The position numbers were made by a program, and so were the translations under genes. Source: Hyaloraphidium curvatum (taxonomy: Eukaryota; Monoblepharomycota; Hyaloraphidiomycetes; Hyaloraphidiales; Hyaloraphidiaceae). Taken from it: DNA of 64,000 bases. The notes beneath the pieces are model-generated. The model was given only the letters and a program-made list of their open reading frames with translations. It searched no databases and was not told where the DNA came from. Of the stretch, positions 1 to 64,000 are shown piece by piece (the first letter of the stretch is position 1; every line of letters begins with the position of its first letter). The stretch lies in assembly GCA_025558095.1 (NCBI GenBank), contig JAIVFI010000030.1, forward strand, positions 434,001-498,000, written 5' to 3'.

Positions 1-1775
1 GCCGCCTGCTCTTCCAGCTCCCGGATCCGGGCCTGGTAGTTCCGGATCTGCTCCGCCGAAAACGAGACCGCGTCCGATTTGGCCCCCGGCCCCGCCGAAT
101 CCTTCTTCGCCAGCTCCGTTTCCAGCTCGGCCACGCGCGCCTTGTACCCGTCCGCGACCTCTTCCCACCGCTTGCCCTCCGCCATCCCGTCGGGGGCCTT
201 GCCCGACCCCGGCTTCATCTCGCCCAGCTCGATCTCGTAGCTCTCGCAGCGCGCCTTGTACAGGTCGATCTCCCGCGCCGCGAGTGCCTTGCCGCGCTCC
301 GCCCGCGCGGCACGCGATTCGAGCCTCGCAACGGCGGCCTCGAGCTCGCCGACCCTGTCCAGCGCCTTGCCGAGCTTGGCCGAGGCGTCGGCGAAATCGA
401 CCTCAAGCGCGGCATGCTTGGCCGCCAGCTCCCCCGCACGCTCGCGCTCGATAGCAAGGTCAAGCTGCGTCCTGTAGGCGCGCTTCGCCACAGCCGCGGG
501 AGTGGTGCTCCCCGCCGGCGTCCCGGGCTCTCCAGAAGGAAGGAAGGAAGCCCACTGGGTCCGTTCTGCCCTGGCGAGGGCGAGCTCGCGCTCGAGCTCC
601 TCGTTCCGCCGCTTCACGTCGGCGGTGCGGTCGAGGTCCTGCTGGAGGGCATCGCGTTCGGACTTGAGGATCTCGACGTTCTCGAGGCGGGCTTTGACGG
701 CGGCGTTCTCGACAGTCAGCTCCGAGACCTTGGTCTTGAGCGTGGCGATGTACGCCTGCTGCTCTGTTGTTGTCAAGCGAGTCAGGAGAGCCAAAGACGG
801 AGGCAGAACGTGTGGTCCAACCAGTGAGTTGCCGGGCGATGATGTCGGCATCCTCCGCCCTCGACGTCCGCATCCTCTCGTCCCTAAGCTCCTTCTCCAG
901 CCTCGCGATCCTATCGTGCAGCTCCGCCCCTTCCTGCGTCCTCGATTGTGCGAGCTCCCCGCTCCGTGCCGCCTGCTGCCCCAGCCCCGCGAGCTGCGCC
1001 TCCAGCCTGGCCTTGGTGGCGGACCACTCGGACTCCTTGCGGCGCGAATCGGCGGTCTGCGCCGAGAGCTTGGACTGCGCGTCCGACAGGCGGTCCTGTA
1101 GGGTGGTATTGTCCTGGCGGAGCTTGGAAACAGTTGCGTCGGTCGACTTTCGGAGGGCCTCGTGCGCGGTTCTGAGCTCTGCGAGCTGGGAGGTAAGCGC
1201 CTGGTTCGCGTTGTGGAGAAAGTCCCTGTCCTCGGTCAGTTTCTGCGGCAGGCAACGACTGTCAGCGGCCGCCGTGAGCAGGGCGGTAGAGCTCCCACCG
1301 CCACCCTGTCCTCTGCCTTCTGCAGCTCTGCCCGGTAGTGCTCTCCGTCCCTCGTCAGCCCTCCCAGCTCCGCCGCCAACCGCGCCTTGAGCTCCAGCGA
1401 CTCCCGCCGCGACTCGCGCAGGCGCCTCTCCAGCTCCTGCACCGCCTTGGTCTGCTCGGGCGCCGAGAGCGCCGGAGCGCCGAAGTCCAGGTCGATCAAG
1501 GGGGCGTCCCGGGGCCCGGCGCGGGACGAGGAGGCCACGGCGCGGGAGGTACTAATGCCCAAGCCGACGGCGAGATCATTCTCGTCGTTGCCCGGGCCCG
1601 CGAGAACGGATAACGTGGCAAGGGGCCTCGGAGCGGCCGCCGAAGGCGTGGAAACCGCAAAGGTTGGCGGCAGCTGCGGGATCGAGCGGTCCGTCGGCAT
1701 GCGCGCTCCACGCTGCGCGGTAGACGGCGCGGAGGAGAGGAAAGGGTTCGGTCCCGTGCCGCGCGGGGTCGTCAT
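1..1775 (-). CDS. Long coiled-coil protein, Mad1-like (5' part, partial)
   Basis: The gene starts at the ATG at 1775 and runs off the left edge. Three exons are supported: 1775-1305, 1242-822 and 763-1. Introns of 62 and 58 nt (GT...AG) keep the frame. The first 120 residues are Pro/Ser/Thr-rich and disordered. From about residue 125 on, nearly everything is heptad-rich coiled coil with many Glu, Leu, Arg and Lys. The segment near 300-200 (REIDLYKARCESYEIELGEM) resembles the conserved region of fungal Mad1 spindle-checkpoint proteins, where a similar REIxxLRxxLxSYDxE stretch is followed by further coiled coil. If so, it would recruit Mad2 at unattached kinetochores. The Mad2-binding and C-terminal RWD parts lie outside the window, so other coiled-coil proteins (SMC-like, golgin) remain possible. 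Confidence 0.5.
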
Positions 1776-2375
1776 GTCGGTCCGCTGGCTGCCGGGCGGT
1801 GGCGGGCGCCAAGAACGCGTTCACGCCGCCATTCTGGGCCGGTTCCGCACGTGGCCAAAAGCAACAAGACGAAAGGCGCCGAAACTGGAGGGAACGGAGG
1901 TAAAACGCGTCAGTCTCCTGCCTTCGAACGGCTGCCAACCGCCTCGCTCTGCAGCGAGCCCAAGCCCACAGCCGGCCCGAATCCCGCGCTTCCCAACAAA
2001 GTGCCCCCCCCGCCGTATGCTCAACAGCGGAGTGTCCCCGCGCTTTAAAGCCCGGTGCCCCAGTGCGCGGGGCGCGGGTTGTAAGACGCGGGTGCCGCTC
2101 TCGGAAGGACTTAAAGGCCGGCCGGCGAGTCCCGAGGGCGCCGGTGGCTAGTTATATCTTTCCTGGTCGTCCCAAACAGGGGATATGTGGGGAATAGGTA
2201 CCTTTGGGGCTGCGGTGTCCGCGAAGGCGGCGGCCTTCGTGGTCGACTTTTTTCAAAGGCAAAACTGATCTACTTTTTTGAGACCGCGCGCGCGTCTCGC
2301 GCGCCCTCGAAGACGACTCCCACAGACGCGTCCTCCCCTCCGTTCCATATCATTTTGCGAGTCTGGTCTTTGACG
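1776..2375. other. Intergenic, 5' region of the Mad1-like gene
   Basis: No convincing gene was seen. The stretch is less GC-rich around 2150-2280 and would hold the promoter of the leftward gene starting at 1775. Confidence 0.4.
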
Positions 2376-2549
2376 ATGTCCGAGCGCCGGAAGCTGCATC
2401 AGAACCACGCCGCCGAGCTCTTTGCCACTCTTGTGGACGACGAAGAGGGGGCGGTGGACCTGTTCGAGCAGAACCTGAAAGCTTCCGATGTGGTTGAGCC
2501 GCATGCATTTCACGTGAAGGTCTACGACCAGTTTCCAACGTCCTGGTGA
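2376..2549 (+). CDS. Small hypothetical ORF, 57 aa
   Basis: This is an ATG-started acidic ORF (SERRKLHQNHAAELFATL...) whose composition looks like coding sequence rather than high-GC noise. It stops at 2549. Coherent peptide pieces also occur downstream (for example around 2640-2700 and 2770-2900), but no splice model joins them. It may be an exon of a decayed gene. No family was recognised. Confidence 0.25.
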   Translation: MSERRKLHQNHAAELFATLVDDEEGAVDLFEQNLKASDVVEPHAFHVKVYDQFPTSW

Positions 2550-3336
2550 CCACTGTCCACGCCGGCTTTTGGGGTAACGCGAGGCTCACGATGCTGGCCA
2601 TGTGCACGCGGGGCCCCCGCAGGGCTCACATATGACAATGGACACGATGCAGGACCTCGAGCCGGACCTGCACTCTTCGCTGCCGCTGAACATCGACCGT
2701 GGGTCTGTCGGGTTCCGCAGTCCGCGTGCAACTACCGTGTGGACCAGTGCTGCTGTATCGAATGTCCTTTCGCCTCCTGAAGGGCAAACGCCGGGCGCTC
2801 AAGAAGGAGCTTACCTCGACTTTGACGCAGGGCTGCCTATCCTCGGTCTACACCCTGAGGGTCAGGATCATGGACACAATAGGTAAATGTTCCACGTGCT
2901 GTGTTTCAAGAAGATTGCCTACAATGAATCGTTCCACTGGAGTCAGATCCCATCCTACGTCCGGGCTCGCTCTCCCCAAGCGGCTATGCACGTTTGCGCA
3001 GTGGGCTTTCCACCATGTCCCAAGGCTTCTTCGCGTGTGCCGTCGTTCGTTTGATTGGACACCACGTCGCCTCGGCGCGTTCGCAGGAAGTTCCGAACGA
3101 TGTCGCTTCCGGGCCGAACGGTCCCGTGGCTTTCTACCATCGCGCCGACCCATCAAATGGCACGATCGCGATCGCTGAGCATATTTGCTCGCCCGGTGCG
3201 GTGTCCGTCCGGCGCCGCGCCTCATCCTGAGCCTCGCCCCGACCTCACCGTCAACCCATCCCAATTTCCTGAAACATCCGGTCCGTCGCGCTGCCGGCCT
3301 CGATGCCTGCGGATCTCCGGGTCCCTTTCATACGAA
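2550..3336. other. Intergenic or decayed sequence
   Basis: Only short, broken peptides are seen in any frame. There is no intact gene and no RNA gene. Confidence 0.4.
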
Positions 3337-4818
3337 TCAACCGACGGGGCAGAAGCTCTGCACTGTCGCCCTCGCCCCGGCTCCCCTCAGGATCCCAAAC
3401 AGCCCCACCGCGACCGTCACGATCGTCACGGCCGCGCCCCGCACGAAACCGAACGTCACGGGCACGCCGAACGCCGTCGCGAATTCCCGAGGTCCGGGCG
3501 CCGCGAACGCGTCCAGGACCGCGAGGTGCGATTGCGCCGCCGGCGGGGTCGGGAGGTTCCCCCGTGCGATTGAGAGGCGGATGTCCTGGGCTGCCCTTGC
3601 GTAGAGGCGGGCGTGGGCAGCGACGTGGGCGTTGCAGGATGCCCATGTCGTGGACATGTAGAGCGCGTCGACGGCGCGCCAGAGGAGAACGGCGAGGATC
3701 CAGGCGGGGGCGCAGCCGGCGCCGACGAGGGAGACAAAGAAGACGAAAACGTCGCAGAGAAAGACCACGGCGACGAGCTGGTTGTAGGCGAGGCTGGCGG
3801 CCACGCGGCTGCGCCACTTGGGCCCGAGCAGCTGGTGCAGGGCGACGTAGTCGGCCACTGCCGGCAGTGCCGTCGTACCCTCGCTGCCGAGCAAGGAAGA
3901 CGGCGGCACGCAGGCATCGATGACGCCGACGAGCGACAGCCTGATGGCCCTGACTTCGAGCCTGCCGTCGAGCCCGACGAGCGCCACGTCCGTCACCTGG
4001 TCCTCCAAGTACATCGAAAAGAGAATCACAGTCTGAGAAATTGCGACGTAGGCCATCAGGACCGCCCGCCAGGCCACCGTCCAGGTCTCGGTGGCTAGGA
4101 ACACGGCCGGCGTCCAGTAGATGAAGACGAAGTAGGTGAGGTTTCCAGCGAGCATCTGCACGACGTACCGCGTGCCACGCAGTGCTGCAGACGCGCGGGC
4201 GGCGTTGCCCCCGCACCCTGGCAGCGGACACGGGCACAGCGGGTCGCCGTCCTCGTGCCGCAGCAGCGCCGGCGGGTTGACCGCGGCACGATCGCACAGC
4301 TCCAGCCAGCGCACGAGACCGGCAAACACGCTGCCGTCCTCTGTCGGCGGGTTTTTCCACGCGGGGACGCCCTGCAGCATCAAGCCAACGTTGTACGCGG
4401 AGGTATTGAAGAGCATCACCGCGAGACCAACGGCCAGGCCGCGGACGTCAAAGAAGCCCGAGGCCAGCGCGGGCCAGTACGACGTGATGATGAGCGCGGC
4501 GGTGGGGGCGAAATACAGGAGCGTGCGGGTGACGGGCATCCGGTTGAGCCTCGGCAGCGCGGAACCGGCGGCCAGCAACCGGAGAACGCGGGACGGCAGC
4601 GCAGCCTTGACCCGCGGCAGTGTCAGAGGGTCCGCGGCGCGCGCAGAAGCGGCGGGGTCGGATTCGCAGGGGACGCGGCCGGCGAGCTCGGGCGAGAGCG
4701 GCGGCAGCAGCGCGTACGGCGCGGGTACGAGAACGAGGAGCGCAGCGTCGTCGAGAAAGGAAGGGACGGCTTCCGTGCCTCCGGACCCCGCGTCCGTCGC
4801 CATTTTCGCCAGCTCCAT
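3337..4818 (-). CDS. Multi-pass membrane protein, family copy TM-A (493 aa)
   Basis: A single exon from ATG 4818 to TGA 3337. A start six codons later (4803) is also possible. The protein begins with a soluble stretch carrying a Phe-Leu...Leu-Val-Pro-Ala-Pro motif also found in three other proteins in this window (TM-B, TM-C, TM-D). About seven hydrophobic segments follow. Between the second and third is a cytosolic-type loop with the family signature LLRHEDGDPLCPCPLPGCGG: an acidic-His patch, then four cysteines and a glycine. The C-terminus ends in an aromatic/Gly-rich membrane segment (FGFVRGAAVTIVTVAVGLFG) matching the ends of the paralogues. No known transporter or receptor family was recognised. 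The cysteines could bind metal or be lipidated, which is a guess. Confidence 0.8.
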   Translation of the reverse strand: MELAKMATDAGSGGTEAVPSFLDDAALLVLVPAPYALLPPLSPELAGRVPCESDPAASARAADPLTLPRVKAALPSRVLRLLAAGSALPRLNRMPVTRTLLYFAPTAALIITSYWPALASGFFDVRGLAVGLAVMLFNTSAYNVGLMLQGVPAWKNPPTEDGSVFAGLVRWLELCDRAAVNPPALLRHEDGDPLCPCPLPGCGGNAARASAALRGTRYVVQMLAGNLTYFVFIYWTPAVFLATETWTVAWRAVLMAYVAISQTVILFSMYLEDQVTDVALVGLDGRLEVRAIRLSLVGVIDACVPPSSLLGSEGTTALPAVADYVALHQLLGPKWRSRVAASLAYNQLVAVVFLCDVFVFFVSLVGAGCAPAWILAVLLWRAVDALYMSTTWASCNAHVAAHARLYARAAQDIRLSIARGNLPTPPAAQSHLAVLDAFAAPGPREFATAFGVPVTFGFVRGAAVTIVTVAVGLFGILRGAGARATVQSFCPVG

Positions 4819-5410
4819 TCAGGGTGTGGAGCCGCGGAAGGAGAGACCGTCCAGCAGCCGCGCCGCCGCAGCGAATCGTCCAAACGGCAAAGTCCTGACG
4901 ATGAAAGAGCGCGGCTTCAAGCGGCCCGATGGTTGGCCCGACGCGGCTCTTCGCGCGCTTCGTCCGTCTGCTCGAAGCCGTTCGGCCGCCGGCAAACAAT
5001 CAGCACTACTAGACATCCATTTGGAAAGAAGACATCCATTGGTCCGTGCGCGCGCGCGCCTGCGGCTTCCCACCCTAACCAATCCCGAATCCCCAGCACC
5101 CAAAACGTTGAGATGGACGCCATGGAAGCGGATCCGTCGCCTCTTGGCCTGCAAAGGTTTCGTCGGGTGCTGCACGAAGGCCGGAAGTGAGCGTGATCCC
5201 CTGGTGACAGCATGCGCATCTCCTACGGGGCTCAATTTCGAGATCCCCACCACCCAATCTGCTGTTCAGAAAGATGGAAAGCAGTCGCCCGGGTGTTTTG
5301 GCCTGGAAATGGTTCGTAGGGTGCTGTAACTGACAAGCGGCAGGTGAACCGGGTGTCACCGGGAGCGCCGCCTCAAATCAACGGTCCCGAATCCCCGTGC
5401 CGGTGCGGAC
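4819..5410. other. Intergenic
   Basis: No gene was recognised. The sequence contains the promoter side of TM-A (start at 4818). Short imperfect repeats GGCCTGSAAADGTTYGTMGGGTGCTG occur at about 5145-5170 and 5300-5327, suggesting a small local duplication. Confidence 0.35.
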
Positions 5411-6029
5411 ATGTTGGGCTCCGTGGGGCCTCCTGCTGGGGCGCAGTCGAAAGCAGCGCGCCAGAAAAGGAAGCTGGACGGGCGGAAGGCTCACATTTCG
5501 GGGCTTAACCGCAAGTTTGTGGAGGAGAAGAGGGATGCTAGCCTCGCGGACACCGTCGCCACCTGGCGGTCTGAGCTTCACCACGACGGCTGTACCGTGG
5601 TGGACCTGGGTTTATCCTGGCGCCAAAGGGAGAAACTCAGCCCAACAGCGCTGGGCAGGGCTGCGCGCAGGGTGGCGAAGCTCGCGGGCGACCTGTTCCA
5701 GACGTCCCTGCGCGCCAAAGACGGCTCGCTCGCAACCGATTCGGGAGATGGCCGCCGGCTGTATGGTCCCTTGGTCACGTGCGAGACTAAGGATGCTGAG
5801 TTGGAGGTCAGGGGCTCCGCCGCTGCCCGCCGCCGTGGATCACCACGTGGACGAGCATGGCAAAAAGTGGAAGCCCTCGCTCCCGGATTACATTTCGAGC
5901 TTCCGTAAAGCGGCTCCCTACCTCAAGCAGCTCGCCATGGTGGCGGACGTTGCCACAGAGCTCTGTGGCCGTGCCTTCCCGGATCTCGTTCCTGCAGACC
6001 GCTCGGTTCTCGTTTCGCTCCCGCATTAA
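5411..6029 (+). pseudogene. Hypothetical protein remnant with a frame change
   Basis: An ATG at 5411 opens a basic then mixed-composition frame (for example SELHHDGCTVVDLGLSWRQR, ending near LYGPLVTCETKDAELEV at about 5800). Coherent coding then continues in another frame (VDHHVDEHGKKWKPSLPDY... VADVATELCGRAFPD...) to a stop at 6029. No GT-AG intron reconciles the two frames, so one indel near 5800-5830 is the simplest explanation. No domain was recognised. A lone decayed gene or transposon-derived ORF are both possible. Confidence 0.3.
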
Positions 6030-6223
6030 TGCGACAATCAGGAGCCTCACCTCGACGGGGATACGTCCAAATCAGCTGAGGACAAGTACCGTGTTTGCCT
6101 GAAGGACTTTGAACTGCACGGCGCAGCATGCACGGAATCCTAGCTAAGCGGAAGGAACTAATCGTTGATATGTAGATTGACCTGGCACCGAGGCGGCGTG
6201 CCTGCTTTCTGGTCCCTCCTTCC

Positions 6224-6748
6224 TCACATGATGGAGCACATGTCCTGCCCCCTGTTCGCTTTCATGTGCATGGCGCACAGAGGCAACGGTCCCCTGACCA
6301 TCTCCCCGTCGCAGCGCTGCCCGTTGGGCCACCGCGCGTGGCACTTGTGGCAGCAGTTGCGCCGGTAGCACACGTGGTGCGCGTCGCGGTTGCACTTGGG
6401 GCCGGAACGGGTGCCAACGGGGAAATCACACTTGTTGGTCATGGGAGAGTGGGCTGCCGGGTCGCGGTGTCGCACCCGATTCCGCGTCGGGGACGGGGCG
6501 CCACCAGTGGCAGTCGTCAGTGCCGCGGTCGGAGCCTTTGCGTAAGGGGGGCTCACGGGTCGCGCGCTTTCGTGATTCGCCTGAGGCCGCTGTTCTGCGT
6601 TTCGTGTCTCGTAGCTGAGCAGCACCGAACTTTCGAATGGTTCCTTGGAAGGTGGAGTTGAGTCAAACGCGTTTGGCTTCGACTGGCTGAGCGAACTGTG
6701 GCCGCACCGGATGTCGAGCCTACGGACCACAAAGCGGATGTGAAACAT
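6224..6748 (-). CDS. Cys/His-rich small protein, hypothetical (174 aa)
   Basis: ATG at 6748, stop at 6224. The N-terminal two thirds are Ser/Pro/Ala-rich. The last 70 residues contain twelve cysteines and several histidines in close spacing (CYRRNCCHKCHARWPNGQRC, then CAMHMKANRGQDMC near the end), which would suit zinc binding. No named zinc-finger family matches the spacing. The clustering of Cys and His argues that this is a real gene rather than a chance ORF, although the N-terminus is uncertain. Confidence 0.4.
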   Translation of the reverse strand: MFHIRFVVRRLDIRCGHSSLSQSKPNAFDSTPPSKEPFESSVLLSYETRNAEQRPQANHESARPVSPPYAKAPTAALTTATGGAPSPTRNRVRHRDPAAHSPMTNKCDFPVGTRSGPKCNRDAHHVCYRRNCCHKCHARWPNGQRCDGEMVRGPLPLCAMHMKANRGQDMCSIM

Positions 6749-7047
6749 TGCTAAAGAAGGTCGGAAGCCGCACGGAGAAGCAGGGAGACCCCGGACCGGT
6801 GGCCTGGTTGCAAGCCCGTACAATGCTGCGACGGCTCAGCTGCCTGGCACGTACACTTGCCTCTTCAAGCAAATCCGGCACATCCGAACACCGGACGGGG
6901 CAGACAGCACGATCACTTCCGCCCTGATATGCTACCGACATCCGCGACCACAGCAACACCCGCACGGACGGACCCCGCACAACCCCACGGACGCGTCCCG
7001 ATAAGAATCAAGCTCGACCCTTCTTCTTTCAACTGTACACTCCCGCC

Positions 7048-8141
7048 TCACGCCCTCTGCTCCCGCTCCCGGCCTTGCCGCGGCCCGCGGTCGTCCCGGC
7101 GCTGGAACTGCTGCTGCGGCGCGGCCTCCTCGACCTTGACGCCGGGGATGGAGCCCATGCCCATGGAGTTGAGGAGGGCCTGTGAATGGGATGGGGGTTA
7201 GTGTCCGTTGTGAAAAGGGGGAAAGGGTGGAAGGGCAACAAGGGGAACCAGCCGTGACGGAACGCACGTCCCGAGGCCGACGCCCGGTCCTCTCGGCACC
7301 GAAGGCCGAGGCGAGGCAACCAGAAGCGCCGACCGCGCAGCGGCACCCTGGCCAGTCCCAAAGGTCCCCGCGTCGGGTGGATCCCCGCCCCTGCACCCTG
7401 GCCCTCCACTCCGGTACCTCGCTCCTCGACGCTACCTACCTGGGTGTCCTTGTCGATCCCGATGACCTCCATCGCCAGCGCCGACACCTCGGGGACGTAG
7501 TTGTCCTTCCTCTCCCTCTCCTCCTCCTGCAGCTTGAACGAGATGCCGCGCACGGGCCCGCGCTGGATGCGCTTCATCAGGTGCGTGGTGAAGCCGGCGA
7601 TCTGGTTGCGCAGGCGCTTCGAGGGGATGATGGCCACCTCCGAGGCGATCCGCTTGTTGGTCTGGAAGTCGAGGGTGAGGCGGGGGTAGTATCTGGAAGG
7701 TGGGGTGCCGCGGAGGTAGGAGCGGGCGGGGCAGGCGGTCAGCGCGGTCCGGCCGCGCCACGGAAGGGGCAACCCACTTCTCAATGAGAACCCTCGACGC
7801 CTTCTTGATGGTCTTTGTGCGGACGCGACCCTGTTGGGAGGCCGCCGTTCAGCATCCAGTTCGTCGTCCGGTCCCTCTGCAGCCCCGTCCCCGTCCCGTC
7901 CCTCCATCGTCCAGTACCCCGGTCCTCCCGCACGGCATCGCCAGTCCTCCCATGATGAACGGTGCCCGCAAGGCGGCGGCCGGGCCGGGTGCAGCTGGCC
8001 GCAGACCAGGCCGGCCCGCACTCCTCCTCCCGATAACCCCCGCCCCTCCCGGCCCGCCCCGCACCCTCCCGGCCCCGCAGTGCCTTCCCTGCACTCTGCC
8101 CTCTTTCACCCGCGGGCCCTCCCGGCCGCGGAACGCACCAT
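7048..8141 (-). CDS. RPS17: 40S ribosomal protein S17 (eS17)
   Basis: Four exons: 8141-8139 (only the ATG), 7830-7778, 7692-7440 and 7179-7048. Introns are 308, 85 and 260 nt with GTGCGT, GTGGGT and GTAGGT donors. The joined protein has 146 residues (human has 135). It carries the family's near-invariant blocks [73 protein letters not shown] and a [12 protein letters not shown]-type tail. eS17 is a structural protein of the small ribosomal subunit. The Gln/Arg-rich C-terminal extension is longer than usual. An intron directly after the start codon is also known in yeast RPS17 genes. The gene is divergent from the hydroxylase gene at 8457. Confidence 0.97.
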
Positions 8142-8456
8142 TTTGGCGGCAGCGCTCGGTGGAGTTGGCGGTGTCGGACGGCGCAAACAATCGTAACCCC
8201 GCTCTAACCCACCCCCGCCGCCCAGCTGTCACCCGCGCCGCCAATCTCCGCGGCCCCACGCGAGCAGGGAGGCCGGCCGGCGGGAAGCGGCGCTGCACAC
8301 GCAATCAGCGGACTCGGCGCTCTCCCCGGGAGCCGTCTGCAGTCGTCTGCTCCCGGTGGTACCCCGTATCACTCGGTCCTGACTACCAGTCAGCGCGAGT
8401 CGGCCCTCCGGCAGCCGCCCATCCCCGGACCGCACCTCCCCTCCCTCCGACCCACG
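8142..8456. promoter_or_regulatory. Shared divergent promoter region RPS17 / fatty-acid hydroxylase
   Basis: The 315 bp between the two divergent start codons is pyrimidine-patchy and GC-rich, with no clear TATA box. It must contain the start sites of both genes. No specific operator could be read. Confidence 0.5.
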
Positions 8457-9633
8457 ATGATCTGCCAACTCGGCCCGCTCACCTCCAACTTCCTCCTCAC
8501 CTGGTCCCTCGTCTCGGCCATCGGCCTAGTCCTCCTGGTGGCCTTCGCCTCGCTGCTCTTCAAACAGTACTACTGGCGTCCCACCTACGACACATGGAGG
8601 GTCAAGACGAACCCCAAGTACCCGCCCGCCGAGATGGTCAGGAAGGAGGTGGTGCAGATGGTCAAGGGGCTCGCGTGCTCGACGTTCTGCCCCTCCTTGG
8701 CGCTGTACCTGCGGTCGCACGGCTACGGGCTGGGGTACTGCGGGGCACAATACGGGTGGCCAAGGCTGGCGCTTGAGTTCCTGGCCATCTGGGTCACCGT
8801 GGACCTCTACGAAATGCTCTACCACCGGGTGGGTCGTCGGACGCCGCCGCGGGACACTTTCCGGGCGGCTCAACCAGCGCGTGCTTGACCCACAGCTTGG
8901 GCACAAGACCAAGAAGGGCTGGGAAGTCCACAAAATGCACCACATCTTCCACAACCCCACCGTGTTCGCCGTCATCGCCGACGAGTACCTCGACCAGGTG
9001 CCTTGCCCGCCTTCCTTTCCCCCTCGCGCGCGCTGACACCTTCACTTCACTTCCCGCCCCTTCCCTTTCCCCCTCCACGCGCGCCGACTCGGTCCGTTCC
9101 CGCCGGGCAGTTCGTCCGCGCCCTCCCCCTCGTCCTCATCCCGCTCCTCGTCCCCGTCAACATCGACCTGCTCTTCATGGAGTTCACGTGCTTCTTCTAC
9201 GTCTACGGGCTGAACCTGCACCTGGGGCACGAGGTGGTGTTCGACCCGCATTCGAAGATCATCAACACCGGTGCGTTCCAAGGACGTTCCCGCGTCCTCC
9301 ATTCGTTGCTGACGAGCAAGTTATATAGGGTTTCACCACTGGCTACATCATGCCATTTCTACCTACGGAGACCGCACTTACCATACCGGCTTCTTCTTCC
9401 AGATCTGGGACAGGATGCTGGGTTCGGTCTACACCGGGGAATGCCTGTGCGCCGGCTGCTCCGAGGAGCGCGGCGAACGGACGCGGGAGCACTGGGAGAA
9501 GGTCGAGAAGCCGGACTATTCCAAGCTTTTGGATATGGGGTTCTGGGTGGAGGGGGTGAAGGCGGAGTGGAGGGGGGACGGGCTGGCGGCGGCGGTGGGG
9601 AAGGCGTCGGAGGTTGGCAAGGCGGACGAGTGA
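8457..9633 (+). CDS. Fatty-acid hydroxylase / sterol-desaturase family enzyme (312 aa)
   Basis: Four exons: 8457-8828, 8896-8997, 9111-9270 and 9329-9633, with introns of 67, 113 and 58 nt. The joined protein has an N-terminal membrane segment, then the di-iron histidine boxes of the PF04116 superfamily: YHRLGH at the first splice junction, HKMHHIFH, LGHEVVFDPH, and HHWLHHAISTYGDRTYHTGF. The last box is assembled only when intron 3 is removed, which supports the exon model. The family acts in the ER membrane on sterols (C-5 desaturase, C-4 methyl oxidase), sphingolipids or fatty alcohols. The substrate cannot be told from sequence. The short C-terminal tail (WEKVEKPDYSKLLDMGFW) is atypical for ERG3 or ERG25. 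Confidence 0.88.
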
Positions 9634-9931
9634 TCCGGCTGCAGGGGGCTCGTTTGAGGTGGGAGGGGGTATGGTATGCACGGATGGTTGGCGGGCGGGG
9701 GACGAGGAGGAGTCGGTGAAGGTGTACCGGTCGAACGGACCCGGATCGCCGCTTTCGTCCACAACTGATGGTGCCCACGCCGCTCTCGATCGATTCCATA
9801 GTCGACCACGCTTCGCGAGGGATCGATCGTGCGAGGCAACAAGCGAGTTGTCGTTCACGAGCATGGCTGATCCGATCGAAGTTTGACTGACTGACTTTCC
9901 GAGGACAACGACCTCGCCTTTGAGCCCAAGA
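9634..9931. other. Intergenic / 5' flank of the retrotransposon
   Basis: No gene is seen. A short GACTGACTGAC run at about 9885-9896 lies just before the first ORF of the element. The octamer-plus GAGGACAAC at 9901 recurs at 16875, beyond the element's last ORF, and could be one copy of a target-site duplication. Confidence 0.3.
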
Positions 9932-12070
9932 ATGGACCCCCCTGACACAGGGCAGGGGCCCAATGATGCGGCCGCTCCCGTGGTCCTGCCTGATGGCAAG
10001 GTCTCCCCTGCGCTCGCCGCGGCCTCCTCGGAGGCGCTTGCGAATCCCGTCCACTCTTCCCACGCTCCCGGCGTCGCTGCCTCTCCTCGCCTCCCTGGCG
10101 CGGCAGAGGAGCCCGCGCCGGCCCCCGCTGGTGCTACGGCTCAGCTGACAGGTTCTAAGGAGGACGCTGCTGAATCGACCACTGAAATCCGCCCCGCGTC
10201 CGCCAACGGCGGCGCCCGGGAGGAGCCGGCTCCGCAGAATCGTCTCCCGAAAGCAACCGCCCCCGCCACGCGCCTGGGGTCTCGCTCTTTCGCCGCAGCA
10301 ACGTCGCGCACCTCGCCCGACCGCCCGATTGTTCGTGTCACGGACGGCGCGATGGCGGAGCATCTGGCTTCTGCCATGCCTTTCTCGGCGCCCACCAACT
10401 ACGCCAAGCTCATCGATCGGGTGCAACCGCACGCCAACGGTCGGGGCTACACGCCGGCCTTCATTGGGCCTGTCCCCCACTGCCTCATCGACCTCAACGG
10501 TGTGCCAAAGGACCGACGGCGCGTCGTCGCCGAAGCCGTGGCGAAGGCGACCTTCCCCACCACCGTCTTCACGACCGAGACGCGAGGCTACAACCCGCGT
10601 TACTCGCGACTGGACCTCTTCTGTGTTGTTGGTGCTGTCGACGGGGCAGACGCTATCAACGCCTTGGTGGAGCAGGGGGTGCTGGAGGTCAAGTTCCCAA
10701 ACGGCCCGACGCGTCGGCTGCGCATCCACCCTGTCTTCAAGGACACGCACGCCGAGCTCAAGATCGGGCCCATGATCGTCCCTGGTTCGGTGCACGAGTG
10801 CCCGGACTGGTGGGCCCGCCTCTACGCGACTTTCCAGAACCACTATGGGGCCCCTTGCCAAGTCATTGAAGCGGCTCCCATCTCGGGCACCGACAGCAAC
10901 GCCTTCTGGCGGGTCACTTTCGACGTCTCGCAGTGCGGGGTTGATGCCTTCTTTGACCGCGCAGCACGCATTGGCCCACCCTCGTACTGCTTCCTTGACT
11001 CGTGGGGGACACTCCTCCAGCACAAGCTCCTTCGCCCAGCTGTCCGCTATGACAGTAGCAACGGACAGTGCGGCCACTGCAAGCGCACGGGCGGCCACGT
11101 CGGTGACGATGCCACGTGCACCAACTGTGCTTACTGCCCAGACGGTCTCAACCGCATGAATCCCGGCGCCTTTGCCAGCCCGCAAGCACGCCGTGCGCAC
11201 GAGGCGGACTGCATTCACAACCCGGCCAACGTACGGCTCTCTCCCCCAACGGTGGAGCCCGCCACGACCCCGCGGCTGCCCCCCCTGAGGGAAGAGGTCG
11301 TTCCTCCGCATCTGGCTTCCCCCACCGCCCCTGCGGCCAACGAGTGGCTTACAGCTGGGCCGTCCGGCAAGCGCGCAGGCTCTGCGCCCCCAGCTCTTGC
11401 CCAGCCAGTGGCCAAGGCGTCCCACAACAGGTTTTCGGCACTCGGTGGTGGTGGTGCCGGTGCTTCGGTCGATTGGGGGGAGTCTGACGCCGCCGAAAAG
11501 ATGGATTTCCATGGTCTTCCCATTTTGGAGCCGGCTGACAAGGATGGGGACGAGGACATGGGTGGTGCCGACCAGCTGGCCGCTGAGAACGCCATCAGCA
11601 GTGCTGCACAGCAGGTTGCAGCCAATACCGCGCTGGAGGATCTGGAGCTTGCTGCTCCCGCAATGGAGGGCATGGAATCTGCGATGGAGGAGGATGCCAC
11701 CGGCTCTGAGGCCTCGGGTGGAAACGACGCCGCCTCCGAAGCCTCTGCTGAGGGCGATGGTTCGAACTCGGAGGCACCAAGCGAAGACATGCACACGGCC
11801 GATGAGGCCGCTGGGGCATCCGCGGTTGGTGATCCTACGATGGCCCCAGGCCCCAAGCACGCAGGCAAGGGCCGTCCCGTGGAGGATGTGGCAGGGACAA
11901 ACCCGGACAAGGTTGCCAAGCCGTATCAGCAAATCGACGTCAAATCCGCCAAAGCGGAACGGAAGGCCAAGGCGGCCGTTCGCAAGCTCGGCTCCCCCCA
12001 GGCCAAGGCCGCCTCCACGTCAACCGGATCCCTGCTGCCGGCTCCTGGCTCACCGTCCTTGAATGCCTAA
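9932..12070 (+). CDS. Retrotransposon ORF1-type nucleic-acid-binding protein (712 aa)
   Basis: The first ATG is at 9932. The N-terminal 120 residues are Ala/Pro-rich. Residues about 130-375 form a globular region with no motif I can name; its composition fits an RRM-like or chaperone ORF1p core. Near residue 379 is a zinc-knuckle-like cluster (CGHCKRTGGHVGDDATC followed by CTNCAYC). The C-terminal 270 residues are Ser/Glu/Ala-rich and end basic. ORF1 proteins of non-LTR elements coat the RNA and help target-primed reverse transcription. The stop TAA at 12068-12070 lies inside the ATGCCTAA overlap with the next ORF. Confidence 0.7.
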   Translation: MDPPDTGQGPNDAAAPVVLPDGKVSPALAAASSEALANPVHSSHAPGVAASPRLPGAAEEPAPAPAGATAQLTGSKEDAAESTTEIRPASANGGAREEPAPQNRLPKATAPATRLGSRSFAAATSRTSPDRPIVRVTDGAMAEHLASAMPFSAPTNYAKLIDRVQPHANGRGYTPAFIGPVPHCLIDLNGVPKDRRRVVAEAVAKATFPTTVFTTETRGYNPRYSRLDLFCVVGAVDGADAINALVEQGVLEVKFPNGPTRRLRIHPVFKDTHAELKIGPMIVPGSVHECPDWWARLYATFQNHYGAPCQVIEAAPISGTDSNAFWRVTFDVSQCGVDAFFDRAARIGPPSYCFLDSWGTLLQHKLLRPAVRYDSSNGQCGHCKRTGGHVGDDATCTNCAYCPDGLNRMNPGAFASPQARRAHEADCIHNPANVRLSPPTVEPATTPRLPPLREEVVPPHLASPTAPAANEWLTAGPSGKRAGSAPPALAQPVAKASHNRFSALGGGGAGASVDWGESDAAEKMDFHGLPILEPADKDGDEDMGGADQLAAENAISSAAQQVAANTALEDLELAAPAMEGMESAMEEDATGSEASGGNDAASEASAEGDGSNSEAPSEDMHTADEAAGASAVGDPTMAPGPKHAGKGRPVEDVAGTNPDKVAKPYQQIDVKSAKAERKAKAAVRKLGSPQAKAASTSTGSLLPAPGSPSLNA

Positions 12071-12914
12071 AACACCACCAAGCAAGTGGCAACGCCGAGT
12101 AGTGGGCTGCTCTTCTCGGCGCCGAGCTCGTCCGGATACCTCCCGGGCGCGGTCAGCCCCTCCATCTTTTGCTGTTTTGCAGTCTTCACCGGTACGCCAA
12201 CTACCACTATCTACAACGTCTCACCGAGTTCCGAGGCCGTTCGCGGCAGCAGGGGAGACTTCCGACATTGACCCCGCGTCCCCCGGGGCCCCTCGGCCAA
12301 ATGCCGTGCCTAGCTTGGCCGAGGGTCACACTCTGCCCACGCCGCCCCGCGGCTCCTCCCGCTTGCCGGCACCAGCGGGGGGGAAAGGGGCGGCATGCTC
12401 GGAAGTATCTCCCTCCTCGTCATCGCAGATCTTGATCGCTGATGCCCCGGCTTCGGCCGCTTCCATGCTCTCGGCGCACCCAGGCCATCCTCCGTGGGAA
12501 ACCCCAGCTGCAACCGCCGTGCCGAGCTTGCAGCTGCCGCCTGCGCCGCCCCGCACAACCCCCGGCACGCCGCCGGCACCAACGGCCGGGGGGGGGCAGA
12601 GCTCCTCAGAAGTATCCACTCCGACGCGCACCTTGCCTCCTTGGTATGCTCACACGGAGCCCGGTTCGCCGGCGCACCTCAAATGGCCAGGTTCCGAGCT
12701 CCTCGATGACGGCGGCCGTGATGCTATCGGTGACGCGTGGTCGGCGCTTGCGGCCTGGCACAGGGCGGGGGGCGACCTGACCGAGTCACAGGAGGTTTGG
12801 ATGCGGACACATGCGCTCGACGATTGGGAGATCTCGTCGGACAAGGCACCGTCCGCGGTAGCTGATCCTGGCGGCGGGACACCGGCATCGCCGCCGCCAC
12901 CGTATTCGCCATGA
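12063..12914 (+). CDS. Retrotransposon middle ORF, Pro/Ser-rich linker protein (283 aa)
   Basis: The ORF starts at 12063 inside the last codons of the first ORF (ATGCCTAA) and ends with TGA at 12912-12914 inside ATGA shared with the third ORF. The protein is Pro/Ser/Ala-rich and low in complexity for about 200 residues. The last 80 residues are more ordered (a WSALAAWHRAGGDLTESQEVW helix-like stretch) and end Pro-rich. No catalytic domain is visible. Its length without stops and both tight overlaps argue that it is translated, probably by termination-reinitiation after ORF1. It could also have been an N-terminal part of the polymerase ORF split by a frame change. Confidence 0.55.
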   Translation: MPKTPPSKWQRRVVGCSSRRRARPDTSRARSAPPSFAVLQSSPVRQLPLSTTSHRVPRPFAAAGETSDIDPASPGAPRPNAVPSLAEGHTLPTPPRGSSRLPAPAGGKGAACSEVSPSSSSQILIADAPASAASMLSAHPGHPPWETPAATAVPSLQLPPAPPRTTPGTPPAPTAGGGQSSSEVSTPTRTLPPWYAHTEPGSPAHLKWPGSELLDDGGRDAIGDAWSALAAWHRAGGDLTESQEVWMRTHALDDWEISSDKAPSAVADPGGGTPASPPPPYSP

Positions 12915-15900
12915 GCCGCACGCCGCTCCTGCCTTACAGCTGCCACCGCTGCGCGGCAGCTTTCGCCAACATCGGAGCTCTATCTCATCATCACCAATCT
13001 TGCATCGACGGCGATGTGCCGATGGCGGAGGCGCCTGCTGAACCCGGCCTCCATGCGTGCCCGGTTGATGGTTGCCGCTTCCAGCCAACTCCAAACAAAA
13101 ACAAACGGGACGGTCATCTTCGGGTCACACGGAGCCCGGAGCACTGGTTGGCGATGCAGCGCCTGTCTGCCGATGCGTTGCGCGCCATGGGGCTAGCGCG
13201 GTGCGGGGGTTGCCGGCGTCCCTACGCCGCAAACGCCTCTGGTGCCGGTGTTTCTGGACAGCACACCTCGTGCAACCCGGACGCAGCTAACCCGCCACTC
13301 GGCGTCTCTTTAGCTTCGCTTCCACCCGATCTCGTCGAGTTCCTCGACCGCGTGCGTGCCGAGCGGGCGGCTGCCACGGGACGCGCGGAGGGACCGGCGT
13401 CACCAGCGGCATCGTCGGCATCTCCCCGTGCTTCGCCACCCGCGCCCGCGCTGATGGCGGCCCTTGCGGCCGCCCGGGTTGCGGCCGACGCCCCGCAGGA
13501 CGGCCAGGCGCAACGGGCGGCGCTGGCGGCGGCGGCGGCGGCGGCGCGTGCCGCCCCGGACGGCGGTGATCCCCCAGGCGGCGACGGCGCGCCGGGCGGC
13601 AACGCCGCGGCTGGCGGGCACGGCAACGGCGGTGATCCGGGCGACCCGGGCGACGGTGGTCCACCCGGGGGTCCCGGGCCTGATCCGCCGCCGGGCGGGG
13701 GCGCGGGGGCGCCGCCGCCGGAGCCGCTGAAGCACCGCTACCGGACCACCACCTGGAGCACGCTCGCCTTCCGGGCCAGCGAGTCTTTCCAACGGGCCTA
13801 CGAGGACCCGGCGGCACCGGAAACCGACCTGCACCGCACTCTCACCGCCTACCTTGCATTTGGCGGCTACGTCATGTCGGGGGACTACATGTACGAGCAG
13901 AACTACTTCGCCGCCCGTCAGGTCAACCGGGGCGCGCGGCGGGACGGGCTGCGGCCGCTCAACTACCAGCTCTTCAAGTCCATCGTGCTTGCCGCCTTGA
14001 AGGGCGCTCCTGGTGCTGCGTCCGCGGCCCTCTCGGGGGAGGCCGTTCCGGCTGGCTTCACGCCCACGCTTCAGGCGGAACTGGAGGAGCTGTACCCGGG
14101 GCCGCGGGAGGGAGAGCCGCTGTGTCGGCTGTCTCTGCCCCCCAACGCGCCCGCGCCCTGCCCTGCCTACACGGACGCGGCTTTCCTGGAGGACATCTGG
14201 GCCCGGTTGCGCCGGAAGAAGGACGGCGTGGGGGCCGGCATGTCGGGTTTCAGCATGGCCAAACTTTTCATCGTGCACAACTGCGAGAACGACGCGACGC
14301 GGCGGAAGCTCCGCCCGCTGGCGGCCATGGTGCACGGCGTGTGCACTGGCCGACTCGACACCCCCATGCTCCGGCCGCTCCTCACGGATCAAACCCTCGT
14401 CCCTCTGCTCAAGCCGGAGGGGGGGCTCCGGCCGATTGGCATTATGGAGGGCATCACGCGGCTCGCGGGCTCGTACCTGGCCGTGCGGCACAAGGCTCTT
14501 CTGAGGAAGCTCCAACAGCAGGAGGACCTGGGTCACGGGGTGGACGGGGGCGCGGAGGCGACCGCCCACGCGGTGAACGCGTGGCTGGCGGCCTTCCCCG
14601 ACCACGTCGTCATGAAGGTCGACTCTAGGAACGCCTTCAATACGCTGCGCCGCCTCTTCGCGCGCGAGGTGGTCCGCCAGGTGCCTCAGCTTATCCCGTA
14701 CTACAACCTCGTTTACTCGCGCCCTTCCCACGCCTACTTCCGCGACCGGCGCTCGGCGGAGCTCCTTTTCCGGATCACCATGTACGAGGGCAACATCCAG
14801 GGCGACCCGCTGTCGTCTGCCATCTTCTCCTGCGCCATGAGCCGCATGCTGCGGCCCATCCGCTCTGGGCACCCCGACTGCCTCATCCTTGGGTACCTCG
14901 ACGACCTCACCGTGGTCGGGCCGCTGGACTCGGTCATGGCCGTCCTGGGAGAGGTGCGTGACGGCCTTTCTTCCCTCGGCATGACCCACCGCCCGGACAA
15001 GAGCTACCTGCTTTCGCTCTCGACGAACCCGGCCGTGCTGGAGCGGGTGCGCGCGGCCGGTGCGGCCCACAACATCCGCGTCGCTGGCTTCCCGCCTCAC
15101 GAGGCCGACCCCGAGGTGCATGCCACGGCGTCGGCCCCGGGCTCGCCTGACTTCGCTCGCTCGTGCGGCCTCAAGGTGGTAGGTGCCCCGGTCGGCACCC
15201 CTGCCTACGTGGAGTCGTTCCTCGCTGCCAAGATCGACTCCATTGCCGCTCTTCTCGATGACATCGAGCGCGCCGCGCTCGGCTACGCCATGCCGGCCGA
15301 CATCCCCTCCCTCCAGGGCCTGTACTCCCTCCTCCGTCTCTGTGTGACCCAGCTCTTCTCGTTTTGGCTCCGCATTCTCCCCCCCTCGGTTACCCAACCC
15401 TTTGCTCGACGTCTTGACAACGCGCTTTTCACCACCTTTTTGCGCTTGCTGGGAGATCGGGCCGAGGATCTGGATCCGCTGTCGGTGGAGGGTCGGACTG
15501 TGCGGGAGCAGGTATTCTTGGGTCTGCACTACTCGGGGATGGGGCTTCTGTCATCGGAGAAGGTGGCCTCGGCGGCTTACCTGTCTTCACTCAACCTCAC
15601 GGCGGGCCCCTTGGACGCCATGCTTGGTCTTCGAACCTCGGCCCGGGGTGTGGGCGTGGAGCACGTGCGGGAACTGGTTCCCGTCATCGAGGCCCTCCGC
15701 CCCGCCTTTGAGCGTGTCGAGGATGACACGGCCGCAGCGTACGCCGAGGCTGCGCGTGCTGGGCAACCGGTGGGCGCCGCGCCCGCCCGCCGTACGCTCC
15801 CTGCGGACGCCAGTTTCTTCGCTCAGCCGGTCTGGCACGGCCTGCAGAGCGACCTTACGCGTCTCGAGGACCAGCGCCGCCTCGCGGCTCTGATTGCCTT

Positions 15901-16822
15901 GCAACCCGACACTTCCGCTGGTCTGGAGCGCCGCAAGCGGCTCGTCCAGGCGCAGGACGGCCTGTCGGCTTTCCTGACTGCCTCTCCCGCGCTGCTTGCC
16001 AACCACATTCGCAACAACTTTTTCCGCTTACTTGTACGCTTCCGGCTTTGCCTCCCGCTCCTGCACGAGGCCGACTACCCTGGTCTTTCCTTGCCCTGCC
16101 GGCGGGGCTGCAAGCGATCGGCCATGTCGCTGACGGGGGAGCACGCGTTCTCGGGCTGCTATGGCCGGGATCTCTTCAGTCCTGGTCACGACGACATTTG
16201 CGCGGCCATCCGCGCGGCGCTTCGCTCCATCCCGCTCCTCCGCGTGCACCCCATGCCGCCAAACCTCCTTGCGCATGGCTACGAGACTGTCACCCCGCCC
16301 ACGCCTGCGGATGCTGGCCGCCTTGGCGACATTCTCATCACGCACCGCGAAACCCGGAAACGGTGGTTGCTCGAGATCAAGACCCTCACCTCTATGGCCC
16401 ATTTGCACACGGGCCTGGTCTTCTCGGTCCCGGGCCACGCAGTCGAACGGCGGGTCGAGGCCGCCAGGAAGGACTACTCCCGTTTCGTCTTCAACGCCAA
16501 CTTCTACCCTCTGATCGTGCTTGCTTTTGATTCGTACAGCGCTGTCTCTGCCACTTTCTCGCGCTTCTCCTCGGAGATGGGGCGCATCCAGTATCCCGGG
16601 ATCGTCGGCCGCGATGGGCAGCCCGTGGACCTCGATGGCCTTTACTCTCGTTTTGTGCGGCGCTTCCGCGAACGGATCGCGGTGGCCTGGGCTCTTGGCG
16701 TCGCGGCCCAACTCCAACACTGGCTTCAGCTGTGCACCGAAGCCGCCGCTGTCAACGCTCCGGCCCCCGCGCCGGTCGCTTTTGGTTTGAATGTAGATGA
16801 GGAGCTGATTCTTGGGGCGTAG
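12911..16822 (+). CDS. Retrotransposon polyprotein: zinc fingers, reverse transcriptase, restriction-like endonuclease (1303 aa)
   Basis: The start ATG at 12911 overlaps the previous stop. Domains in order: two or three Cys/His fingers in the first 120 residues (CHRCAAAFANIGALSHHHQSC; CPVDGC...H; CGGCRRPY...C), a Gly/Pro-rich linker, and a reverse transcriptase about 330-780. The polymerase shows the D571 motif VDSRNAFN, the GNIQGDPLSS motif and Y662-L-D-D. A thumb-like region follows, then a CCHC-like knuckle near 1063 (CRRGC...HAFSGC) and an endonuclease core with D1140 (GDILI) and E1155-I-K1157. This order is that of R2-clade enzymes, which nick the target and prime cDNA synthesis on it. 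N-terminal fingers in that clade recognise a specific site, so site-specific insertion is plausible here. Confidence 0.92.
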   Translation: MSRTPLLPYSCHRCAAAFANIGALSHHHQSCIDGDVPMAEAPAEPGLHACPVDGCRFQPTPNKNKRDGHLRVTRSPEHWLAMQRLSADALRAMGLARCGGCRRPYAANASGAGVSGQHTSCNPDAANPPLGVSLASLPPDLVEFLDRVRAERAAATGRAEGPASPAASSASPRASPPAPALMAALAAARVAADAPQDGQAQRAALAAAAAAARAAPDGGDPPGGDGAPGGNAAAGGHGNGGDPGDPGDGGPPGGPGPDPPPGGGAGAPPPEPLKHRYRTTTWSTLAFRASESFQRAYEDPAAPETDLHRTLTAYLAFGGYVMSGDYMYEQNYFAARQVNRGARRDGLRPLNYQLFKSIVLAALKGAPGAASAALSGEAVPAGFTPTLQAELEELYPGPREGEPLCRLSLPPNAPAPCPAYTDAAFLEDIWARLRRKKDGVGAGMSGFSMAKLFIVHNCENDATRRKLRPLAAMVHGVCTGRLDTPMLRPLLTDQTLVPLLKPEGGLRPIGIMEGITRLAGSYLAVRHKALLRKLQQQEDLGHGVDGGAEATAHAVNAWLAAFPDHVVMKVDSRNAFNTLRRLFAREVVRQVPQLIPYYNLVYSRPSHAYFRDRRSAELLFRITMYEGNIQGDPLSSAIFSCAMSRMLRPIRSGHPDCLILGYLDDLTVVGPLDSVMAVLGEVRDGLSSLGMTHRPDKSYLLSLSTNPAVLERVRAAGAAHNIRVAGFPPHEADPEVHATASAPGSPDFARSCGLKVVGAPVGTPAYVESFLAAKIDSIAALLDDIERAALGYAMPADIPSLQGLYSLLRLCVTQLFSFWLRILPPSVTQPFARRLDNALFTTFLRLLGDRAEDLDPLSVEGRTVREQVFLGLHYSGMGLLSSEKVASAAYLSSLNLTAGPLDAMLGLRTSARGVGVEHVRELVPVIEALRPAFERVEDDTAAAYAEAARAGQPVGAAPARRTLPADASFFAQPVWHGLQSDLTRLEDQRRLAALIALQPDTSAGLERRKRLVQAQDGLSAFLTASPALLANHIRNNFFRLLVRFRLCLPLLHEADYPGLSLPCRRGCKRSAMSLTGEHAFSGCYGRDLFSPGHDDICAAIRAALRSIPLLRVHPMPPNLLAHGYETVTPPTPADAGRLGDILITHRETRKRWLLEIKTLTSMAHLHTGLVFSVPGHAVERRVEAARKDYSRFVFNANFYPLIVLAFDSYSAVSATFSRFSSEMGRIQYPGIVGRDGQPVDLDGLYSRFVRRFRERIAVAWALGVAAQLQHWLQLCTEAAAVNAPAPAPVAFGLNVDEELILGA

Positions 16823-17061
16823 GGGGATTTCTAAGTGTACGGTGGGATTGCTAGCTCCTCATTACACACAAGACGAGGACAACCACCGCGAGGCCTCCGG
16901 GCTTATCGCGCCTATCGTGCTGTGCAGTGGTTGCCCGACGGCGAGGATCCGGGAAACAGCGTCTGCTCCGGGGCGCAGCGGGGCCCCGGCGACGACTTGC
17001 TCGGCGCCACTTGCCGCCGGCCGGCGAGCGCCAGAGGGATCGTTGCGAGCTGAGGACGACG
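16823..17061. other. Retrotransposon 3' region / 5' region of the coiled-coil kinase gene
   Basis: There is no ORF of note. GAGGACAAC at 16875 matches 9901 and may mark the element's right end. No poly(A) or simple tail is seen, which is not unusual for R2-like elements. Confidence 0.35.
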
Positions 17062-19075
17062 ATGGGGGAGACTACCGTGTTCATGAAGTTTTACCAGGAG
17101 ATTTGGGGCGCGGGAGGCCTGGCAGGCAAGCGCTTGAAGGCCCCCCCGGACTTGCCCGAAGAGTTTAGGGGCGTCCTGGACCCCGAGGTCTTCTGCGCCA
17201 GATTCTCAGCTGCCTCCGAACGAGTCCATGAATGTTACAGATACGTGCCGGGAGGCTTCGCAGCTTTCACTGCTCTTAGCATTACGGTGATCGCGACCCC
17301 AGTTTACGCTGCAGCCTTGTCCGCAGCTGCGGCGAAAGTGAAGCCCTCGTTGGCGGCCCTGGCGCACCAGTGGTCTGAGGAGGATGCGGCCATCAAGATA
17401 CGTTGGGAAGCAAACGTATTTGGCGCATACCCACCTACGATAGGGGCTACGCTGGACCCTGAGGCAAGCCGGTGCGCGGTCGCCGAAGCGCGCGAGCGGC
17501 AGGAGGCCGCCGAGGCCTGGCGCGCGGCAGGACAGGCCCGTCAGTGGCAGATGATGGAAGAACAACGACTCCGGGAGGAGGAAAGGGCCCGCTGGGCTGA
17601 GCAGGAGATGGCCCGCGTCGCCGAGCAGGAGCGCCAGCGCCAGATATGGGAGGATCAAGAGAGGCGTATTGCGGAGCAGCGGGCCGCGGAACAGCGCTTG
17701 GCCGAACAGCGTGCGGCCGAGCGGCGTGCCGCCGAACAGCGTGCCGCCGAACAGCGGATGGCCGAACAGCAGATGGCCGAGCAGCGGATGGCCGAGCAGC
17801 GGATGGCCGAACAGCGGATGGCCGAGCAGCGAGCCGCAGAACGTCGGGCGGCGGAAGCGCTCCAGGTGGCGGAAGAACAGAGGCGGCTTGCGGAGCAGGA
17901 GCGGCGCCGCGCCGAGGAACGCGAGGTGGAGCTGCGGATGATGGAGATGCGGATCAAGGAGTTGGAGCAAGGGAGGCAGAAGGATCGGTCGCAGGGTTCT
18001 GCTCGCACAGCGATCGGAACGGGTACCTCGAATCCGTTTCGCACGGGCGAAAGCGACCGTACAGCAGTGCCGGATGCTCCGCAGCGGATTGCAGCCGTGC
18101 GATCCAAGCTCCTCGTGGAACCCAACCAAGTTTCTTACACCAAGCAGAGCGTCTTGGGACAAGGCTCTTTTGGCACCGTATATCGGGGCATGCTTCGAGG
18201 ATCCACCAAGGTGGCGATCAAGACGATCAAGGGGGACGTGACGCCGCGCCTGGTAAAGATGTTCGAGGACGAGATTGCGACCTGGGAAGGGCTCAACCAG
18301 CGCAACGGTATGCACCGTCGGCGATGGCCTCCTCTTCACGCGCTGACGGCATCGACACAGTGCTGCCCCTCCTCGCCTACTGCAGCCAGCCCCCCATGAT
18401 GATCTCGGAGCTGGCCTCGGACGGAAACATGCGCGACTATCTCGAGGACAACGACTGGGACCAGAAGGCCGGCGTCAAATGCCTGCGCGGGGTCGCGGAC
18501 GGCATGGCGTACCTGCACTCGTTCAGCGTCCTCCATGGGGACCTGAAGTGCGCCAACATTATGATCGGTGGGCTTGCTGCCCAACCCGCGTCGCCCATTC
18601 TGACTGACAACCGCTCATGCAGACCACGGTATCCCCAAGATCGCCGACTTCGGCCTCGCCCGGATCCGCAGCGCGCTGACCACCAGCAAGACGCGGCGGG
18701 AAGACGAGGGAGGCCGCGCCGCGGGCGGCACCCCCGTCTTCATGGCCCCAGAGCTGTGGACGGGCAGCCGGCTCCGCCCGCCCGCGGACGTCTACGCGTT
18801 CGCGATGGTGTGCTACGAAGTCACGAGCGAGGGATACTACCCGTTCATGGGCCTCTCGGAAGCCATGGTGAGAAGGGCTGTCGGGCATCCGGTCCGCACG
18901 CGTTGACCAGCTTGTCGTGCAGCTCATGGAGGCCGTGGGCAGGGGCAGCAGGCCCGAGAGGCCTGACGACGTGGAGGAGTGGCTGTGGATCCTGATGCAG
19001 AGGGCGTGGGCGCAGGATCCCAAGGCCAGGCCGACGTTCGTGGAGATCGGCGGCGAGATGGATTGGAACATGTGA
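17062..19075 (+). CDS. Coiled-coil TKL-type protein kinase, non-RD (616 aa)
   Basis: Four exons: 17062-18307, 18361-18567, 18623-18867 and 18923-19075, with introns of 53, 55 and 55 nt. An acceptor at 18910 is an alternative for exon 4. An N-terminal helical domain (about 1-130) precedes a long Glu/Gln/Arg/Ala coiled coil (about 140-310) built from pentapeptide repeats of the type AEQR(A/M). The kinase follows: glycine loop GQGSFGTVYRG, VAIK lysine, catalytic loop HGDLKCAN, IADFGLA, and the APE-type motif FMAPELW. The loop has HGD instead of HRD, so it is a non-RD kinase. The catalytic Lys, Asp and DFG are present, so it is probably active. A coiled coil joined to a TKL kinase suggests activation by oligomerisation. 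Confidence 0.87.
17668..17853 (+). repeat. 15-bp tandem repeat coding for AEQR(A/M) pentapeptides
   Basis: Around twelve imperfect copies of a 15-nt unit (such as ATGGCCGAACAGCGG) lie in frame inside the coiled-coil kinase gene. Adjacent copies differ mainly at synonymous sites or as Met/Ala codons. The unit keeps frame whatever the copy number. Confidence 0.85.
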
Positions 19076-19152
19076 ATTCGTTCGATGGGTCTAATGTAGT
19101 TTCATGAAACGCGATGCAAGGCGCTCGCATGCGATGGTCTGCCGCCGTAGCG

Positions 19153-20846
19153 TCATCCGGGGCAGATGGACTGCAGGGTGACGAACATGCTTCCCCGGAA
19201 GACGGTGAACAGTCCGACCCCCACCGTGAACACCGTGATCACTTGCGGACGAATCAGTGAGCCTGCTCTCCCTCCGCGCGCGGGGGAACCCACCAAACGT
19301 CCGCACGACCCCGAAATCCACCGGGAACCCCCCGAACCTCACCCTGCTCTTCTCGATCTCGGCCGCGCACGCGTCCAGCAGGCCGTCGTGCGCGTCCAGC
19401 TCCTCCAGCAGCCCTTGGCGGCCCTGTGGGTCCGTCCAGCCCGATGGATCGGCGCGGGCCAGCTCGACGCGGAGCCCGCGGAGGCGGCGTCGCGCGGCGG
19501 AGTAGAGGACCGAGACGTCGGTGATCTGCCCGTTGGAGACGGCGAAGATGGCCAGATCGGCGACGAGGAGGGCGAGGACGTTGCCGACGACGGCGAGCTG
19601 CCAGGCGCAGATGCAGGAGCCGGCGGCCTGCATGGGCGGGGAGCGAGGGTCAGCCAGCGCGGTTTCGGGGAACGATAGTGGGACGCACGTAGTTGATGAT
19701 CCCGACGACGAACGTCCAGCTGGTCATGGCAAAGTAGGTCATGGCCAGGAACAGGTTGCTGCTCACCCTCTGCTTGAACAGGTGCGCCAGGTGCGCGTGG
19801 AGCTCCGCGTACAGATCCGGATCCGGCGCCTCCCCCTGCCCCCGCGCGAGCGTGCGCTTGGTCCTCGCCGCGGTCTCGAGGTGCGCCACGAGGGAGGTCA
19901 TGGCGATGCGGGTGGCGCGGCGGTACATGCGCAGGGAGAGGCCGAAGGAGGCCGAGGTGGGGCAGTGCCGCACGCGGGTGAGGAGGAGCTCCGTGGTGAT
20001 GTACAGCACCGAGGTGATGGCCCAGAGGGTGCCGATGAGGGCGGACCAGGGGCGGGTCCAGAAGGCGCCGCCGAGGGTGACGACTAGCGAGTACTGCGAG
20101 AAGAAGTTGAGGGCGGCAAAGACGGCGGTCTGGAAGAGGCAGTCCACGAAGGGCAGGATCTGGATCCCGCGGACCAGCCCGCCGCCGCACGACGCGCGCG
20201 GGCAGGGGCACGTGGCGTCGCCGTCGTCGTGCGCGAGCAGCCGCCCGCCGGGAGCTTCGGAGCACAGCTCGACCCACCGCACGAACGGCGCCGCGGCGAC
20301 GGTGTCCAGGTCGCCGTTGGGGTCCATGCGGCGGATGGTGCCGTTGACGAGGAAGATGAGGATGGCAGACAGGACGGTGAAGGCGTTGGCGACGGTGCCG
20401 GCGGCGAGTTGCCTCGCGGGATAGACCCCGCCCGCCTCGGCGTTGACGTAAATCGTGAGGAAGACCATGACGGCGGATAGGCAGTACGGGGGCAGCGACG
20501 CCAGCAGCGGCCTCGCCAGGAGAGGCAGGAACAGGGAGCGGAAGCGGGACCACCAGTAGAACACGGGCGCCCTGGCGCGGAAGGCGGCGTCCATGCTCGC
20601 GGGCGTCAGCGGGCGCTCGGCGCGGCGGGCGGCGGCGGGGTCGGGGATCGGCCGGCGCAGCTTCAGCTCGTCCGTCACGATGTGCTCGGCGGGGAACATG
20701 GCGAGCCATTCGGCCTCCGAAAAGGCCGACGCTGGTTGCGAGGTGAGGGTGCCGCCGTCGCTGGTGGTCGTTGCGCCGGCGGTCTCGCCATCGTCGTCGG
20801 CCTTGGCGTCCAACTCCCACGCGGCGACGTCGAGCGCGATGGCCAT
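19153..20846 (-). CDS. Multi-pass membrane protein, family copy TM-B (526 aa)
   Basis: Three exons: 20846-19689, 19627-19294 and 19241-19153, with introns of 61 and 52 nt. The ATG at 20846 was chosen because the N-terminal motif (FSEAEWLAMFPAEH) then falls where it does in the paralogues. The signature loop reads HDDGDATCPCPRASCGGG, preceded by FVRWVELCSEA. Six or seven membrane segments flank it. Removing intron 2 restores the family C-terminus, FGVVRTFVITVFTVGVGLF, then a short tail with a Cys-Pro ending (SICPG) like TM-A. The intron positions are absent from TM-A and TM-C, which are single-exon genes. Function unknown. Confidence 0.82.
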
Positions 20847-21262
20847 GTCTGGGCCGCGGGCGACTGGAATGTTCGGGGACTTCCCGCGTTCCCAGTCGCG
20901 CGTCGTGTCAGCCAGGTGGCCCTGCGGTCGGACAAGCCCCGAAGCGGGACGTTCGCCATGCAGGAATTTGACGATGATAGGATGATGACTAGCAGCTCGT
21001 TGTTTCGCATGGAAGCTTGCGCCTGATGCCGGATGGGCGTGGTGACAGGACGGAGGCAGGTGCTCCCACAATCGTCACTATCGCCCATCGAAAGAGGCCC
21101 GCTTCCAAGAGCACGAATCGTGCTGGGCTATCTGCAGATATTCTGATTGGTTTCGGAGCCTACCGGGCGGGATGCGGGATGCGGAGGTGCGATGGATGCA
21201 CTGAGTGATCACTCGCGACGGGACCACCACTGCTCCTCCATTGCCCCCCTCCGTGGGCCACG
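20847..21262. promoter_or_regulatory. Divergent promoter region TM-B / F-box-like gene 1
   Basis: This is 416 bp between two divergent start codons, with AT-richer patches near 20965-21000 and 21110-21150. No gene or defined operator was seen. Shared control of both genes is an inference from the arrangement. Confidence 0.4.
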
Positions 21263-23396
21263 ATGCTGGACCGCCTGCCGCCCGAAATCGCGCTGCACGT
21301 TCTTTCCTTCCTGCCCACGCCGGACGTGTACTTTTGCCGGCTGCTGTGCCGCGCGGCGCACGCGATGGCGTCGCCGCTGTTCCGCGAGCGGATGGCGGCG
21401 CTGGCGGCCGAGCTCGACTCGGCCGCATTTGCCGGCGTGCTGCTCGCTGTCCGCGACTCGGCGGCCCGCGGCGGCGGCGACTGCCTCGGCCCCGAGGCCG
21501 CCGGGCGCTTCCTGGCCGACGCGTGCGGCACCCGCGCCGACGGCCTCTTCTTCGCCGAGGTCTCGCGGCGGGCCGCGCCGCACGCCGCCGCCCGCGGGGC
21601 GCTTCTCCGCGGCGCCGGCGTGCGCCCCGCTGTGCTGAGAGCGTTCGTCGACGCCGGCGGGCTGCTGCTCGGCTGGCCGCGCCGCGAGGACGCCTGCGAC
21701 TTCCTGCTCGCCACCGGCCTGCCGAAACCCGTGCTGTGCGACGTCGTCATGAAGCTGCAGTCGGCGTCGTTCGAGGACAAGTGGACCACCGTGCCGCTGC
21801 TCCAGGGGTGGTGGACGCAGGCCCACGTGCCCGAGGAGCCGGTCCCAGAGCCGTCGTTCCGCGCCGGGCTTGCCTACTTCTTCGAGACCGCAGGCGTTGT
21901 CAACTGCGGCGCCGTCGGAGAGATCACCTACCGCTGGGCCAACGGCTCGCTGCCCGCCGTGGTCAACATGTGCCCGTGGTCGTGGCACCACCGCGGCCTC
22001 ATCGTAGGCTCCTTCGCCGTCACCGCAAGCGACATGGGCGAGGGCGAGGTGTGCGACACGATCGCATTCTTCCTCCGGCGCTACTTTGGCGAGTCGCAGG
22101 CGGGCATGGCCGTGGGGCCGGAGGACCGCCGTGCCTTCTTGCAGGGCTGCTGCGCCTCCCTCGCCAACGAGGGCTACGAAAACACCTTTGTCCAGTGCAT
22201 TTTCTTTTCCGACGATCTATGGCCTGCGGACATGGCCCAGCAGGCGTCCGACTACCTCGGCCAGGAGGAAGCGACGCCCGAGCTGCTGGGCGCGGCCCTG
22301 AAGGACGCCCGGGGGATCGACCAGCAGCGCATCGTCGCCTTCTTCGCGCAGCACCCGCTTTCTTCGCAGGACTACGCCGACGCCGTCGCGATGCCGGACG
22401 TCACGACGGCGGACCCGGCACGCTGCGCCGCGGTGCTGGCCGCCGCCGGGCTCGACCTCCGCGGGCTGGCGCGCGTCGCCGCCTCCGGGTTCAAGTCGAT
22501 CGAGGGCGACGGGAACTGGTTCCCGGCCGACCTCTCGGCCTCGGACATGGGCGAGATCGTCGCCTGGATTGCCGTGGACCAGGGCGACGCGCGCGCCGAC
22601 TACGCCGCCCTCATGGCCCGCGCCGCGCACCACCTCCTCACCTCCAAGCTCGCCTCCATCGAATCCCGCTCCCGAGGCGCCGTACCCCCACTCTCCATCG
22701 ACTCCCGCCGCGCAGAGGACCTGGCAGCCCTGTGCGCCTTCTCGTCCTCGTTCCTCCGCGCGCAGGAGGGCCGCCTCCCCTCGCGCGACCTGCGCTTCGC
22801 CCACCTCGGCGCCGTCCTCTCCTCCGCGCCCGTCCTGTCGGGCGGAACCGCGCGCTCCGTCGTCGCGGGCATCTCGCGCTCCTTCCACCTGTTCGGCGAC
22901 GTGCGCTCGCTCCTCGTCGGGTTCGCAGTCGGCGGTGGCCCCCTGCCCGCGTTGGGGCTGCTGACCGCCCCCGCGTGGACCTGGGCCTTCGAAAGCGCCG
23001 GCTTCCCGCCCTGCATGGCGCTCGAACCGCACCCGACCATCCGCAGGGCCGACATGTCGGCGGCGATGAAGCCGTTCGAGCGGCAGGCTTTGCTGGCGTC
23101 GCTGTGGGACCGCCTCCCCCTCGTGTGCCCCGGCACCGACGCCGTCCTGTGCGGCGTCGACGCGCGCGCGCGGCAGCGCACGGGGGAGGAGATGGAGTCG
23201 ATCGCGGGCGGCGTGGCGATGGCCGCGGGGGTGGGCAGGGCGCAGGCGCTGGCGGCGCTGGCGGTGAGTCCTTGTTTCCGCGGGGCGGGATGTCGATGGG
23301 CTGACACGTCGGGGGCAGGCGAACGACGGGGATTTCGGGGACGCGGTGCAGGCGCTGGCGATGGGGCCGAGGGACGCGATGGAGTGGGAGTGCTAG
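21263..23396 (+). CDS. Large F-box-like protein 1 (692 aa)
   Basis: Two exons, 21263-23263 and 23319-23396. The 55-nt intron has a CTGAC branch site. The N-terminus (MLDRLPPEIALHVLSFLPTP...VCRLLCRAAHAMA-like) fits an F-box: LPPE, a hydrophobic helix, then Cys-rich second and third helices. F-boxes bind Skp1 in SCF ubiquitin ligases. The remaining 600 residues are helical and repeat-like and match a second gene in this window (29382-31346) along their full length, with shared blocks such as LLQGWWT, NGSLPAVVN, CPW.W..RG.IV and DVRSLLVG..VG. No LRR or WD repeats are visible. The substrate-binding part is probably lineage-specific. Confidence 0.8.
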
Positions 23397-23642
23397 GCGG
23401 GTGCGGGAAGGGGGTGTTTGGACGCGCGGGGGAGAATGCAATAGGAACAGTCTGCGAGAGCTTAGATGGGGAGGAAATAGGCCGGTGCCTGTTGCAGCGT
23501 TGGATGGCAATTAATCGTCGTGGAACAAAGGCTCCGCATCGGTCGTCGTCGTTCTCGACGGGCTTGCCGTGCGTGACTCATCTCCCGTGGACGTGGAGAC
23601 GCCTCCGCCCCTCGACTACCCGAGTTCCGCTCCCCGACAAGT
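23397..23642. other. Intergenic, convergent 3' ends
   Basis: This is the 246 bp between the stop of F-box-like gene 1 and the stop of the leftward MYND gene relic. Nothing was recognised. Confidence 0.4.
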
Positions 23643-24310
23643 CTAGTCGAGATCAGGTTCCACCGCGAATGGATCCGCCTGATCGCCGGGTCCGGGAGCG
23701 GGTTTGGCCTTGTTGTTCTCGCGGCTCAGGGAGACGATCTTGTGCTCGGCCCAGTGCACTCGCTGGCAGGCCGCGGAGCAGTAATTGGCGGCCTTGCAGC
23801 GGGAGCATCTCTGCAGCCGCTTCTCCTCGGTCGTGCAGCGGCCGCAGCCGTAGCATCGTAGTAGAGGCCCTTCCAGTCGGTCGCCTCCGAGGCTTCACCG
23901 TCCGACTCCTTGGCGCTGCGGCGGACCATCCGCTGGGCCGCAGCGTGACACGCCGATCCCGGCAAAGAGCACACAGGCCAGTAGCGGAAGATGGCGACGG
24001 CGTCCACGTCCTTGTCGCGCGCGACGCTGTCCAGCGTTTCTTTTGTCGGTGTCGACGATGGCGGCGGCAAGCACGACCCAGAGCGCCTGGGAGAAACCGC
24101 ATTCGACGCACTGGAACGGCTTCGAGAACAGCAGGCTTTTGGCGGAGGAGTTGGTGTGGCGTCGATGAACGCCGCCGAGGACCGGAGCTCCTGGTTCCGC
24201 AGCGTCATGTCCTCGGGCACGGTGCGCTCCTCCCAGAGTCCGCCGGTCCCGGCGTCGAGTATCATGATGCGGCAGCGCACCCGGAGGGCGTCGGGAAGTG
24301 GCAGTACATC
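23643..24310 (-). pseudogene. MYND zinc-finger protein gene with frameshifts
   Basis: The C-terminal 75 residues form a clear MYND finger: CGRC, CSRCKAANYCSAACQ, then VHWAEHK, ending at TAG 23643-23645. MYND fingers bind proline-rich peptides and are common in fungal regulators. Upstream, coherent coding exists but switches frame three times by single bases: near 24150 (ATP/NSSAKSLLFSKPFQCVECGF), near 24060 at an AAAA run (IVDTDK/ETLDSVARDKD) and near 23845 (GLYYD/CYGCGRC). The furthest upstream piece (MILDAGTGGLWEERTVPEDM) ends abruptly around 24310, where a chitinase fragment begins on the other strand. It is either a young pseudogene or hit by sequencing indels. Confidence 0.65.
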
Positions 24311-24319
24311 TCGCCCTAG

Positions 24320-25267
24320 GGAAGGTACGCCGGCAACGTCGTCCGCAAGGAGGACGGCGCCAACTTTGTCGTCTTTCTTGGCCTGCTCCGAAACAAGCTC
24401 ACCGCAGCGGGCTTGTCCGCCGTGAGGCTGACGGCCGCTGTTACAGCGGCCCCGGAAAAGATGTCTGCGCTCCCTGTCGAGGCAATGACCCCGCTGATCG
24501 ACGAGTGGCGGCTCATGACGTACGATTTCGCCTCTTCGGTGCGTTTCCCGTTCGCGGCGCTGCAATTGTTCCACTGATCTTCGCCGCCTTTTGCGCCTCT
24601 GGCGACTCCGCAGGCCTGGGGCCCCTGCAAGGCCACGCACCAGACCAACCTGTTCCCGGCGTCCCACACCCCATACTCCGTCGCGGGCGCCGTCGACGCC
24701 TACGTCGCCCGCGGCGTGCCCCCCGGCAAGATCCTCATCGGCGCCGCGCTCTGCTCCCGCGGGTTCGCCAACACCGCCGGCCTCGGCCAGCCCAGCTCGG
24801 GCGTAACCTCCCGGCACTCGTGGGAGCCCGGCGTGACGGACTACAAGGCGCTCCCCGTCGCGGGCGCGGCGGAGCATTTCGACGAGCAGTGCGGGGCGGG
24901 TTACTGCTACGACCCCGGGGCCCGGGAGCTCTTCTCGTACGACACTCCGCGGAGCGCGGCGTTTGCGGCAGGAAGACCCCACGCTCTCGGCCCCGGACCG
25001 GCGTGGCTTTCCAATCCCGCCCCTGGTCCTCCACCCCCTGCTGCAGCCCACCCAACCGCGATCGCTCCCCAACCGCCTGCGCCCGCCCCAGCACCGGTCC
25101 CGGCAACCCCGATCCCGGCGCCGGCGCCCGCCGGGCCCCAGATCCCCGTCGGACTTCCGCCGGGCTCCGCGCTGGCGTGGTCTTGAGCGGGCGTCGCGTA
25201 CGCCGCCGGTGCGAAGGTGTCGTGCGGCGGCGCGGTCTACGAGCGCCTCAATACGCACAGGTCGTAG
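24320..25267 (+). pseudogene. GH18 chitinase relic with CBM5/12 remnant
   Basis: Two exon-like blocks, 24320-24538 and 24614-25186, are joined by a 75-nt GT-AG intron. They read as the C-terminal half of a GH18 chitinase: NVVRKEDGANFVVFLGLLRN, the sheet strand EWRLMTYDFASS then AWGPCKATH, and VPPGKILIGAALCSRGF. The upstream exon that should hold the catalytic DxxDxDWE is missing; sequence upstream belongs to another gene on the opposite strand. A Pro/Ala linker leads to AWS, a TGA at 25184-25186, and then in the same frame AGVAYAAGAKVSCGGAVYERL, which matches a CBM5/12 chitin-binding module before a TAG at 25265. Loss of the active site plus a stop in the CBM make it non-functional as a chitinase. 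Confidence 0.75.
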
Positions 25268-25632
25268 GAGGATTGAACACCGGGCGCCGCGGTGTCGCTG
25301 TGGAGGGCCGCAGGGTGACATGAAGCCCGTTGCTCGTACGAAGACCTTTTGTCATCCATCTTCTTGATTCGGATGTCGCATTAGGGTCAACGGCTTCGCA
25401 GCCACTTGTGCACGACGGGTCGCGCGTCCCAGGGCCGCGAACATGATCCGAGTCCCCATCTTGCAGACCGCTTCATGGCTACCGCGCCGGCTACGTGCCC
25501 GATCGCACCAAACGAGATACCGGGGGCACACATTCGAAGGGTGGCTGAAGTGGGAGGCAACCATTGTTCAGCCATGTTCCCGATAGAAGCTTCCTCGATT
25601 CCAGGATCGCGACGTGCGGCACACATCGCAAG
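25268..25632. other. Intergenic
   Basis: No gene was seen between the chitinase relic and the sulfotransferase start. The sequence is less GC-rich than its neighbours and probably holds the sulfotransferase promoter. Confidence 0.4.
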
Positions 25633-26649
25633 ATGCCTCCACCAGAGCTCCTGACCGTGCGCGGGTGGTACGTCGACAGCTCCAGGTGGTCGCACTACAC
25701 GCCGGCGGCCGGCGACGTGGTCGTGGCGACGCACGGCAAGGTGGCGCCCGCCGCACGCGCGTCCACCTCCCCCATCCTGATCCCCGCGCAGTGTGGCACC
25801 ACGTGGACGCAGCGCATTGTCGATCTACTGCTGGCCGGCGACCCCGCGCCGCGCAGCATCCACGGCGGCGCGCCGTGGCTGGATTTGCGGATCCGTCCCC
25901 TGCACGGGGTGCTGGCCGCGATCGCCGCCCAGCCGGGACGCAAGCACATCAAGTCGCACCTCTCGGCCGACGCGCTGCCGATCCACGACGGTGTGCTGTA
26001 CATCAACTGCCAGCGCGACGGCCGCGACGCGGCAATGTCGGCGCACAACCACATTAAGTCCTACAAGCCTGCCATGCTGGAGAACATCGACGCCGCAGGC
26101 CTGTCGGACCCGCTCATAAGGGCGCCGTACCCACGGGAGGCGCAGGATCCGGCAGAATTTTTTTCGGGGTGGGTCGAGGACATGGACGCGGTCCCGGAAG
26201 TCAAGGAGCCTGGCATCGCAGTGGTGAAGGGCACCCCTTCGTACCTGCACATCGCCAGGACGTGGTGGGAGCTCCGGGACAGGCCTAACGTGCTCCTTCT
26301 CCACTACAATGACCTCAAGGCGGACCTCGACGGGGAGATGCGGCGGATCGGCCGTTTCCTGGGCGTCGCAATCGACGAGGACGTCTGGCCGTCGCTCGTG
26401 GAGGCGGCCCGCTTCGAGTCCATGAAGAGGGACGCCGAGCTGCTGTCGCCCGGAGCGGACGCCGTCTTCGAAGGCGGCGCGGCCACGTTCTTCCACAAGG
26501 GTACCAACGGCCGCTGGAAGGGGGTCGTCCGCGAGAGCGACCTGGCCGAGTACGACAGGAAGCTCGCGACGCTGGATCCGGTGCTGAGGGAGTGGCTGAC
26601 CAAGGGCCGCCTCGCCTCCGGTGTTTCCGTGGGGAAGGACGGGCCGTGA
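25633..26649 (+). CDS. PAPS-dependent sulfotransferase, cytosolic type (338 aa)
   Basis: Single exon; the ATG at 25633 is the first in frame. It matches Sulfotransfer_1 (PF00685). The 5'-phosphosulfate loop is CGTTWTQ near residue 54 (usual form PKSGTTW), the 3'-phosphate strand YINCQRDGRDAAMS sits near 120 (usual RNPKD..S), and the C-terminal loop FFHKGTNGRWKGVV corresponds to the family's RKG..GDWKN. The enzyme transfers sulfate from PAPS to an alcohol, amine or phenol. No signal peptide or membrane anchor is seen, so it is cytosolic. The substrate cannot be predicted. Lys in the first loop is replaced (AQCGTTW), a variation worth noting for activity. Confidence 0.88.
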   Translation: MPPPELLTVRGWYVDSSRWSHYTPAAGDVVVATHGKVAPAARASTSPILIPAQCGTTWTQRIVDLLLAGDPAPRSIHGGAPWLDLRIRPLHGVLAAIAAQPGRKHIKSHLSADALPIHDGVLYINCQRDGRDAAMSAHNHIKSYKPAMLENIDAAGLSDPLIRAPYPREAQDPAEFFSGWVEDMDAVPEVKEPGIAVVKGTPSYLHIARTWWELRDRPNVLLLHYNDLKADLDGEMRRIGRFLGVAIDEDVWPSLVEAARFESMKRDAELLSPGADAVFEGGAATFFHKGTNGRWKGVVRESDLAEYDRKLATLDPVLREWLTKGRLASGVSVGKDGP

Positions 26650-26903
26650 GCGACTGGATTCGGGGCAGTTTGAACTTTGCTTACTGTAGCAGTGCATTAC
26701 CCTGATCTTTGTGAATCAACCTGTACAGGAATGTCTGGATTGCGGGAATGAGAAACGGTGGCTCTGTTAGTACGCCGAGAGATGCAGCTAATTCGTGGTA
26801 CGATGGGTCGGATTCTGTCACGGAGCGCCGCCGCCGCCGAGAGACCGAGACCGGGTCTGCCAAGGCGACGGTACGTGGAGAGTTTGCGGTCCTCTCATCG
26901 GGC

Positions 26904-26937
26904 TTGCCCGGGGTCTGCGCCTGCTTAATGGCGCGGC
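26904..26937. repeat. 34-bp repeat, copy 1
   Basis: TTGCCCGGGGTCTGCGCCTG... through TTAATGGCGCGGC is repeated with one mismatch at 27146-27179. The second copy lies within an insertion in the F-box 3' relic. Confidence 0.8.
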
Positions 26938-27071
26938 GAGGACGTCCGCCTTCGTCACCGGGGACCGCAGCTCGTGCTCCGAAAATGCGCGTGACTTTTC
27001 GGAACGGCGCGGATCTTCTTGGACAAAGGCGAAAGCTCACCCTTCAAAAGGCTAATGTTAGATCCTGTCCT

Positions 27072-27255
27072 AGGCACCTAATGACCAAACATCACCCAAT
27101 TTACCACCGCTCTTCGGCGCCTTTCCTATCCGCTGCGCGATCTCGTTGCCCGGGGCCTGCGCCTGCTTAATGGCGCGGCCTCGTTCACCTTTAGGGTACG
27201 CTGTTCCAGCGTACGTGGACGAGCGGCTACTGCACGATCTCGTCCCTGTCGGCCA
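27072..27255. repeat. Relic of F-box-like gene 3' end (interrupted copy)
   Basis: From AGGCACCTAATGACCAAACA onward this matches 29353-29445, which covers the stop and 3' flank of F-box-like gene 2. Here the match is interrupted by about 80 bp (roughly 27140-27225) and then resumes (CACGATCTCGTCCCTGTCGG). In the minus-strand reading, VADRDEIVQ and IGKAPKS can still be recognised on either side. Confidence 0.75.
27146..27179. repeat. 34-bp repeat, copy 2
   Basis: Second copy of the repeat at 26904, inside the segment that interrupts the F-box 3' relic. The shared core includes CTGCTTAATGGCGCGGC. Confidence 0.8.
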
Positions 27256-27362
27256 CGGGTGTCGCCGCCGCGATGAACTTAGTACAATTATTCGTCTCAT
27301 TAAGGAACGCGCAAGAGCCGTAGTCTTGGGGACGCGATATCTGCCCACACACATGCTCACGC

Positions 27363-28901
27363 TCAGGCACCGCGCGGCGGACACACGAGATCCCCGGCCA
27401 ACACCACCCCCAGGTTCCTGAGCACGCTCCAAAGCCCGATCCCCAGCGTCACCGCCGTCACCAGCAGCGTGCGCACGGTGCCGAAGGTTACCACAAACCC
27501 TAGGAACCTAGCGCGGTATCGGTCCGCGTCGGTGAACCCTGCCAGCACGTCCACGTCGGCCTCGATTGCGGCAAGGAGCGCCGGGTCCGCGGGTTCTGCA
27601 GCCGGGGCGGAGGTCAGCTCGCGCCGGAGGGAGGCGAGTTCGGATGCGGCGTCGAGGTACAGAGCGCGGATGTCGGAGACGAGGTCGTTGGAGGCGGCGA
27701 CGTGCACGAGGTCGGTCAGCAGGTGGGCGACGAGGATGTACCCGAGGTAGCCCAGGTAGAGCGCGGGGAGGCATCCACCGACGGCCATGCTGACCAGGGC
27801 GAAAATGACGGCGGTGGATACAGGTATGATCATGGGGGAAGTCGTGCTGTACCCCCGGATGCGGTTGCGCCAGGTGCGCGACAGCAGGCTGTGCAAGTCC
27901 ATGTAACCCGCGCGCTCCCGCCGCGCGGAGCCGGGCCAGGCGGCAATCTTAGCGTCCGCAGCCTCGCGGTACCGCTGCACCATCGGGGTGAGGGCGAGCT
28001 TCATGGCGCGACGGGTCACGCGGCGTGAGAGCTGCAAGAGGGGGAGGTTCGTCGAGAAGCGCCCAAAGGCCAGCGGGACACCGAGTGCAAGAGCCAGGAG
28101 CATGTACAGCGCTATGAGGAAGGCCGACCAGGGGGTGGCCCAGATCCGGGGCGACATGGGGGGGAAGATGGCCAAGGCCGCGATGGTCAGTACGAGGTAA
28201 AGCAGAAAAATGACGAGCTTGTACGAGGCCTCCCCAAAGCGTGCGACGCCGGCCAACCACGGAAGACGGCCTGCACACGACACCGCGGGGCACGGGCAGA
28301 GGTCGTCCTTGGGGTCGTGCTTCAGCAGCGCGACCTCCTCGCCATTGGCACCGGCGCCGCCACGGGACACAAGCTGCAACCAGCGTGCCATCCCCGCGGC
28401 GCCGTGCGTCGAGACGTCGCCTGCGGCTGACTGCCGATCCTGCGTACTGCCGCCCGCGACGGCAAAGCTGCTCCGGTAGGCCGCGAACAGCGCCAGGCCA
28501 AGCGTTCCGGCGAACACGAGGAGTAGGTATCCAACGAGTCCCACGACCAGCTGCGCCGTGCCGTAGTATCCGTCCTCGAAGACGCAGAACGCGGGCACGG
28601 GGATAACGTTTGCCATGAACTGCACCGTGAACCGCACGAGCGGCCTTCGCGTCGGCTGCAGGGCGGCCTGGAGCCGCACGGCCGCGGCCATCGCGGGTGC
28701 CTTCGGTTCCAGCGCCGCGATAAGCACGCGCAAATCGAGCGGGGACTCTCTCCGGGCGTCCGCCGCAGGGTCCGGAGCCGCGCCGAGGCCGAGCTCGGTC
28801 GCGCCGCCGAAGACCCCGGGCGGCGCGGGGAGGACCGCGAGCCATTCCGCGCCTTGGAGGAAGAACGGCCGCGGCGCCACGTCGGTCTTGTCCTCCTCCA
28901 T
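27363..28901 (-). CDS. Multi-pass membrane protein, family copy TM-C (512 aa)
   Basis: Single exon from ATG 28901 to TGA 27363. It is the clearest full-length member of the family. The N-terminal motif is FLQGAEWLAVLPAPPGVF. The signature loop HDPKDDLCPCPAVSCAG is preceded by MARWLQL. Seven or so membrane helices follow the N-terminal soluble part, with a cytosolic helical segment near 300-340 (TRRAMKLALTPMVQRYREA). The C-terminus FVVTFGTVRTLLVTAVTLGI then WSVLRNLGVVLAGDLVCP is shared in part with TM-A, TM-B and TM-D. It lies just downstream of F-box-like gene 2 on the same strand. Function unknown. Confidence 0.83.
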   Translation of the reverse strand: MEEDKTDVAPRPFFLQGAEWLAVLPAPPGVFGGATELGLGAAPDPAADARRESPLDLRVLIAALEPKAPAMAAAVRLQAALQPTRRPLVRFTVQFMANVIPVPAFCVFEDGYYGTAQLVVGLVGYLLLVFAGTLGLALFAAYRSSFAVAGGSTQDRQSAAGDVSTHGAAGMARWLQLVSRGGAGANGEEVALLKHDPKDDLCPCPAVSCAGRLPWLAGVARFGEASYKLVIFLLYLVLTIAALAIFPPMSPRIWATPWSAFLIALYMLLALALGVPLAFGRFSTNLPLLQLSRRVTRRAMKLALTPMVQRYREAADAKIAAWPGSARRERAGYMDLHSLLSRTWRNRIRGYSTTSPMIIPVSTAVIFALVSMAVGGCLPALYLGYLGYILVAHLLTDLVHVAASNDLVSDIRALYLDAASELASLRRELTSAPAAEPADPALLAAIEADVDVLAGFTDADRYRARFLGFVVTFGTVRTLLVTAVTLGIGLWSVLRNLGVVLAGDLVCPPRGA

Positions 28902-29352
28902 GGTCGCCCTGCGCGACGGAAGTGGGGGGCAAACCGATCGTCCAACGCGATCGCGTCTGCGACCCCCACGCATGTAGCACCCATCACGTTTTTGGCAGCG
29001 AACGCAAAGAGCGTCGGGAACAGCTCAGAGGAACACATTGCGGTCCGTGGGGTGCCGAGAAAACCGGTAGTTTGAGCGCGGCTTGTTTTCGACCGGAGGC
29101 GCCGCCGACAGGTTTGGCGGAGCGTAGACTGAGGAACGACGTCAGAGCGCAGCCAATCCCATTGACGCCTGCGTACTTAGTCAATGCCCTTGCTGGGAAA
29201 GGGCAGGGGATGGAAGTTGCTGTGGCTTGGAGCGAAGCGGCCACAAGCTGGCCGCAAGCGCACACACCGTACGGCTGCCCCGGCGTTGTGGTCTTTTCGC
29301 GCTAAGAAGCTCAATCTCTCTAAGAACGGACTCACAGACGGACTCACAGACG
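28902..29352. other. Intergenic, TM-C promoter side
   Basis: No gene was seen. The short imperfect direct repeat GGACTCACAGACG occurs twice in tandem at about 29327-29352, next to the F-box 3' flank. Confidence 0.4.
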
Positions 29353-29445
29353 AGGCACCTAATGACCAAACATCACCGAATCTACCACCTGCTCTTCGGC
29401 GCCTCCCCCGTCTGTTGTGCGATCTTGTCCCTGTCGGCCACGGAG
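29353..29445. repeat. F-box-like gene 2 3' end, parent copy of the relic at 27072
   Basis: This covers the 3' flank and last 20 codons of F-box-like gene 2. It matches 27072-27135 and 27228-27255. Confidence 0.75.
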
Positions 29446-31346
29446 CACAGCAGAGTCACATTGGGCGCATCGAGCAGCTCTATCTTGTCCCAGAGCCCTG
29501 CGAGGAGCGTCCGCCTGTGCGCCGGACCCATCCGCGCTGCCATGTCAGCGCCCATGATGTCGGGATGGTCCAACAGAGCCGCAGAGACGGGTTCGGAAGT
29601 CGGGGCAGCCCAAGTCCAGGAGATGGCGTCCGGGAGGGCGGAGATGGGGAGGATTTTGCTGCCCAGGGCGTGGCCAAAGACGAAGGAACGGACGTCGCCA
29701 TAAAGTTCGAAGCTGGCTGCAATTGCGGAGACAACCCTGCACACCGTGCGCAGCGAGAAGGTCTCGCGGTACGAGGCAAGCACACCAAGGAGGGCGAAGC
29801 AGGTATTGCGGTGGTACAGCGGCACCAGTGTGCGCAGGAAGGAGGACGCGAGGGCTGCAAGAGCCCCCGCCCGCTCCACGTACGTCTTGATCATGCGCTG
29901 AGGGTTCTTTTCGAACCGTCCCTCGAGCTCCGAAAGCTTCCACGTGACGAGGTGGTTCACGGCGTTGCCGAAGCGCTCGCGGAAGACGCTGTCAGAGCAG
30001 CTGGGGAGCTGATCATGCGCGACCCAAGCAAGCATTTCCCCGATCTCCGACGCGGAAAAACTGGATTCCGTTCCGTATCGCTTCTTTGGGAACCAATCCA
30101 TCGAAACTGCGGGGGTCCCGAGGAGGGCGACAAAGTTCGCGAGATCGCGGACGTCAAAGTCTACGCCGCCGATGAGCGCAGCGAAGCGCTCCTTTTGCTC
30201 TGCAATGCCATAGTCACTTATGGCCGTCAAGTAGTCGCGGCATGGAAGCGGATGGGCACGGAAAAAGCGGGCGACCCTAGAGATGTCGACAACCCGGTCA
30301 TTGAGCATCACGTTGACGAGAAGATCCTTGGTGGCCGCGTCTCGTGCTAGAAAATCGAGAGCCTGGAGACCCGCGGTCGTCGGCCAAAGCTCATCTACGA
30401 AAAAGAGATCTGCTGGGTCGTCGAGATCTTCGTCAAGAAGCCCGCGCCGCAACCCGGAAAAGAACGATTTGCGATCCGTCTCGGCGACTGCCTGTCCGGC
30501 CGGCGTTTCGACAAAGAACCGGCGGAGGAAGGTCGCGATCGTCTCGTCTGGATCTTCGTCTGCCGTATCGTTGGCCGCATTGGCATATTCCGCAACGATT
30601 CGGCCTCGGTCCGACCACTTCCAGGGGCAAAGATTCACCACCGCCGGAAGAGAGCCGTTCTCCCACTGGTAAACCAGGGACCCGATCGCCTCCGCGTAAA
30701 GGTGAGGATCATCCAAGTTTTCGAAGAAGAACCTCAATCCTTCGCGCACTTCCGGCCCCGGCTCCGGGTCCTCAGGCACCCAGTTTGGCGTCCACCAACC
30801 CTGGAGCAGAGCAATCGCGTTCCATTTCTCCGCAAAAGACGGCGAATCGAGGTCCAAAAGAACGCGACACAAGTCCGAGCGCGGTAGGCCCGTGGCGAGA
30901 AGGAACATGACCGAATCCTCCGAGCGGCCCCACACCCGGGAAAGCAACCTCTCCGAGTCCACGATGGCGCGAAGCACGCCCGGCCGCACGCGGGCCCCAA
31001 AGAACAGCAATCCGCGCTCCTCGGGAGTGGGTGCAACGCGGCGAGCAACCTCGACGCAGAAGAGGGAATCCGCCTTGGCCCCGCAGAGCACCAGGAGCCG
31101 CCCCACCGCGTCCGGTTCAAGGCAGAGGCGCCCGAGACGCGCCTGCCCGGTGCTTCGGATACGACGTATCACGTCTGCAAACTTGACTGATTCGTAGTTC
31201 TCGAACAGAGGGCGAAGGCGAGCCGCGAAGTCTGGCGACGCCAACGCCCTCAGCTGCCGGCAAAGGTACCGGCAGAAGTATAGGTCCTCGGCAGACAGGT
31301 GCGAGACCACATGGAGCAGCACTTCCGGAAGCAGACGGTCCAGCAT
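29382..31346 (-). CDS. Large F-box-like protein 2 (654 aa)
   Basis: Single exon from ATG 31346 (MLDRLLPEVLLHVVSHLSAE) to stop 29382. The N-terminal 45 residues fit an F-box, with LPE, LHVVSHL and FCRYLCRQL. The rest aligns with F-box-like protein 1 over its whole length, including SFAEKWN..ALLQGWWTP, VYQWENGSLPAVVNLCPWKW, and DVRSFVFGHALG. It lacks the 25-residue final exon of protein 1. Base composition is lower in GC than protein 1 though the proteins are clearly related, so the copies diverged some time ago. Probable SCF substrate adaptor by family; the target is unknown. Confidence 0.8.
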   Translation of the reverse strand: MLDRLLPEVLLHVVSHLSAEDLYFCRYLCRQLRALASPDFAARLRPLFENYESVKFADVIRRIRSTGQARLGRLCLEPDAVGRLLVLCGAKADSLFCVEVARRVAPTPEERGLLFFGARVRPGVLRAIVDSERLLSRVWGRSEDSVMFLLATGLPRSDLCRVLLDLDSPSFAEKWNAIALLQGWWTPNWVPEDPEPGPEVREGLRFFFENLDDPHLYAEAIGSLVYQWENGSLPAVVNLCPWKWSDRGRIVAEYANAANDTADEDPDETIATFLRRFFVETPAGQAVAETDRKSFFSGLRRGLLDEDLDDPADLFFVDELWPTTAGLQALDFLARDAATKDLLVNVMLNDRVVDISRVARFFRAHPLPCRDYLTAISDYGIAEQKERFAALIGGVDFDVRDLANFVALLGTPAVSMDWFPKKRYGTESSFSASEIGEMLAWVAHDQLPSCSDSVFRERFGNAVNHLVTWKLSELEGRFEKNPQRMIKTYVERAGALAALASSFLRTLVPLYHRNTCFALLGVLASYRETFSLRTVCRVVSAIAASFELYGDVRSFVFGHALGSKILPISALPDAISWTWAAPTSEPVSAALLDHPDIMGADMAARMGPAHRRTLLAGLWDKIELLDAPNVTLLCSVADRDKIAQQTGEAPKSRW

Positions 31347-31469
31347 TGCGGTTGCTTGGTGGAGGGACGTCGGCACGCGAGTGCGGTGTGAGGGTCTCTG
31401 ACGCGGGCTTCGTCGTCATCCGCGACGGTTCCTCCATTTCATGAATGCGACTGCACGATGTACATCAGC

Positions 31470-32624
31470 CTAGCTCGTCGCCTTCGCCGATCTTCTCCGC
31501 CTGACAAACACCAACCTGTCCGCCCACCGCGGATAGTCGATGTCGACGATGGCATTCGGCCAGTACCCGATCCAGTCGCCTCGCGCCTTCACTTTGAGGC
31601 TCAAATCCCCATAAGAAGTCCGAAGAGCCCCTTTCTCGTCCACAAACACGGGATGATGCGTCTGGAGATCGTACAGACGGGCCCAAAGCGGGGGCGCAAA
31701 CGCCACCGGAGCGAGCTTCACGTCCATCGCTCCGTCGCGTCCGATCTCCGACTCGAGCCGCATGCCGAGGATAGCCACGCTCTTGAACCAGGCCACTGCC
31801 GACTCGATGGCCGAAATAAGGTCCTCGTCCGGGTCGGGTATGCTCAGAAGCAGTTTCAAGAGGCCGGCGCTGTCCCGCGCCGAAAGCGCTGCTGGCTCTC
31901 CGTCCACGGGCGCCGGGAGCATGGTTGAGGCCTCGTACGCGCCGCACCACGCGGTCAGGTTGCCCTTCCCACTGATCTGGGAGGCTCGAATGGCAGCAAG
32001 AGCCTTTCGGAACGCCTCCGTCGCCAGTGACCTGACCTCCACGTCCACGAAGCGGTAAGGCGACTCGCCTAGTCCAACGGAGCGCAGAAAGTGCGCCGCC
32101 CGAGCACCTCCGTCTCCTCTCCAGCTGATTGTCCCCTCATTGCCCCGATCCGGCGGGTAGGTCGCCGGCCAGCCTCCCGACGCGTCCTGGGCCCGAACGA
32201 GCACCTGGACGCCGCGGTGGAAAGCATCGCGGAGAACGCCCTCCGCAACTGGCTGCGCGGCAATCACACGGGCGAAAAACTGGAGGACGGCCACCGTCGA
32301 ACCCTCCGCTATGCTCGCAGGCAGATTGGCGACGCGTGCGCGAACGTGCTCCGACGCGGTCGACGCATGGCCGGAAAAGTCGACGCCAGCAGGCCATCCT
32401 CCGCCCTCCCTCTCGTAGGAGACGACGCTCTTCGCGAGATCGAGCGCGTGTGGGCTCGAAAACCAATCCCACGGCCTCTGGGGCACCATTTCCCAGGCCG
32501 TTGGCGGCGGTGGGGGCGGCAACGGCGGCGGGCCGTCGCGGAGGGTCCGTATCCCGACGACCAGGATAATGAGAAGGAAAACAAGGACATATGTCCGGCG
32601 TATGCCGCAGCAGCAGGCCCCCAT
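31470..32624 (-). CDS. PL10-family pectate lyase, membrane-anchored (384 aa)
   Basis: Single exon from ATG 32624. An N-terminal CCCG patch and one membrane segment (YVLVFLLIILVVGI, about 11-27) precede a Pro-rich stalk, so the enzyme is probably a type II anchored protein facing the cell surface or secretory lumen. The catalytic domain matches polysaccharide lyase family 10: GGWPAGVDFSG, ASGGWPATYP, GNLTAWCGAYEAST, then PLWARLYDLQTHHPVFVDE and GDWIGYWP. PL10 enzymes cleave polygalacturonate by beta-elimination. Most known members are bacterial and secreted, so the anchor and the eukaryotic host are unusual. Horizontal acquisition is an inference. Confidence 0.82.
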   Translation of the reverse strand: MGACCCGIRRTYVLVFLLIILVVGIRTLRDGPPPLPPPPPPTAWEMVPQRPWDWFSSPHALDLAKSVVSYEREGGGWPAGVDFSGHASTASEHVRARVANLPASIAEGSTVAVLQFFARVIAAQPVAEGVLRDAFHRGVQVLVRAQDASGGWPATYPPDRGNEGTISWRGDGGARAAHFLRSVGLGESPYRFVDVEVRSLATEAFRKALAAIRASQISGKGNLTAWCGAYEASTMLPAPVDGEPAALSARDSAGLLKLLLSIPDPDEDLISAIESAVAWFKSVAILGMRLESEIGRDGAMDVKLAPVAFAPPLWARLYDLQTHHPVFVDEKGALRTSYGDLSLKVKARGDWIGYWPNAIVDIDYPRWADRLVFVRRRRSAKATS

Positions 32625-32817
32625 GGTCGGGGCATCCGTTGCTCGTGAAGTCGGAACCGCCAACGATCACCTCTTCCTCTTCCATCGATGGCCGCCCTCG
32701 GGGTCTCTCCTTCGTGGAGAACGAATCATACACGTCTCACATCTCTCTCTAGTTCGATCTAGCCTCTTCCGTCGCACACTCCGTCGGCGAACCTTTGAAG
32801 GCAATGAAGCGACGCCT
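32625..32817. other. Intergenic
   Basis: This is 193 bp between the PL10 start and the stop of the leftward GPC1-like gene. It probably holds the PL10 promoter. AT-richer than its surroundings. Confidence 0.4.
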
Positions 32818-33822
32818 TCACCTCGCCATACTCTGTCGCCACAGAGCATAGTGCTCGGCGTAGAATATCAACCCGTGGCGAATGGAATGTCCGCAAACAG
32901 CAAGCATGGTGGCGGTGTGGATCGCGAATGATTGCCAGCAAAGGTACGCTACCCCGAGCGCCGCGGCCGTGTAGATGCCTTGAACAACCACAAAGGTTAC
33001 CTTGGTACCCCATCGATCAGCATCGAGCTGCTCCCCTTTGGCGAGCAAGTTTAGTCTTCGCGCAAGGGTAACAACGGGCGATCCTTCGCGGTGCGCGATG
33101 GCCATGAAGCGCAGGCTGGTCTCCTGGTCCTTGTCTTGCCTGAGAACGCTGGCAAAGACCACCTCCGTCACGAGCAGATACAAGACTTGCCAAAGCAAGT
33201 ACAGTCCCGCGGGCCTGACCAGCAAATCCCAAGGTCCCACTGTGGCGGCGGGTCCGCTCCCCGGTTCGATCCATCTTAGCACGTAATACACTAGCGGAGC
33301 GGCCGTATGCAAGTAGATGCTGACAAGTCCATCCAAATGGTGCGGCAGGAGCGGCATCGTCCAAGGCACATGGGCCATCAGCACCGGGCCCGTCAGCATG
33401 GCGAAGATGGCCGGATCCGGCCCGCTAGTCCTCGTTCTCGCCCAACATTCCAGGAAGGCGAACACGGAGGCGAAGTAGCAAAAGTCAAATAGGTAGAATC
33501 CCCATTTGACGCGGATAAAGTGCGGGATCCGCAAGAGCAGGAGGATCGGGGCTGTTCGAACGAAAAAGACGGGAGCCAGCGCCGGCGACTGGAGCACGGC
33601 ACGGCATGGCGCGGCAATGAAAAAAACGCCCAAGACGAAGCGCACGACGTCGCCCGAGCTCGGCGACTTCATGTCTTCCGTGGGAGATTGGGAGCGCGTG
33701 GCCGGCACGCGAAGCCGGCCGCACCGCCGCCCGCTTGCAACCGCGATCAGCGAATACGAGCTCGAAATCCGGATCCCAAAGTCCTTCAGTGGAATCGACC
33801 TAAGCAGCTCTTTTGGCCTCAT
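32818..33822 (-). CDS. DUF2838 membrane protein, glycerophosphocholine acyltransferase (GPC1)-like
   Basis: Stop at 32818. The longest start is ATG 33822 (334 aa), whose last base falls in the preceding gene's stop codon; an internal ATG at 33672 would give 284 aa and may be the true start. About eight membrane segments are seen. The conserved DUF2838 block is recognisable: RVKWGFYLFDFCYFAS, then GPVLMAHVPW and SIYLHTAAPLVYYVLRW, and LYLLWQVLYLL later. Yeast Gpc1 acylates glycerophosphocholine with acyl-CoA to make lysophosphatidylcholine in the ER membrane. The usual FHS..K.TS stretch is altered here to a HHLDGLVSIYLH form, so activity on the same substrate is not certain. Confidence 0.7.
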   Translation of the reverse strand: MRPKELLRSIPLKDFGIRISSSYSLIAVASGRRCGRLRVPATRSQSPTEDMKSPSSGDVVRFVLGVFFIAAPCRAVLQSPALAPVFFVRTAPILLLLRIPHFIRVKWGFYLFDFCYFASVFAFLECWARTRTSGPDPAIFAMLTGPVLMAHVPWTMPLLPHHLDGLVSIYLHTAAPLVYYVLRWIEPGSGPAATVGPWDLLVRPAGLYLLWQVLYLLVTEVVFASVLRQDKDQETSLRFMAIAHREGSPVVTLARRLNLLAKGEQLDADRWGTKVTFVVVQGIYTAAALGVAYLCWQSFAIHTATMLAVCGHSIRHGLIFYAEHYALWRQSMAR

Positions 33823-35769
33823 TCTCTAACCTCGCCATGTTCAGAATCGCCCCGCAGCTGCCTCAGGACCCCGTCGACGCTCTTCTGTGCCACCGCCTCC
33901 GCGATCGACACTAACCTCGTCCCCCTTGATGCCCCTCCGGCCACGCTACCCGCACCAAGCTGCGCTGCCGACACGGCGAACGCCGTGCACGCTGCACGAG
34001 AGGGCAGCACGGGCCATATCCGGGCCGTCCAGATCGAGTCCCCCTCCGCCATCCCGTCGTGTCCGGAGAGCCGCGCGACGTCCTGCGCCGCGACCCTGCC
34101 TGAGAAGAGCAACACCTTCTCCTGCGAGAGCTTGAGGTCGTCCGAGCAGCCGATCGCGAAACCAACGTGACCGTCCGCGAGAGGGACGGAGAAGAGGTAC
34201 GATCCGGCCGGGACGTCCCACTCCCCGGCGGCAAACTCGAGATTCGCCAGGATCGATCCCTTGCCGACCCTCAGCTTTGCGCCCTTGCCGATCCGTGATC
34301 TTTCGACGACGCACGGCGCCTCTGCCTGCGCGTCTGCGCCGTCGTCGACGACAACGTCCATGCAGACGGCACCCTTGACCTCGCCGCGGCCACCCGCTCG
34401 GCACACGAACCCGGCATCCACCGCCACCTCGCCCCCGCAGAGGTGGGTCAGGTACTCCCCCGCCGTCCCGAGGTGGTGGAACCCGCTCTCCTCCAGCGCC
34501 AGCGCGCGCAGCGGGGTGCCCTCCAGCCGTGCCCACAGCACGCGGCGGGCCTCGCGAACGGCCTCGAAACCCGCCGGGTCCACGAGGTTGGCGCCGGAAT
34601 CGAGGTGCGCGTGGTGCGGGTGGGTTCCGAGGGGGGAGAGCACGTCGCCGTAGGCTTCGAGCTCCGCGCGCAGAGGCTGCAGCTCCTTGAGTGCGTGAAG
34701 GAGGGCGTCGTAGGTGCCGTGGTGCGCGAAGTAGCACGAGTCCGTGAGGACGTGGTCCTCCCCGCCGAAGGAAAAGTTGGCTCCGTGCTCGAGCATGAGC
34801 GGGACGCGCGGTTTGTGAATGAAGGTTTTGACGTCAGAAGGGCCGCTACACGGGAACGGGGTATGCGGGAGGACAAAGACGCCGTGGGAGATGCCGATCT
34901 TAAGTGGCGAGGGATGTGCGAGTGCGGTGAAGCCAGGCAGGGTGAAATCAAAGTCTGACCGAGAGTCAGTCGGCAACTTCGGAGTGCTACGAATACCCAC
35001 AGGTCTCGGTAAACGATTCGATCGTGTCGGCCGAGGCCAGAAAGAACTGGAAGCTTGATCAGCTTTAGCATCTGCAGGCTGCGAGAACGACCCACGCCCG
35101 GTTCCATCTTTCGCGGAAAGTCGACGTAGAGCACCAGTTTCAGCTCAAACACCGTCATGGCCCTCCCGAGCGCGTTCTCTGTGCCAAACTTCATGAAGGG
35201 AGTGACAAGGAAAGACGCAGAAAGACCCACCGATGGGAACCGCGGCAAAGATCTTGCCGCATGCACTGACGTGCGGCAGCCTCTTGCTGTAGCCTCCCGC
35301 GTGAAGTAGAAGGATCTGCACTAAAGAAACATGAGCTCCGGCATTTAAACCATATGCCGCAAGCGCCCACTTGTCCGCAAATGGGCGCCGTAGGCCTTGC
35401 TGAGGGCGTCGAGGACGACGAGCGTCGAACCGCCGCTGCCGATCTTTGGCCCCGGTGGGTCCATCAAGACGTGGTATCTTTGGCCGACGAGGAAGCAAAG
35501 ACATCTTAGACCATCATCCGCGGTTCTGATTGGAGCTTCCGGCCCCACTTTGTTCCCAGAGTCGGCAAGAGTCCGTCCCCAGTGAGCCGGTCCAGGATCC
35601 CCTCGTAGACGGCCTTTTGCTGCTCATCCCCCGCCGTCAGGACCACGGCATCCCAAAATGGAAGTGTCGGTCGACCATCCCCGTCACCCGGATCCGCCAA
35701 AATCCGGCTGAAGAGCTCGCTCCGTCGTCGTTGGGCCCGGGCGAAATCGGGACGTGTCCGGGGGCCCAT
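33819..35769 (-). CDS. FPGT: Fucose-1-phosphate guanylyltransferase (GDP-fucose pyrophosphorylase)
   Basis: Six exons: 35769-35549, 35477-35371, 35320-35231, 35178-35096, 35046-35001 and 34954-33819, giving 560 residues (human FPGT is about 590). Introns are 46-71 nt; the last has a CTGAC branch site. The family blocks appear in order only after splicing: FWDAVVLTAGDEQQ, YHVLMDPPGPKIGSGGSTL, ILLLHAGGYSKRLP, FELKLVLYVDFPRKM, FFLASADTIESF, FTALAHPSPLKIGISHGVFV, then GTAGEYLTHL and SRIGKGAKL near the C-terminus. The enzyme makes GDP-L-fucose from GTP and fucose-1-phosphate, the salvage route. No fucokinase domain is attached. The stop TGA overlaps the ATG of the downstream gene by two bases. Confidence 0.87.
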
Positions 35770-36018
35770 TCGCCGGAATGGAAGCCGGACCGCCCGCGGC
35801 CGCCGTCCACGGAAAAAAAGTCGCGAAAATCAATAGATCGATTGCGGCTCAGACCAGCTCGCCGGTGTTGAGCCGGGAGGTCTTGTTTGGGTGTTGGGCC
35901 GCGGCCTAGAGCGCGGCCGCCGGCGTTGCACCACCTGCTCCGGTCCCCGCTCGACGTGCCGCGGTCCGCACGGCGCGCTCTTCCCGCCCTCTGCGCACTT
36001 GTCCCGTGCGCCGCCACG
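35770..36018. promoter_or_regulatory. Divergent promoter region FPGT / PWWP gene
   Basis: This is 249 bp between two divergent start codons. An A-rich stretch near 35812-35838 is the only AT-rich part. No defined site could be read. Confidence 0.4.
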
Positions 36019-37202
36019 ATGGCCGAGCCGACGTTCGCCGAGGGCGACTTCGTCTTCGCGATTTCCGACGGGTATCCGGTGGGTCCGCTCCCCCGCGGCG
36101 CCCGCGCCCGTCTGACCGCGAAACCGCTGTTTGCCACGCGTATCGCGCCGTGGGAACGTGTTGCTGCCGGATTCTGTGGCCCGTTGGACCCCGCCCCTGC
36201 GCATCGGACCGGCGGCGCCATCCCAACAGAACTGGCCGGGAGTTATCCGGGGTTCCCGCAAGTCCAAGACGGGCACACAGTACAGGGTGCGCTACTTTGA
36301 TGAGAAGGAGGCCGAGTGAGTCGCGGGCGGGTCCCATCGGGTCAATTTCCAGGTCTGACGGGGACCGCCGAAGCTCGGACTGGCTCGGCACGGATGAGGT
36401 GTTTGCCTTCGACGAGAACGTCGAGAGTATGGGGCATCCTAAATTCGACGGCTACGACGATCCGGCCACGGAGCTGAAGCGGCGGTTCCACATCGGGCTG
36501 GACAAGGTCAACGAGCTGAAGAGCAAGAAGTCTGAGGAGCCCGCCGGCCGCCGCGGCCGTCCCTCGGAGGTCGCGTCGCCGGCGGTCAACCACAACCCCG
36601 CCAAGCGGAAACCCGCCGGTGACGGAACCCCGGCCGCCGCGAGCCCGAAGCGGCAGAAGAACGCGGCGGCGGCCGGCAGCGGCGCTGCCACCCCGTGGGA
36701 TCCCCTTAGCACGGATCGATGCCGTGTTCTGACTTCCTTTCCTTCGAAAGTGCAAGCCCCAAGAAGCTGGGCCGCCCGAAGAAGGTGCAGCCGGCACCCG
36801 AGGCGGCTGCCGCGCCGGAGGCCGCTCCGGAGCCGGAAGAGCCCGCTCCGGAAGCCGCCCACGTGGAAATCAAGGAGGTCGAAGTGGTGCTCGAAGAGCC
36901 CGCGGTGCCTGCATCGCCCAAGAAGGTCGGCAGGCCGCCCAAGGAGAAGAAGGAGCCCGCCTCGCCGTGGGTCGACTCTGTTTCGCCTCCTGCCTGATTC
37001 CCGCTCACTTTTTGCCGTCGATAGTAAGCCTAAGCCCGTCGGCCGCCCCAAGAAGGCCGCAAACGGCGCCGAACACGCCCTCCCCGCCGCCGTGGAGGAG
37101 GTCGTCCACGCTGCCGCCGCTGGCCTCGAAGCCGGGGAGGATAAGTACAGGAAAGCCATCGAGCACGCCATCGCGATCCTGCAAGCTGCGTTGGACTCCT
37201 AG
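36019..37202 (+). CDS. PWWP-domain protein with four AT-hook-like motifs (284 aa)
   Basis: Five exons: 36019-36078, 36230-36315, 36374-36694, 36757-36966 and 37025-37202. Introns are 151, 58, 62 and 58 nt. Splicing of intron 1 builds the PWWP core GDFVFAISDGYP/NWPGVIRGS, followed by QYRVRYFDEKEA. PWWP domains bind methylated histone H3 and DNA. The rest is disordered and charged, with four GRP cores typical of AT-hooks (GRRGRPSE, KLGRPKKV, KVGRPPKEKK, PVGRPKKA), and ends in a helix with LQAALDS. The fourth base of intron 2's 3' end allows a second acceptor at 36352, adding seven residues. It is likely a nuclear chromatin reader; the partner is unknown. Confidence 0.82.
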
Positions 37203-37688
37203 GTGCGTCTTTTCGCTGTAGGAGGACTTGTCGCTCTGCTGACGTCCGGTTCAGGAATCTCGTTTGTCGTTCTAGTCGCGGCCGGCCTGGCCCGGCGTTT
37301 GCTTGTCATTGCCAAAGGTAAAGAGATATGTACATACCTACTATGGAGGCTTTCTTCCCTTTTTCTCGCCATCTGGTGGTTCGATCGCGGTCGTTGTCCG
37401 GTTGCGGAGCTGTCGAGATGGCCGTGTGCCGCCGAGGAAGGTTCCCAGGCAGGAGTGACTAACGGAACTAGTAATAGCAGGACTTGGATGTTTTGCGGTG
37501 GAAACGACTCTGCTTGCGATGATGTCCGAGGTCTCGTCGTCCGGGGAGACAGCCGTCTGATCGTCAGGGACCCACTCGCGTCGAGACCAAAGTCGAGACC
37601 ACACTCCTATTGCCTCGTTACTCGGAGCCGCGGCGCTCCGGGCCCGAGCCGCGGCCGCGAACCCGTTCTGAACGTTGCGGCCGTCACG
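37203..37688. other. Intergenic, promoter side of the kinase-caspase gene
   Basis: This 486-bp stretch has no convincing gene. An open frame runs into the next gene but has no start of its own, and its composition does not look coding. Confidence 0.4.
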
Positions 37689-40600
37689 ATGGCCGACGAT
37701 CCGGGCGACGATGGCGGGGATTTTCTGCCAGGAGATGTGCTGCCGCTGCCTCCTCCACCGGGCGGCGTGGCGAGCTCAGTTCAGGAATCTACACCTGTTG
37801 GACCGAAGCCGGCGAACTTTCTCTTGTCGTACTACGACGACTTGAAGCTGGACATGAACGAGCTGGAGCCCGTGAAGCTCGGCGAGGGCAAATTCGCGGT
37901 CGCGTACAGGGCCAAGCTCCGCGGGGCCATTCCGGTCGCTGTCAAGAGACTGAAGGACACACGTTCAAAGGAGAAGCTGCGAGAGGAATTGACGAAGGAA
38001 GTCGAGACATGGCAGCAATTGTCCGATGACAATGGTGAGGCTTGCAGGCAACGTGCCATACCGTCCTCTTGACCACTATCCGGCACCAGTTCTAAGGTTC
38101 CGTGGCTACTGCATGGAGCCTCTTGCTCTGGTTTCTGATTTTGCCGACGGAGGAGACCTGCACGGGGTGCTGGAGAAAGTACGGCTCGCGAACGCGTTTC
38201 CCTGGGCTGGCCGGCGCGAGTGCCTGCTCCAAGTGGCTCGTGGAATGCTCTATCTTCATTCTATGGACGTCTTGCACTGCGATTTGAAGCCTGCCAACAT
38301 CTTGATTCGTCTTGGGGTATACAAGATTGCAGACTTCGGGCTTTCCAGTCTCCGCAATCTCGCGGGGGCATCGACCGCTGGCTCCCCTGCCTACATGCCT
38401 CCGGAATCGTTGCGGAGGCCGCCAGCCAAGCGGGATAAGCCGGCCGATGTGTACAGCTTCGGCGTGATTGCGTACGAGATGTCTTGCGGGGCGCGCCCAA
38501 ACGTGGTACGTGGCATTGGCACTATATTGCGTCTTTATAGTTTATGAGATTCCCGCTAGGACGTAGTTCGTGGTCTTTCCAGTGGTGTTCCATTCACCCG
38601 CCCTTACGAGATCGCGGGGGACGATCGGATGTGGCGCCTGATGTCAAGCTGCGCCAAGATTGACCCTTTCGAGCGCCCGTCGTTCGAAGGCGTCGTCGAC
38701 TACATCTCCCTCGGGGACGGCGCGGATCTCTCGGCTTCGAGCTCTGCAGCATCGGCTGCAGCTGTGGGAGTCTCAAGCGCTCCGAGCTACTCGTATTCCG
38801 CGGCGGCTCTCGCTCCAAACGAAGCATCTGCCAGCTCTGCTCATTCAGCTCTTGCACCGGAGAACGCCGGCGGTGCGGACGGAGTTCCGGTGGATCGCAT
38901 TGTGCTCCAAGTCGCCAACGGCGGATATGGACAGGGCGACAACCCGAAAAACTTGCCGATGGCGTCCGAGAGCGTCGACCTCTTGCGAACGGTGCTTGTT
39001 TCGTTCTATGGGTTCTCGGGATCCCCGCTTTATGACCGAGATTCCACTGCTATCCGGACTGCTGCTCGACCTGCCTGTGCCAGCTTGCGAGGAGCACAAG
39101 GAACGTCGATCATTCATCTCGTTGGACATGGCGGTGATCGTCGGGGTCGCTTCGTGTTCGAGGGAGTTTCCCCGGGCGCGACGGACGAGGGCCAGCCTGC
39201 TGAGGACAGCACAGTGGACCTGGAACGCGACATCATGTCCCAGATCCCGGAGGACCATCAGGGTCTCGTTGTTGTGCTCCTGGATTGTTGCCGCGGATCC
39301 ATGGGCACGGAGGACCGACCGTTTGACGTGGACAGAAACAACGTGGTTCTTGGCCTCGCTGCTCGGCGTGATGCAAAGGCGTACGGGTGCTTGTACACCT
39401 TCGTCCTCGCCGAAGAGCTTTGGAAGCGGTTCGATAACCAGTCAGGGAACCTCACGTGGCGGGACGTACTCTACGACGTCGAGCAGCGCATCATTGCCGG
39501 GACGGCGGTTGTAGCCTCGCACCCTCAGGGAACAAATCCACCGGCCACCGCTTTGGTTCAGCAGCCGCGCCATTCAACACTAGGTACTGGGGAAGTCAAG
39601 TGGCACAAGTTTCCGCTGGTAGAGTCCTCGATGTGCTGCCTTCCTGTTCTGTGCTAACTGTTCGTTTCTTGGCAGAGGCCCCGCGCAAAGACCACGAATG
39701 CCAAGGAGTACATTCAGCGGAAAGTGCTTGGCAACGAGTTTCGGAACCGCGCGAAGGATCTTGAGAATATGGATGCCCTTCAGCAGAGCTATCCACTGGC
39801 ATCTTACATGGAGGACTTGTTCAGTGGGAATTATATGCTGGAGATGACTTTCGGCGATGGCAGAGCGTGGGAAAGCAGGCGCTCAGCGTGGACAGCAGCG
39901 GATCTAGTGCTGGAGTTGTGCAAGACCAGCGCGAGCTATCGGGATTCTTCGGTAATCAATGCTCGGCTCCGTTGTCTTTCGGGGGCAGCAATCAAGTATG
40001 GCTTAGGGCGCCTTTGGCTAAAAGAGCCGCACGAATTGGTGTACGGCTTTGTCCGTGAAGCCGTGGTCACAAACTACCGGATCCTGCACGAGGCGCAGTT
40101 TGATCTTGACGTGGCAAGGCCTGAGGTGGAGCGGAAACCGGACATGACGGAGCTCACGTTCGCTGTCATTTGCGGCCGACACAAGCTGGTGAGGGCTCTT
40201 CTACAGGGTCCATGGGAGCTCCATGAGGCCGACAAGGAAGGCAACACGCCTTTCCACCATGCTTGCCGGAGCGGTGACATGAGCATGGTTCAGCTCTTTT
40301 TGGATCGCTTTGGCACTTTTGACCACACGGTTCGTAATGTGGACGGAAAGCAGGCTTCCGATTTGGTGCCATCGCCTGCGGAGATGGGTTCAATCAAGGC
40401 GGCGTTGCAGTTTGCCGAGACAGAACGCGGAATGAAGATAGCTCCTGCGTCGGCTTTCGTTGTTGCCTCGAACAACTTAAAGGGCACGGGAGCATTTGGA
40501 GCAACTCAAGAAGGAACATTCAACGGGCATCCTGCAGCCATTAGGACGTCTCCATCGAAGTTTGGAGATGACTTACTTTTCCATAACCAAATCACTATCC

Positions 40601-41366
40601 GAAACGTCATTGGAGAGCATGAGAACGGTGGGTGCTTGGCTCGGCACTATTTCGTGGATGTCCACTCACCGTCCAAAAGTTATGCCGATTCTTGGCTTCT
40701 GCGAGGACCCGCCGATGATCGCTTATCCTATTGGATCCAATGATCTTCATTGCTATTTTTGGTATCAGCGAAATCATCCGGGTTACTGGAAAGCAGCTTG
40801 CCGCCTCCTCAGGGACGTTGCCGCTGGGGTGGCACATTGCCATGCCCATTCTGTGGTGCATGGAGATCTCAAGCCATCGAATGTGATTGTCTTCGAGGAC
40901 GCCGGTGACTTTCCCGTGGCGCGAGTAGCGGACTTCAGTGGTTCAATACTCCGTTACGGTCATGCAAGGTCTGGAGCTGACTTCAAAGGGATCGGCACAA
41001 TACCTTTCCAGCCCCCAGAGATGCTTGCAGCCGGTGGAAACATCAACCAACGAGCCAAGGAGTCCGACGACGTGTACGCTTTCGCCATGGTATGCTTCGA
41101 GGCCGCCACCAGGGGCTACGAGCCATTCTACGGGCAACGTCAGGACGAGGTGGGTCCAATTGCGCATCTGTGAACGGCACGTGCTCACGCCCAAGGGGCA
41201 GATCATGCGCAGGGTCGTCGCCGGGGAGCGGCCCGAGATACCGCCCGACACGCCGCCGTTGCTCGCGACGCTGATGAAGGAATGCTGGCACCAGGATCCC
41301 GAGCAAAGGCCGAGCTTCGAGGTGATCGTGCACAGGATGAAGGAGATTGTGTCGGAGGTGTCGTGA
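37689..41366 (+). CDS. Kinase-caspase-ankyrin-kinase fusion protein (1137 aa)
   Basis: Six exons: 37689-38034, 38090-38505, 38560-39618, 39676-40627, 40680-41149 and 41196-41366. Introns are 55, 54, 57, 52 and 46 nt, and all phases agree. Kinase 1 (about 55-310): GEGKFAVAY loop, K86, H178-C-D-L-K-P-A-N, D197-F-G, MPPES; non-RD but with a full catalytic set. A Ser/Ala linker leads to a caspase-like C14 domain (about 370-580) with H444 (HLVGHGG) and the LLDCCRG motif, C498 by analogy with metacaspases. A helical region and two ankyrin repeats (about 763-840) follow. Kinase 2 (about 860-1130) has R897 in place of the ATP lysine, HGDLKPSN and D1009-F-S for DFG, so it is probably a pseudokinase. 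Such a chain suggests proteolytic signalling controlled by phosphorylation, perhaps regulated cell death. That is inference. Confidence 0.85.
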
Positions 41367-41501
41367 GCATTTCATTGGATTGTCGAGCACGTCAAATGTC
41401 CCGGCGCGCGCGCCGACCGCCGCCCTACCCTCGCAGTCCTTCCTGCACCAGCCTCTCCTCCACCTCCCCCTCCCCCTCTCCGGCTCCTTCTTGCCCGCCA
41501 T

Positions 41502-42059
41502 CTAATACGCCGGATCCAGCGCGGCGTAGTGTCCGCCCCCTTCCAGCACCAGCAGCTGGTACCCGCCGGGTCCACGCGGCCTCCTCGCCCGACAGGAGCC
41601 GGAAGAGGTACCGCGCCTCCCGGGCGGAAACGATCCCGTCCTCGCCGCGTGCACGATCCGCACGTCCATCCCCAGCGGCGTGACCTCGTACCCTACTTCT
41701 TCCGTTCCGCGCCCCGTGGGCGACGAGCGGCCGCAGCCCGCCGGTCAAGCACGATCACGCGCGCGCCGCGGTGCTGCGCCGCGGTATGACGTCGAACGAT
41801 GGTGAAAGGCGCGAGCCGGGCGAGTCGTGGAACAGCACGGCGACGCGCGCCCCGTCGTCGGGCCCGTACGCCGCATAGGCCAAAAGTCGTCCGTAAGGCC
41901 AGCGCAAAGAGGTCGGCGTCTCATGTAATCGCGCCAGCGTGCCCGGCTGCAGCCCCGCCGCCGCGTCGGCGCCGCTCCCTCCCGGTTGCGCAGGTAGAGA
42001 TACAGGAGCACCGGCGGCACCACGACGACGGCCGCCGGGGTGGCTGCACGCGCGGCCAT
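41502..42059 (-). pseudogene. Alpha/beta-hydrolase relic
   Basis: It reads leftward from ATG 42059. A hydrophobic N-terminal anchor (VVVVPPVLLYLYL) is followed, after a frame change, by GRLLAYAAYGPDDGARVAVL with FHDSPGSRL, the oxyanion-side motif of these enzymes. Then, in another frame, GARVIVLDR appears. The central nucleophile elbow is missing. The C-terminal piece has VRIVHAA and the catalytic-histidine strand LEGGGHYAALDPAY before TAG 41502. At least three frame changes and a large internal loss make it a pseudogene. It is convergent with the kinase-caspase gene and divergent from the SDR at 42151. Confidence 0.65.
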
Positions 42060-42150
42060 CGATCCGGGATCCGCGGTCGTTCTTCGGATGCCGAGACAAT
42101 CGGAGATTCGGCGATGGACTGTTTAGATGTTTGCTGGGAGGCAGATCGCG

Positions 42151-43173
42151 ATGAGTCCGATCTCGCCGGCGGACACGATGCCGGCGCCGTCCGGCCTCCG
42201 CATCCTCGTAACGGGAGGCACCGAGGTGCGCCACCCATTTTGCTGCGTCCGGCGCCGTCCCGACGCGCTCCGGTCTCGCGACAGGGCATCGGCCTCGCGC
42301 TCGTCGAACGGTCGCCACGGCGGGAAACAGGGTCGTCATCGCCAACCGCAATGCGGAGCTGGGGGAGAAGGTGGTGGCGGAGCTCAAAGGGAAGTTGAAG
42401 CTCGGCGATGGGGCCGTGACGTTCACCAAGATGGTGGGTGGCATGCGATCCTTTGGAAAGCTCCGCCCAACCGGCTCCGCCGAACGGGAACAGGACCTCT
42501 GCGACCTAAAGTCTGTCAACGGCGCCCTTTCGACCGCCCTCGAGCGGCTGGGAGGCGTCGACACCGTCTTTGCCAACTCCGGATTCCCGTCCGAGGCCGG
42601 CTACCTCGAGGACGTGCTCGCCGGGCGCAACGACGCCTGGATCACCGGGATCACGGGGAACCTGGTCGGCACCATGGCGCTGGGCTCCGCCGCGGCCAAG
42701 CACTGGCTCGAGAACGACCTCGAGGGCACCTTGTCGTCACGGGACCGGTCGACACGATGCACCTCACCACGCAAGGCGCAAACAACCCGTGCATGTCCTA
42801 CATCGTCTCCAAGGCCGGGCTCGGGCAGTACGTGCTCAACATGCAGCAGCTCCTCGACGAGCGCGCGCAGGCGGCCAAGAAGGCCCAGAAGCTCCACTAC
42901 TCCGCGATCCTCCCGGGGCTCGTCTACACCCCGATCTGGAACAGACTCCTCGGGAGGGAACGCACCTTCGAGGAACTCGACCGCGATATCGGGCCATGGA
43001 CCAAGATCTACGGCGGCTGGACCCCGATGGACAAGCTCATCGACGCGTTCGTGGCCGTGCTCGGGCAGCCCGCGAAGCACGAGGGAAAGTGCTTCGTCGT
43101 GTGCGGCGAGGCCGGGGAGATGAGGGAGTACCCCAAGAACGGCGATTTGGAGCAGTATGTCTCGCGCTTGTGA
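42151..43173 (+). pseudogene. Short-chain dehydrogenase/reductase with two single-base frameshifts
   Basis: From ATG 42151 the protein starts LRILVTGGTE and, after a 59-nt intron (42226-42284), continues GIGLALVER, completing the NAD(P)-binding TGGxxGIG motif. A second intron (42434-42493, 60 nt) joins TFTKM to DLCDLKSV. The reading frame breaks near 42315 (VER/ATAGNRVVIANRN) and near 42731 (EGTL/VVTGPVDTM); each is repaired by one missing base. Otherwise the fold is complete: FANSG in place of NNAG, SYIVSK for the Tyr-x3-Lys pair, LPGLVYTP, and a normal C-terminus to 43173. It is a young pseudogene or contains base-call errors. Confidence 0.7.
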
Positions 43174-43580
43174 CGGTGCGGTTCGTTTGTTGCAGGTTGC
43201 GAGTCCTTCCCTGTGTGGCGGATTTACAGACTCAATCCATCCTGTTTGTGCCAATCGTCTCGTTCGTACCATCAGCATGAACCTTGCGAACACGTTGTCC
43301 TGACGGCCCAGGCCCTGACCGTGGCGGCATTGTGAGTCGCGCATCCGCCGCGGAGCATACGCTCGAGAGGTGTCCGCGGACACCGCTGGTACCTGCGGCT
43401 GTAGTCAATGTCTGTGTGCATAGGACGAATTGCTTGCAGACTCTGATGTCTGTTCTTCTGGAACATGTGGCAAATCAGGGCCCCGAGGAGGAATATTCCG
43501 GGGAAGGCTCCCCAGGCCCGTCTCCCAAACCTTTCCCCAGTCGTCGGCATCTGCATCGCTCTTGCCTCTAGCACGGGGCG
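43174..43580. other. Intergenic
   Basis: Nothing recognised in 407 bp. It contains the promoter of the secreted protein gene that starts at 43581. Confidence 0.4.
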
Positions 43581-44633
43581 ATGCAGTTGCTCCCCGTGTT
43601 CGCCTTCGCCATCGCCGCCATCGCGTGCGCCTCCGCCCCGGCCGCGGCGTCGGTCGTCTACACCGTCGAATACCTCGTCGGTCCCGACGGCGGTTCGTGT
43701 GGCCCTCTGATCAGTAAGCCCTCCCTCTGCCCGTGAAACCCGATCCACGACCCAACCGCCCCCTACATCCCAGACGCCAACACTCCCTGGTCCTCCGCCC
43801 TCCCTCCCGTCACCATAACCGTCAAGGTCAGCCCGGGGGACCCGTGCTTCAGCTTCTTTCCCACGCAGCAGCGGCTCGCGCCCTGCATGCCCACGGGCGG
43901 AGGGGGGCCGACCCCGGTGGGGAGGCAGTGGTGCGTGCCGGGGAACGAGATGCCGAGGTCGTCGAACGGGTACTACGGATGTGAGTATCCGTGCGCTGCA
44001 AATTGATACGAACTGATGTGGTTGCATCAGGGGTGGACACGGGTGCCATCCCGACGAGCTGGCTCAACGGTGAGTTTCTTCTTCGGGGCGATCCCGCTCG
44101 TCCGCTCATCGCTCCGCTTCCGACAGCCCCGTTCAACGAGTACATCCTACACTACCAGAACACTACCACCACCTGCCCCGTCCCTGCCGCCGCCGGCAAC
44201 AGGATCATCGTCTCGGAGATGTACTTCGTGGGCGTCACACTCTCCGACTCCGCCCCGGCCTTGCCTGACGGATCACCTGCACCTTTAGGGCGCCACGGCC
44301 TACCTCTCGAGCAACGCGGCCGGCACGGGCACGATCACCTGCCCCGCGCTCAACCGCAAGCAGTGCCCGACGACGGCGGGGACGTGGTCCATGAACGCCA
44401 ACGACTTCCGCGTGAAGACCAGGGGGGGGACGTGCGGCAAGCTGGGTGGGTTTTCGGCATGCCACGGCCTGATTGGATGCTCATTTGGGGTGTCTGCAGC
44501 TGATTCGGCGCTCAAGGCCAGCGTGCCGGCTGTGAAGAAGTCGACGACCAGGAAGCGCACGACCACGAAGAGGAAGACGTCGACCAAGAGGAAGGCGACC
44601 ACGAAAAAGAGGACGACGACGAAGAGGGCGTGA
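43581..44633 (+). CDS. Secreted Cys-containing protein with Lys/Thr/Arg repeat tail (256 aa)
   Basis: Six exons: 43581-43713, 43774-43980, 44031-44069, 44127-44227, 44289-44445 and 44500-44633. Introns are 60, 50, 57, 61 and 54 nt and one carries a CTGAC branch site. A clear signal peptide (MQLLPVFAFAIAAIACASAPAAA) precedes a beta-rich domain with paired cysteines (GGSCGPLI, DPCFSFFP, LAPCMP, QWCVPG, TTTCPVP, ITCPALNRKQCP, GGTCGKL). The last 40 residues are almost only Lys, Thr and Arg (KKSTTRKRTTTKRKTSTKRK type). Such a tail could bind acidic polysaccharide in the wall or extracellular DNA. No domain family was recognised. Confidence 0.7.
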
Positions 44634-44804
44634 GGGTGCAGGAGGGGTTCGCGGAACCATAGGATCTAAAAGCGATGCTCGCTAGCTTTAGGCCGACGGT
44701 TGATGACCCGGGCCGGATGTGGCAAAGCTCGCGCCGTCTCGCAAAGGAAAAAGCACACGCATCGCTTCCAAATCGTTGTCTCCGCGGTCGTTACTCTCTC
44801 CGCG

Positions 44805-45790
44805 ATGAAGTCATTCACCGGCAAGCTCGCCGTGGTCACTGGCGGCGCGTCCGGGATGGGCCGTTCCCTCGTCCGCGCCCTGGCGCGCGACGGCTGCTCC
44901 GTGGCCTTCTGCGACGTCCGCGAGGGCGAGGACTCGGAGGAGACGCGCCGACTGGCCGAGGCGGATGCCGCCGCCGCGGGCCACCGCGTCAGAATCACTT
45001 CGCACGCGTGCGACGTGTCCAAGGAGGCCGACTGGATCCGGTTTCGGCGCGAGGTCGTCTCCCAGCACTCGGCGGACCGCGTTGAGCTCCTCTTCAACAA
45101 CGCCGGGATCGGCGGCGGGGCGTCGCTGGTCAACTCGCCGCGGGGCGAGTTCGAGCGCTGCTTCGACGTGTGCTACAACGGGGTCTACCTCGGGGTCATC
45201 ACCTTCCTCGCGCTACTCCGCGCGGCACCCGAGGCCCGTGTGGTCAACACCGCGTCGGCAGCGGCCTTCTTCCACATGGTCAGTTTGCTAGTATTCGAGA
45301 AACCGCGAGCTTGCGGCCAACCAGTCTCGACCGATTCTAACACCGGCTCCTTTAGGGATCGCCCGCGTACGCCGCGGCCAAGGCCGCCGTAAAGGGCCTC
45401 ACCGAAGCTCTGATCACTGATTTCCGCGTTAACTGCCCCAACGTCAAGGCGTCGGTGGTCATGCCCGGCCACATTGGCACCGGCATCTTCGCCAACACGG
45501 TCACGGTGCAGGGGAACAGGATCGGGAGGAAGGGGAGGGAGCTGGCAAAGATCTTCGAGGAGGGAGCGCCGGTCACGGCCGACGGCGCCGCGGAGATCAT
45601 CCTCAACGGCGTGCGGGCGGATAAGTGGAGGATCCTCGTCGGAGCGGACGCCGAGGAGCTCGATCGGATGGTCAGGGAGCGGCCCGAGGAGGTCTATGAG
45701 CCCGCGTTCCTGGAAGAGATGGGCCGGAGGGGCATCTTCACCTCGACCCCGAGGGTGCCGGCGCCCAAGGCAGGAGAGCCCAAGATGTAG
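44805..45790 (+). CDS. Short-chain dehydrogenase/reductase (302 aa)
   Basis: Two exons, 44805-45278 and 45356-45790, joined by a 77-nt intron with donor GTCAGT. It is a classical SDR: coenzyme loop VVTGGASGMG, acidic residue after strand 2 (FCDVRE) pointing to NAD, structural NNAGIG, catalytic serine strand VVNTASAAA, and YAAAK completed by splicing. The C-terminus (VMPGHIGTGIF) matches the usual PG..T turn. The substrate is unknown. The neighbouring SDR at 42151 is not a close copy: it lacks NNAG and differs along its length. Confidence 0.88.
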
Positions 45791-46125
45791 TGGATGACAA
45801 GAAAGAGCAGGCAACAGAGAGATGTAGAAGAGCGCAATTGCACCATAATGGCTTGCTCGATGGCAGGGAAGCGGCACTGCACCGGCCGGTTTAGCTGATG
45901 ACAGGGACCAGGGACAGGCCGCAGCAACAAACGCCGGACCCCTCCGTCCACCGCGGACTGCGCGCACAGCAGAGCCTCCGCATCCGGCCATCGCAATTCA
46001 TTCTTCCTCCGCCGCAAAGGCCTGGGGCGGCCCGCGCGCCTTTTGCTCCTCCCGCGCCGGGCGCGCGCGCTGACTGCCGGGACCCCGAGGAACCCCCGCG
46101 CCCGCCGCCGCGCGCATCGCGCAGA
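45791..46125. other. Intergenic / possible N-terminal extension of the debranching enzyme
   Basis: An in-frame ATG at 45898 would add 76 Pro/Arg-rich residues to the next gene. They resemble no transit peptide convincingly. The start at 46126 is preferred, and the rest is treated as 5' region. Confidence 0.35.
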
Positions 46126-48403
46126 ATGCAGCTCGCCGAGGGCCGCGCGTTGCCGCTCGGCGCCCACTGCGTCCGCGGTGGGGTGAATTTTGCCGTGTGT
46201 GCGCCGAACGCGTGGAACGTCGAGCTCTGCGTTTTCGCGGACGGCGGGGAGACACGGTTCCCCATGAGCGGGCCGACCGACGGGGTGTGGCACGGGTTCC
46301 TGGAGGCTGCCGGACCGGGACTTGTCTACGGGTACAGGGCGCACGGGCCGTACGAGCCCTGGAGGGGACACCGGTTCAATCGGAATAAGCTGCTGCTGGA
46401 CCCGTACGCCAGGTGGGCACAGAGCGCTCCGATTGTCTGATCCAGCTGATTGCCTCGTCTCTCGTTCCTGCGTTGTCGTGTTCGACCGCCCCCCTTCCTC
46501 GACGGGCCCTCTGGTGACACCTGTCAACCTCTCTGTTATCCCTTTGATCAGGGACATTGTCGGCCGTTTCGAATGGCGCCCGGAGCAGTTTGGCTACATC
46601 AAGGACTTTCAAGGATGGACGCCGCACCCGACTTTCACCTTTGACGAGCGCGACAACGCCTCGTTTGCCCTAAAGTCCCGCGTCGCGCCGCCCACGGACC
46701 ACCTTGCCGTCCTTGAGCTCGACGACGGCCGACCCCGGGTGGACGACGCGGACATGGTAATCTACGAGGTTCACGTCAAAGGATTCACGAAGCAGATGCC
46801 CGGCATTCCGGCCGAGCTGCAAGGGACCTACGCCGGGCTGGCCCACCCGGCTTCGATCGCCTACCTGAAGGACCTGGGCGTCACCACCCTCTCTCTTCTG
46901 CCCGTGCACTACTCGCTCGACGAGAGTCACCTCGCGGAAAAGGGTCTCACCAACTACTGGGGCTACAACACCATCGGCTTCTTCTGCCCCAACCCGCGGC
47001 TCTCCGCGACGCCGGACGACTGCACCGCCGCGGCGGTTGAGTTCCGCGGCATGGTCCGCGCGCTGCACGCCGCGGGGCTCGAGGTGCTCCTGGACGTGGT
47101 CTACAACCACACCGCGGAGGGCGGATCGCTCGGCCCCACTGTCTGCTTCCGCGGGTTGGACCACGCGTCCTACTACCGTCTGGTTGTCAACGACCCGACC
47201 AACTGCGACGACTTTACCGGCTGCGGCAACACCCTAGCCGTGTGGCACCCCCGCGTCGCGCAGATGGTCCTGGACTCGCTGCGCTATTGGGTCTCGGAGA
47301 TGGGCGTCGACGGCTTCCGCTTCGACCTGGCCCCCGTTTTGGGGCGCAAACGCTCCTCGGCCTTCAGCACCCACGCCCCCTTCTTCAACGCGCTGCTGCA
47401 GGACCCCGTGCTGCAGAAGGTCCGGCTGGTCGCGGAGCCGTGGGACTGCGGGCACAACGGGTACCACCTGGGCGGCTTCCCGGGCCCGTTTTTGGCGTGG
47501 AACGACAAGTTCCGCGACGACGTCCGGGCATTCTGGCTGCACGGTGCCGAGGGGTGGAACCGGAACGCCGGGCACCCGGTGGTGACCAGGGGGATGATCG
47601 CGGGGAGGCTCACGGCGTCGGCCGACGCCTTCCACTCCCGCGGTCGTGGGCCGCTGGCCTCGGTCAACTTTGCCGTGGCGCACGACGGGTTCGCGCTCGC
47701 GGACGTGGTGTCATACTCGCAAAAGCACAACGAGGCCAACATGGAGGACAACAGGGACGGGAGGGACAGTGAGATTTGCGCCAACTTTGGGGAAGAGGGG
47801 CCGACGGAGGACGCCGAGATGAGGCGGAAGCGGGGGCTCGTCCAGCGCGCCATCCTGGCGACCCTGCTGCTGTCCCAAGGCACGCCGATGCTCTGCGCCG
47901 GCGACGAGGTCGGCAAGACGCAGGGGGGGAACAACAATGCCTACAACCAGGACTCGCCCATCTCGTGGATCGACCACGCCAACGCGGATCGGACGCTGTA
48001 CGCCTTTACCTCGCGCCTGCTGGCGCTCCGACGCCGCCATCCCCTCCTCCGGCACCCCAAGTGGTTTGCCGATGGCGCCGGCGTCGAGCCGGGCAGCGAC
48101 GTGCCCCGGCTAAAGTGGCTCCGCCCGGACGGGCAGCCACTGACCCACAACGACTGGCAGTCGCACCACGAGCGCGCCTTCGTGCTGCATTTTGCGGGCG
48201 CGGGGAGCCAGCCGCTCGCGGTGGCGTTCAACCCGCACGCGGAGGAGGAGGCGTTCGCGATCGACGGGCTGTGGAAGGTGGAGGTGGACAGCAGCGGCGA
48301 GGTGGCGGGGTGGCAGGGGACGGAGGACGTGACGGTGGATGGGGAGCTCGAGGTTCCGGCGCACTCGGTCGTCGTGCTGGCGAGGTTGGACGGGCCACCT
48401 TAG
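46126..48403 (+). CDS. Glycogen debranching enzyme, GlgX/isoamylase type (GH13, 712 aa)
   Basis: Two exons, 46126-46412 and 46552-48403, with a 139-nt intron. The N-terminal CBM48-like domain begins LAEGRALPLGAHCVRGGVNF and holds GYRAHGPYEPWRGHRFN. The GH13 barrel has all four regions: LLDVVYNHTAE, GVDGFRFDLAPVLG (nucleophile Asp), VRLVAEPWDCG (acid Glu), and FAVAHDGFAL (transition-state Asp). This combination and the GDEVGKTQGGNNNAYNQD loop are typical of GlgX and isoamylases, which hydrolyse alpha-1,6 branches of glycogen. Fungi normally use the unrelated two-function AGL/Gdb1 enzyme. A bacterial origin is therefore plausible, although it now has a spliceosomal intron. Confidence 0.93.
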
Positions 48404-48443
48404 GTGACATGACTATAATCTAGTAGACGTTCCAGACGCGCTG

Positions 48444-49281
48444 CTACTCTCTCCCGCTACCAGTATTGAAGTACCATCGTCCAACCTTTACTTTGACTTC
48501 AAAGCCGTCTTTGCGCACTTTACCCGCAGATGAGCAAATGACTTCGTCGTCGTCTTCGTCGTCGGAAGACCACAAGGTAGTTTCTTGCTCGAGTGCGGCA
48601 TTGTGCAGAGCTTGAGCAAGAGAGGAACAGGCATACGTTGGCGGCGAGAGAGAGAGAGAGAGAGGGGAGGAGCGAAGACAATCATCGGTTGAATCCTCAA
48701 TAACGTCTTTGCTCCGCTCGTATGCCTCAGAAGTAGAGTGAAGATAACGACCTGAAGCTTTCCTCAATGCACCATCGCGAACACAATCATCGGCTAGATC
48801 CTCAATAACGAATTTGCTCCGCTCGTATTCAGTCCTCATGCTCCGCTCGTATTCAGTCCTCAATGCAGCTGCGTGAAATGCATTTCCGCTATTCAGATGA
48901 TTGCTCAAGTGCTCGACTATTGCACCAAATGGCAATGAATGACGAAGAACGAGATCCACTTCAGTGCACCGCGCCATCAGGTCCCACGCAAAGTCGTCGT
49001 CTGCGATCTCGACCGGACGCACCAAAACCGACCCATTGGTAAGACCTGGCTCCCGGCTCTGGAGCGACGCAAACAGCATTAGCTCATGATGCTGATACGT
49101 CCATGAAGAGGACTGTGACGACATGCGCGGATCTGGTCGATATGCCCATGCCCAGGCTCTCGAAGATATTCACAGATTGATCTTCGCAGAGCAACATCGT
49201 CGCTAGATCGAGTGAAGCATTTGTTCGTTCTCTCGTCGATCTCAAGTACCGCAAGTCAAGCTGTTGTCCCGTCCCGGCCAA
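48444..49281 (-). CDS. Hypothetical low-GC gene with YERS repeat motif
   Basis: Two open pieces lie on the minus strand: 49281-49084 (DLRYLRSTRERTNASLDLAT...) and 49124-48444 (226 aa). They overlap at the end and may be exons, but no splice pair is certain. The second contains a repeated motif: TEYERS twice, then AYERSKDVIED/ YERSKFVIEDLADDC. It also has a Ser/Leu run translated from a GA repeat and an acidic SSDDEDDDE tail. Local GC is much lower than in flanking genes, so it may be recently acquired or under little constraint. No family was recognised. Confidence 0.35.
48646..48666. repeat. (GA)n microsatellite
   Basis: About ten GA units in a run, inside the low-GC hypothetical gene. In the minus frame it reads as a Ser-Leu repeat. 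Confidence 0.9.
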
Positions 49282-49457
49282 AATACGAACATGTGCAGCT
49301 CTAGTGGAACTTAAGGAGCGGGCAGTAGTTGCAGAACAAGCAGAGCCCTGTCAAGGCGGCTTGTTGTTGGACTGGCTGGCCCGGGGGAGTTGCCCACGGC
49401 AGGTGACTCGAGTCCCGCTCGCTCTCAACCTTCTCTCAACTACGACACGGTTGCGCG

Positions 49458-51923
49458 ATGGAAACCCGCCGCGGCCGCCGCATCGCCGCCCGGCCCGATG
49501 CACCCGTGTTTGTCGCGGCCACGCCGACGCTCGCGGGCCTCCCGCTCGAGACGCGCGCGGCGGTGCTCGGACTGCTCGTGGACCGCGGTGACCTCTGCGC
49601 GGCGTGGAAGGCCGCCTCCGCGTGCCGGTCGCTGATGCTCGCGTTCAAGGCGATGCCGCTGTGGGCGCGTTTGGCGGCGAAGCACGGCTGGAAGCCCCGC
49701 GGGAAGGCGGCACCGGACGACGCGCTGGCGGTCGGCAAGATCCGTGCGGCCAAGAAGCACCTCTGCCACACGTGCTTTGCGCTCGACGACGTCTGCTACT
49801 TCGTGCAAGTCGAGCTCGGCGTGTTCCGCCGCTTCTGCGAGTCGTGCGCCGCGGGCATCTGGAAGGCATTCCCGTTCGTTCGCGAGGCTTCGAAGGCCGC
49901 CCCGGCTGCCCCGACGATCATCCTGGCCGGCGTAGGGAACCTGTTTTCATACTCGGTGCAAGAGGAGTGGAAGATGTTCGGCGGCCGGGAAGGGCGTATC
50001 GCGAGGTACCGCGCCGAGGAACAGCGAATCCGGACGGCGGCGGAGAAGTACGCCCGCACGAAGCTGCGCGAGATCGCCAAGGAGCTCGGCATCGAGGCCC
50101 CATGGGACGAGGAGGCAGCGAGCAAGGTCACGGTGACCCACAGTTCCAACCACATCGACGTCGGGCGGCAGATCGTTTCGGTCCTCGCCACCGAGGCCGC
50201 TGTGCAGGAGCTCAAGCTCGGCGTGTTCCGTCCCAAGCTCAGGTTCCCCGAAGCGGCGTTCGAAGCGGAACGCCTGCGCGTCGGACACCTCGAAGCCCGC
50301 TGGCTCGAGCAGCAGAAGATCCGCAAAGCCGAACACGCGGCCCGAGACGCAGAGGCGTGGAACGCCCTCGTGGAAATCCTCGGACCGGCGCCGCAGCTCC
50401 CGGCATTCGCGCACCAGTTCGTCGTGGAGTGCCTGCGGAGGAAGGAAGGGCTCAAGCCGGAGCTCGTTAAGCGGGTGCTGTGCATCGAGAAGCTTCTAGA
50501 TGCTGCCGGGGTCACGGACGAGGTGCGGGCCGGTCTGCCTGGATTATGGGAGCGCGAGACCCGTGCCGTTTCTCTCTTCGTGGACATGCGCGTCTCTCCT
50601 GGCCCGGATCAATCCTTCTCGTGTCTTTCGGAGGGGGAACTCGGCTTCCTCCCGGATCCCGTCCGCTCCGCGATCGACGCCGCCATCATCTCGCGCCGCT
50701 TTCCCGCTGTGGAGGCCGAGCTGGGAGCTGTGCTGCAGGCTGCAGTGCGGAACGAGCCCGGGACCGCCCAGGTCCGCTCGTGGTTCTCTGCGGCCCCCTC
50801 GGCAGACGACGTGCTCGCGCTGCTTTCGGAACCCCTGCGCCGCGTATTCGCTTCAAACACCGCCGACGTCGACGAAGTTGCCGCGCGCGCAATCGACGTC
50901 CGCGGCCACGCCGAGGTGGTCGACGTCCTGGGGTCGCTGTCTCCCGCCGTGCTCGCCCATGCCTTGCTCCCGTGCGCCAAGGACTCCAACGAGTCGATGG
51001 ACAAGGCCTGCGCCGCGGTGCAGCACGCCCTGGGGCCGGAGTTCCCGCGCTTCGTCACCGACCAGGCCTTCGATTCGCTCCCTCCCTCCACTTTGGACGC
51101 CGTGGCAAGCGAGGCGGCCGGGCTGTGGATCGCTGGCCACGGGTGCGAGCTACCGGAAGCCGCCGCCGCGGGCAGCCCGGCCAGGGTCAAGGTGCTCCAA
51201 GCGATACATGCACGAGTCCGAAAGGAGCTCGAGGAAGCGCTGCGCGCGGCGGGGACAGCGACTGCCCAAGAAGAGCTCGCCGACGACGGGATCGACAAGA
51301 ACGCGCTCAAAGCCTTCGAAAGAAACCTGTCCCAGTTTCCTGCAAGGGAAGCAGGCGAGCTGAGGGAGATTTGGGAAGCTGCCTATGTCACGGCCGTGCT
51401 CGACCAGGCCAGAGAGGCGCTGCTGGCGGCCGGGAGGGCGCTGCCGTCGACGCAGCCCGCCTTCTTCGCGGTGGCGGACCCGGAGCTGGCGCGCAAGTTC
51501 CGCCTGGCCTTGGGCATGCCCGGGGCTGCGCGGGTCGCGGAGTGGCCTGTCGAAGGAGGGCCGGCGTGGCGCCGCCGTGTCGCGGAAGAAGCTGCCAGGC
51601 ACGATTCGCGGATCAACAACCTGGTGGCGTCCCTCCCGCTGGACCAGCTGCGCCAGGTCGGTTCGGTTCCCGCGGAGCTGCTCCCCCGCCTCGGACTGGC
51701 GGCGCCCAGCCTGGGAGCGGACCTCATGTGGCGGCAGACGGTTGCGCGCAGGTTCCTCCGCGAGAGGCGCGCCGGCACCGATCTGTCGGCGTTTGCCGAA
51801 GCCGTGGAGGAGCTCGCGATTGATGCTCCCGGCTCGGAGGGCTGCGCCAGGTGCGGGTTCTACAGGAGCAAGGGGGCGCCTACCGAGTTCGTGAGACGGA
51901 ACCATGTGTGCACGAGAGCGTGA
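49458..51923 (+). CDS. Large F-box-like protein 3 with cysteine clusters (821 aa)
   Basis: Single exon from ATG 49458. After an Arg-rich start, residues 25-75 (LAGLPLETRAAVLGLLVDRG...) look like an F-box: a LPLE-type first helix, then hydrophobic helices. Residues 97-130 carry two CxxC pairs (CHTCFALDDVCYF, FCESC), an arrangement that could bind zinc. About 500 residues of helical, charged sequence follow, with no repeats I can name. The last 30 residues hold another cluster, CARCGFYRSKG...HVC. It is not an obvious full-length relative of F-box-like proteins 1 and 2. The role as an SCF adaptor is inference from the N-terminus only. Confidence 0.65.
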   Translation: METRRGRRIAARPDAPVFVAATPTLAGLPLETRAAVLGLLVDRGDLCAAWKAASACRSLMLAFKAMPLWARLAAKHGWKPRGKAAPDDALAVGKIRAAKKHLCHTCFALDDVCYFVQVELGVFRRFCESCAAGIWKAFPFVREASKAAPAAPTIILAGVGNLFSYSVQEEWKMFGGREGRIARYRAEEQRIRTAAEKYARTKLREIAKELGIEAPWDEEAASKVTVTHSSNHIDVGRQIVSVLATEAAVQELKLGVFRPKLRFPEAAFEAERLRVGHLEARWLEQQKIRKAEHAARDAEAWNALVEILGPAPQLPAFAHQFVVECLRRKEGLKPELVKRVLCIEKLLDAAGVTDEVRAGLPGLWERETRAVSLFVDMRVSPGPDQSFSCLSEGELGFLPDPVRSAIDAAIISRRFPAVEAELGAVLQAAVRNEPGTAQVRSWFSAAPSADDVLALLSEPLRRVFASNTADVDEVAARAIDVRGHAEVVDVLGSLSPAVLAHALLPCAKDSNESMDKACAAVQHALGPEFPRFVTDQAFDSLPPSTLDAVASEAAGLWIAGHGCELPEAAAAGSPARVKVLQAIHARVRKELEEALRAAGTATAQEELADDGIDKNALKAFERNLSQFPAREAGELREIWEAAYVTAVLDQAREALLAAGRALPSTQPAFFAVADPELARKFRLALGMPGAARVAEWPVEGGPAWRRRVAEEAARHDSRINNLVASLPLDQLRQVGSVPAELLPRLGLAAPSLGADLMWRQTVARRFLRERRAGTDLSAFAEAVEELAIDAPGSEGCARCGFYRSKGAPTEFVRRNHVCTRA

Positions 51924-52137
51924 TCGTGTGGGGTCGGCAAGGCGGCGTCGTGGGAACGGAGTTCCAGCACATGTGACTCTGAAGACGGATCGATGGGAAG
52001 CTGAACGAATTCGGCCGAAGGCAGTAGGATGTTCATCATTTGCGGACTTTGAAACTCCGTGACAGCCCGCGGTGGTGCAGCACGCCACTCTGCGCGTCCC
52101 GCATCCGCTCCCGCATCTCACTCCACGCCCCGCCGCG
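51924..52137. other. Intergenic
   Basis: This is 214 bp between two co-oriented genes. Nothing specific is seen. Confidence 0.4.
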
Positions 52138-53295
52138 ATGCGCGTCACCTTCCTCGGCACGAGCAGCGGCACGCCAACGCGGCACCGCAACGTCTCCTCG
52201 ATTGCCGTCCACGACCTCGAGCGCTCGTCCGACGTCCTGCTGTTCGATTGCGGCGAGGGCACGCAGCACCGCTTCCTGGCGCCGGAATGCCCCGCAAACA
52301 CCTCCAAATTGTCGCACGTGTTCATTTCCCACCTACATGGAGATCACTGCTTCGGGCTGCCGGGGCTGCTGGCCTCGATGAGCATGGCCGGAGGCAGACC
52401 CGGCGGTGGGGAAGCACCGGCAGCGGAGGACGGGGTGCCGGAACCGGGCCGCACGGTGCGGATATTCGGACCGGTCGGTCTGAAATTCATGCTCAGGACA
52501 GCGTTGGGGCTCAGCGAGACTGGGTTGGGGTTCAATCTCGGGATTTCGGAGTTGGTCCCACGGGACACGACTTCCGAGGCAGTGGAGCAGTACCGGGCGT
52601 CCTTGCCCCCCCCATTGCCGTACGAGACAGGCGCGCAGGCAGATTGGATGGTGTTTTTCGACGAGGAAAGGGGCTGCTACCCGGCTTTCTGCCGCGTGGC
52701 CGGAAGCTACGTCGTCAGCGCCGCTCCTTTAGCCCACCGAATCGCTAGCTTCGGCTTCCTGATTGCCGAGGACCCCTTGCCGGGCAAGCTGGATGCCGCC
52801 AAGTGCGATGCCCTTGGCGTGCCCAGGGGCAAGCTGCTCTCGGAGCTCAAGTCCGGCCGCGACGTCGTGCTCCCTGACGGACGCGAGGTCCGGGCTGCGG
52901 AAGTGCTCGGCCCTTCGCAGCCCGGGCGCCGGATCGTCATCCTTGGTGACACGTGCGACAGCTCGCAGATGGCCGGGCTGGCCGCGGACTGCGACCTCAT
53001 GACCCACGAAGCCACGCTTGAGGACGGGATGGAGGCGCTCGCGGTCGAACGGGGCCACAGCACGCCGTCGATGGCCGCGAAGTTCGCGGCGTCGGTGGGC
53101 TGCCAGAGGCTGGTGCTCACGCACTTTTCGGCGCGGTACCTGCCGCCGTCCAAGGCAGGGGACGGGCAGCCGAGCACGGCGATCTTGCTGGACCAGGCGC
53201 GGGAGGCGGCCGATCGGGAGGGGGCGAGGGCGATGGTGGTCACGGCGGCGGAGGACTTTGCTTCGATCAAGGTTCCGAGGCGGCATCCTACGTAG
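52138..53295 (+). CDS. tRNase Z, short (ELAC1/bacterial) form, 385 aa
   Basis: Single exon. It is a metallo-beta-lactamase fold with MRVTFLGTSSGTPT at the start, VLLFDCGEGTQ, the zinc motif HLHGDHCFGLPG, the later metal ligands GDTC and THEAT, then RGHST and LTHFSARY. These are the hallmarks of RNase Z, which removes 3' trailers from precursor tRNAs. The length fits the short form, not the about 800-residue long form. A low-complexity insertion after GLLASM (MAGGRPGGGEAPAAEDG) and a Cys-containing exosite region lie between the halves. No obvious mitochondrial targeting sequence is seen. Confidence 0.92.
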   Translation: MRVTFLGTSSGTPTRHRNVSSIAVHDLERSSDVLLFDCGEGTQHRFLAPECPANTSKLSHVFISHLHGDHCFGLPGLLASMSMAGGRPGGGEAPAAEDGVPEPGRTVRIFGPVGLKFMLRTALGLSETGLGFNLGISELVPRDTTSEAVEQYRASLPPPLPYETGAQADWMVFFDEERGCYPAFCRVAGSYVVSAAPLAHRIASFGFLIAEDPLPGKLDAAKCDALGVPRGKLLSELKSGRDVVLPDGREVRAAEVLGPSQPGRRIVILGDTCDSSQMAGLAADCDLMTHEATLEDGMEALAVERGHSTPSMAAKFAASVGCQRLVLTHFSARYLPPSKAGDGQPSTAILLDQAREAADREGARAMVVTAAEDFASIKVPRRHPT

Positions 53296-53476
53296 ATTGT
53301 CCCGTGTTGAAGTCGCACATATTCCACGCCAGTTTTGGGGGCGGCCGACGCGGGAGACATTACGCCATTCCTCGCACCTCACCCCTGCCACCTCGCTCGC
53401 TGGCCCACCGGGTCCCCTGCTCCTGGTTCTCGGAGCCGAAGCCGCACCAAGCGAAGCATCTCGCCACTGCGCCGCG
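53296..53476. other. Intergenic
   Basis: This is 181 bp between the tRNase Z stop and the oxygenase start on the same strand. Nothing specific is seen. Confidence 0.4.
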
Positions 53477-54694
53477 ATGGCCCCCGTGCCCGAAGAGCGC
53501 CCGACCGATGCGGCGCCGTCCAAGGACTTTTCCGAGATTCCCATCCTGGACTACGAGCTGTCGCTCACCGACCGGCCAAAGTTTCTGGAACAGCTGCGAC
53601 ACGCGCTTCACGTCGTTGGGTTCATGTACCTGAAGAACGCGCCCGGCTTCTCGGCCGAGGACCAGGAGCGGCTGTTCCGGCTCGCCCATACCTTCTTCGA
53701 AGACGTGCCGCTCGAGACGCGGATGAAGTACCACGAGGACGAGCACTTCCACGGGTTCCTGCCGCCCAAGAACACGCAGCTCATCCAGTGGCTCCACTAC
53801 TCGTACGGTCACCCGCCGCACGACCGCAACGACGAGTCGGTGCCCTTCATCCGCCGAGTCATCGACGGGCACAACATCTGGCCCGACGAGCCCGAGGTCG
53901 CGGGGTTCCAGGAGGCGTACGAGCGGCACCTCGCCAACTGCGATGCCCTGAACCGGTTCCTGCAGCGCTCCGTGGCCGAGATGCTCGGCTTGCCGCAGGA
54001 CTCGTTCGACAAGTACTTCTGGGGGCCAAACGGGGAGCGCCTGGGCTTTGCTTCCGTGCGCCTGATCCACTACACGCCCTACGACGAGGCCGCCGAGGAG
54101 AGGCAGAAGCGCATGGTCCGCTCCGACGACGGCAAGCCGCTCTCCCTCCCCGCGCACCGCGACAGTACCGCTTCGTTCACACTGCTGATCAACGACGACG
54201 ACGGACTCGAGGTGCTGAACCACTCCGGCAGGTGGATTCGGGCGCCGCCGCTCGCGGGGCACGTTGTGGTCAACATCGGGATGCCAATGAGCATACTCAC
54301 GGACGGGTACCTGGTCGCCACGCTGCACAGGGTCGATTCGACGCTGGCAAAGGGGAAGCGGATGTCGATCCCGTGCTTCCTGTCCCCCGATCCGACAGCG
54401 ACGCTGGTGCCGCTGGGGAGCTTCGGGAGGAAGGAGCTAGGGGACGCGGTTGAGGCGTCGATTGCGCACCAGTCGAACCCGCTGAACCTGAAGAGCTGGA
54501 ACGCGCTGGACACGGGGAGGAGGATCCTTTACCAGGTTGGTTGCTCGCTCGGCTTCTTCGCCAAACGAAAACGCTCACAATGCTGATCGTCTCAGCGCCG
54601 AATCAACCATGCGAACACTTTCCTGAAGCACTGGCCCGAGCTGGCCAACGAAATCGATGCTGAGCTCGGGGACACGGTGCGGATCAGCGACTAG
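53477..54694 (+). CDS. 2-oxoglutarate/Fe(II)-dependent oxygenase, isopenicillin-N-synthase-like (385 aa)
   Basis: Two exons, 53477-54535 and 54596-54694; the 60-nt intron has the acceptor CTCAG. The N-terminal DIOX_N region begins EIPILDYELSLTDRP with GFMYLKNAPG. The jelly roll holds the iron triad: H and D in LPAHRDSTASFTLL, the distal H in LVATLHRVDS, and the 2-oxoglutarate arginine in KGKRMSIPCFLSP. The family hydroxylates or desaturates small molecules. The C-terminal exon (FLKHWPELANEIDAELG) is a helix. No signal peptide is seen, so it should be cytosolic. The substrate is not predictable. Confidence 0.88.
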
Positions 54695-54896
54695 CCTGTT
54701 AGGCGTGAGCGCGTTCGAAATGTGTTCAATGTTCAAAAGTGTGGTCCTCGTGTCATACACTACGCTGTTTTGCCTTACAGGAGGTCGTTGCTGGCATCGA
54801 GGTGTGTTGGAAGTCCAAGGGCCGGCGCCCCCCATTCTTGTCCTTGCCCCGCGTCTCCCAAACCCAAATCCCGCGATACGGTTCAAGTTGCCAATA
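54695..54896. other. Intergenic
   Basis: This is 202 bp between the oxygenase and TM-D. Nothing specific is seen. Confidence 0.35.
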
Positions 54897-56073
54897 ATGG
54901 AGCTCTCTACCCACACAGAGGCCGCAGAGCGCGGCGACGGCGTGTCGGAAAACCTACCCGTATCTTTCCTTTCCGGCGACGAGCTCCTCTGTCTCCTGCC
55001 CGCTCCCGTGGCCCTGTCGGCCGGAATCGGCGAGCCTGCGCCCGAGGATCCCGCAGAGGCAGCCCGAAGCGCGCGTCCGCTGACGGCGGCGGCCGTGCTG
55101 GAGGCCGTGGCGGCCGCTGGGGACCCGCTGTTGCAATGGTACACGCGCACATCGCTCGCGTTGGCGCCCTACGCGGCGCGGGGAAGACTCCGTATCGGCC
55201 TGAACCACTTTTCGAATATCCTCTTGATGATTCCTTTCCTCTGGATTGCCGGGATCCCTCACGGCTTTGGCCGGAAGCAGCTCGCCGCCACCACCGCAGT
55301 GCTCGTTTGGGAATGCCTCGTCTACTCCTTTCTCGCCACGAACATCGGTTGGTTCGTGGGACGTCGAGGCGCACAACGATCGGCTCCACAGACGGACAAG
55401 ACTCGGGCTGTACCGGGGGGGTTTTTGGTCGTCGCCACGCTCGACTCCTGGCCCGAGTCGGCTTTCTGGAGATACTTCCTTCTCCGCCAATCCGAGGATC
55501 CCATTCTCCCCCGTCAGTCCGATGACCCCGCGATGTTGCAGAGGAAGCTCACAGGGCAGCTTTTTCTCGAGCACGACGAGCGAGGCGGATCAGACTGCTG
55601 CTGCCCTCGCAAGTCGTGCGCGGGCTCCCTCGCGTCTCATGCTGGTGTTGTGCGCACGGTCAATCTTTGCGTCGTTCTGACTGCGCTCATGTTCATGTAC
55701 GTGGCAAGGTTCTTCACGGTCTTCGTCACCCTGGGAGGTCAAATGTGGACATCTGCATGGGCGGTTGCTGGCGTGATATTGATCCTGCTCTGCTTCAACA
55801 ACGAGCCGCCTTCCATGTTTGGTGGCAGTAATTTTACGGACAATCTTGCCGCAAGGGAGCTTGAACGGAGGCTCGAGTTTCGCGCTGTGCATCGGTCGTT
55901 GGAGGCGCTCGTTGCGCATTTTCGGAGCCTTGTACAAGGATCTTGCAAGGACGCTGTGGCCAGTTGCGAAACCTGGTATTCGTCTTTGGTGCCTTTGCTC
56001 GCTGTTTGCGATATGGACGGTGCTCCGGGCCATGGGCGTCGTGCTGACCATGGATTTGGTGTGCCCGGCATAG
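54897..56073 (+). pseudogene. Membrane-family copy TM-D, truncated
   Basis: From ATG 54897 the first about 345 residues align with TM-A, TM-B and TM-C: FLSGDELLCLLPAPVAL, four membrane helices, and the signature loop HDERGGSDCCCPRKSCAG. After RSLEALVAHFRSL (about 55930) some 190 residues present in TM-C are gone. The family C-terminus reappears in two other frames: LRNLVFVFGAFA, then LFAIWTVLRAMGVVLTMDLVCPA, ending at 56073. No acceptable intron explains this, so an internal deletion plus frame changes is the simplest reading. If translated without correction, the protein would end at 56117 with an unrelated tail. Confidence 0.65.
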
Positions 56074-56117
56074 TGAGGAAGGGTCGCATGGATCGCCGGG
56101 GTGCCTCCGGAACATGA

Positions 56118-56452
56118 GGAAGAAGTGCTGCACGGGGATTTAGGGGACGTTCTTCAGCGGCTAAAGTGGATTGCGCGGTGTCGATAAAGCATGGTTCAGG
56201 CCCTCGGGCCCTCTATTCCCGGATATCCTCCACGCCCCCCTCCCCAGGGCGGCAAATTGGGTTCCCGTGCTAATCGGCTCCTCAGCTAAGGAGATCTGTG
56301 CAAACTAGGCCCGGCGTAGCGGGCGCCCCCGTAGGGCGGCGAAAGAGTCCCCAAACGAAAAAGGCCGTGGTCGTCCAAATGGCAGTTGGCAGGTGGCAAG
56401 CGTCCGTGGTGTGTGTCCGGCAAACGCGCATCGTTCGGCACCGCGGGGGACG
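56118..56452. other. Intergenic, convergent 3' ends
   Basis: Between the TM-D region and the stop of ornithine decarboxylase. There is no gene. Confidence 0.4.
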
Positions 56453-58285
56453 TCAGCAACCCCACGCGGCGACGATCTCCCGCATCAGCTCCGCCTCGGT
56501 GTTGGTGTACTCCACCCTCGACTTGCGGAACCCGTTGAACTCGCTTCCCGCGGCGGTGGTGTAGGCCCCCATGTCTTCGAAGTACAGCCAGTCCCCGACG
56601 CCGAGCTCGGGCAGCAGCCCGTTCTTGGTGATGCAGTCCATCGAGTCGCACGTGGGACCCCAGATGCTGCACGCGTGCTCGGGCGCGGCGGGGTCCTTGT
56701 CGTAGAGGAAGGCGCCCGCGCGGGAGAGCACCCGCGGGACGGGCTGCACGTGGTCGAAGTAGATGCAGTTGAAGGAGCCGTAGGTGCCGTCGTTGATGTA
56801 GTACATGAAGGCGCGGTCGGCGGTGCTGGAGGTGGAGCGGCCGCCGGGGCCGGGGAGGCGCTTGTCGGGGTCGCCGGCGACCGAGGCCGCGTCGCCGCCG
56901 AGGGTCGAGGCGGCGTCCGACTCGGAAGAGTCGGGGACGGCGCCGGCCAGCGCGGGGGTGGCCGGGCGCGCGGGGTCGGCGGCCTGGTGGACCACGCGGC
57001 GCGCGGTGATGTTGACGGCGAGGGTGTAGGCGGCCGAGACAAAGTAGCGGCCGGGCTCGGCGATGACGCGGACCGAGGGGGGGAAGAGCTCGTCGATGGC
57101 GGGGCCGAGGACGGCGGCGATCTGCTCAAAGGTGATGCCGGTGCTCTTGGAGCCGGGGAACCCGCCGCCAACTGCAAACAAAGGGGATTTAGCGGAGAAC
57201 ATGGCCAGCTGCTGCGGCAAGAGACGTACCATCGAGGAGCTCGAGGTCGTAGCCGACGGCCTTGGCCTCGTCAAACACGGCCCTCGCGGCGACCACCGCG
57301 TCCCTGAACGCCGTGGCATCGTAGCACCCCGAACCGACGTGGAAGCTGACGCCCACGACGTCCATCCCCATCTCCTTGGCGAGGGCCAGCAGCGCGGCCG
57401 CGGCCTCGGCGTCGGCGCCGAACTTGATCCCGAACCTGCACACGGACCTCGAGTCGTCCGTGAGGATGCGCAGCACCAGGCGGGCGCCGGGGTGGTGCCG
57501 CCGGATCTTGGCCAGCTCGTCGGCGTTGTCGAAGGTCATGAGGTCCACGCCGGCGGCGCGGGCGGCGCGCAGGTGCGAGGCGGGCTTGCACGGGTTGGCG
57601 TAGATGATGGACTGGGGGTTCACGCCGAACTTGAGGACCTGGTCGATTTCGCCCTTCGGATGCGTGGAGAGTTAGTTCGCATTTTAGGCAATGGGCCCAG
57701 AAGCCCGATTCCCACCTTGCTGGCGCAGTCGAAGCTGGCGCCGAGCTCGACGAGCGCCTTGACGATGGTGTCGTCGGGGTTGCACTTGACGGCGTAGTGC
57801 GGCACGACCCTGGGCAGCAGCTTGCGGAACTTGGCGTACTGGCGCACGACCTCGCCGATGTCGCCGGCAAAGAAGGCGTCCTCGTGCGCATCCTCGTCGT
57901 CGGCGCCGGCGTGGATCTCGTCCAGGCGGCGCTCGAGGACCTCGGCGATGCCGCACGTGCGGCGCACCAGCTCGGGCAGGAACGACTTGGCGGAGTTTGC
58001 CGACCCCAGCGACCCCTGCTCGGGGGCCATTCCGGCGGTGCCGACAACGGTGGAGAACGACTCGGCCCGCGAGTCGGCGGCGGCGGCGTCGAGGCGCCCG
58101 TCGGCGCCGCAGAGCGTGTCGACGGGCGAGCGCGGCCCGCTCAGCTTGGGCGCATCCTTCGTGGCCAGCCGGGGTGCGGCGGGGTCGGCCCCCGCCGGCA
58201 CCCCCTCGAAGATATTGGCGGCGACTTCAGCAGCGGCGGGCGCACCGGAGTGCGCAACGGGCGCGGCAAGGGGGGGAATAACCAT
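56453..58285 (-). CDS. SPE1: Ornithine decarboxylase (570 aa)
   Basis: Three exons: 58285-57716, 57653-57230 and 57171-56453. Introns are 62 nt (CTAAC branch) and 58 nt. It is a group IV PLP decarboxylase: HYAVKCNPD with the PLP lysine, IYANPCKPASHL, SFHVGSGC, LLDVGGGFPG formed across intron 2, VIAEPGRYFVSAAYTL, DGTYGSFNCIYFDH and WGPTCDSMDCI with the catalytic cysteine. It makes putrescine, the first step of polyamine synthesis, in the cytosol. The N-terminal 110 residues and a 50-residue insertion after ARRVVHQ (Ala/Ser/Pro/Gly-rich) are extra relative to animal enzymes. In yeast a similar N-terminal region takes part in antizyme-driven degradation. No antizyme gene was seen here. Confidence 0.95.
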
Positions 58286-59055
58286 GCCCAGCGGGCGGGG
58301 CGCGGCGGCGGCGGAGAGCGGGGGGAGGCGGCGGCTGCTGGAGCGCTAACTTCGCGCTGCGCTGCGGTCGGAGGCCGCGGATCCGCTGGGGAAGGGCCGG
58401 GTGTCGGAGTTCTTGCGGTTGAAGAAAACTCGCGCGTGCGGCCCCGCAAGCCGCACAGCGGCTGGATCAGCAAAAGCGACTCGTTCGGACGCACCCCGGC
58501 CGGCCGCGCGCAGGGATGAAATGAAGCCGCAATTCGATCCCCGTTCTTCACAGGGCCTTCTGCGGCGCCCGGGGGGTCGCCGGCGGCCGGCAGGCCCGGC
58601 TTCGGGCAAATCGCGTTCCAAATACCGCAAATTCGTTAGAGACCGAATCGCATCTCCGATGGGCCGACGAAGCTGATTGCTCGCAAAGGCAGGCAGCAGC
58701 GCGGTACGATACGTTACAGCTCCGAAGGATTTGCCAGTCTCTGGACCAGTCCGATCGACGAAGGGAGACCCAATCCCCGAGAACGACCTATATCCCACGG
58801 CTACAGGACATCCAGCTACGCTTCTACGTCCTCATCAAGCGCCCTCTCCCTGATTGTTTCCCAAGAGACCCCGCACGAATCCCCGGCCCGGTCCGCCGCA
58901 TCGATCCTCAGTAACCTCCCTCTGCATGCCCAGTCAGCCGGCATGGACGCATCGTTACGACCTGCGGACCCACCGTGCCCGACCTTCTTGGGCCTCGCCG
59001 TCCGGGTCGGCCTCACCGGGATCTTCTTGAACTTGACGAGCTGCCACGGATAGGG
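58286..59055. other. Intergenic, ornithine decarboxylase promoter side
   Basis: This 770-bp gap has no gene with support. The part near 58290-58560 is C/G-rich and would include the long 5' leader often found at polyamine genes. No riboswitch or clear upstream ORF could be read. Confidence 0.4.
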
Positions 59056-59900
59056 TCAGCCGCCCTGCGCGCCGCGTCCGTCCGGATCCCCCACCTTGAC
59101 CGTCTGCGTGACGTACTTAATCTGGGTCACGTACACCGTGCTGTACACCGTGACGGTCGCCGGGGCCTGCGTGCTGGTGGGGAGCACCGCGGTGGTCTTG
59201 GTCGGCACGGCGTGCGTAGTGGGGGTAGCCGTCGTCGGCGTGGCCGTGGTCGTCGGGGCAGCGGTGCTCGTGGGCGATGCGGTGCTCGTAGGCGAAGCCG
59301 TGCTCGTCGGGGCGGCAGCAGCTACGTTGACCGTCCCGCGCATCCCTGCCAGTCCCATTACGACGATCGCGCACCGCCGCCTCATCCACCCACCGGCGGG
59401 GCAATGCCCTGGCACCATGCAGGCAAAGTCGAACGATCCCGCGGCGGTGAAGGTGTGGCTGAAGGTCGCGCCGGCGGAGCGCTTGCCGCTGTCGAACAGG
59501 GAGGGCGAGGCGGGGTTGCACGATCCCGGGCTGCGATCGCGGGGCGGGGGGGTCAACGGCGACCGAGGGGGGGATCGAAAGACGCACGAGACGTTGGTGA
59601 CGGTGTGGGAAAGAGCCAGGTCGGCGGGCCAGGTCCAGGTGACGGTGTCGCCGACGCTGATCGAGACGCTGGCGAGGGAGGTCATCCACGGCCGCGCTTC
59701 TTCATCGCAGGGGAGCGCACGTTGAAGGATTGTAGGCGAGCATGTTCCCTTGCGACGGCGACGCGATGTGAACGGGCTTTGGATGCCGAAAGCGGGCAGG
59801 GGAACGCACCGGCCCCGACGACAACGTTCACCGTCGCGGCTTCGGCGGCGGCCAGCGCGAGGAGCGCGATCGCCGCCACGGCGAGGAGACGGCGCTCCAT
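59056..59900 (-). CDS. Secreted cupredoxin (plastocyanin-like) with Thr/Pro-rich tail (209 aa)
   Basis: Four exons: 59900-59810, 59699-59588, 59530-59394 and 59345-59056. Introns are 110, 57 and 48 nt. The acceptor of intron 1 is a tandem AAGAAG, so one residue is uncertain. A signal peptide (RLLAVAAIALLALAAAEA) precedes the domain. SISVGDTVTWTW, HTVTN, then FDFACMVPGHCPAGMRGTV give all type-1 copper ligands: His, Cys, His and Met in a C-x4-H-x4-M spacing that appears only after removing intron 3. The last 90 residues are Thr/Ser/Pro-rich (PTSTASPTST...) and probably O-glycosylated. Such proteins in fungi are cell-surface blue-copper or plantacyanin-like; redox partners are unknown. Confidence 0.85.
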
Positions 59901-60348
59901 CTTGGCGTTGCTTTCGCGGAGCGCAAGCTTTCGGCCCGTGTGGTTGGATTAAACAGTGGACCAGGCGGAAGTGCGGAAGGCCGATGACTCGGTGCCGATG
60001 TGATGTGCGGCGGGACGGCAAAGAGCTGTGCGCATGCAGGACCCGGATCCCGTGCGACGCCACGTCGGGTTTTTAGGAAAATTCACCGATTTCGAGCTTC
60101 AATTGAGCCGGATGGCCAGTTTGATATTGGTGCCGCCGCGTCGGATTCGGGTCACTGCGGGGCAGTTCCGCGCCGCCTGTGCGGATCAAGAAGGGCCCGA
60201 GCGGAGGCGCCCAAAACTCGGCAAAGCAGACCATCAAGAAGAGAGAAGCAGATAGCACCGTTCCAAAGCATACATACGGCCATGCGCATACTGGCTGAGC
60301 CCCCTTTGACCACGATCTAGAGAGTAACAGCCACCACTTCCGTGCCCT
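59901..60348. other. Intergenic
   Basis: There is no gene. It holds the cupredoxin promoter and the 3' region of the GH110-like gene. AT-richer than the flanks. Confidence 0.4.
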
Positions 60349-62769
60349 TCAGACCCAGAGCACCGCCAGGCCCACCAGCAAACCCACCACAGCTCCCCAT
60401 CCCGTCCCCGCCCTCCCCGTCCCGGATAGGTTCCCTCCTCCGGCCCCTCCCCTGCACACGCACTCCCTGTAGTCGTCCAGATCCGGCACGCCGTTGCTGC
60501 ACGTCCCGCATCGCGGCATCCCCGCGAGCCGCTCCGAGTACCTCCTCGACGGCGGCGCGGGCTGCACCGCCGGCGGGGAGGGGCGGAACGCGGGCGCGAT
60601 TGGCACGGGGAAGGGCACCGGGCGGGCGTCCGAGGACGCGGGGAAGGAGTTGCTCCCCAGCACGGCGTCGGTGGTCGTCGAGGCGTCGACAGAGACTGCC
60701 GATCCCGCGAGCGGGGGGCCGGAGGAGGGGGCAAAGACGTTGTCCGACACTGTGGGGCCGGTGGAGGAGGCGACGGTGACGACGGGGAGGCTGTCCGAGA
60801 CCACGGCGTTGCGGACAAAGGCGAAGCCCGAGGTGGAGACGATCGAGGCCGCGGGGCGGGTGATGTTGCGGCTGCCGGGGAGCGGGAGGTCAGTTTGCTC
60901 AAGTGCGAGACCCGTGGGAACCCGTGCCGAAGACACCCACAAGACGTTGCCCGACACCTCGGCGTCCTCCACCCCCACCCTCCTGCCCGCCCCGTCCCAC
61001 TTTCCCCACACGTGCGCGTCCACCGCCCCCGCGTTCCACCCGTTCCCGTCGCACCCGACGAACTCGTTGCCGTACACCCCCAGCCTCTTCAGCCCCCTGC
61101 CCTCGCGCTCGAGGAAGTCGGCGCGGGCAAAGATGCACGCCATCGCGATCCGCTCCAGCCGCGAGTTGGAGAGGATCGTGTCGTCCGTGTGCAGCAGCAC
61201 GCCCCGGGCGCGGTTGCGCGAGCACGAGAGGCGGTCCAGGACTACCCGCGAGGCGACATAGCGGCGGTTCTGCAGCGCCGGGGCCGAGGGCAGCCAGCGC
61301 CCCGTGGAGGCGGAAAAGAAGGATGGTGGGATGGGGGAGGTGAAAGTGAGAACCATGGTGCCGCAGGCGTCGGCCTTGACGGCGGCCAGGCGGTCCGAGT
61401 GGATCGTCGTCAGGGTGGCGGGGTCGACGAACTCGACGGGGTCGCCGGCGACAAAGGCCGCGAAGAAGTTGCCGCGGAGGGTGAGCACCCTCGCGTCGCG
61501 CGGGTCCACGGACCACGGTAGGGAAGAATGGAAGGTGGCGGGGTACTCGAGCGGCGGCGGGGGAAACGGCGCCGCCGGGTCCGAGGTGTCGGTCGCCAGC
61601 ACGTCGTGCACGTTGGCACAATCGTCTCCCAGACTGTCCAGGGACACATTCTGCACCAGGATCCGGCCCGCAGTGCCACTGAGGAAGAAGCCGTCCGAGG
61701 CGGCGGTGATGTGCCTCGGAAAAACGGCGGCGCCGGGCGTTGAGGTCGACAAGGTGGGGACGGCGAGGCGGATGTTTGTGAAGCGCAGGCCCTGGCTGCC
61801 GTCGCCGGCGACGACGAGCTTGCCGGGCACGGCGCCGACTTCGATCGAGTCGAAGGTGCAGTTGTTGCAGCGGTTGACGACGAAGCCGTGCGCGTCGTAG
61901 GCGATGTGCCGCAGAAGCCAGCGCTGCCGCGGGGAGGCCTCGGGTACCCGCGATGTGGGACTGTCAAAATCAAAGCGCAGAGTGGTGGCGTCCAGGTAGG
62001 TGATTCGTGGGGCGTTGGGTTGGGGGACGTAGACCTCCGTCCCGTTCTTGACCCCGAAAGTGCCCGTCGCGGGGTCTACGAGATGAATCGAGCGAATTCC
62101 CCGGAGTTGGCCAACATCAACCCTTCCCCCGTTGATGGCCGCCGGCCAATCGACGAACCGCACAGTCCAGCTGGTTGTCGTTGCGTTCACGACCTCGACG
62201 AGCGACGACATGGGCCAGCGGTCGAAATCCCAGTCCATCGTGAAGCGGCCGACGAACGCCCGGTCGACGTGGTCGATGGCAAACAGGGCGCGGCGATAGA
62301 TGAGCGTCCGCCTCTCCGGTTCGTAGAGCGGGTCCGGCGAACAGGTCCAATCGCCCCATCCCGAGAGGATGGATGTCCAGTTGGGCCTGGTGAAGAGCAG
62401 CCGCGAATCGGCGCCATCGAACACAAAGTCCGTCAGGTTGGCAACCAGGAGAGCCGAATACATCGTGCCGCCGCCGAATTTGTAGGTCGGGCCGCCGCCC
62501 GTGCCGCGGTTGCGGAAGGTCACGTAGCAGGGCCGCCCTGGGTCGCACGCCCGCACGCCGTCCATGAAGGCGTCCGTGTTGTCGTCGGCTGCGGGCGACA
62601 CGCCGAAGTCCTCAAGGAACACGAGCGTGGCGTTGTCCGTGCGGGGCAGGGCGACGTCGACCGAGAACCAGGGCGAGGTCGCCCCGCGGGCTACTCTCTG
62701 CCCCGCCGCCGTCCCGGACGCCGCCACGAGCAGCGCCGCTGCGGCGAGCGCTACTTGGAGAGCCCGCAT
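60349..62769 (-). CDS. Secreted parallel beta-helix protein, GH110-like, GPI-type C-terminus (806 aa)
   Basis: Single exon from ATG 62769. A signal peptide (MRALQVALAAAALLVAASGT) is followed by a pectate-lyase-superfamily start, FGVSPAADDNTDAFMDGVRA. The body holds short repeated turns typical of right-handed beta-helices. DSLGDDCANVHDVL and SRNRARGVLLHTDDTILSNS with FARADFLEREG match the layout of GH110 alpha-1,3-galactosidases (GDD.xNVHG and NRARGLLL blocks). Residues 740-780 carry a small Cys-rich tail (CGTCSNGVPDLDDYRECVC) and the protein ends in a hydrophobic stretch after small residues (GWGAVVGLLVGLAVLWV), as in GPI-anchored proteins. The enzyme activity is a family-level guess; other beta-helix enzymes are possible. 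Confidence 0.75.
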   Translation of the reverse strand: MRALQVALAAAALLVAASGTAAGQRVARGATSPWFSVDVALPRTDNATLVFLEDFGVSPAADDNTDAFMDGVRACDPGRPCYVTFRNRGTGGGPTYKFGGGTMYSALLVANLTDFVFDGADSRLLFTRPNWTSILSGWGDWTCSPDPLYEPERRTLIYRRALFAIDHVDRAFVGRFTMDWDFDRWPMSSLVEVVNATTTSWTVRFVDWPAAINGGRVDVGQLRGIRSIHLVDPATGTFGVKNGTEVYVPQPNAPRITYLDATTLRFDFDSPTSRVPEASPRQRWLLRHIAYDAHGFVVNRCNNCTFDSIEVGAVPGKLVVAGDGSQGLRFTNIRLAVPTLSTSTPGAAVFPRHITAASDGFFLSGTAGRILVQNVSLDSLGDDCANVHDVLATDTSDPAAPFPPPPLEYPATFHSSLPWSVDPRDARVLTLRGNFFAAFVAGDPVEFVDPATLTTIHSDRLAAVKADACGTMVLTFTSPIPPSFFSASTGRWLPSAPALQNRRYVASRVVLDRLSCSRNRARGVLLHTDDTILSNSRLERIAMACIFARADFLEREGRGLKRLGVYGNEFVGCDGNGWNAGAVDAHVWGKWDGAGRRVGVEDAEVSGNVLWVSSARVPTGLALEQTDLPLPGSRNITRPAASIVSTSGFAFVRNAVVSDSLPVVTVASSTGPTVSDNVFAPSSGPPLAGSAVSVDASTTTDAVLGSNSFPASSDARPVPFPVPIAPAFRPSPPAVQPAPPSRRYSERLAGMPRCGTCSNGVPDLDDYRECVCRGGAGGGNLSGTGRAGTGWGAVVGLLVGLAVLWV

Positions 62770-63240
62770 CGTGGGTGCCGGCCCCGAATGAATCCCGATG
62801 CGGTCCGAAAAGAAGGGTGCCGTTGCGCGGCGGCGGGGCGCAGCAATGAGTGCGGGCCGATCCCCCTGACCCAAAACAGCGAGCCGCGTCCCATTCTCCT
62901 CCATCAGGAGCGGACAAACTTGCTTGGTGACTGGATACTACTGTTGCGATAGGCTGATTTTCCGTGGGACCGTGAGGCTGGATTTTCGAAGATGGCAGCG
63001 GCGTAGGACGGACCGTCAAGCTTGCACCTCGGTACTCAGAGGACTCAGACGGGCCAAAAGATAATCGTGCCGGGTGAACTGAAGGTAGAATCAGTATTTC
63101 GCATTGTGCGTTTGGCTCCGGCCACGCGTCAGAATCGTGGGCCAAGCTTCGACGCGGCTCATCCGTCTCCCACGTCAAGCACAGACGCCCCGTCCACCAC
63201 TTCCCACCTCTCCATCGCTCACCGCGGACCGTTCGAAACC
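62770..63240. promoter_or_regulatory. Divergent promoter region GH110-like / aldo-keto reductase
   Basis: This is 471 bp between two divergent starts. No defined motif could be read; the middle is AT-richer. Confidence 0.35.
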
Positions 63241-64000
63241 ATGTCTTCCGCCCCGAAGCTCCCGAAGCGCAAGTTCGGAAACTCTGGCGAAGATGTGTCT
63301 GTCATCGGTGGGACGCGTCGAATGCGTCGGCACTTCATCGGCGCCAACACGAAGCTCCTCTATGCCACCACAGGGCTTGGCTGCATGGGCATGAGCCAGG
63401 CGTTTGGTACGGCACGCGTTCCGGGCGCCCTCGTTCCCGGTTGACGCGTTTGCTTGGCCCTCCTCGCCTCACGCCTCTCAAGGAACCGAGGTCAGCGACG
63501 AGGTCGGCGCCGAGCTCATTGCCCACGCACTCGATCTGGGCTCTTCCTTTCTTGATACCGCAAACGTTTATGGTGCCGGCGCAAACGAGATCCTCGTCGG
63601 CAAGGCCATCGCCAAGCTGGGCCGGGACAAGTTCTTCCTGGCCACCAAGTTTGGCATCCAGCGCGACCCCGTGACCAAGGCCATGTCGGTGTGCGGAAAG
63701 CCCGAATACGTCAAGGAGTGCTGCGAAGCCAGCCTGAAGAGGCTCGGCGTGGACACCATCGACCTCTACTACCTGCACCGCGTGGACCCGAACACGCCGA
63801 TCGAGGAGACCGTCAAGGCCATGGCCGAGCTCGTCAAGGAGGGCAAAGTGCGGTACCTCGGGCTCAGCGAGGCCGCGGCCAGCACCATCAGGAGGGCGCA
63901 CGCCGTGCACCCGATCACGGCGGTGCAGTCCGAGTACTCCATGTTCTGCCTGGACCCCGAGAACAACGGCGTGCTGGACACCTGCAAGGAGCTCGGGGTC
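63241..64000 (+). CDS. Aldo-keto reductase (5' part, cut by the window edge)
   Basis: Exons 63241-63307, 63374-63406 and 63483 to beyond 64000, with introns of 66 and 76 nt. The 33-nt middle exon supplies [10 protein letters not shown]. The family motifs are in order: [40 protein letters not shown] (catalytic Asp and Tyr), FFLATKFG (Lys) and [18 protein letters not shown] (His). The sequence fits the AKR13/YakC-like group of fungal and bacterial enzymes that reduce aldehydes with NADPH. The C-terminal NADP-binding half is outside the window. Confidence 0.93.

Follow-up and report, generated by a model that had tools for sequence, protein, structure and literature searches.

A six-exon gene of Hyaloraphidium curvatum encoding a TKL kinase, a caspase-like domain, ankyrin repeats and a predicted pseudokinase, and its four paralogs

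Gene structure

The window, a stretch of 64,000 nucleotides from the genome of H. curvatum, carries on its forward strand a gene of six exons at positions 37689–41366. The exons lie at 37689–38034, 38090–38505, 38560–39618, 39676–40627, 40680–41149 and 41196 (or 41202)–41366. The gene model is based on splice-aware alignment, a stop-free translation and a conserved N-terminus, the signature M..DPG.DGGD..PPPP of which is shared with the paralogs. An independent rebuild and a splice-aware protein-to-genome alignment gave identical exon junctions, and the six exons, phases and introns of one chain that had been assembled in the initial annotation are thereby borne out. Only the end of intron 5 had to be revised. 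With the acceptor at 41195, the gene encodes the 1137 aa of that annotation without an internal stop and with introns of 46–57 nt. If the acceptor is instead placed at the CAG at 41201, the window sequence QDE|IMRR pairs with the splice EAE|IKLK of a related ankyrin-TKL gene on contig C24. Since this relative is spliced at exactly the equivalent point, intron 5 probably ends at 41201 (52 nt, CAG) and not with the AAG at 41195, which makes a protein of 1135 aa likelier than one of 1137 aa.

Intron 3 (39619–39675, forward strand), which has a CTAAC branch-point-like site, had been singled out as doubtful. In the splice-aware alignment its position and its phase 0 are common to all five members of the gene family described below. 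Intron 1 is also common to family members. Downstream of intron 3, exon 4 forms one open frame of 361 codons leading from a linker domain through the ankyrin repeats into the second kinase. A division of the locus into a kinase–caspase gene ending at the TAA within intron 3 (39655–39657) and a separate ankyrin–pseudokinase gene is very improbable and was rejected, because, although read-through from 39618 meets a stop after about 12 codons and an in-frame ATG stands just ahead of the ankyrins (residues KPDM), the intron is conserved in all five genes and the conserved linker domain follows it in the same unbroken frame as the ankyrins and the second kinase. The conserved introns, the purifying selection and the paralogs thus support a single predicted protein, in which a kinase that looks active is combined with the C14-type domain, the ankyrins and a predicted pseudokinase.

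The GC3 of the five longer exons of this gene is 0.58–0.71. Six long open frames of the window, mostly of putative coding status, were sampled for comparison, and four of them have higher values, 0.72–0.86.

Kinase 1 and the caspase-like domain

Pfam places two PF07714/PF00069 stretches in the protein (E 2.5e-69/2.6e-61). The first kinase domain, kinase 1, comprises residues 55–305 (37851–38712, forward strand) and was assigned from Pfam, PDB matches and a motif table. It belongs to the TKL type, as PF07714 is matched above its cut-off (E 2.5e-69) and TKL kinases are the best matches; the nearest PDB entries are CTR1, TAK1 and B-Raf. The GxGxF motif, K86, E104, the HCD motif with D180 and the DFG motif are intact in all five genes. 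The catalytic loop reads HCDLKPAN and is therefore non-RD, with the motifs located where the initial annotation had put them. By its motifs, kinase 1 is an active-looking, catalytically intact kinase.

Kinase 1 is followed by a caspase-like (C14) domain at residues 367–607 (38896–39618, forward strand), which was identified through PF00656 in the paralogs, an AlphaFold model and structure comparison with VIA. Its active site consists of the motifs GHGG and DCCRGS. The predicted catalytic residues, His444 in HLVGHGG (39127–39129, forward strand) and Cys498 in LLDCCRGS (39289–39291, forward strand), were found at the places given previously and are invariant in the five genes, as is Asp496 at position Cys-2. 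The initial annotation had made its reading of this domain depend on a PF00656 match at residues 370–580. This match holds only in part for the window copy, where residues 369–510 score 17.5 bits (E 0.0036), under the gathering cut-off of 21.4 bits; the four paralogs reach 24.5, 22.3, 28.4 and 32.1 bits and all lie above it. In the AlphaFold model, built on five sequences (pTM 0.70, mean pLDDT 65), the predicted fold of the domain is clearly that of a caspase. Foldseek matched the model to the caspase fold with a probability of 1.00. In VIA it was superimposed on procaspase-8, -6 and -7 with Z 16.1–16.5, the top value being that for caspase-8 (Z 16.5 over 199 residues, rmsd 3.1), and on MALT1 with Z 16.0, values within 1 of each other being counted as tied. 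The paralogs above the cut-off and the caspase fold together override the objection that the weak PF00656 match of the window copy would raise.

The affiliation of the domain within the caspase superfamily was less obvious. A profile search of PDB sequences returned MALT1 as the sole match, a weak one (E 0.09–0.46). Among the NCBIfam families, only that of the bacterial EACC1-associated caspases (NF047832) was matched, with E 5.8e-5 for the window copy and 2.3e-6 for a paralog, and the score of the domain is far under the family cut-off (22.7 against 140 bits). Metacaspases are characterized by the active site DxCHSG, and caspases by QACxG together with a basic S1 pocket, while the acidic S1 pocket of MALT1 is formed by Asp365, Asp462 and Glu500. 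A metacaspase was rejected, since DCCRGS stands in place of DxCHSG and the ranking of the folds does not fit either; ordinary metacaspases with the motifs DACHSG and DSCHSG are encoded elsewhere in the same genome. The Asp-specific caspases (C14A) do not accommodate the domain, which has Asp instead of Gln at Cys-2 and lacks QACxG. Asp496 is the equivalent of MALT1 Asp462, a Gly occupies the position of Glu500 in the HMMER alignment, and the position of Asp365 is insecurely aligned. Judged from these alignments, the S1 pocket is not that of a caspase and is only partly that of MALT1, so that membership of the paracaspases is putative and unproven.

Linker, ankyrin repeats and kinase 2

Residues 608–745 (39676–40089, forward strand) form a linker domain that was absent from the initial annotation and was recognized in the five-gene alignment, being conserved in every gene. 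It is predicted to begin with helices and to continue as beta-beta-alpha-beta-beta-alpha (model pTM 0.59). A comparison of the model with the PDB by Foldseek and VIA gave no confident match to a known fold and nothing above Z 5.2. On this model the linker is a family-specific alpha/beta domain. About two ankyrin repeats follow at residues 762–820 (40138–40314, forward strand; Pfam Ank_4 5e-8, Ank_3 1e-7), in agreement with the two noted earlier.

The C-terminal part, residues ~870–1137 (40462–41363, forward strand), is occupied by a second TKL-like kinase domain, kinase 2, delimited by Pfam, alignment and a motif table. It matches RIPK4 and roco4. The ATP lysine is replaced by R897 and the DFG motif by DFS (S1011), which confirms the two losses already reported for this domain, and the alphaC glutamate, replaced by Q912, can be added to them. 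Both catalytic aspartates are kept, D987 of the catalytic loop (HGD) and D1009 of the DFG position. Because the lysine, the alphaC glutamate and the DFG glycine are lost, kinase 2 is predicted to be a pseudokinase. In an alignment with the ankyrin-TKL genes on contigs C24, C26 and C14 (C14b), those three genes keep K, E and DFG; R897, Q912 and DFS occur only in the window copy among the four aligned sequences.

Paralogs and origin of the gene

The core consisting of kinase 1, the caspase-like domain and the linker was found five times in the genome, in the window gene and in four paralogs. One paralog (C30b) is located on contig C30 about 51 kb upstream of the window gene, two (C13a and C13b) lie on contig C13 about 6 kb apart, and one is on contig C23. 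Where synonymous change is not saturated, the dN/dS ratios are about 0.14–0.25 for kinase 1, 0.12–0.15 for the caspase-like domain and 0.17–0.29 for the linker, values that indicate purifying selection on the core. The possibility that the gene is a pseudogene was rejected on account of these ratios and the intact motifs.

The similarity of the window gene to its paralogs is gone after residue 745 (at most 9%). The C13a paralog (L024:2842-5502 on contig C13, reverse strand) runs in one frame from the core into LRR_6 repeats (E 6e-31) and thus has the order kinase–caspase–LRR. The tails of the other three paralogs contain no domains known to Pfam. The tail of the window gene, from about residue 764 onwards and including introns 4 and 5, is 51–53% identical to the ankyrin-TKL gene on contig C24 (53% in the ankyrin part), at a distance at which synonymous sites are saturated or nearly so. 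Since the tail and introns 4 and 5 match the C24 gene and the likeness to the paralogs ends at residue 745, the simplest account of the gene is that a core gene was fused in frame to an ankyrin-TKL gene and that kinase 2 decayed afterwards. The recurrence of the core with different tails is a more informative fact than the single domain architecture on which the initial annotation had focused.

Two further observations concern the core. In kinase 1 the window gene comes nearest to C13a (80% identity), but in the caspase-like domain and the linker it comes nearest to C13b (76% and 57%), which suggests that paralogs have recombined or undergone gene conversion. The C30b paralog is immediately followed by a kinase-only gene (L026:5231-6375 on contig C30, reverse strand) with the same N-terminal M..DPG.DGGD, which may be an ancestor of kinase 1 or a duplicate of it.

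Comparison with known systems

MALT1 resembles the caspase-like domain in its fold, in sequence identity (20%, versus about 10% for caspases) and in the motif LLDxCR with Asp at Cys-2. The two proteins also have in common that a long p20/p10 insert is missing and that the protease is part of a multidomain signalling protein. Unlike MALT1, the window protein is fungal, has no N-terminal death or Ig domains detectable by Pfam and carries a kinase in the same chain. In animals, adaptor domains bring RIPK-family TKL kinases together with caspases or paracaspases. RIPK4/ANKK1-type kinases and fungal ankyrin-TKL kinases combine a TKL kinase with ankyrins, as does the tail of the window gene. In the window gene, however, the ankyrins stand ahead of a kinase that has degenerated, and both are joined to a protease core.

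The caspases of bacterial conflict systems (NF047832) are the second group to be considered, with the reservation on the score given above. To our knowledge, no fusion to a TKL kinase occurs among the bacterial EACC1-associated caspases. Caspases of this kind are found in systems beside kinases and adaptor domains (PMC8195603). A scan of prokaryote genomes and viral contigs found no relatives, and plasmid-borne caspases of Rhizobium are only about 29% identical (E 0.06), a match that reflects shared superfamily membership only. A recent gain from bacteria or viruses was rejected on these grounds, which set no limit on an ancient transfer.

The NLR/STAND proteins of fungi, animals and plants likewise join an N-terminal effector to an exchangeable C-terminal ankyrin or LRR module. 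The family described here differs from them in that its effector is a kinase plus a protease and that NACHT and NB-ARC are missing. Pfam detected neither domain in the window protein, and an exon-wise search of the genome gave no match to them, a result that falls short of proving absence. NLRs have been reported absent from chytrids (PMC4986451), and paracaspases have been tabulated as absent from fungi (PMC4357240). On kinase–caspase fusions in fungi, nothing relevant was found in the open-access literature, to which the search was confined; proteins of this architecture may yet lie unnoticed in sequence databases.

Proposed function

We tentatively propose, with somewhat less than even confidence, that the five genes encode a family of receptor-like signalling proteases without a NOD module, in which an intact TKL kinase, a caspase-fold protease and an alpha/beta domain are combined with an exchangeable C-terminal recognition module. 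This module would consist of ankyrins and the pseudokinase in the window gene and of LRRs in C13a. In the first step, the C-terminal module, with the pseudokinase as a scaffold, would bind a ligand or partner and gather several chains. Kinase 1 would then phosphorylate itself, a serine-rich stretch or its neighbours. In the last step, the paired caspase-like domains would become active without p20/p10 cleavage and would cut a limited set of substrates. The architecture, the conserved catalytic residues, the selection and the fusion with exchanged tails are seen in the sequences. Oligomerisation, the order of events, what the protease cuts and any part played in immunity or cell death are what we infer here, and the same applies to the "autonomous signalling or death device" of the initial annotation. 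Since kinase and caspase-like protease are covalently one chain, the protein offers an easy way to ask if a caspase-like protease can be gated directly by the activity of a kinase. It is also a candidate link between recognition and proteolysis in fungi that lack NLRs, and it bears on the distribution of paracaspase-like domains.

It is also quite possible, if a less favoured explanation, that the gene is one unremarkable product of a large TKL expansion in fungi, serving development or nutrient signalling, with a regulatory caspase-like domain unrelated to death or self/non-self and a fusion that is a lineage-specific accident. TKL kinases are numerous in the genome (more than 100 matched places), several of them occur with ankyrins, tandem clusters are frequent, and the kinase-only gene beside C30b shares the N-terminus of the family. 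The catalytic dyad is nevertheless retained by every one of the five genes and is strongly constrained, so that the protease is no accident of one copy.

The proposed family of signalling proteases could be given a wider meaning. Given that chytrids are reported to lack NLRs and that no NACHT or NB-ARC match was found in this genome by the exon-wise search, a NOD-less alternative is attractive, though unproven. In its most far-reaching form it would be a new, NOD-independent class of intracellular receptors in an early-diverging fungus, with a TKL kinase and a paracaspase-like protease as one effector onto which ankyrin–pseudokinase or LRR tails have been swapped by gene fusion. We regard this form as speculative and rather unlikely. 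If true, it would give fungi their first reported paracaspase-like enzyme, to judge from the literature that was searched.

That the caspase-like domain and kinase 2 are mere binding platforms, scaffold or decoy, and that the protein acts through kinase 1 only, is improbable. The loss of catalytic residues in kinase 2 and the PF00656 score of the window copy, the lowest of the five, are consistent with such a role, but His444, Cys498 and Asp496 are intact and the constraint on the caspase-like domain is the strongest or near-strongest among the domains.

The genome in which these genes reside has 31.9 Mb in 55 contigs and contains a fungal-type chitin synthase. Elsewhere in the window, an open frame of 1318 codons at 12866–16822 (forward strand) matches the reverse transcriptase family RVT_1 (E 8e-10) and is probably a non-LTR retrotransposon.
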